The notes beneath the pieces were generated by a model that did not search any database, was not told the DNA's origin, and saw only the letters and a program-made list of their open reading frames with translations. DNA of 33,686 nucleotides from Spartobacteria bacterium (GTDB taxonomy: Bacteria; Verrucomicrobiota; Verrucomicrobiia; Chthoniobacterales; UBA10450). Below are positions 1-33,686 of the stretch, piece after piece (position 1 is the first letter of the stretch; each line of letters opens with the position of its first letter). The DNA lies in NCBI GenBank assembly GCA_021324035.1, contig JAJPJU010000237.1:1-33686 (forward strand), given 5' to 3'. The position numbers were made by a program, and so were the translations under genes.

Positions 1-87
1 TGCAGGCCGGCGGCCTGCGATCCCCGGAATTTCGCGGATCGCCTTCTTGCTCACGCTCGATTCGTCGGCAGATTGGACGTTCAGTTC

Positions 88-1482
88 ATGGCTACAAAGA
101 CACTTGCACATCAACTCGCGGAATACGCGACCTCGCTAAATTTTGAAGACCTGTCGAAGGACGTCGTTCACGAAGTGAAACGGCGGGTGATCGATTCATT
201 GGGCTGCGCTCTCGGCGCCTGGAACGAAGAACCCTGCGCGATCGCGCGCAAAGTCGCATCGGATTTCTCGGCGAAACACGGATCGACAATCATCGGCACC
301 GCTCAAAAAGCTCCGCCGGATTGGGGCGCGTTCGCCAATGGCTGCTGCATTCGGTATTTCGATTACAACGACACTTACCTTTCGAAGGAACCGGCCCACC
401 CGAGCGATAATTTGGCTGCTGTTTTTGCAGTGGCGGAAAGTGTCGGCGCGTCCGGAAAGGAAGCGATCATCGCTGCGGCCATCGCCTATGAGGTGCAATG
501 CCGGCTCTGCGACGCGGCCAGTATTCGCGCCCGCGGATGGGACCATCCGACCTATGGCGCATTTTCGACGGCGCTTGCGGCCGCGAAGTTAATGAAACTT
601 GATGCGGAGCGAACGCGGCATGCCATCAACATCGCGGGGGTGAACTGCGCGGCGTTTCGACAGGCGCGAGTCGGGGAACTTTCGCATTGGAAAGGTGTGG
701 CATTCGCCAATGCTGCCCGTCACGGAGTTTACGCTGCTCTTCTCGCCCGAGCCGGAATGACCGGGCCCGCGCCTATTTTCGAAGGTCAGATGGGATTCGA
801 AAAGGAACTTGGGGTGTCGTTAGGCGATGTCGCCTCGGTGTTCGACCGGAAAAAGGAAGCGATGCCGGGCAAAGGGCCGGCCTCGATGATTCTGAAAACG
901 AGCATTAAATATTGGCCGGCTGAATATCACAGCCAGAGCGCGATCGAAGCCGCGTTGTTTCTGCGCAAAGAGATTGGCGACCCCGCGAAGATTCGATCAG
1001 TGCGAATTGAAAGCCATGATGCTTCGGTCGACATCATTGGCAGCGAACCGGAAAAGTGGAAACCGGAGACGCGTGAGACAGCCGATCACAGTCTGCCCTA
1101 CATCACCGCGATCGCCCTGATTGACGGTGAGGTTACGGACAAACAATTCCAGCCGGAGCGATTCACCGACCCGAAGATCTGGAAATTTTTAGAAAACGTC
1201 ACGGTGCAGCGCAACGACGAGCTGAGTGCATTGTACGCGACGGCGGTTGCGAATATTGTTCACGTCACGTTGCAGGACGGCCGCGAACTGACGAAGCGAG
1301 TCGATTATCCACTCGGCAACGCGTTGAATCCGGTGAGCGACAAACAATTGGAAGGAAAATTCAACGCGTTGGTTGTTCCGGCGCTCGGCGATGGGCGGGC
1401 GAGAAGGATTGTCGATCTGGGATGGAAGTTGGATGACGCCAAAGGCGTTGATGAATTGATGGCAGCCTGTCTGATGAAATAA
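88..1482 (+). CDS. prpD: MmgE/PrpD family protein, probable 2-methylcitrate dehydratase
   Basis: ORF 73..1482; ATG at 88 (MATKTLAHQLAEYA...) preferred over TTG at 73. PrpD-like sequence (RVIDSLGCALGAW, HPSDNLAAVFAVAE, GWDHPTYGAFSTALAAAKLM), directly followed by prpB and prpC. Confidence 0.9.
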   Translation: MATKTLAHQLAEYATSLNFEDLSKDVVHEVKRRVIDSLGCALGAWNEEPCAIARKVASDFSAKHGSTIIGTAQKAPPDWGAFANGCCIRYFDYNDTYLSKEPAHPSDNLAAVFAVAESVGASGKEAIIAAAIAYEVQCRLCDAASIRARGWDHPTYGAFSTALAAAKLMKLDAERTRHAINIAGVNCAAFRQARVGELSHWKGVAFANAARHGVYAALLARAGMTGPAPIFEGQMGFEKELGVSLGDVASVFDRKKEAMPGKGPASMILKTSIKYWPAEYHSQSAIEAALFLRKEIGDPAKIRSVRIESHDASVDIIGSEPEKWKPETRETADHSLPYITAIALIDGEVTDKQFQPERFTDPKIWKFLENVTVQRNDELSALYATAVANIVHVTLQDGRELTKRVDYPLGNALNPVSDKQLEGKFNALVVPALGDGRARRIVDLGWKLDDAKGVDELMAACLMK

Positions 1483-2367
1483 ATGATTGCGAGCACGAGC
1501 AACGGCACGAGTAAGCGTAAGAAACTGCGACAATTGATCGCGAATGGTGCGGTAATGATGCCGGGTGTGCCGAATGCGTCGATGGCGCGGCAGGTGGAGA
1601 AAGCCGGTTTCGATGCGGTCTACGTAAGCGGCGCCGGTATGGCTAACTCGACGGCCGGTGTCCCTGATATTGGTTTGTTGTGGAGGGACGAAGTGGTCCG
1701 GCTGGCCAGTTATGTGGCCCACGCCGTCAGAATTCCCGCCATTGTTGATGCTGATACCGGTTTCGGCGAAGGCGATGCTGTTGCCCAAACAATTCGGCAG
1801 CTTGAAAAAGCCGGACTCGCTGGCTGCCACCTGGAAGACCAGGAATTCCCCAAGCGCTGCGGACATGTCGAGGGCAAGACGATTGTCGACGCCCGCATGA
1901 TGGTTGCGCGGATCAAAGCGGCCGTGGCCGCTCGTGAGGACAAGGATTTTTTAATCATTGCCCGAACGGATGCGCGCGCGGCCGAAGGCGTTGATGGGGC
2001 GATTTCGCGAGCGAACGAATATCTGGACGCGGGCGCGGACGCAATTTTCCCGGAGGCTTTGCAAAGCGCCGAAGAGTTTGTCGATTTCGCGCAGGAAATC
2101 GACGCGCCGTTAATGGCGAACATGACCGAGTTTGGCAAGAGCCCATTGCTGACTTTCCGTGAGCTGTCCGATTTCGGTTACCGGATGATCATTTTTCCCC
2201 AGAGCGCGTTTCGGATTGCGATGAAAGCGAGCGAGAAATTCTTCGCCGAGCTTAAAAAGACCGGAACCCAAAACGATTGCCTCGACCAGATGCAAACTCG
2301 CAAGGAACTTTACGATCTACTCGATTACAATCCGGCCGAGGAGCAGTGGAAAGGTTTTCGCGACTGA
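1483..2367 (+). CDS. prpB: Methylisocitrate lyase (isocitrate lyase/PEP mutase superfamily)
   Basis: MMPGVPNASMARQVEKAGFDAVYVSGAGMANS, DADTGFGE, HLEDQEFPKRCGH motifs; ATG immediately follows the prpD stop. Confidence 0.92.
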   Translation: MIASTSNGTSKRKKLRQLIANGAVMMPGVPNASMARQVEKAGFDAVYVSGAGMANSTAGVPDIGLLWRDEVVRLASYVAHAVRIPAIVDADTGFGEGDAVAQTIRQLEKAGLAGCHLEDQEFPKRCGHVEGKTIVDARMMVARIKAAVAAREDKDFLIIARTDARAAEGVDGAISRANEYLDAGADAIFPEALQSAEEFVDFAQEIDAPLMANMTEFGKSPLLTFRELSDFGYRMIIFPQSAFRIAMKASEKFFAELKKTGTQNDCLDQMQTRKELYDLLDYNPAEEQWKGFRD

Positions 2368-2410
2368 TTATTTGTCGAGCGGCGTTTACTCGTTAACGTG
2401 AACCAAAGAA

Positions 2411-3541
2411 ATGACCACTGAAGCCAAACCACAATATAGCCCGGGCCTGGCCGGCGTGATCGCAGGCGAGACGGCGATCTGCTGGGTCGATCCGAACGCG
2501 GGCCTGATGTATCGCGGTTACGACATTCACGAGATGGGCGACAAGGCGACGTTCGAAGAGGTCGCGTATTTGCTGCTTAACGGGGAACTGCCAAACGGGA
2601 AACAATTAAACGACTTCAAACAGCAGATCGCAGCGGAGCGCGCACTTCCCAAAGAAGTCGAGCAAATGATGCAGTTACTGCCGAAGGACACCCATCCGAT
2701 GGACGTGCTCCGGACCGGCGTCTCGATGCTCGCGCCGTTCGACAAGGATCTGAATGATCACTCGCATGATGCGAACGTGCGGAAAGCGATCCGCTTAATC
2801 GCGAAGGTGATGACCTTGATCACCGATGGCTTCCGCATTTCCCAAGGACAGAAACCGTTGCCAGAAAAACCGGAGCTCAGCCAGGCGGCAAACTTCTTTT
2901 ACAAACTCGACGGCAAAGTCCCGGAAGATTGGAAAACCCGGATGATGGACACGATTTTCAATCTTTACGCCGATCACGAATTCAACGCGTCGACTTTTGC
3001 CGCGCGCGTGACCGCGTCCACGTTGGCGGATATTTATGCCGCGGTCACTTCCGCGTGCGGAACGTTGAAGGGTCCACTGCACGGCGGTGCGAACGAAGAG
3101 TCGATGAAGATGCTCGAGGACATTGGAACTCCCGATCGCGCTGAAGCCTGGTTGAAGAAACAACTCGCCGCCAAGGCGAAAATCATGGGATTCGGTCATC
3201 GCGTTTACAAAGAGGGCGACTCCCGAGTGCCGGTGATGCGCGAGATCGCGCGCGACTTGGGCAAGCGAACCGGAAAAGAGAATTGGGTCGCCATTTGCGA
3301 AAAGCTCGAAGAAGTCATGGATCGCGAGAAAGGTCTTTGCGCGAACGTCGACCTTTATGCCGCGCCGGTGTTTTGGATGATGGGATTCAAACCGGAGCTC
3401 AATACGCCGCTCTTTGCCGCATCGCGCGTCGCCGGATGGTGCTCGCACGTGGTTGAACAACACGATCACAACCGATTGATTCGTCCGCGTTCGCTCTACG
3501 TCGGCCCGCAATTGAGAAAATATCCCGGCCCCCCGAAGTAA
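2411..3541 (+). CDS. prpC: Citrate synthase family, probable 2-methylcitrate synthase
   Basis: GLAGVIAGETAICWVDPNAGLMYRGYDI, GPLHGGANE, MGFGHRVYKEGDSR and RPRSLYVGP motifs; third gene of a prp-type cluster. Confidence 0.88.
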   Translation: MTTEAKPQYSPGLAGVIAGETAICWVDPNAGLMYRGYDIHEMGDKATFEEVAYLLLNGELPNGKQLNDFKQQIAAERALPKEVEQMMQLLPKDTHPMDVLRTGVSMLAPFDKDLNDHSHDANVRKAIRLIAKVMTLITDGFRISQGQKPLPEKPELSQAANFFYKLDGKVPEDWKTRMMDTIFNLYADHEFNASTFAARVTASTLADIYAAVTSACGTLKGPLHGGANEESMKMLEDIGTPDRAEAWLKKQLAAKAKIMGFGHRVYKEGDSRVPVMREIARDLGKRTGKENWVAICEKLEEVMDREKGLCANVDLYAAPVFWMMGFKPELNTPLFAASRVAGWCSHVVEQHDHNRLIRPRSLYVGPQLRKYPGPPK

Positions 3542-3583
3542 CCTCCTTCTGCCTCTTAATTAAAACGAAGAGGAAGAGTTGAT

Positions 3584-4048
3584 ATGGCTGAGCAGTCGCT
3601 TCAGGAAAAATACGCGCCGAACAATGCCTGCTTCGGTTGTGGACCGGCGAATCCTGAAGGCCTGCATATTCGCAGCTTTGCAAAAAACGGCGAAGTCGTC
3701 GCCGAATGGAAGCCCGAGCAAAAATACGAAGCCTTTCCGGGCGTTTTGAACGGCGGAATCATCGGCGCGTTGCTTGATTGTCACTGTAATTGGACCGCGG
3801 CTTATCATTTGATGAAAAACGCGGGCGAAGATCATCCGCCCTGCACGGTGACGGCTGAATATTCGATCAAACTATTGCGACCGACGCCGACCATCGGCTC
3901 AATTTCGCTTTCCGCCCACGTCGTGGATTTAAACGGTGTTCGCGCGACAATTGAGGGGACCTTGAGCGGCGGCGGAAAAGTTTGTGCGACCTGCCGGGGC
4001 GTTTTCGTCGCGGTCAAAGAAGGCCATCCGGCGTTTCACCGCTGGTAG
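3584..4048 (+). CDS. PaaI/hotdog-fold thioesterase family protein
   Basis: NNACFGCGPANPEGLHIRSF...FPGVLNGGIIGALLDCHCNWTA, typical of hotdog thioesterases. Confidence 0.8.
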   Translation: MAEQSLQEKYAPNNACFGCGPANPEGLHIRSFAKNGEVVAEWKPEQKYEAFPGVLNGGIIGALLDCHCNWTAAYHLMKNAGEDHPPCTVTAEYSIKLLRPTPTIGSISLSAHVVDLNGVRATIEGTLSGGGKVCATCRGVFVAVKEGHPAFHRW

Positions 4049-4059
4049 GACGTTCACTT

Positions 4060-4923
4060 GTGCGCTGGTTCGCTTTGTTAGTTCTTGCGCTCGAGATTGC
4101 GATCTCAGCCAAGGCGAGCGAACCCCAACTCGACAAGCGCATCGCCCAGATCGAGAAACAATGCCGCATCGGACTTGTCGCGATCGATTCGGCCACTGGA
4201 CGGAGAATCGAGAATCGGCCGAATGAGCGATTTCTAATGTGCAGCACTTTCAAACTGCTTGCGGCTGCGGCGGTATTGCAGCGGGTTGATCGCGGCGACG
4301 AAAATCTGGATCGCTTTGTCCGCTACACGCAAAAGGACATTCTCGCTTACGCACCGGTGACGAAACAACACCTGGCCGAAGGCGGAATGAAGTTGGGCGC
4401 GTTGTGCGAAGCGGCGATCGAACAGAGCGACAACACTGCGGGCAATCTTTTGCTGCAAGCAATTGGCGGCCCGCCGGCATTGACCAAATTTGCGCGATCG
4501 ATTGGCGATGATGTCACCCGGTTTGATCGGATCGAGCCGGAGTTGAACATAGCGAAAACCGGCGAAGAATTGGACACGACATCACCTCGGGCGATGTGCG
4601 GTGATGTGGTTCGTTTGATTACGACGGATGTTCTCTCAGAGAAATCGCGCAATTTGTTGCAAGGCTGGTTGCTGAAGAATGAAACCGGCGAGGCGCTGAT
4701 TCGTGCTGGCGTCCCAAGGGATTGGCGGGTTGGAGACAAGACCGGGCGCAGTGGTCAGGGCGAAACGAATGATGTTGCGATTCTGTATGTTCCGAACGGA
4801 GTCCGGATCTTTGTCGCGCTTTATGTTGACGCGCCGTCTGTTGCGGATGACGAGCGATCTAAAATCCTGGCGAGCGTGGCGCGGGAAATCGTTGCTGCGT
4901 GGTCCGCGAACTCGAATAATTAG
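4060..4923 (+). CDS. Class A (serine) beta-lactamase, secreted
   Basis: ORF 3982..4923; GTG at 4060 (MRWFALLVLALEIAISAKA signal peptide) avoids overlap with the thioesterase. Motifs: CSTFK (SxxK), SDN (QSDNTAGN), EPELN (ExxLN), KTG (GDKTGRSG). Confidence 0.88.
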   Translation: MRWFALLVLALEIAISAKASEPQLDKRIAQIEKQCRIGLVAIDSATGRRIENRPNERFLMCSTFKLLAAAAVLQRVDRGDENLDRFVRYTQKDILAYAPVTKQHLAEGGMKLGALCEAAIEQSDNTAGNLLLQAIGGPPALTKFARSIGDDVTRFDRIEPELNIAKTGEELDTTSPRAMCGDVVRLITTDVLSEKSRNLLQGWLLKNETGEALIRAGVPRDWRVGDKTGRSGQGETNDVAILYVPNGVRIFVALYVDAPSVADDERSKILASVAREIVAAWSANSNN

Positions 4924-6185
4924 AGCTGCGGCGAAAACAGCGCCGCGGCCTGCTCGAACGGATTTTCCACATGCAATCCGCCGACTTCATTGAGCGGGAT
5001 TTCGCGCGATTGGCGTTTATCGAGCTCGAACAGGTGAACTTGTTGTGCGGCGAAATCTGAATCCAAAACATCGAGGTTGGCTTCGTCATTCAAACGAATC
5101 GAGCGATTGTCGAAATTGCCCGAACCGACTGAGACGAACTTGTCGTCCACAATCAGCAGCTTTACGTGGACCATGGTCGGTTGGTATTCGTAGATTTTGA
5201 TCCCGGCGCTGATCAGCTCCGGCCAATGCCGTCGTGAGGCTGAGCGGACCAGCTTTTGGTCGATTTTATTTCCCGGCACGATGATCTCGACCTTTGCGCC
5301 GCGTTTCGCCGCGTTGACCAATTCTTTGCGAACTAAGTCGTCCGGCAGGAAGTAGGCGTTTTCGATTCGCAGACTTTTCTTGGCCGCCGCGATCGCCAGC
5401 AAGTACATCAAGTCGAGATTCTCGTAATGCGCGCCGCTTCGGATCGTCTGCGCTTGCAATGAGCCGCTGTCTTCCAGTGGAGGAAAATATTTCGGTCCGT
5501 GGAGAACATCGCCGCGGGTTTTGAGCCAGTTGCTGACAAAGCTGGCCTGAAGCTGCGCTACTACGGGACCAGTGACTTTGTAATGATTGTCGCGCCAGTG
5601 TTTGGTTGAATCGGCGTTGCCGGCCCAGAGATCGGCGATTCCTGCCCCGCCAATGAACGCGACCGTGCCGTCGACGATCAGCAATTTGCGGTGACTGCGA
5701 TTGTTGTAACGGCGCGGATCCGGCCAAAGTACGCTGTGATACTTCACAATCTGCGCGCCGGCGCTCTTCAATTGGGCCGAGTTTTCCATCCCCATCTTTG
5801 CCGTACCCTGCGCGTCGAGAATCAAATTGACCGCCACTCCCGCGCGGGCGCGCTCGGAAAGCGCGGCGGTGAACTGCTTCGCAATTGCGCCGTCCCAAAA
5901 AATATACGTTTCCAGATTGATCGAGCGTTTGGCCGAACGAATCGCACTGAGCATCGCCGGAAAGATTTCGTCGCCGTTAACCAAAGTGCTGATGCTGTTT
6001 CCGCCAATGAAATCGGGACCAAGCAAATTTCCGGCGGCTTGTCGAAATTCCGTAGATCGCGCGGAATAGAGAGACTGGACTTCGTTTCTTGGTTGTTTCC
6101 CCATCTTGATCGCGCAGCTGGAAAGAAATAGCACGACCGCCAGCGACAAACTTCTGCAAAGGACGCCATTCATTCGATTAATCAT
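4920..6185 (-). CDS. Phospholipase D-like / cardiolipin synthase-like lipoprotein
   Basis: Two HKD motifs (HRKLLIVDGTVAFIGGAGI and HVKLLIVDDKFVSVGSGNFDNRS); N-terminal lipobox-like LFLSSC. Confidence 0.88.
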   Translation of the reverse strand: MINRMNGVLCRSLSLAVVLFLSSCAIKMGKQPRNEVQSLYSARSTEFRQAAGNLLGPDFIGGNSISTLVNGDEIFPAMLSAIRSAKRSINLETYIFWDGAIAKQFTAALSERARAGVAVNLILDAQGTAKMGMENSAQLKSAGAQIVKYHSVLWPDPRRYNNRSHRKLLIVDGTVAFIGGAGIADLWAGNADSTKHWRDNHYKVTGPVVAQLQASFVSNWLKTRGDVLHGPKYFPPLEDSGSLQAQTIRSGAHYENLDLMYLLAIAAAKKSLRIENAYFLPDDLVRKELVNAAKRGAKVEIIVPGNKIDQKLVRSASRRHWPELISAGIKIYEYQPTMVHVKLLIVDDKFVSVGSGNFDNRSIRLNDEANLDVLDSDFAAQQVHLFELDKRQSREIPLNEVGGLHVENPFEQAAALFSPQL

Positions 6186-6242
6186 TCGTAACCGACGAGA
6201 TAGACGGCCGTTACAAAGCGCGCATTCGAATTTAATAGTGTT

Positions 6243-7595
6243 ATGCGCGGGCCGCGAAAATTATTGATTGCGATCGGAATTGTTCTGGTGCTTGGGGGCA
6301 GTGTCTATTTTGCCGCGATTCGAACTGTCGATCGATTGATTAGAACCGACGATTTTCTTCGATTCATTTCCGAAAAGACTGCGGTGAAGCTGGACGTCTC
6401 GGAGTGCGGTTATCTGCCGCCGGCGCGGCGAGGCATGTCTGTTCACAGCGCTGGAATTCTCGCGCGCAGCCAACCTCCGCATCATCTGACCGCGCTTAGT
6501 GCGGCCAACCTTCACGCCCACTGTAGTCTGAACAATCTGTGGCGGCGCACATTCACAATCACCCAGTTGCAGGCCTCGCATCTTGAAGCGGCGTACGGCG
6601 AAGCTGCGGCCACCCATTTGGAAAAAATCCTGCCAGCTGAACCGAATCTCAGTCCCGAGCGACAAACCGAATCCCTGGTGAACATCGACATTCGCGAGAC
6701 TGACATCGATCGGACCGACGTTTATTGGGGCTCCGCCGCCGAAGATGTCGGTGGGCTCAAAGGTGTGAGTTCACGTTTTTTGCCCGTGGATCACGGGCTC
6801 GAGATTTTTGGTCGGGGCGGGACGTTTCAACAAGCCGGCTGGCCGGAATTGAATATCGACGAACTCCATTTCGATTGGTCGGATGCAAAATTGTTCGTCA
6901 AAACGGCGCTTCTTTCTCTTGGGCAGCCGGGAAACATTAAGGTCAGCGGCCAGTTCGATTTCGGCGAGCATGGTTCGATGCAATTGCACTTGAGCACGAA
7001 ACAAACCCAGGCGGAGCCGTTCGTTACTGGGTACTGGAAAGGACGGTTCGATGGCCTGGTCGATTCCGAGAGCGATCTGCGAAAGAGGTTTGAGCCCGGC
7101 GAAAAGGTCGACGCGACTGGCGACCTGACATTTTCGCGCGCGATGGTCCATGACGTCAAAGCGCTCGGCCAGATTGCAACGGTCACGCGTCATCCGCAAT
7201 TTGAGAAGCCGAAGATCGACATTCTCCGGTTTCATTATCGATTGGCGGGCGATCGTCTCGAGATTTCAAAATTCGAAGCGGAATCGAAAGGACTGTGCCG
7301 CCTCGAAGGGGAATTCACGATCGAGAACAAAAACATCGACGCCAAATTCAAAATTGGCGCCGCTCCTGATGTGGTTGAAGCGCTGCCGGGCGCGCGTGAA
7401 GAAGTATTCACGGAATCGCGCGCTGGTTATTTGTGGACGAGCTTGAATCTTCAAGGTCCGGCCAGTCATCCACGCGAAGACTTGAAGCAACGGCTGATTG
7501 CTGCCGCACAAAAGCATTTCGCGAAGGGTATCCTGGCGCCGCTATTTAAGACGGGAAAACCTGTGATCGATCTCTTGCAGGACATCTACCAATAA
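6243..7595 (+). CDS. AsmA-like membrane-anchored hypothetical protein
   Basis: 450-aa ORF; single N-terminal TM segment then a long beta-rich region; no strong catalytic motif. Confidence 0.6.
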   Translation: MRGPRKLLIAIGIVLVLGGSVYFAAIRTVDRLIRTDDFLRFISEKTAVKLDVSECGYLPPARRGMSVHSAGILARSQPPHHLTALSAANLHAHCSLNNLWRRTFTITQLQASHLEAAYGEAAATHLEKILPAEPNLSPERQTESLVNIDIRETDIDRTDVYWGSAAEDVGGLKGVSSRFLPVDHGLEIFGRGGTFQQAGWPELNIDELHFDWSDAKLFVKTALLSLGQPGNIKVSGQFDFGEHGSMQLHLSTKQTQAEPFVTGYWKGRFDGLVDSESDLRKRFEPGEKVDATGDLTFSRAMVHDVKALGQIATVTRHPQFEKPKIDILRFHYRLAGDRLEISKFEAESKGLCRLEGEFTIENKNIDAKFKIGAAPDVVEALPGAREEVFTESRAGYLWTSLNLQGPASHPREDLKQRLIAAAQKHFAKGILAPLFKTGKPVIDLLQDIYQ

Positions 7596-7955
7596 CTACT
7601 CGGCGCGATGTTTCTTCAGGGCATCCGTTAACCACTCATCGAGCCGCATTTCTTTGCCGTCGGCGGTCCGAACCCGATAGGGCTGCCCCGTCAGCAAGCT
7701 TTTGCTCGCCGAGAGCCGAATGAAATCTTCCGGCGTTTTGATTTCTTTTTTGAAATGTTCGTACTTCGCTTTGATGTGATCGACCGCTTCCTGCGGCGTG
7801 TGAGTTTGGCCGTTGCGAATAAAAGTCGCGTTTGAATTTGCGACGTAGTCGAGAAGGTAATGAATCGAGTCGTCCAGCGATTCCGCCGGGAAAACTTGTC
7901 CGGCCGACAAGGTGAAGAAAATCAACCCGACAAGAAAACTGGAGAAACGCTTCAC
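7596..7955 (-). CDS. Secreted DUF5329-like protein
   Basis: Signal peptide, then IHYLLDYVANSNATFIRNGQTHTPQEAVDHIKAKYEHFK...FIRLSASKSLLTGQPYRVRTADGKEMRLDEWL, resembling DUF5329. Confidence 0.65.
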   Translation of the reverse strand: MKRFSSFLVGLIFFTLSAGQVFPAESLDDSIHYLLDYVANSNATFIRNGQTHTPQEAVDHIKAKYEHFKKEIKTPEDFIRLSASKSLLTGQPYRVRTADGKEMRLDEWLTDALKKHRAE

Positions 7956-8005
7956 CCTAATGATTCGCCGCCGAGGAGCGGGATGCGTGGATGCGGATGT
8001 TAGAG

Positions 8006-8079
8006 CGCGCCCGGGGTGACTCGAACACCCGACCTACGGATTAGAAATCCGTTGCTCTATCCAGCTGAGCTACGGGCGC
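8006..8079 (-). tRNA. tRNA-Arg (anticodon TCT), no encoded CCA
   Basis: Reverse complement GCGCCCGTAGCTCAGCTGGATAGAGCAACGGATTTCTAATCCGTAGGTCGGGTGTTCGAGTCACCCCGGGCGCG folds as a cloverleaf; anticodon loop TTTCTAA. Confidence 0.95.
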
Positions 8080-8208
8080 AAATGGCGGGAAATATTACCG
8101 ACTTTCGCCGCAAATGAAAGCAACGGCGCCCGCGCGTAAATAGGTGCGCGGTTGAAATCGCTGTCGCGCGAGATTTACTTCAAGGTCGAGGAGTCTAAGC
8201 GGTGACGC

Positions 8209-8433
8209 TCAGCTCCCTTGATCGTGAATTCGGTGTTTGAGCTCCCAAACTTTGAGCGCGGCCAATAAAAGCGCTTTGGTGCGGGTAAGTGTACCGGCGG
8301 CGGCCATGGTGGCGTCGTAAGTTTGGCTGGCGGTTTTGCCGTTGCGTGGCCGGCCGCGTTTCTTTTGGGCCTTGGTCTTTTTGACCCGGCGGGCGGACGG
8401 TGCAGTGACGGTGAGATGAGCGCTGCTATTCAT
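8209..8433 (-). CDS. Small basic protein with AT-hook-like KKRGRPRNGK motif
   Basis: From internal ATG of ORF 8209..8616: MNSSAHLTVTAPSARRVKKTKAQKKRGRPRNGKTASQTYDATMAAAG...; upstream part of the longer ORF looks non-coding. Confidence 0.45.
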   Translation of the reverse strand: MNSSAHLTVTAPSARRVKKTKAQKKRGRPRNGKTASQTYDATMAAAGTLTRTKALLLAALKVWELKHRIHDQGS

Positions 8434-8618
8434 AATTCCTATAATTCCCCTATTATCCATACCCCCCGAGCAGCTTCCTTGCCACTGAATCCTAGAGCCG
8501 GTCAAATCCCTTCGCAAAGCTTCCTCCGTGACATTCTGGTAACACCCTTTTGCCTCCCAAGTTGCGCTTGAAAACCGCTTGTGCCCGCCCCCGTTCTCCT
8601 CCAGTTTCACCCACACTC

Positions 8619-9629
8619 ATGGCTGACAGGAAATTCGGTTGTCTCAGCATATTTCTGTTCGTGGCTCTGTGCGGGAGCGTCTTTATCAATTTCATGCTGG
8701 CCCTGGTCGCCTTGCGCGGATTTGCCAATGGAACGCACTTCGAAGAGCCGATTCCGCGATTTCGCGAGGTTGTGGTCCAGCGCGGCGCGCGTTTGGTTCC
8801 AGACCGGATCGCGTTGATCACGATGCGCGGGCTGATTAGCGGCTCGATTCCGGGCAACGTCAGCGAATCGATGGTTGAAGATATGAGGCTGGCGCTGGAA
8901 CAGGCGCGTGACGATAGCCACGTCAAAGCGATCGTCCTGGAGATCGATTCTCCCGGCGGCGAAGTCACGGCCGCAGATCAGATTTATAACGCGGTGACCA
9001 AGGCCCGGGCGCGCAAACCGGTGGTGATTTACATGGATTCGCTTGCCGCGTCCGGAGGTTACTACGTTGCCTGTGGCGGAAAATATTTGATGGCCAACGA
9101 GACGACGATCACCGGGAGCATCGGCGTTATCATTCAAACGCTGAATTACGAGCAGCTGTTCAACAAGATTGGATTGGCATCGGTCGTCTTTAAAAGCGGC
9201 AAGTTCAAAGACATCTTGAATGGCGCGCGTCCGATGACTCCGGAAGAGAAAGAGTTGATCCAAAGCTTCGTCATGCAGACTTACGACAAGTTTCTGGGCG
9301 TGGTGTCCAAGGAGCGAAGTCTTCCCGCGGACATGCTGCGCAACACGATCGCTGATGGCCGAATTCTGTCGGGCAAAGACGCGCTGAATGCGAAGCTAAT
9401 CGACGGGCTTGGCCAGCTCGAAGACGCCTACGCAAAAGCAAGGCAGCTCGGCAATGCTCCGGAAGCCACGGTGGTGAAATACGGGCCGCCTTTCAGCCTG
9501 GCGCGAATTTTCCGCGCATTCGGCGAGTTTAACGGCGATTCCAAGATCGAATTGCAGCTCCCGAAAGAGCTTGTCCCGCGTCTCGAAAGCGGACGCGCCT
9601 ATTTTCTGCCGAGCTTCTACGCTCCGTAG
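8619..9629 (+). CDS. sppA: Signal peptide peptidase SppA (S49 family)
   Basis: LEIDSPGGEVTAADQIYNAV, SLAASGGYYVACGG, ETTITGSIGVI motifs; N-terminal TM; start MADRKFG at 8619. Confidence 0.9.
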   Translation: MADRKFGCLSIFLFVALCGSVFINFMLALVALRGFANGTHFEEPIPRFREVVVQRGARLVPDRIALITMRGLISGSIPGNVSESMVEDMRLALEQARDDSHVKAIVLEIDSPGGEVTAADQIYNAVTKARARKPVVIYMDSLAASGGYYVACGGKYLMANETTITGSIGVIIQTLNYEQLFNKIGLASVVFKSGKFKDILNGARPMTPEEKELIQSFVMQTYDKFLGVVSKERSLPADMLRNTIADGRILSGKDALNAKLIDGLGQLEDAYAKARQLGNAPEATVVKYGPPFSLARIFRAFGEFNGDSKIELQLPKELVPRLESGRAYFLPSFYAP

Positions 9630-9640
9630 TTCGCGAACGA

Positions 9641-10477
9641 ATGTTTGCGAGTGCTTTTTCCAGCGCAGTTGGAAACATTTTCGTCGCCCTGCTGGTGCTG
9701 GCGGGTTTTGCGATTTACACAACCCTGATCCGGCAAATCAGCGTTCGAATAGCAGCTCCTTCTCTGGACGAGGCGCCTGATGCGTCGCCGCCGATGCGAA
9801 CATTTGGGTTGGCCGAAGCGTGTGTCGCGTTGGGGTTGATCGCGTTTCTGATGCTCAACATTGTCGCTTCTTTTGAACGAACATCGCCGGTCCAGTTAAA
9901 CAGTCGCGATCTCATCGCCAATCTGCTGCTGAGCCTGTTCGTGGTGCTTTTGATTGCAGTAGTTTTGAAACTCCGCGGCCTCGACATTGACGCCCTTGGC
10001 GGATTTTCGAAATCCAGCTTTAAACGTGCGGTCAGCACGGCAGTCGTGTTGTTGCTGGCCGCGGCACCATTGATTGGGGTGGCTGAGGGGCTGACCCAAA
10101 CCTTTTTTGGGGGGGAGTCGAGCAAGCAGGAGATTGTCGATCTTTTTAACAACTCCCAGTCGATGGAGCAGCGGGTGACGATCATTGTCCTGGCCGTAGT
10201 CATTGCGCCGATCTGCGAGGAATTTATTTTTAGGTTCTTTATTTATGGCGTACTGCGCCGCTATTTCGGCGTCACCGTCGGACTGCTTTTCAACGCGCTT
10301 CTTTTCGCGGCCGCCCACACCCATCTGCCGTCCGCTGCGCCATTGTTCGTGCTCGGGGCCTGCTTCACTCTTGCCTACGAGTGGAGCGGCTCGATCATTG
10401 TTTCAATGGCGATGCATGCCCTGTTCAATTCTGCTCAGCTTGTTTTCCTCGCCTTCCCTCAACTGTTTCAGCAATGA
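9641..10477 (+). CDS. CPBP family intramembrane metalloprotease
   Basis: EEFIFRFFIYGVLRR (EExxxR), FAAAHTHLPSA, and MAMHALFNS motifs; multiple TM segments. Confidence 0.88.
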   Translation: MFASAFSSAVGNIFVALLVLAGFAIYTTLIRQISVRIAAPSLDEAPDASPPMRTFGLAEACVALGLIAFLMLNIVASFERTSPVQLNSRDLIANLLLSLFVVLLIAVVLKLRGLDIDALGGFSKSSFKRAVSTAVVLLLAAAPLIGVAEGLTQTFFGGESSKQEIVDLFNNSQSMEQRVTIIVLAVVIAPICEEFIFRFFIYGVLRRYFGVTVGLLFNALLFAAAHTHLPSAAPLFVLGACFTLAYEWSGSIIVSMAMHALFNSAQLVFLAFPQLFQQ

Positions 10478-11352
10478 AACTGAGCCAGGCTGGTGAAGAC
10501 GCGCTTCTCGCGTCGCTCCTGCGCGATTTGCCGGAGTCGCGCAAATTTATTGGGGATGACTGCGCGGTCGTTCAATTTCGTGGCTCCCGAAATTTACTTG
10601 TTCTGAAGACGGACTGCGTCGTCGAGAAGATCCACTTCGAATCACGCGCCAATCCGGAACTTATTGGGCGGAAAGCGATGATGCGGGCGTTAAGCGATTT
10701 CGCGGCGGTTTCCGCCGTTCCGCAGTTCGCATTGATTACCCTGATTGTCCCTGCGGATCGATCGATCTCCTGGGTCAAGAAACTGTATCGCGGCTTAAAG
10801 CGAGCGGCGTCGAAATTCGGCGTCGCAATTGTCGGGGGCGAGACCAGCGCAACGTGCGGACCAGCCACAATTTCAGTCAGCGTCTCCGGGTTCGTGGAGA
10901 AGGGCCGGCACGTTTCTCGTGCCGGCGCGAAAAAAGGCGACGATCTTTTCGTCACCGGCAAACTGGGCGGATCGCTCCGCGGCAAACATCTTCGGTTCGT
11001 CCCGCGGATTAAAGAATCACGCTGGCTCACCAAGAATTTTCGCATTCACGCAATGATGGACTTGAGCGACGGCCTCGGCGCCGATCTTCCACGTCTGGCG
11101 CGGGCAAGCAAACTTGGATTCAAGCTCGATAAAGACGCATTGCCGCTCGCGGCCGGCGCGAAGCTTGAGAACGCGATTTCCGACGGCGAAGATTACGAGC
11201 TTCTTTTCGCCATTTCTCCGCATGACCGTTCGCGTTTGCAAAAAACCTGGCGCGAAAACTTTCCGAGGCTTGCTCTGACTCGGATCGGAAATCTTACATC
11301 AAACATCAAACCTCAAACCTCTTTGTCTCGTGGCTACATTCATTTCCAATAG
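10474..11352 (+). CDS. thiL: Thiamine-monophosphate kinase
   Basis: ATG at 10474 (ATGA overlap with upstream gene): [10 protein letters not shown]...[73 protein letters not shown]. Confidence 0.92.
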
Positions 11353-11743
11353 CCCGGACGAAACCGAATCGTTCGGACGCCGGTTCGCGGAAAATGTGAA
11401 ATCCGGCGACGTCCTGGCGCTGACCGGCGATCTCGGTGCCGGCAAAACGCAATTTGTGAAGGGTTTGGTTGCGGGCTTGGGAGATCGTGGCGTTGTAACA
11501 AGTCCGACGTTTACTCTAATCCACGAATATTCTGGCGGACGTTTGCCAGTTTACCACTTCGATTTTCTGCGGCTGGAGGATCAACAAGCGGCGGAGCGGC
11601 TCGGCCTGGACGAGTATTTTTTTGGCAACGGCGTGTCGGTAATCGAATGGGCCGACCGGTTTCGGGAACTGATTCCGGAAAACGCGCGCTGGATTTCGTT
11701 TGAAACGAAAGCCGAAGACAAGCGGGCAATCATAAGCAAATGA
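11330..11743 (+). CDS. tsaE: tRNA threonylcarbamoyladenosine biosynthesis ATPase TsaE
   Basis: Walker [42 protein letters not shown] start overlapping thiL by 23 nt. Confidence 0.93.
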
Positions 11744-12345
11744 AAATGCTCGCGCTCGAACTTTCCAGTGCTCGAGGAAGCATCGCTTTGGTCGACGGCG
11801 ATAAAATCGAATTCGAGCGCGACTGGCCGAATGACCGAAAGAATTCAGGCCCGTTCTTCGAATATCTCGCTGAAGTGCAGAAGCAATTCGGGAATAGCGA
11901 CACGATTATCACTGGTTTGGGGCCCGGTTCTTATGCCGGAACAAGGATTGCAATCTCCGCCGCAATCGGACTGCAAATCGCATCGCAATCCCGCCTGGTA
12001 GGGTATCCGTCGATCTGTGCGATTGAATGTGATGCGCCGGAATACTGCGTCATCGGCGACGCGCGCCGTAATTCATATTTTTACGCGCGGGTCTGCGATC
12101 GAAATCTGGCCGAGCCGCCAACCTTGATGAGCGAACCTGAATTGCGCGAGAAAGTGGCTAAGATCGACAAGAAGATGCCAATTTTTGCTACCGAGAAACT
12201 TCCACAGTTCGATCAGGCCGAGCTTCGCTATCCGGCTGCGAAAATGCTCGCGCAGTTGGTGACCAATGCGGAACGTAATTTTGCGCGGCCGCCGCTCGAG
12301 CCAATGTATTTGCGCGAACCGCACATCACGATCCCAAAGAAATGA
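11740..12345 (+). CDS. tsaB: tRNA threonylcarbamoyladenosine biosynthesis protein TsaB
   Basis: MLALELSSARGSIAL, GLGPGSYAGTRIAISAAIGL; ATGA overlap with tsaE. Confidence 0.9.
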   Translation: MKMLALELSSARGSIALVDGDKIEFERDWPNDRKNSGPFFEYLAEVQKQFGNSDTIITGLGPGSYAGTRIAISAAIGLQIASQSRLVGYPSICAIECDAPEYCVIGDARRNSYFYARVCDRNLAEPPTLMSEPELREKVAKIDKKMPIFATEKLPQFDQAELRYPAAKMLAQLVTNAERNFARPPLEPMYLREPHITIPKK

Positions 12346-13430
12346 CACAAACTTATCGCTGCTGGGCTGAGGTTGATCGCACCGCGTTGCGGCACAACGC
12401 GGAAATTGCACGGAAGCGCATAGGAAAAGCCGAGATGCTCGCGGTAGTGAAAGCGAACGCCTACGGGCACGGGATGCTTGGCGTGGCCGAGGCGCTGGCC
12501 AATGAAGTTCAACTGTTCGGCGTGGCGAATCTGGAAGAAGCGCTCGGGCTTCGCGAAAAAGTGAAACATCCGATTATCACGTTGAGTCCCACGCTACCGG
12601 ACGAACGAGCAAGTGTTGTTGAACATGGAATTATTCCGACGATCTCCGGATTCGAAGAAGCGGAAGCATTCTCCAAACACGGTCGGGTTTCGATTAATTT
12701 CAAAGTCGATACCGGCAACGGCCGAATGGGGGTGGTGGAAAGGGAATCGGTTGAAGTGTTCAAGCGCGTCACCGCTTTGACGAACATTGAAATTCACAGC
12801 GTTTCCACTCATATGCCGGTTTCAAATGAGGACGCGGAGTACACCAAGGACGAGTTGGTACGTTTTGGGAAAATTGTCGATCAATTGCGCGCCCGGGTTC
12901 CTGCGAAGTTCAAAGTCCATGTTTTGCAAAGCGCTGGAACCCTTGCCTTCAACGAGCGGCCTTATGAAGTCGTTCGCGCGGGAGTGATTCTCTACGGGAT
13001 TTCGCCGCTTCCGGAATTTCAAGACATCCTAAAGCCGGCAATGACCTGGAAGGCGCGAATTGGATTGATTCGCGATTTGCCAAAAGGCGCCTCCATCAGT
13101 TATGGCCGCACTTTCATCACGCCCCAGCCGATGCGGGTGGCGACATTGACGGCCGGGTACGCCGACGGTTATCCGAGGCATCTATCGAACGTAGGGGCCG
13201 AGATGCTGGTCCGCGGCAAACGTTGTCCATTGCTCGGTCGCGTTACGATGGATTTAATGGTGATCGATGTTTCGCATGTTCCGGACGCTCAAATTGGCGA
13301 CGAAGTCGTGTTGATGGGGAAACAGGGCGATGCGGAAATTCCATGTGTAGAGCTGGCGGACAAAGCCGGCACAATTACGTGGGAGATCACAACCCGGGTT
13401 GGCCAGCGGGTGAAGCGCGTTTTCGTTTGA
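12342..13430 (+). CDS. alr: Alanine racemase
   Basis: MLAVVKANAYGHG (PLP Lys), STHMPVSNED, GYADGYPRHLSN, CPLLGRVTMDLMVIDVS; ATGA overlap with tsaB. Confidence 0.95.
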   Translation: MTQTYRCWAEVDRTALRHNAEIARKRIGKAEMLAVVKANAYGHGMLGVAEALANEVQLFGVANLEEALGLREKVKHPIITLSPTLPDERASVVEHGIIPTISGFEEAEAFSKHGRVSINFKVDTGNGRMGVVERESVEVFKRVTALTNIEIHSVSTHMPVSNEDAEYTKDELVRFGKIVDQLRARVPAKFKVHVLQSAGTLAFNERPYEVVRAGVILYGISPLPEFQDILKPAMTWKARIGLIRDLPKGASISYGRTFITPQPMRVATLTAGYADGYPRHLSNVGAEMLVRGKRCPLLGRVTMDLMVIDVSHVPDAQIGDEVVLMGKQGDAEIPCVELADKAGTITWEITTRVGQRVKRVFV

Positions 13431-13446
13431 TTTAGATTTAGAAATG

Positions 13447-13475
13447 CTGGTCACTGGTCACACGTCACTGGTCAC
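13447..13475 (+). repeat. Imperfect 7-bp tandem repeat, CTGGTCA x4
   Basis: ctggtca|ctggtca|cacgtca|ctggtca|c, ending 9 nt before the ATG at 13485. Confidence 0.85.
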
Positions 13476-13484
13476 TTCTTCTTC

Positions 13485-13847
13485 ATGTTCCAGATAATTT
13501 TTAACGAACTGAGCGCGGCCGAGATGTCGGCGTTGCCGAAGAAAATGCAGCTCGATCTTCTGGCGGAATTTCAAATTTTGCCGGAAGACCTCGATCATCT
13601 CGACGCGAAGCATTTTGGCGTGATCGAGCGGGAGGGAAAAAAGTTATATCGTTACCGCGCGAAAGATTACCGGATTTATTTCGAACAAACCTCGGAAGGA
13701 GTCACCATCCACCGCGTTTTGCACAAGAACACGTTTCGCGATTTTCTTTTCCGCAGCAAACTTCCGGGCTCGGAAGACCAGGCGCTCGGCGGAACGCGTG
13801 AGTTCTGGAAGCTGATCGACGAAGGAAAGAAAACCCGGAAAGCGTGA
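13485..13847 (+). CDS. RelE/ParE-fold-like small protein
   Basis: FGVIEREGKKLYRYRAKDYRIYFEQTSEGVTIHRVLHKNTFRDFLFR resembles the RelE-superfamily core (KxxYRYRxxDYRIxYE...H). Confidence 0.5.
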   Translation: MFQIIFNELSAAEMSALPKKMQLDLLAEFQILPEDLDHLDAKHFGVIEREGKKLYRYRAKDYRIYFEQTSEGVTIHRVLHKNTFRDFLFRSKLPGSEDQALGGTREFWKLIDEGKKTRKA

Positions 13848-14191
13848 GACGAGTCATATTATTATTCGCTCTTGGAGCAGTGGCGCTCGTTTTTGGCGGT
13901 TGCTATAGCTGGCGCGAAAGCCAGGTCACGGAAACTAAAAAGCGCGGTGACGTCGTTCGTCACGCTCTAAACGAATACCGTACGAAAACCGGTTCATTTC
14001 CCAAGAGCCTCGATGCACTTGTGCCGGAGTATGTGAAGGTAATTCCGCAACCGACCGTTGGGAGGAGAGCATGGAATTACAAAGCATACCTGGACAATAC
14101 AGGTTATCTTCTGTCGGTCGCGCTGCGTTCAGAACGCGAACCAGAACTGCACGCGGCCGAAACGGGCGAATGGGTTTATCACACGAAATAG
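13844..14191 (+). CDS. Small lipoprotein, possibly related to the pseudopilin GspG C-terminal region
   Basis: Lipobox-like VFGGC; HALNEYRTKTGSFPKSLDALVPEYVKVIPQPTVGRRAWNYK; GTG start overlaps the previous stop. Confidence 0.55.
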   Translation: MRRVILLFALGAVALVFGGCYSWRESQVTETKKRGDVVRHALNEYRTKTGSFPKSLDALVPEYVKVIPQPTVGRRAWNYKAYLDNTGYLLSVALRSEREPELHAAETGEWVYHTK

Positions 14192-14303
14192 GCCGAGAGC
14201 GTCGTAGCGGTGATTACGCTACCCCTAGTTGGCCGAAAGTTTTTCCTGATCATGGATTTGCCACACGGGGGCAGACCAGGTCTAAAGTGCCAAATTGATA
14301 AAC

Positions 14304-14323
14304 AGGCGCTTGGCCCGGCGCCT
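14304..14323 (-). terminator. Possible intrinsic terminator downstream of rpsR
   Basis: Minus strand AGGCGC-CGGGCCAA-GCGCCT followed by GTTTATC. Confidence 0.4.
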
Positions 14324-14349
14324 CTACAAATTCAGATAGCGCACTTGCG

Positions 14350-14589
14350 CTACTTCATCAGCAGCACGGAACGGCTGCGTTTGATTTCGCGGGTGATCTT
14401 GCGGTGGAGATGGGCTGGCATGCCGGTGACGCGGCGCGGCAGAATCTTGCCGCTCTCGGTCACGAATTTTTTCAACAGGTCGGGATTCTTGTAATCGATC
14501 GCTTCGATCGAGATATCGATCCGGCGCCTGGGCATGGCGCGGTTGGCCCGGCGAAATGCGGAACGGCGTTTGGCGGTTTTGGGTTGCAT
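14350..14589 (-). CDS. rpsR: 30S ribosomal protein S18
   Basis: [51 protein letters not shown]. Confidence 0.95.
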
Positions 14590-14595
14590 GAAAAT

Positions 14596-14769
14596 TTATT
14601 TGGTTTCGCGATGAAGCGTGTGCTTGCGCAAGAACGGGTTGTATTTCTTCTTCTCGAGCCGGCCCTGGGTGCGCGGGCTTTTCTTGTTACGCGTGGTCAT
14701 GTAACGCGAAACCGGCTTGCCCAAAGCTTTCGCTTCGGTGCATTCGAGAGTGACAATTTCCTGCGCCAT
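14596..14769 (-). CDS. rpmG: 50S ribosomal protein L33 (57 aa, not in the ORF track)
   Basis: Hand translation: [57 protein letters not shown]. Confidence 0.93.
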
Positions 14770-14774
14770 ATTCG

Positions 14775-15386
14775 TTACTCCTTCGATTCCGGCGCGGGGG
14801 TAGCTTCGGATTCCTCCGCTTCGCCATCGCCGCCTTCGTCCTCGGTCAAACCGAACAGCGAGGTGACCGATTGGCGGACACGCGACTGTTTATTTTGCTT
14901 TTCGAGCTGGGATTGACATTCCACCGTGAACCGGGCGAACGGGATTGCTTCCAAACGCGCGTGCGGAATCGGTTTGCCCGACATTTCGCAAACGCCATAG
15001 GTGCCGAGCTCGATCCGCTTCAAGGCCTGATCGATCTCGTAAAGGGCGTCCTGTTCCTGTGAAAGCAGGCTCAGGGCAAAATCGCGGTCGTAGGCATCGG
15101 AACCGGCATCGGCCTGGTGCATTCCGAATGCGGAAGCTTCGCTGCCTTCTGCGCGCGAGCGAAGGGTGTCCTGGGCGACGCCGGCCATGGAATCGACCAT
15201 CGCGTCGCGAAGTTGAAGAAGCTTTTCCTTTTGCTGACGAATGAACGGGGAGAGCTTTTTGTCGTGGTTATTTCCGGTCAACAACGCGGCGCGCGGACTC
15301 TCGGTGGCTGTCTTGGCAGATACCTTCCGGGCCGGCTTTTTGACCGCTTTCTTAGAGGCAACTTTTTTCTTTTTTGTGGTGGCCAT
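14775..15386 (-). CDS. DksA/TraR-like protein with degenerate zinc finger and Lys/Ala-rich N-terminus
   Basis: [36 protein letters not shown]-terminal [21 protein letters not shown]. Confidence 0.85.
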
Positions 15387-15395
15387 AATTCAAAA

Positions 15396-15417
15396 GGCGG
15401 TCGTTGGGGCGACCGCC
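15396..15417 (-). promoter_or_regulatory. Perfect 8-bp stem hairpin directly upstream of the DksA-like start
   Basis: Minus strand GGCGGTCG-CCCCAA-CGACCGCC then TTTTGAATT-ATG. Confidence 0.6.
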
Positions 15418-15520
15418 GGAAAAAGGAGGCTTAATTAAGAACGATTCCTGATTCGTGCAAGGGAAGATTTGACGAATTTCTGGCGGGTTTGTTCATCATT
15501 TTGTCGCCCTGAACACCCTG

Positions 15521-15609
15521 TTAAACACGAATTTACACCAATTAACACGAATTGCCGGGTGAATGACTGACCTCTGTCTCATTGGTGTCTATTAGTGTCC
15601 GTTCGTGGT
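15521..15609. repeat. Inverted pair of 10-bp-period repeats (ACACGAAT type)
   Basis: Left arm aaacacgaat|ttacaccaat|taacacgaat. Reverse complement of right arm caccacgaac|ggacactaat|agacaccaat. Confidence 0.8.
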
Positions 15610-15617
15610 GAGAATTT

Positions 15618-16415
15618 TCAGGAGCTAGCGCTGGAATACCGCCTCAGGGCAAAAGTCCAAAAACTGCGGGACAGGCAGAAGATGACAGTCGAGGCAATGA
15701 CGAGCTTCGACATGAGGCCCCAGGGCTGACCCAACGATTTCGCGAGCACCCTGGCGGGGACGTTCGAAACCACCACCACGGGAACGATCCAGCTGAAAAT
15801 GAATTTGAACAGGGGCGGGAAGATCGAATCGGGGTAGCGCGCGATGTTGAGAAAATTGAAGTAGCCGTAGACCAGGCCTTGCGCCCGCACGATCCAAAAA
15901 CTGACCGCGGCCAGGCTTAGCATGATCGAATAATGCACCGCCACGCCAAAACAGATTGCGATCAAATAGAGCACGATTGACGTCGGACTCGGGACGTAGC
16001 CGAGTTTGGTTAACGAGAAGACAACGACCACGCCTCCGACGATCGTGTTGACGATACTGTCGAGGCCGAATTGTTTGGTGGAAACAGCGAATTGGCTGTC
16101 GACCGGCAATACGAGGAGGGAGTCGAGTTTTCCGGTGCGGACGAGCTCGGGAATGTTGGCCACGTTCACGAAAAAGAACGCCTGGAAAAGCTGGGAGATC
16201 ATTTGGTGGGTTCCGACGAGCAAAACGACTTCCCATTTTGTCCAATCGCCGATGCGGTCGACATTTCCGAAAATGATCGAGAAAAAAACGATCTGCCCGA
16301 CAAACCAGAGGACTTCCACCAGCATCCAGAGAAGGAAATTTGCCTTGAAACTCATCTCGCGAATGAGCGAGTTGCGAAGCATGATGGAGTAGATCTCGAT
16401 GTAACGCCGGACCAC
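15618..16415 (-). CDS. ABC-2 family transporter permease (COG3694-like)
   Basis: MLRNSLIREMSFKANFLLWMLVEVLWFVGQIVFFSIIFGNVDRIGDW...; about six TM segments. Confidence 0.75.
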   Translation of the reverse strand: MVRRYIEIYSIMLRNSLIREMSFKANFLLWMLVEVLWFVGQIVFFSIIFGNVDRIGDWTKWEVVLLVGTHQMISQLFQAFFFVNVANIPELVRTGKLDSLLVLPVDSQFAVSTKQFGLDSIVNTIVGGVVVVFSLTKLGYVPSPTSIVLYLIAICFGVAVHYSIMLSLAAVSFWIVRAQGLVYGYFNFLNIARYPDSIFPPLFKFIFSWIVPVVVVSNVPARVLAKSLGQPWGLMSKLVIASTVIFCLSRSFWTFALRRYSSASS

Positions 16416-16461
16416 GTCTGCCTGTCATTTTAACTGAAGCTCAAGTCAAATTACATCCTAC

Positions 16462-17667
16462 ATGAAGCGATTTTTTCCCATCGGCGTCATCATTGTCGCG
16501 TTGCTCATGGTTCTGTTCGTCATTCGCCGCTGCACGTCGGCTCATTCCGCGACATATCAGACCGCGACGGTAACGCGCGGCCCGATTACGCAGCTGGTGA
16601 CCGCTACCGGCACTTTGAATCCTGTCACCAATGTGCAGGTGGGCAGTCAGGTCTCGGGCAATATTCAGAAGCTTTTTGCCGATTTTAACTCACAGGTGAA
16701 AGCCGGGCAGGTCGTAGCGCAAATCGATCCGGCGCTGTTCCAGGCGACGGTAACGCAGGCCGAAGGCGATCTCGCCAACGCGCAGGCCGCGCTTGAGCTT
16801 GCGAAAGTGAATGCAGTCCGCATCCAAAAACTGTTCGCCGAGAAAAATTCGTCGCAACAGGACCTCGATCAGGCGATCGCGACGCTGCACCAGGGAGAAG
16901 CGAACGTGAAAATCAAGCAGGGCGCGCTCGATAAAGCGAAAGCCGATCTTGATCATTGCACGATCACGTCACCGGTCGATGGCGTGGTAATTTCGCGCAA
17001 CGTGGATGTCGGCCAGACGGTGGCCGCCAGTTTGCAGGCGCCCATAATTTTTCAAATCGCGAACGATCTCACTAAAATGCAGATCGACTCGAACGTGGCC
17101 GAAGCCGACGTAGGTGCGGTCGAGGTCGGGCAGGATGTCGACTTTACGGTCGACGCGTTTCCGACGCGCACCTTCCACGGAAAAGTAGTGCAGGTCCGAA
17201 ACGCGCCGATCACTGTCCAGAACGTCGTGACTTACGACACGGTCATCGGAGTTGATAATAAGGAGTTAAAATTGAAACCGGGGATGACCGCAAACGTTTC
17301 CGTCATCATTGCGCATAAGGACAACGTGTTGCAGTTGAAAAACGCCGCGTTGCGATTTCGTCCGCCCGAGGCGGCCGAATCGAGGCCGGCGTCGCCGCCA
17401 GGTGGCGGCCCGCCACGAAGCGGCGGTAGCGGTCAACGGCCTACGGGCGCGCGCCAACGCACACCCGAGCGGACCGTTTATGTTTTGTCCTACGGCCGTC
17501 CAAAACCAGTGCAGATCAAGACTGGAATCAGCGATGGCATCGTGACCGAGATCACTGACGGATTAAAAGAAGGCGATGCCGTGATCACCGCCGAACTAAC
17601 GTCGGGCGCATCGGCGTCAAGTTCGCCCTCAACCAACCCGTTTAGTGGTGGACGCAGATTTCCGTGA
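16462..17667 (+). CDS. MacA/HlyD-type periplasmic adaptor (RND/MFP) subunit
   Basis: [32 protein letters not shown]; lipoyl/hairpin region; [21 protein letters not shown]; followed by MacB-type ATPase and permease. Confidence 0.9.
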
Positions 17668-17698
17668 CATCAGGCACCAACAAGCGCAGGGGCCAAAG

Positions 17699-18460
17699 AT
17701 GAGCAATGGTTCGGTTGTCCGACTAGCGGACGTTCATAAAACCTATCACACCGGTGACGTTGATGTTCACGCCGTGCGTGGCGTTTCCCTCGAAATTGGT
17801 CGCGGTGAATTTGTTGCGCTCATGGGTGCGAGCGGCTCCGGCAAGTCAACATTGATGAACATTCTCGGTTGTCTCGATCGTCCGACGTCCGGTAGTTACG
17901 TTTTGGACGACGCCGATGTTTCGGTGCTGGATCGCGATCAGCTCGCCGACATTCGCAATCATAAACTCGGATTCGTGTTCCAAAGTTTTAATTTGCTGCC
18001 GCGAACATCGGCACGCGAGAACGTAGAGCTGCCATTGCTCTACGGCACACGCAGTTTAACCAACGTGCAATTGCGCGAAAAAGCAGACGCAGTGTTGGCC
18101 TCGGTTGGGCTAGGCGGGCGCGAGGATCATCATCCAAGTCAGCTCTCTGGCGGCCAGCAACAGCGGGTCGCGATTGCCCGCGCCTTGGTGAACGATCCCG
18201 AAGTCGTCCTCGCCGACGAACCGACTGGAAATCTCGACAGCCGGACCAGCGTCGAAATCATGGGAATTTTCCAACAGCTGAATAATCGCGGCATCACCAT
18301 AATCATGGTAACGCACGAGCCCGACATCGCGTCTTTTGCGAAACGCAACGTCGTGATGCGTGACGGGGTCATTCTGAAAGACTTTGGCGTTACCCAACGA
18401 CTCGACGCCCCAACCGAGCTGCAAAACATCGGCCCCATCGATTCGGAGGCCTCGTCATGA
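17699..18460 (+). CDS. MacB/LolD-type ABC transporter ATP-binding protein
   Basis: [23 protein letters not shown] (Walker A), [15 protein letters not shown] (signature), [13 protein letters not shown] (Walker B); ATG at 17699. Confidence 0.95.
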
Positions 18461-18466
18461 AAGAAT

Positions 18467-18495
18467 CTCGCCACTCGTCACCGGTCACTCGCCAC
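18467..18495 (+). repeat. Imperfect 7-bp tandem repeat, CTCGYCA x4
   Basis: ctcgcca|ctcgtca|ccggtca|ctcgcca|c, ending 5 nt before the ATG at 18501; same style as 13447..13475. Confidence 0.8.
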
Positions 18496-18500
18496 TTATT

Positions 18501-19718
18501 ATGAAAGTTGGATCGACACTAAACATCGCCCTCCGCGCGCTGCGCCGTAACAAGATGCGTTCCGTCTTGACCGCGCTCGGCATCATCATCGGCGTAGCTG
18601 CGGTCATCGCGATGGTTGGCATTGGCAACGGCGCCAAAGCGCAGGTCGAAGCGCAGATTGCCAGTTTGGGTCAAAACGTGATCCTGATTTTTTCAGGAAG
18701 CACCACTTCGAGCGGAATTCGGACCGGTTGGGGCAGCGCCGGCACATTGAAAATCGAGGACGCGGAAGCGATTCGCCGCGAAGTGCCTGGTGTCATCGCA
18801 GTCAGCGAGGAAATTGTTTCTACCACGCAAGTCGCCGCCGGAAATCAGAACTGGTTTACCCGAATTTATGGCGAGTCGGCCGATTATTTCGACATCCGTC
18901 AATGGCCGCTCGCGGATGGCTTGCCCTACACCGATCAGGATGTGCGCAGTGCGAACAAAGTTTGTGTGATCGGCAAGACGACCGCCTCGCAAATTTACGG
19001 CAACGAGGATCCGGTCGGTCAGATTTTACGGATCAAGAATGTGCCGTTCACGGTGATGGGCGTTTTGACGCCGAAAGGTTTAAGCACCCAGGGCGTCGAC
19101 CAGGACGATATCGTCATCATGCCCTACACCAGCGCGATGAAGCGCGTCGTCGGCGGAACCACGTTACGCAACGTCAATGTTCAGGTCGGTGACGGTAGTC
19201 AGATCAACGCTGCGCAACAGCAGATCATCGCGCTGTTGCGACAGCGTCACAACATTCGACCCGGACGCGATGACGATTTCACCGTGCGCAACCAACAGGA
19301 AATCGCAGATGCTGCGACCGCCACCACCGCGGTGATGACGGTTTTGCTCGGTTCAATTGCGGGCGTGTCGCTGGTAGTCGGCGGAATCGGCATCATGAAC
19401 ATCATGCTGGTTTCCGTTACCGAACGAACGCGGGAGATCGGAACCCGCATGGCAGTCGGAGCGCACGGAAGCGATATTCTGATGCAGTTCTTGATCGAGG
19501 CGGTGGCGCTCAGCTCGGTTGGCGGAATCATCGGGATTCTTTGCGGAATCGGCGCCTCGCAGATTTTGTCCAGCTATGCGCATTGGCCGACGCTCATTTC
19601 GCTCAGCTCGATAATCATTGCTTTCATGTTCAGCGCCGCGGTCGGAATTTTCTTTGGGTTCTATCCCGCGCGCAAAGCCGCCGCCCTCGATCCGATCGAA
19701 GCCCTGAGATACGAATAA
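18501..19718 (+). CDS. MacB-type FtsX-like ABC permease
   Basis: IALRALRRNKMRSVLTALGIIIGVAAVIAMVGIGNGAKAQV; GGIGIMNIMLVSVTERTREIGTRMAVGAH; start MKVGSTLNI at 18501. Confidence 0.92.
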   Translation: MKVGSTLNIALRALRRNKMRSVLTALGIIIGVAAVIAMVGIGNGAKAQVEAQIASLGQNVILIFSGSTTSSGIRTGWGSAGTLKIEDAEAIRREVPGVIAVSEEIVSTTQVAAGNQNWFTRIYGESADYFDIRQWPLADGLPYTDQDVRSANKVCVIGKTTASQIYGNEDPVGQILRIKNVPFTVMGVLTPKGLSTQGVDQDDIVIMPYTSAMKRVVGGTTLRNVNVQVGDGSQINAAQQQIIALLRQRHNIRPGRDDDFTVRNQQEIADAATATTAVMTVLLGSIAGVSLVVGGIGIMNIMLVSVTERTREIGTRMAVGAHGSDILMQFLIEAVALSSVGGIIGILCGIGASQILSSYAHWPTLISLSSIIIAFMFSAAVGIFFGFYPARKAAALDPIEALRYE

Positions 19719-19860
19719 AATCCGAAACCCGAATCTCGAAATCCGAAACAAATCCGAAATTCGAAGTCCGAATATTAAAAGCGGATTAGACGTATTTGAA
19801 TTTTGGTCGTTCGGGTTTGTTTCGAGCTTCGTGCTTCGGATTTCGAGTTTCTTGTTAATC
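19719..19860. repeat. CGAA-heptamer inverted repeat element (copy 1)
   Basis: Left arm heptads CGAAACC CGAATCT CGAAATC CGAAACA (AATC) CGAAATT CGAAGTC CGAATAT (19723-19775); right arm roughly 19796-19856 in opposite orientation. Confidence 0.85.
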
Positions 19861-19879
19861 CGCATAATCCTCGGTTAAA

Positions 19880-21004
19880 GTGGGTGTCGTGAACCGACTG
19901 TTTTGTGCCGTTCTTTTGGGCGCGGCCTTGCTTTCGAACGCGAGCGCTGCGGGAAAGGAACCTGGCTGGGACCCGACCCACACCTGGATTTTCGCGGTCG
20001 GTGTTTTGCATTGGAAACACAGCGAGATGTTCGGTTCGTTTCCGGTCAAGGAACGGCGCGATGCCGAGCTGGTTGATTTTTTCAAACAACACGGTGTTCC
20101 GGCGGACCACATCGTTTACTTGCAAGATGAAAATGGAACTCAGAAACGGATCGATGCGGCGTTCAGAAGCGAGTTGAAAAAGATCGGCCAGAACGATCTG
20201 CTCATTGTTTATTATGCGGGTCACGGTTCGAAATCCGACAAAGGCCAGGACGTTCATCTCGCTTCCTACGACGCCGGCGACGAAGACGTTGCGGGTTGGT
20301 CAGTGAATTCGATTCCGAAAACAATCAGCGCGAACTCTTCAGGTCAGCGCGTGCTCTGGTTCATTGATTGTTGTTACTCCGGGCAAGCTGCGCGCGCGAT
20401 CGCAAATTCGGAAGGTTCCCCGGCTTACGCGTGTGTGACTTCATCTTCAGCCAGCGAAAGCTCGACCGGGCATTGGACGTTTACTGAAGCATTGCTCGAT
20501 GCGTTGCGCGGGGCCGGATATGTCGATCTCAATCACGACGGCGTGATCACGCTGGCAGAATTCGCGGCGCACGCGCACGCCGACATGGCGTTAGGCGAGG
20601 AACAGCTTTCAACTTTCGCCACCACCGGCGGATTCGATCAGCAAATGGTCCTCGCGCGCGCTTCAACGCTCAAAAGCCCGCGAGTAGGCGAACGCGGTCA
20701 AATCCAATGGCACGCCGATTGGTGGCCAGTGCGAGTGGTTGAGGAGAGCGGCGAGAAATTAAAAGTGCATTACATCGGCTACAGCGCGGGCGACGATCTG
20801 TGGGTCACCCCGGACAAGTTGCGTCCCATCAAGCCAGTGCAATACGCGGTGGGTAGCGAAATCGAAGTGCTTTGGAAAAAGAAATGGTATCCCGCGAGGG
20901 TATTGAAGGTGGAGGAGGGCATTCATCTGATTCATTACACCGATTACGATTCGAGTTGGGACGAATGGGTTGCGTCAAAACGGATCCGCCACGCAAAATC
21001 CTGA
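19880..21004 (+). CDS. Secreted caspase-like (C14/orthocaspase) protease with EF-hand and two C-terminal Tudor/chromo-barrel-like repeats
   Basis: Signal peptide NRLFCAVLLGAALLSNASAA; YYAGHG (His115) and DCCYSG (Cys165) catalytic motifs; EF-hand loop DLNHDGVITLAE (216-227); repeats GERGQIQWHADWWPVRVVEESGEKLKVHYIGYSAGDDLWVTPDKLRPI and VGSEIEVLWKKKWYPARVLKVEEGIHLIHYTDYDSSWDEWVASKRIRHA. Confidence 0.88.
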   Translation: MGVVNRLFCAVLLGAALLSNASAAGKEPGWDPTHTWIFAVGVLHWKHSEMFGSFPVKERRDAELVDFFKQHGVPADHIVYLQDENGTQKRIDAAFRSELKKIGQNDLLIVYYAGHGSKSDKGQDVHLASYDAGDEDVAGWSVNSIPKTISANSSGQRVLWFIDCCYSGQAARAIANSEGSPAYACVTSSSASESSTGHWTFTEALLDALRGAGYVDLNHDGVITLAEFAAHAHADMALGEEQLSTFATTGGFDQQMVLARASTLKSPRVGERGQIQWHADWWPVRVVEESGEKLKVHYIGYSAGDDLWVTPDKLRPIKPVQYAVGSEIEVLWKKKWYPARVLKVEEGIHLIHYTDYDSSWDEWVASKRIRHAKS

Positions 21005-21014
21005 CGGAATTAAT

Positions 21015-21090
21015 AGACAGGATTCACAGGTTTTTTTGGATTGGGTCCGAAGAACGGTTTGAAATCCTTTTAATCTTGTTAATCCTGTCC
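21015..21090. repeat. Inverted pair of 9-bp-period repeats (ACAGGATTA type)
   Basis: Left agacaggatt|cacaggttt|ttttggatt. Reverse complement of right ggacaggatt|aacaagatt|aaaaggatt. Confidence 0.8.
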
Positions 21091-21103
21091 AGCAGAATTC
21101 TGT

Positions 21104-21469
21104 ATGGCTGAACAAAAGGGTTATCGGGATTTGGTCGCGGAGGCGAAAAAGAAGATCACCGAAATTTCGCCGACCGATGCCGCGGCTAAAGCCAAAAGTC
21201 GCGACGCGGTGATCGTTGACGTCCGCGAGAAGGATGAGTTCGACGAAGATCATATTCCCGACGCGGTCCACATGAGCCGCGGCACGATCGAACTCGAGAT
21301 CGAAGACAAATTCCCCGACCGCAATACCGAGATCATTTGTCATTGCGGCGGTGGCGGCCGGTCCGCGCTTGCTGCCGAGACTTTGCAAAAGATGGGTTAC
21401 AAGAACGTTCGCTCGATGGCTGGCGGCTTCAAAACCTGGAAGGCCGTTGGATTGCCGACAACGAAGTAG
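21104..21469 (+). CDS. Rhodanese-like domain protein
   Basis: VIVDVREKDEFDEDHIPDAVHMSRG; active-site loop CHCGGGGRSALAAETLQKMGYKNVRSMAGGFKTWKAVGLP. Confidence 0.9.
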   Translation: MAEQKGYRDLVAEAKKKITEISPTDAAAKAKSRDAVIVDVREKDEFDEDHIPDAVHMSRGTIELEIEDKFPDRNTEIICHCGGGGRSALAAETLQKMGYKNVRSMAGGFKTWKAVGLPTTK

Positions 21470-21535
21470 AAGCCTTCGTTTCACACGGAGCTTGTCTGTA
21501 CCAGGCAAAGCTCCTACCCTCGCAACAACTTGAAC

Positions 21536-22429
21536 ATGAGGACGAAAGAACTTTTTTCGAGATGTTGCGCGGTCGGCGGAATTGCGCTGGTTGCGTTCGG
21601 CATTACAGGCTCGGCCGGTGACAACGTCGCTATCGCGCTGGGGCAAATAAAAAATGCCGACCCGGATGCGCGCATTGAAGGAGTGCGGCAACTTCTGACC
21701 TCGCTCGATTCCAGAATTCCCGAAACGATGCTTTCGCTTCTGACAGACCAAGGCGATTCGATCCGAAGACTCGCCGCGCGCGCAATCGGCAGTCGCTGGT
21801 GGCAGATTCCAAAAGACAAAACCGCCGATTACACCAAGGCGCTCGCTCAAAATCAAAAGCCTGAAATGGATTTTGAAATGGAAAAGAACATGGCCGATCG
21901 CGCGATCGGTCTTCTCACGCGGCAATACGATTCAAAAATGTTTTCCAAGAGTCCGAACGGCCGCTGGGTGATTTACGAGCGTTACGGATTGCCGTGCTTG
22001 ATCGATACCACGACGGAGACCGAGGAACTGCTGGGCTGGCCCCGAGCGGAGAACGGGGACATGGACATGCTTGTATGCGCATTTGGCAATGAGCCCATCA
22101 GCGACGATCAGGCGGTTTGGCATCCGAGCAAAGAAGCGATAGCGCTTTCGGTTTTATTGGATCGCCGTTCGTCCACGGTGTGGATCTGGGAGCATAAGGT
22201 CGGACTGCAAAAATTACTGCGCTCGGAATTGGCTCGATTACTGCACCCAAAAGGAAAGGTTGATGAATCGTACGTAACCGATGCATCGATCAAGGGCTGG
22301 AAAGGCGACGAACTGCAAGTTTCGGCGACGGGAGGATTGGACGAGAACGACGGAGCATTACTTGGCTGGGATCTTGCCAAACGTAAATGGCGCGTCATTT
22401 CGCGCGGTAAGCAGAAGCAGTCCGACTGA
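21536..22429 (+). CDS. Exported protein with HEAT-like N-terminal region
   Basis: IALGQIKNADPDARIEGVRQLLTSLDSRIPETMLSLLTDQGDSIRRLAARAIG resembles HEAT repeats; ATG at 21536. Confidence 0.55.
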   Translation: MRTKELFSRCCAVGGIALVAFGITGSAGDNVAIALGQIKNADPDARIEGVRQLLTSLDSRIPETMLSLLTDQGDSIRRLAARAIGSRWWQIPKDKTADYTKALAQNQKPEMDFEMEKNMADRAIGLLTRQYDSKMFSKSPNGRWVIYERYGLPCLIDTTTETEELLGWPRAENGDMDMLVCAFGNEPISDDQAVWHPSKEAIALSVLLDRRSSTVWIWEHKVGLQKLLRSELARLLHPKGKVDESYVTDASIKGWKGDELQVSATGGLDENDGALLGWDLAKRKWRVISRGKQKQSD

Positions 22430-22465
22430 GCGCGCTAGTTCGCGGCCGACGAAATAATTCAGGCA

Positions 22466-23281
22466 CTAGCCTCCGACGGCTTGGTAATGGCGCAAACCGC
22501 GGTGCCACATGAATCGCGCGACCGCCCAGGTGAGAAACAGCCAACCGGTCTGGATCGCGAGGGCCTGCCAGAGATCGGCGCCTTTTAAGCGCTGTTGAAA
22601 AATCGCGACCGGGCAGAACAGCTCATAATAGAAAGGCATCCATTTCAACGCCGCCTGAACGCTGACGGGCATGATGTCGATCGGAAACATTTGGCCACCG
22701 AGGAAATATTCGAACGAGTAAACGATGAACACGATGGTCGTGATCTCCAAAATCCAAAATGCCATCATCGCGAGCGAGTAGGTAATGAAGAACTGGATAA
22801 ACGCGGCCATCATCGTTGACAGAATCGCGAGCATGTAAGTCGCCGGATCGTGCGGGAGCGTGACGTAGCTTCTGAAATAAAAGAAAATCAGCGCGATCGG
22901 CGGCAGGGTGACGAAAGTGTAAACGAGCCGTCCGCTGCAAAAAATGCTGAACCGATAGCCGAGATAACTCATCGGCTTGGTCAGGAGCGCATTGATCTGG
23001 CCTTCGCGAATGTCCGCCGCGATTTGCCATTCGTCTTCGGTCGGCGTGACCAGGTTGCTGACCAGGATCGTCAGCAGGTAATAATAGATCATCGAGGCGT
23101 AATCGTAGCCGTGGACCCCGCTGCCCCGCTCTTTGAAGACCGCGTTCCAAAGAAAAACGGTGCCAGCGAGTGGAATCAAGCCGAACGCCGCACGCAAAAA
23201 ATAATTCCAGCGATAAACGAAGGTGTTCTGGAGGCCAATGTTGAAGACCGAGAGATATTTTGTTGTCGTGCTCGTGCTCAT
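22466..23281 (-). CDS. ABC-2 family transporter permease (COG4587-like)
   Basis: YLSVFNIGLQNTFVYRWNYFLRAAFGLIPLAGTVFLWNAVF...DIREGQINALLTKPMSYLGYRFSIFCSGRL; start MSTSTTTKY at 23281 likely, since the upstream extension lies in repeat-like sequence. Confidence 0.75.
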   Translation of the reverse strand: MSTSTTTKYLSVFNIGLQNTFVYRWNYFLRAAFGLIPLAGTVFLWNAVFKERGSGVHGYDYASMIYYYLLTILVSNLVTPTEDEWQIAADIREGQINALLTKPMSYLGYRFSIFCSGRLVYTFVTLPPIALIFFYFRSYVTLPHDPATYMLAILSTMMAAFIQFFITYSLAMMAFWILEITTIVFIVYSFEYFLGGQMFPIDIMPVSVQAALKWMPFYYELFCPVAIFQQRLKGADLWQALAIQTGWLFLTWAVARFMWHRGLRHYQAVGG

Positions 23282-23296
23282 GCGTTTGAGCGCGGA

Positions 23297-23415
23297 TAAA
23301 ATCCGAAACAAATCCGAATATCGAAATTCGAATCGGTCAGCGTTCCCGGAAAGTTTCGGCCATTCGGAGTTCGAGATTGTTTCGGCATTCGGTATTCGGG
23401 TTTCGATATTTTTCT
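23297..23415. repeat. CGAA-heptamer inverted repeat element (copy 2)
   Basis: Left aaaatccgaaacaaatccgaatatcgaaattcgaatcgg. Right attcggagttcgagattgtttcggcattcggtattcgggtttcgatat. Confidence 0.82.
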
Positions 23416-23448
23416 AGAGGTGAAGTAATCGCGGGTTACGACACGGCA

Positions 23449-24069
23449 TTACCCCATCGTAGTTTCATTTGCTAGACTTGTGAGTTGCCGATTCTGCCAT
23501 GGCCGCATGAACAACAGCGCGCAAGTGGCGCCGACGAGGCACATGAACATGTCTTCCTGAGTATCCCAAACGTCGCCCTGGGTTCCGAGAAACTCGGTGG
23601 AGGCCGCGCCGCCGATCAAGGCGCTCCACCATTCGATGAATTCGTAGGTGCAGCTAATCGCCAGGCAGATCGAAATAATGAGGAACGGTTGCCAGCGTTT
23701 CCGATTGAGAATGTTGAGCCGGATAAACATTTCGCGCGCAATCAACGCCGGCACAAAACCCTGGGCGAAGTGGCCGAGACGATCGTAATGATTGCGGCTC
23801 CAATGGAAAACTTCCTTGAGCCAGTTGAAAACGGGTTCGCGCGCGTAGGTCCAATGTCCGCCGACGCAAAGAATGCAGATGTGAATCGCGATCAATGTGT
23901 AAACCAACGTGGTGAATTGAAATCTGCGATAGGTCACACCGAGAACGATCAGGCCGAGGACACCTGGAAAAACTTCAAGGTACCAGGTAAGGCGGTCGTG
24001 GGGGTTAATTCCCGACCAGATGAAAACCATGGCGACGGCGATTAGCAACGCGAGGTGAGAGCGTTTCAT
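23449..24069 (-). CDS. YjdF/DUF2238 family membrane protein
   Basis: NHYDRLGHFAQGFVPALIAREMFIR...CTYEFIEWWSALIGGAASTEFLGTQGDVWDTQEDMFMCLVGA; ATG at 24069. Confidence 0.85.
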   Translation of the reverse strand: MKRSHLALLIAVAMVFIWSGINPHDRLTWYLEVFPGVLGLIVLGVTYRRFQFTTLVYTLIAIHICILCVGGHWTYAREPVFNWLKEVFHWSRNHYDRLGHFAQGFVPALIAREMFIRLNILNRKRWQPFLIISICLAISCTYEFIEWWSALIGGAASTEFLGTQGDVWDTQEDMFMCLVGATCALLFMRPWQNRQLTSLANETTMG

Positions 24070-24092
24070 TTTGTTAATCGCGGGATTCCATT

Positions 24093-24232
24093 CCAATATC
24101 GAAATTCGAAATCCGAATATCGAAACGAATCCGAATGAGCAAATTGGAATAGGTTCACCCTGACAGGATGCCTTTTTATCATTCGAGCTTTCAACATTGT
24201 TTCGGGATTCGATATTCGGATTTCGTCATTTC
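24093..24232. repeat. CGAA-heptamer inverted repeat element (copy 3)
   Basis: Left tatcgaaattcgaaatccgaatatcgaaacgaatccgaatg. Right attcgagctttcaacattgtttcgggattcgatattcggatttcgtc, which abuts the pdxA stop. Confidence 0.85.
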
Positions 24233-25143
24233 GCCGCCGCCAATTCGACGGCAAGATTGATGGCCGCGATCATGCTGTCGGGTTTGGCGATTCCTTTGCC
24301 GGCGATCTCGAATGCGGTGCCGTGGTCAGGGCTGGTGCGCGGAAACGGAAGGCCGAGGGTCGTATTCACGCCATCATGAAATCCGTGGAGCTTGAGCGGG
24401 ATCAAGCCTTGGTCGTGATACATGCAAAGGACGGCATCGAATTCACCGTCGATCGCGCGATGGAAGACGGTATCGGGGGAATGGGGACCTGAAAAAATTG
24501 CGGATTGCGGATTTTGGATTGCGGAAAGCTCAGAGATCGCGGGCGCGATGATTTCGATTTCTTCGCGGCCGATTTCTCCGGACTCGCCGGCATGAGGATT
24601 CAGTCCGGCGACAGCGATTCGAACATCCCGACTCTTTAGCGGTTTTGAAACTTGGCCGATTTCTTCGGTCGAGTTTTTCCTGCGGCGAACGAACTCAAGA
24701 AGTAACATACCGACACGAACGATTTCGGTTTGTTTGAGAGCACTCGGAACTTTCGCGAGCGGAATGTGGCAGGTGACCAGCGCGACCGTGAGTTTGCCGC
24801 CGGTGAGACACATCGCGAAGTTTTTCACGCCACAGCGCTCGGCAAAGAATTCGGTTTGGCCCGGAAACTTGAATCCGGCTTCGTACATCCGCGCTTTGTG
24901 AATGGGGCCGGTCACGACGGCATTCAGTTCGCCACGTCGCGCGCGGGTGACCGCTTCCTCAAGAGCTGCTGCCGCAGCGCGTGCGGTTTCGATCGACGGC
25001 GCCCCCGGTTGGCAGTTCGGCTGGCGACCGATCACGACATATTCGGCGGACTCGGGAACGCGCCCGGATTTCAGCGCAGCGTCGACAACCTCCGGCCCAA
25101 TGCCGGCGCAATCTCCGAGCGTGATTCCTATCCGCGGTCGCAT
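24226..25143 (-). CDS. pdxA: 4-hydroxythreonine-4-phosphate dehydrogenase
   Basis: GITLGDCAGIGPEVV, NAVVTGPIHKA, GQTEFFAERCGV, AVAGLNPHAGESGEIGREE, MYHDQGLIPLKLHGF, TLGLPFPRTSPDHGTAFEIAGKG. Confidence 0.94.
   Translation of the reverse strand: MRPRIGITLGDCAGIGPEVVDAALKSGRVPESAEYVVIGRQPNCQPGAPSIETARAAAAALEEAVTRARRGELNAVVTGPIHKARMYEAGFKFPGQTEFFAERCGVKNFAMCLTGGKLTVALVTCHIPLAKVPSALKQTEIVRVGMLLLEFVRRRKNSTEEIGQVSKPLKSRDVRIAVAGLNPHAGESGEIGREEIEIIAPAISELSAIQNPQSAIFSGPHSPDTVFHRAIDGEFDAVLCMYHDQGLIPLKLHGFHDGVNTTLGLPFPRTSPDHGTAFEIAGKGIAKPDSMIAAINLAVELAAAK
24497..24524 (+). repeat. 7-bp tandem repeat ATTGCGG x4 inside pdxA
   Basis: attgcgg|attgcgg|attttgg|attgcgg; encodes AIQNPQSAI in PdxA. Confidence 0.8.
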
Positions 25144-25264
25144 GGCGCATCTTCAACAAACCAGCGATTGCGGTCAATTGCCCGACGCGAGAGAGGATCC
25201 GCCTTCGCCAAGGCTACAGGGGACAGGCGTGCAAGAGAACGTTGTCGATTTGTCGATCGAACAA

Positions 25265-26236
25265 TTAGAAAGTCTTGATGTAGGCCTTCGATCGCAGACT
25301 GGCGAGCCACTTTTCCTGAAGATGCTGGGCTTCTTCGTGCATCAGCTTCTTTTCGATATCCGGGCGTGCGTCGGCCAGCGATTTAATTTCGCCGCCGTGT
25401 TTGTCTTCGACTTTGAGAATGTAGTAGTTGCCGCTGAACTCGAGAATGTTGCTGATTTTGCCGGGTTCGAGATCGAAAGCGGCTTTCTCAAGCGGACCGG
25501 CCAGGGTCTTGCGATCAACCCAGCCCCAATCGCCGCCATTTTCCCGGGTACTGTCTTCGGAATAAAGCTGGGCCATTCGATCAAACTCGGCCCCGTGCTG
25601 TAGTTTGGTGAAAATTTCCTCCGCCATCGCTTTTTGGGCGGCGGCTTCGCCGTCACTGGCGTGACTTGGAATCATGATCAGTCGGAGCTTGATTTGCTCC
25701 TTGCTGGTGAATTCTTCGCGGTGAGCTTTGTAATATTCCTCCACCTTCGCGGGCGAAGCGACCAAGTCCATCTTCACGTTCTTGCTCCGCATCGCCTGGA
25801 CGATCATTTTTTCCATCTCCATCTTCTTGAACTCGCCCATGGTGTAATTCTGGGCTTCGAGCGTCTTGATGAAGGTGTTGCGATCGCCGCCAAAATCAGT
25901 CCGGATAATATCGTGCATCCGGTCTTCCACGAAGTGATCGGGAATCTCGAACTTTTCTCCCTTGAACGCCTGAAGGATCAGCTGGCGGTCGATTAAATCC
26001 TGAAGGGCAAGCTCGCGTGTCTCTTTGATTTTCTTAATCAGGTCCTCTCCGCTGAACTGGGCGCGCAATAGCTTCTCGCGAGGTCCGACCAATCCGCGGA
26101 CTTGCGAATAGGTAATGACTTCGCCGTTCACCACCGCGGCGACGCCGTCGACGACTTCGGCCTCGGGTTGCGCGGCGTAAATACCTCCGCCAATGAAGCT
26201 GGCGGCGATCAGTCCGACAAAAATTGGGCGGATCAT
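25265..26236 (-). CDS. SurA-like periplasmic parvulin peptidyl-prolyl isomerase
   Basis: Signal peptide; VDGVAAVVNGEVITYSQV; PpiC-like region LRLIMIPSHASDGEAAAQKAMAEEIFTKLQHGAEFDRMAQLYSEDSTRENGGDWGWVDR... Confidence 0.87.
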   Translation of the reverse strand: MIRPIFVGLIAASFIGGGIYAAQPEAEVVDGVAAVVNGEVITYSQVRGLVGPREKLLRAQFSGEDLIKKIKETRELALQDLIDRQLILQAFKGEKFEIPDHFVEDRMHDIIRTDFGGDRNTFIKTLEAQNYTMGEFKKMEMEKMIVQAMRSKNVKMDLVASPAKVEEYYKAHREEFTSKEQIKLRLIMIPSHASDGEAAAQKAMAEEIFTKLQHGAEFDRMAQLYSEDSTRENGGDWGWVDRKTLAGPLEKAAFDLEPGKISNILEFSGNYYILKVEDKHGGEIKSLADARPDIEKKLMHEEAQHLQEKWLASLRSKAYIKTF

Positions 26237-29200
26237 GTAAATTTCTTGGTTAGTTCCAGGACCTCGCTGAGGTGCGGGGGTTTTGCAACTAAACGAGGGA
26301 ATTTGCCGTCCACAAGTACAAAATCACCTCGACGGGTCAGCATGAGCTTGCGCTCCTTGGTTTCCACCCTGGAGACGCCGGCCTTTGCCGCCGCCAGTTT
26401 GATTTCCGCCAGGAGGAACAAGTTCTCGACCGCGGGCGGAAACTTCCCGAACCGATCCCGCCATTCCTTCCGAACCCGGTCAGAGTGATCGCGCGTGCTG
26501 ATCTCGGCCACTTCGCGATAAGCTTTGATCCGCAACGCGGTATCGCTGATGTAGCTCGACGGCACGAATGCCGGAACGCGTTGCTCGGGCCTGGGTTGCA
26601 CGAATTCGGCTTCATTGGTTGCCACAAAATCGAGACTAAGATCGACGTCCAACCGCGGGCGAAACTTTCGGCCTTTCAACTGCGCGACTGCCTGCTTGAG
26701 CAGCTGGCAATACAAATCGAAACCGATTGCGACGATGTGTCCACTCTGGGCCGTGCCGAGAATGCTGCCCGCGCCGCGAATTTCGAGATCGCGCATGGCG
26801 ATGCGAAAGCCGGCCCCGAGCGAACTGTATTGCTTGATCGCATTAATGCGTTTGCGGGCGGCGCCGACGGTCATCATTTCGCGGGGCAACAGAAGATACG
26901 CGTAAGCTTTGTGCTCGGCCCGCCCGACGCGGCCGCGCAGTTGGTAAAGATCGGCCAGCCCGAAGCGGTCTGCGCGGTCGATGATGATTGTGTTCGCGTT
27001 TGGGATGTCGAGGCCGCTCTCAATGATCGTGGTGCAAACGAGCACGTCGATTTTTCCGGCGACAAAGCGGGCCATGATTTCTTCAAGCTCGTCGGCGTGC
27101 ATTTGCCCGTGGCCGATTTCGACCCGCGCGCCGGGCACGAGATCGACAATCTTCTCGCGGACGCGCTCGATCGACTGGACGCGGTTGTGCAGAAAATAAA
27201 CCTGGCCCTGGCGCTCGAGCTCTCGATTGATCGCGTCGCGGATGATTCGTTCGTCGTAACCGCAGACGATCGTCTCGACCGGCAACCGATTGAGCGGCGG
27301 AGTTTCGATGGTCGACATGTCTTTCACGCCAACGAGCGAAAGATAGAGCGTACGTGGAATTGGCGTCGCGGAAAGGGTGAGCACGTCGACGAGTTGGAAG
27401 AGTTCCTTGAATTTTTCTTTGTGGAGGACACCGAAGCGTTGCTCTTCGTCGATAACGACGAGGCCGAGATCTTTAAAGACGACGTCGCCTGAAATCAGAC
27501 GATGGGTGCCGATTACGATATCGACGCCGCCCTCCCGAAGCAGCTCGATGATTTTGCGTTGTTCACCTTGCGATCGGAAACGGCTGAGCATTTCGATTCG
27601 CACTGGGTAATCCAGCATGCGCTGGCGAAAAACTTCGAAATGCTGCTGGGCGAGCACGGTCGTAGGCGCGAGGACCACGACCTGTTTGCCGTCCATCACC
27701 GATTTAAATGCGGCGCGAATCGCAACCTCGGTTTTGCCGAAGCCAACGTCGCCGCAAATCAGACGGTCCATCGGTCGCGGACGTTCCATGTCGATCTTTG
27801 AGTCGATGATCGCCCGCATCTGGTCGGGCGTTTCCCGAAATGGAAATGAATGTTCGAATTCGCGCTGCCATTTGGTGTCGGGGCCGAACGCGTAACCGGG
27901 AACCGTTTCGCGCTCGGCCTGAACGGCGAGCATTTTGCCGGCGTAATCGAAAATAGACGCAGCGGCGCTCCGTTTGGCGCGGGCCCATTTTGCATCCGCC
28001 AGCGAACTCAGGCCCGGCGAGCGTTTGCCGACTCCGACGTAACGCGAAACGAGATATGCTTGTTCGAGTGGAACGTAGAGTCTGGCTTCCTCGGCAAATT
28101 CAAGCGTGAGGACCTCTTGCTCTCCATTTGTAGAGGTCGGGATTTTTGAAAGCCCAAGAAAACGACCGACGCCATGTTCGAGATGAACGACCAAATCGCC
28201 TTCGTTCAGCTCGCTGAAGTCGATTTGAGCGCGGTGACGCTCGGCATGATAAAGCCGGCGCCGGGCGTGAGGCGCAAAACGGCCGAATAATTCGGCCGCG
28301 GACAAAATGACAAGATTTGCAGCCGGAAAACAAAAACCGCGGGCCAGCGTGCCGAGGACCAGATCGATATTCTGAAGCGCTTCGGCGGTAATGAGTTCAC
28401 GGAACCGCTCGATCTCGCCTTCCGTTTGAAAATAAACTACGACGCGCGCCTGATCTTTTCGCCATTCATTCAGGTGTTTGATGAATTGATCGCGTTTGGC
28501 CTCCGCCAGCAGAAAATCGCCAACCGCGAATTCGCCTATGTTGCAATCCTGAAACGCGCCGCTGAAATCTTCGGGGCCCTCTTCGATCCAGTTTTCGCTG
28601 ATTTGAATCCGGGCCTCTGAATTTTCGTCCGGATCCAGATCGATGATGGCATCGTCTTTGCCGACGTAATCGCGAACGCTGCCGGTCTTGTCTTCGGCCG
28701 CGCCGAGAAGGATATCGACTTTGCGCAGGTCGCGGACAGACGTCTGAGTATCGACATCGAATTCGCGGAGAGATTCAACGTTGTCGCCAAAGAACTCGAT
28801 GCGAACCGGCAGCGGAGCCTGCCAGGAATAAAGGTCGACGATGCCGCCACGAACGGCGAACTGCCCGCGAGTAGTGACTTGGGGTACGCGTTCGTATCCG
28901 GAGGCGCTCAATTTTTCCAGAAGGCGCTCCATGGTTGTGCCGGCACCGCGTTTAATCTTCAAAGTAGCTCCCGGAACGGCACCGCGTTTCGGAGCGGGTT
29001 GATCCAGACTGGCGCGGGTGGTGACGATCACATGCGGGCCGGCTTCGCCATCGATCGTGGCGAGAAGGGCGAGCCGCTCGGCCGCGATTTCCGGATCCGG
29101 CAACACATTTTCGACTGCCGCGAATTCGGCTTCGGGCAGAAACTGCGCCTCAGGCAGCCAGTTTAGCAAAGTCTCGAAGACGGAATCCTGAGCGCGCACG

Positions 29201-29397
29201 CTTCGACAGAGGATCCACACTGTCTTGCTGGCGTGCCGGGCGATCACTGCGGCGAGAAATGCCCGCGCCGGCTCGATGACGTGTGAAAATTTTACCGGCG
29301 CCCGAGCTGCCCGTATCTCGTCCAGCTTGCGCGCAATCGGTGCCGATTGCGCAACGCGCTCAATGAGGTGAGTAGTGAGCGGCTTTTCCACCAGCAA
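26233..29397 (-). CDS. mfd: Transcription-repair coupling factor
   Basis: [17 protein letters not shown] (RNAP-interaction region), [17 protein letters not shown] (Walker A), [78 protein letters not shown] overlap with the SurA-like gene. Confidence 0.97.
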
Positions 29398-29529
29398 TGT
29401 TCGATGAAATCACGCGATCCATCAAAGTGGATCGGCCGCTCCGCGGCGCTGACGATTAATGCGGCTTTGCCAATTCATAACATCGAGCAAGGAACTGCTC
29501 GATCGACCTCACGTGCCTGCGCGCGAGAT

Positions 29530-30132
29530 TTAATTCGTGATTGTGACCGGCGTTCCGACAGAAACCGATTTGAAAAAATCCTCAGCCATGAACTCCGGCA
29601 TCCGAATGCAGCCGTGCGAAGCGGGATAGCCCGGAAGATATCCGGCATGAAGCCCGAACCCCGGGGCGATTTGCATGTAATAAGGCATCGGCGCGCCTTT
29701 AAAATGCGTGCCGGGCGGTTTCGGATCACTGACGGCGACGTTCGGTTTCACGACCTGATCGCTTTTATCCACGAAGTCGCCATACATGCTGGAAGCGTGG
29801 TTCCTGTCTTTATTGACGACGGAAAAATGGCCAATCGGCGTATTTTTTCCTTCCCGTCCGGTGGAGAGCTGCGAAATCCCAACCAGCATTCCATTCTTAT
29901 AGAAGTAGGCGCGCTGTTCCTTGATGCTGATTTTGATCGTTGGTTTTCCGCCGATATGATCGCCGTCCCAGTAGGAAACGTTGTCGACCGGCGCATTGGA
30001 AGTTGGCTGATTTCCGTAGGTTCCGCCGAGGTACTGGGTTTGACCCGAATAGCGGATGTCCTCCTGGCAGCTGGTGACGAAAAAGGCTGCGGCAGCGACG
30101 ATTAAGAGGGAGAGATAAAATGAGGAACGCAT
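29530..30132 (-). CDS. L,D-transpeptidase (YkuD family) lipoprotein
   Basis: SHGCIRMP active-site motif; KEQRAYFYKNGMLVGISQLSTGREGKNTPIGHFSV; lipobox-like FVTSC; ATG at 30132. Confidence 0.9.
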   Translation of the reverse strand: MRSSFYLSLLIVAAAAFFVTSCQEDIRYSGQTQYLGGTYGNQPTSNAPVDNVSYWDGDHIGGKPTIKISIKEQRAYFYKNGMLVGISQLSTGREGKNTPIGHFSVVNKDRNHASSMYGDFVDKSDQVVKPNVAVSDPKPPGTHFKGAPMPYYMQIAPGFGLHAGYLPGYPASHGCIRMPEFMAEDFFKSVSVGTPVTITN

Positions 30133-30274
30133 AAAAAATTTTCGGTCGAACCCTCTACCGGGAAGACAGTCAAAGTCAAGGGACCTGACCACAAGAATTC
30201 CGGAGAAATTAGCTGCAGAGCGCGGCTTGAATTGTGCTTTGGCTAAGCAGACTTTCGCGGGGATTACTCCCGCC

Positions 30275-30607
30275 ATGCCAACTTACGAATATCACTGCGA
30301 AAAATGCCATCAGAACTTCGAAGCATTCCAATCGATGCGCGATAAACCGTTCACTCAGTGCCCCAAAGAACTTTGCCGGCTTCCAAAATGGGGCCATGGC
30401 AGGGTAAAAAGATTGCTCGGGACGGGCGCCGGAATCATTTTTAAAGGATCGGGATTTTACACCACCGATTATCGCAGCAAGGCCTACAAAGAAGCGGCCA
30501 AGAAGGAAGCGCCGGCGAGCCCGAGCGGTGACAAATCGTCCGGCGGTAAGGAATCAAAGTCAGATTCGTCTCCAACAACCAAGCCGAAGAAAGATTCAGC
30601 GGCATGA
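30275..30607 (+). CDS. FmdB family zinc-ribbon protein
   Basis: MPTYEYHCEKCHQNFEAFQSMRDKPFTQCPKELC...GTGAGIIFKGSGFYTTDYRS; low-complexity K/S tail. Confidence 0.88.
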   Translation: MPTYEYHCEKCHQNFEAFQSMRDKPFTQCPKELCRLPKWGHGRVKRLLGTGAGIIFKGSGFYTTDYRSKAYKEAAKKEAPASPSGDKSSGGKESKSDSSPTTKPKKDSAA

Positions 30608-31350
30608 CGACAGACACGATCACAAAAATAATCTGCGCGGAATGCCGGCACGAGAACGAGGCCGAGCGAATTTACTGTCACAACTGCGGCGAACGGCTGG
30701 ATCGTTCTGCAGTCGTTGCGACAAAGAAAGCCGAAGATCCGGCGGAAACTCACCGGCGCCTGCGAAAGATGCTGTCGGGTCCGAGTCGCACTCGCCAGAA
30801 TTTCTTTACTGCCAGCAAGCTGCTGTTAGCGGCTGCGGCGACGGCCGGTTTGGTTCAAATGGTCCTGCCGCCGGAATTTCCGGAACCGGTGAAAAACGTT
30901 GGAATGATGCAAATCGATCTCCAGCTGGAAAGCGCACCTCAGCGATCGGCGGAATTGAATTACTCGCAGCAAGACATCAACGGATATCTGGCTTATCGCC
31001 TCACCACGAAAAAAAGACTATTGAACAAGCCGTTCCTCGATTTTGGGCGCGCGGCCGTTGTCTTCAAAGAAGGTTATTGCGTAATCGGCTGGGAACGATT
31101 GTTCTTCGGATATCCTCTTTACAGCCAGTCCTCGTTTCGCATGGATTTGAACGCCGGAAAAATTTCAGCCGTAAGGACCGGCGGCTGGATTGGGCGGCTT
31201 CCCATTCATCCCGCGCTCCTGAAATATGCCGATGTGATTTACGCCGACGTTTGGTCGGCGCTGGATCATGAGCGCAAACTACTGTCAAAAATGGGCAGCG
31301 TGACCTTTCACGACGGCAGCGTCACGATCGCTCCGCCGGCGCGTGGATAG
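30604..31350 (+). CDS. Zinc-ribbon membrane protein
   Basis: IICAECRHENEAERIYCHNCGERLD (two CxxC); one TM segment; ATGA overlap with the FmdB gene. Confidence 0.65.
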   Translation: MTTDTITKIICAECRHENEAERIYCHNCGERLDRSAVVATKKAEDPAETHRRLRKMLSGPSRTRQNFFTASKLLLAAAATAGLVQMVLPPEFPEPVKNVGMMQIDLQLESAPQRSAELNYSQQDINGYLAYRLTTKKRLLNKPFLDFGRAAVVFKEGYCVIGWERLFFGYPLYSQSSFRMDLNAGKISAVRTGGWIGRLPIHPALLKYADVIYADVWSALDHERKLLSKMGSVTFHDGSVTIAPPARG

Positions 31351-31355
31351 AAGAA

Positions 31356-31384
31356 GGCCGGCGGTCCTTTCGAACGCGCCGGCC
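31356..31384 (+). terminator. Strong hairpin downstream of the zinc-ribbon gene, no U-tract
   Basis: GGCCGGCG (31356-31363) / CGCCGGCC (31377-31384), perfect 8-bp stem. Confidence 0.4.
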
Positions 31385-31572
31385 AACCAACCAAAAAAAG
31401 TGGTTTTGGTCATCCTTTAGTAGCGGAGACCATGTTCCGAAAAACCGGACCTCTGATTGTGCCGTCCGGTCTAAATATTGGACGTAATCCGTCCTGAGAG
31501 TTTCACTTTTTCTGAGGAAAAATCGGCCTCGCCAATGCCGTTGTTGCGCAACTAATCTGAGCACAACTGTTT

Positions 31573-32856
31573 GTGAAAACTCGGCTCAGCCGGATCTTTT
31601 TCGCGTCGCTTTTCGCGTTTTGCCCAGTAGCCGGCCGTGGTTTCGAATTCTCTGAGCATACTGTAAGTCCGTCGGGCCAATTCATCGTTTACGGCGCCGA
31701 TGATGCGACTCGCGGCGCCTTGTCGGAAGTGGCCGAACGGATCAAGGCAAATTTCCTGTCTGTTCTGAAACGTCGCGACGCGTGGAGGATTGCGGTGGTG
31801 GTCAATTTGCAATCGCGGGCGGTGAATCTCCCGGAGGTTCCAGCTACCGACCTCCGCTTCAGCCAGACTGAAACCGGAGCAAAGCTGCAGCTGAATCTCG
31901 CGGTTTCGGCAAAAACCGATCCGCTGACAATCGAGCGAGCGCTCGCCAGGGTGATCGTCATAGAAATGATTTATCGGAGTCAAACTGGAGTAGTCGCCGG
32001 AGACGTTTACGTCGAGCCGCCGGGGTGGCTGGTAAACGGTTTGCTGGCTTCGGCGCCGAATAAAGATCGCACTGAATTGGTGGGTGTACTCTCAACTCCG
32101 GCCCGCGAGATTAGTTTGACGGAATTTTTAAATCAGCGCCTGGAAACGTTGGATTCTTCGACCCGGCAGATTTATCGCGCCTATTCCTTCGTTTTGGTCC
32201 AGATGTTGATGGACAGCCCAAATGGACGTTCGCGTCTGGGGCACTATATCGACAATTTGGCGTTTGCTACCAACGATCCGATCGCCGATTTGCGCGCGGC
32301 ATTTCCCGAACTTGGTGACTTTGGCAGAGCTTGGAAAACGAAGATCGCTGATTTAAAGACCGGAGCGGACAAGGATCTTCTGAGCTTTTCGCAAACGGAC
32401 GAAAAACTAAACGAATTGCTGCAAACGAATTTCCCTTCCAGAGATGGCGGTCAGGAATCTGTTTCGCTGGAAAGTTTTTCGCACGCGAAACCGAATCCGA
32501 CTCAGCGGCGGACCTTGCAGGAGTTCAGCCAGCAATTGCTGTTGCTCGCGACTCGAGCGAATCCCATCCTGCGCCCAATTGTCCAGGATTATCAGCGGGC
32601 CGCCGATGAGGTTGTTCTTGGCCGAAAGCGCGGAATTGAGAAGCGCCTCGCGGAACTGAGATCGTTGCATACGAGGCTCGCAGCGCGGATGAACGACGTC
32701 GAAGATTATCTGAATTGGTTTGAAGCGGCGAAACTCGAAACCCCGAGCGGAATCTTCGACAATTACTTGCAGGCGACGACGTCGATCGAGGTTCAAAAAC
32801 CGCGACGAAAGGACGCTCTTTCGGTCTATCTGGATGCGATGGAGATGGAGTTTTGA
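31573..32856 (+). CDS. Exported hypothetical protein
   Basis: Signal peptide; 427 aa; no recognisable catalytic motif; GTG start. Confidence 0.6.
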   Translation: MKTRLSRIFFASLFAFCPVAGRGFEFSEHTVSPSGQFIVYGADDATRGALSEVAERIKANFLSVLKRRDAWRIAVVVNLQSRAVNLPEVPATDLRFSQTETGAKLQLNLAVSAKTDPLTIERALARVIVIEMIYRSQTGVVAGDVYVEPPGWLVNGLLASAPNKDRTELVGVLSTPAREISLTEFLNQRLETLDSSTRQIYRAYSFVLVQMLMDSPNGRSRLGHYIDNLAFATNDPIADLRAAFPELGDFGRAWKTKIADLKTGADKDLLSFSQTDEKLNELLQTNFPSRDGGQESVSLESFSHAKPNPTQRRTLQEFSQQLLLLATRANPILRPIVQDYQRAADEVVLGRKRGIEKRLAELRSLHTRLAARMNDVEDYLNWFEAAKLETPSGIFDNYLQATTSIEVQKPRRKDALSVYLDAMEMEF

Positions 32857-32970
32857 CCTTTTCGGCGGCCCAATATGCCCAAAGTCGGATCGGACATGCT
32901 AAGTTACTGTGCAACAATAGCTCAGGGACGCTGTTTAATGAGTACAACCTCAACCCAAAGGAATTCAAAA

Positions 32971-33686
32971 ATGGATGCTAAATTGTTTATCGCCAGCCTG
33001 CTGGCCGTCATCGGTCTGGTTGCTCCTGTGCAAGCCGGCAACGGTCATCATGGCGGCAGCGGCGGAAATTTCGTCTCGGGTCGCTCGGGCGCGGGACGCG
33101 GTGTCAGTCCATCGTTCAGTTCGATGCCAGCGCGAAGCTTTGGCGGCAATCGTATGATGTACTCAGGGCAACGCTTTTCCTCATATGGAATGCGTTCTCC
33201 GAACGTGATGCGTTATCACCCTCAGTCGGTGAATTCGAACTTCGGCGCCCAGCGGCTCGCCCAGGGAAATTTCCAGGCAAACCGGTTCAATCATTCGGCG
33301 AACAATCCGCGGATCGGCGCCAATCGAAACGGTTTCGCCTCGAATAACCATGCGCTCAATAGCCAGCGCTTTGGTTCCGGCCAATTTCGCAACGCGCAAG
33401 GCCGCCTCGCGCCCAACTGGAAGAATCACGTGGTCGCCCAACATGCAGGAAACTGGCACTCAAATTGGAGCCATAACCATTCTCATTGGTGGCACGGCCA
33501 TAATTGGTGCTTCATCGGTGGCTCCTGGTTCGCCTTTGATGTTGGGTTCTCGCCCTGGTGGCCTTGGTGGTGGGATTATCCGTACTACGGTTACGGATAC
33601 GGCTATCCCTACGGATACGGGTACGGCTACAACTACGGAAACGGATACGATCAAGGTTACGGGGATTCCGGCGTTTACGACAGCCA
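32971..33686 (+). CDS. Gly/Tyr/Trp/His-rich secreted protein, 3' truncated by the window end (not in the ORF track)
   Basis: AAAGGA upstream, ATG at 32971: MDAKLFIASLLAVIGLVAPVQAGNGHHGGSGGNF...HNHSHWWHGHNWCFIGGSWFAFDVGFSPWWPWWWDYPYYGYGYGYPYGYGYGYNYGNGYDQGYGDSGVYDS; open to the end. Confidence 0.8.
   Translation, partial: MDAKLFIASLLAVIGLVAPVQAGNGHHGGSGGNFVSGRSGAGRGVSPSFSSMPARSFGGNRMMYSGQRFSSYGMRSPNVMRYHPQSVNSNFGAQRLAQGNFQANRFNHSANNPRIGANRNGFASNNHALNSQRFGSGQFRNAQGRLAPNWKNHVVAQHAGNWHSNWSHNHSHWWHGHNWCFIGGSWFAFDVGFSPWWPWWWDYPYYGYGYGYPYGYGYGYNYGNGYDQGYGDSGVYDS

Follow-up and report, generated by a model that had tools for sequence, protein, structure and literature searches.

Chromo-like domains of secreted bacterial proteins were described in 2018 by Kaur et al. 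(PMC5906684). According to the main text of that paper, these domains occur in tandem and are commonly fused to caspase-like peptidases, the combination of a caspase with tandem chromo-like domains being one of the commonest linkages reported; EF-hands are listed among the other partners of the barrels, and the lineages named for the caspase fusion are planctomycetes, cyanobacteria, bacteroidetes and chloroflexi. Kaur et al. propose there that the barrels bind moieties resembling methylated lysine in peptides of murein or of the matrix, and they argue that secreted bacterial barrels binding cationic peptides gave rise to the chromatin readers of eukaryotes. On the peptidase side, extra C-terminal domains are known from prokaryotic orthocaspases, and the EF-hand motif is among the commoner additions in the archaeal ones. 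Orthocaspases have been reviewed as calcium-independent, a property tied to their lack of p10, and metacaspases as calcium-dependent, with one calcium site in p20 and another in the 280-loop of p10 (PMC5756287).

The window that we analysed, a stretch of 33,686 nucleotides, is one contig of the 2.76 Mb draft genome of a soil bacterium of the order Chthoniobacterales (phylum Verrucomicrobiota). Its forward strand, to which all coordinates of protein features below refer, contains at 19880..21004 an open reading frame exactly as described in the initial annotation, with a GTG start and 374 codons for amino acids. A second GTG at 19889 is an equally possible start, and upstream the reading frame is open for 4 codons only. 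The product, whose gene is the only C14 gene found in the host genome, carries a signal peptide, a caspase-like domain and at least one chromo-like domain, which are the features of the class of Kaur et al. The fusion architecture is thus not new, the same kind having been described in other bacteria in 2018 in the main text of that paper (PMC5906684). We read the protein, with a probability of about 0.6, as an exported Arg/Lys protease of the orthocaspase type, with a Ca2+-filled loop inside the catalytic fold and with barrels that would dock it on a ligand bearing a cationic group, the gene standing alone.

Full-length relatives were found at two levels, with 61-76% identity in the host genus and a sister genus of its taxonomic family, and with 25-38% identity further away within the class. 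The open reading frame is a real gene under strong purifying selection: dN/dS of the mature protein was about 0.11 against the full-length orthologue of the same genus and 0.10-0.19 against the other orthologues, these latter values being rough because dS is near saturation. When the rows of the family alignment were searched singly, the Agenet and Tudor-knot models each matched 11 of 11 relatives, and C14 matched 10 of the 11, the exception being a truncated row. The distribution of the gene is patchy, as it is absent from two other genera of the host's taxonomic family. The family alignment was the better probe for relatives; in 146 genomes, PF11717 alone matched only the window. A search of the plasmids in PLSDB gave only two matches, both weak and restricted to the caspase, and plasmid carriage was rejected on this basis. 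A truncated relative (L034:3-536) sits at the end of a contig binned as Candidatus Riflebacteria and is 48% identical across the EF loop and both barrels, which suggests either that the gene passed from one phylum to another or that the contig was binned wrongly.

In the host genus, the gene has an HlyD/ABC/MacB export operon on one side and a rhodanese gene on the other; it follows MacB after 161 bases on the same strand, both in the window and in the same-genus genome L032, a Chthoniobacterales bin and the closest named relative. It stays beside MacB throughout the host's taxonomic family, as would be expected if it belonged to the export operon and, for example, processed an exported substrate. 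In the sister genus, however, the block is conserved and the neighbours keep their order and orientation; only the caspase gene is reversed, still at its place between MacB and rhodanese (L033:8001-9095, L035:8019-9125, L099:7770-8864, L100:7699-8763 and L101:7455-8564). Co-transcription with MacB is therefore impossible there. All seven examined genomes of the family that carry the gene have it at this same locus, and its presence in either orientation argues against an operon role. Around the gene of three more distant relatives (L096, L097 and L098), none of the neighbours of the MacB/rhodanese block was found. Membership in the MacB operon was rejected on account of the inversion and we hold it to be very improbable; the caspase/barrel gene stands alone, with no conserved operon partner, and the genes around it offer no explanation of its role.

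Dispersed intergenic repeats flank the gene, at 19725-19772 and 21079-21089 of the window. The repeat AATCCGAAATTCGAA had 34 matches in the genome, with up to 1 mismatch, and none in a reversed control; TTAATCCTGTC had 20 matches in the genome and again none in the control. Other open reading frames of the window were also noted. The one at 21530-22429 (299 aa, without Pfam match) is 60% identical in L032, and in the sister genus no counterpart was detected. At 13485-14191, a match to a ParE-like toxin just above cut-off, 96% identical in L032, is directly followed by a small unidentified open reading frame.

The predicted Sec signal peptide, read from the sequence, covers residues 1-23 (19880..19948) and has a positive n-region, a hydrophobic core and a cut site between ASA and A. 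A comparable hydrophobic leader starts every full-length relative, which agrees with the signal peptide proposed initially. The leaders are unrelated in sequence: in the orthologue comparisons their dN was 0.9-1.8 (about 0.96 against the same-genus orthologue), as compared with 0.12-0.29 for the mature part, the signal peptide being far more diverged than the mature protein.

The caspase (C14) catalytic domain extends over about residues 30-262 (19967..20665), on the evidence of PF00656, NF047832 and Foldseek. The match to PF00656 (Peptidase_C14) covers residues 83-213 (E 9.5e-7, above the curated cut-off) and ends at profile position 195 of 233, and that to the subfamily model NF047832 covers residues 43-236 (E 2.8e-19, 69.5 bits, below the cut-off of 140). 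The caspase motifs had been placed correctly in the initial annotation. His115 in YYAGHG (20222..20224) and Cys165 in DCCYSG (Asp163-Cys164-Cys165, 20366..20374) are both conserved, and in an alignment of 38 C14 proteins they fall on the catalytic dyad of the 37 others. The AlphaFold model of the full-length protein is of moderate quality (mean pLDDT 65.9); Foldseek matched it to MALT1, legumain and metacaspases, and also to MBT, Tudor and Agenet modules. Past p20, the model shows strands and helices at residues 182-188, 201-210, 225-238 and 257-260.

Two acidic residues, Asp61 (20060..20062) and Asp163, are nearly invariant among the relatives and are predicted to belong to the S1 pocket. In the alignment, D61 falls on the D of the xxxDA motif of other C14 proteins, and D163 is the D of DCC. 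From the C14 alignment and the location of the metacaspase motif, we take D61 to be at the position of Asp95 of TbMCA2; D163, as the D of DCC, is placed by its sequence context directly at that of Asp211. In TbMCA2, Asp95 and Asp211 shape an acidic S1 pocket (PMC6426788), and the characterised C14 members other than caspases all cut after Arg or Lys (PMC5756287). The acidic S1 residues, taken together with the basic P1 of the non-caspase C14 enzymes, lead us to predict a specificity for Arg/Lys, not Asp. Both possibilities had been left side by side initially; we retain the first, the conserved D61 and D163 disfavouring Asp.

Caspase homologues act as effectors in bacterial immunity, and the present protein is matched by a PADLOC caspase model as well as by the model for EACC1-associated caspases; an intracellular cell-death or anti-phage effector was considered. 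Both matches are weak, however (69.5 bits against a cut-off of 140 for NF047832), no defence gene was matched among the neighbours tested and no partner gene is conserved, while the signal peptide is conserved in every full-length relative. We rejected the defence effector in view of the weak model matches and the tested neighbours, and we give this explanation very little credit.

A calcium-binding element had been read in the initial annotation as an EF-hand fused to the protease. The 12-residue loop itself stands: DLNHDGVITLAE, at residues 216-227 (20525..20560), has the canonical spacing and fits the strict pattern D-x-[DN]-x-[DN]-G-x-[ILV]-x-x-x-E, which arose in only 29 cases when the mature protein was shuffled 20,000 times; chance does not account for it. 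All 11 relatives, the most distant of them 25% identical, retain the ligand positions 1, 3, 5 and 12, and this includes L010, in which the glycine of the loop is lost. Because of this conservation, metal binding by the loop appears likely. The fused domain, in contrast, does not stand. Pfam EF-hand models matched weakly and to a single loop (EF-hand_5, E 0.018, below cut-off), and neither an independent EF-hand domain nor a pair was recognised by domain models in the 374-aa protein. In the 38-protein alignment, the loop sits between the helix HWTFTEALLDALRG and a helix starting ITLAEFAAH, and these flanking helices (FT..LL.aL.G and IT..E(L/F)..) have counterparts in most of the C14 proteins aligned. 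A separate EF-hand domain was therefore rejected, and the element is better termed an EF-type loop in the caspase fold: by its position in the alignment, it decorates the catalytic domain. This region is presumably the small-subunit half of the fold. Around the loop, the model shows a helix (201-210), a strand (222-224), a helix (225-238) and a later strand (257-260); its confidence is lowest at residues 211-220 (pLDDT below 50), so that the geometry of Ca2+ coordination is not established by the model.

The strict EF loop was present in 14 of the 38 aligned C14 proteins, nine of which belong to the caspase/barrel family. Of the 28 C14 proteins outside the family, five have an EF-type loop in roughly this position and lack Tudor tails; in two of these it comes after a longer insertion. 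The remaining proteins have mostly a short plain loop at this position. The statement made initially that some orthocaspases are Ca2+-dependent does not agree with the review cited above, in which calcium dependence is given to metacaspases and calcium independence to orthocaspases (PMC5756287).

The C-terminal region contains two repeats, as noted initially, which we place at about residues 268-317 (barrel 1, chromo-like/MBT-like, 20681..20830) and 322-371 (barrel 2, Agenet/Tudor-knot, 20843..20992). Pfam matches to MBT (281-323), Agenet (325-371) and Tudor-knot (325-370) cover this region from residue 281 to 371, each above its curated cut-off. Aligned with each other, the repeats scored 84, as compared with a mean of 25.6 (s.d. 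5.4) and a maximum of 52 in 1000 shuffles; by sequence, then, one barrel is related to the other. The barrel-fold check called for initially was run with AlphaFold on residues 264-374 alone, and gave two five-stranded barrels (pLDDT 87.9; strands of barrel 1 about 90). Foldseek matched them to the tandem Agenet domains of AGDP/ADCP1, the FXR/FMRP Tudors, SGF29 and MBT repeats at E about 1e-4. The TM-scores were low (0.3-0.45 by query length) and the rmsd large, probably reflecting a different placement of the two barrels relative to each other; the match therefore concerns the fold and not the tandem arrangement. Domain matches, predicted structure and Foldseek thus support the initial description of an exported caspase-like protease with two C-terminal barrels of chromo-barrel/Tudor-like type. 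Five other apparently secreted Verrucomicrobiota proteins (L012, L013, L015, L028 and L031) have two or three tandem chromo-like barrels without a caspase, and three of them (L012, L015 and L028) have in common an extra C-terminal domain (GAxLRxExYY/FF...SLSL...WFFTK).

In the crystal structure of PHF20L1 Tudor1, the methyl-lysine cage is formed by Y24, Y29, F47, W50 and Y54 (PMC13285377). A phmmer alignment maps these residues to W332, Y337, Y353, Y356 and W360 of barrel 2, so that all five positions are aromatic; they are invariant in the five closest sequences. Barrel 1 has aromatic residues at four of the five positions (W277, W282, Y298 and Y301), with D305 in place of the last, and the first, W277, is not conserved among relatives. 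Position 360 is Asp in the distant relatives L008 and L009, and the full cage is therefore not universal. The weakened cage of distant relatives, together with the incomplete barrel 1, indicates that reading of methyl-lysine may not be the general function of the family.

These observations bear on a second explanation, according to which the barrels would be generic secreted SH3-type binders of peptidoglycan or matrix peptides without methyl-lysine specificity, and the loop a structural Ca2+ staple without regulatory role. Kaur et al. propose in their main text that bacterial chromo-like and SH3 domains bind peptidoglycan or matrix peptides (PMC5906684), and the incomplete cage of barrel 1, the loss of position 360 in distant relatives and the occurrence of the EF-type loop as an optional decoration of C14 proteins in the 38-protein alignment all fit this explanation. 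The five aromatic residues of barrel 2, invariant in the closest five sequences, would however not be needed by a generic binder. We consider this explanation possible, with a chance well short of even.

Our preferred reading, that of an exported Arg/Lys protease docked by its barrels, may be worked out as follows. The protease would be exported to the periplasm or outside the cell, where Ca2+ at extracellular level would fill the EF-type loop and stabilise or switch on the catalytic domain. Docking would fall to the barrels, above all to barrel 2 with its pocket of five aromatic residues; the ligand would be a peptide or a cell-surface component that carries a cationic, possibly methylated, amino group, and the orthocaspase-type enzyme would then cut after Arg or Lys close to the docking site. 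Against this reading speak the calcium independence reported for orthocaspases and the fact that neither a lysine methylase of secreted proteins nor a substrate is linked to the gene. A more specific version, in which a Ca2+-switched extracytoplasmic orthocaspase is steered by a barrel that recognises methylated lysine, or a comparable methylated amine, on proteins of the surface or matrix, seems to us rather unlikely. If true, this would be a protease coupled to a bacterial methyl-lysine reader that acts outside the cell, the first of its kind, and orthocaspases would no longer be uniformly indifferent to calcium.

As a gene architecture, the locus is one addition to a known list. In the literature that we examined, a measured ligand, including methylated lysine or arginine, was not found reported for bacterial chromo-like members. 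The present family could be used to test the idea that the chromatin readers of eukaryotes go back to secreted bacterial barrels that bind cationic peptides, and also whether calcium dependence is possible in a C14 enzyme without metacaspase p10. It is suited as a test case because it is compact (374 aa), conserved and open to clear mutants. A member that depended on calcium would depart from the calcium independence reported for orthocaspases, which makes a direct test worthwhile.

To the known systems the present work adds that such a protein occurs in Chthoniobacterales and has relatives in other families of Verrucomicrobiota, that its EF loop lies within the caspase fold, that its predicted specificity is for Arg/Lys, and that the cage is full in barrel 2 but partial in barrel 1. 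With the proteins of Kaur et al., the present protein has in common the signal peptide, the caspase-like domain and the tandem chromo-like barrels with aromatic cage residues; it differs from those named in the main text by its lineage, since the present family belongs to Verrucomicrobiota and has one relative from a bin of Riflebacteria; Verrucomicrobiota may be listed in the supplement. With orthocaspases such as MaOC1 of Microcystis it shares the His/Cys dyad and the acidic S1 residues, whereas the export signal, the in-fold EF-type loop and the Tudor-like tail set it apart. The predicted Arg/Lys specificity is common to type I metacaspases (TbMCA2, Yca1 and C. glabrata Mca1), and the C. 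glabrata metacaspase is a Foldseek match of the model. In contrast to metacaspases, no metacaspase p10 domain was identified; the calcium sites of metacaspases, in p20 and in the p10 280-loop, are not EF-hands. PHF20L1 Tudor1, the MBT repeats of L3MBTL and the tandem Agenet domains of plant ADCP1/AGDP, finally, share the barrel fold, and barrel 2 is aromatic at all five positions of the PHF20L1 cage. These proteins are eukaryotic intracellular chromatin readers, and the Foldseek matches have 13-21% identity.
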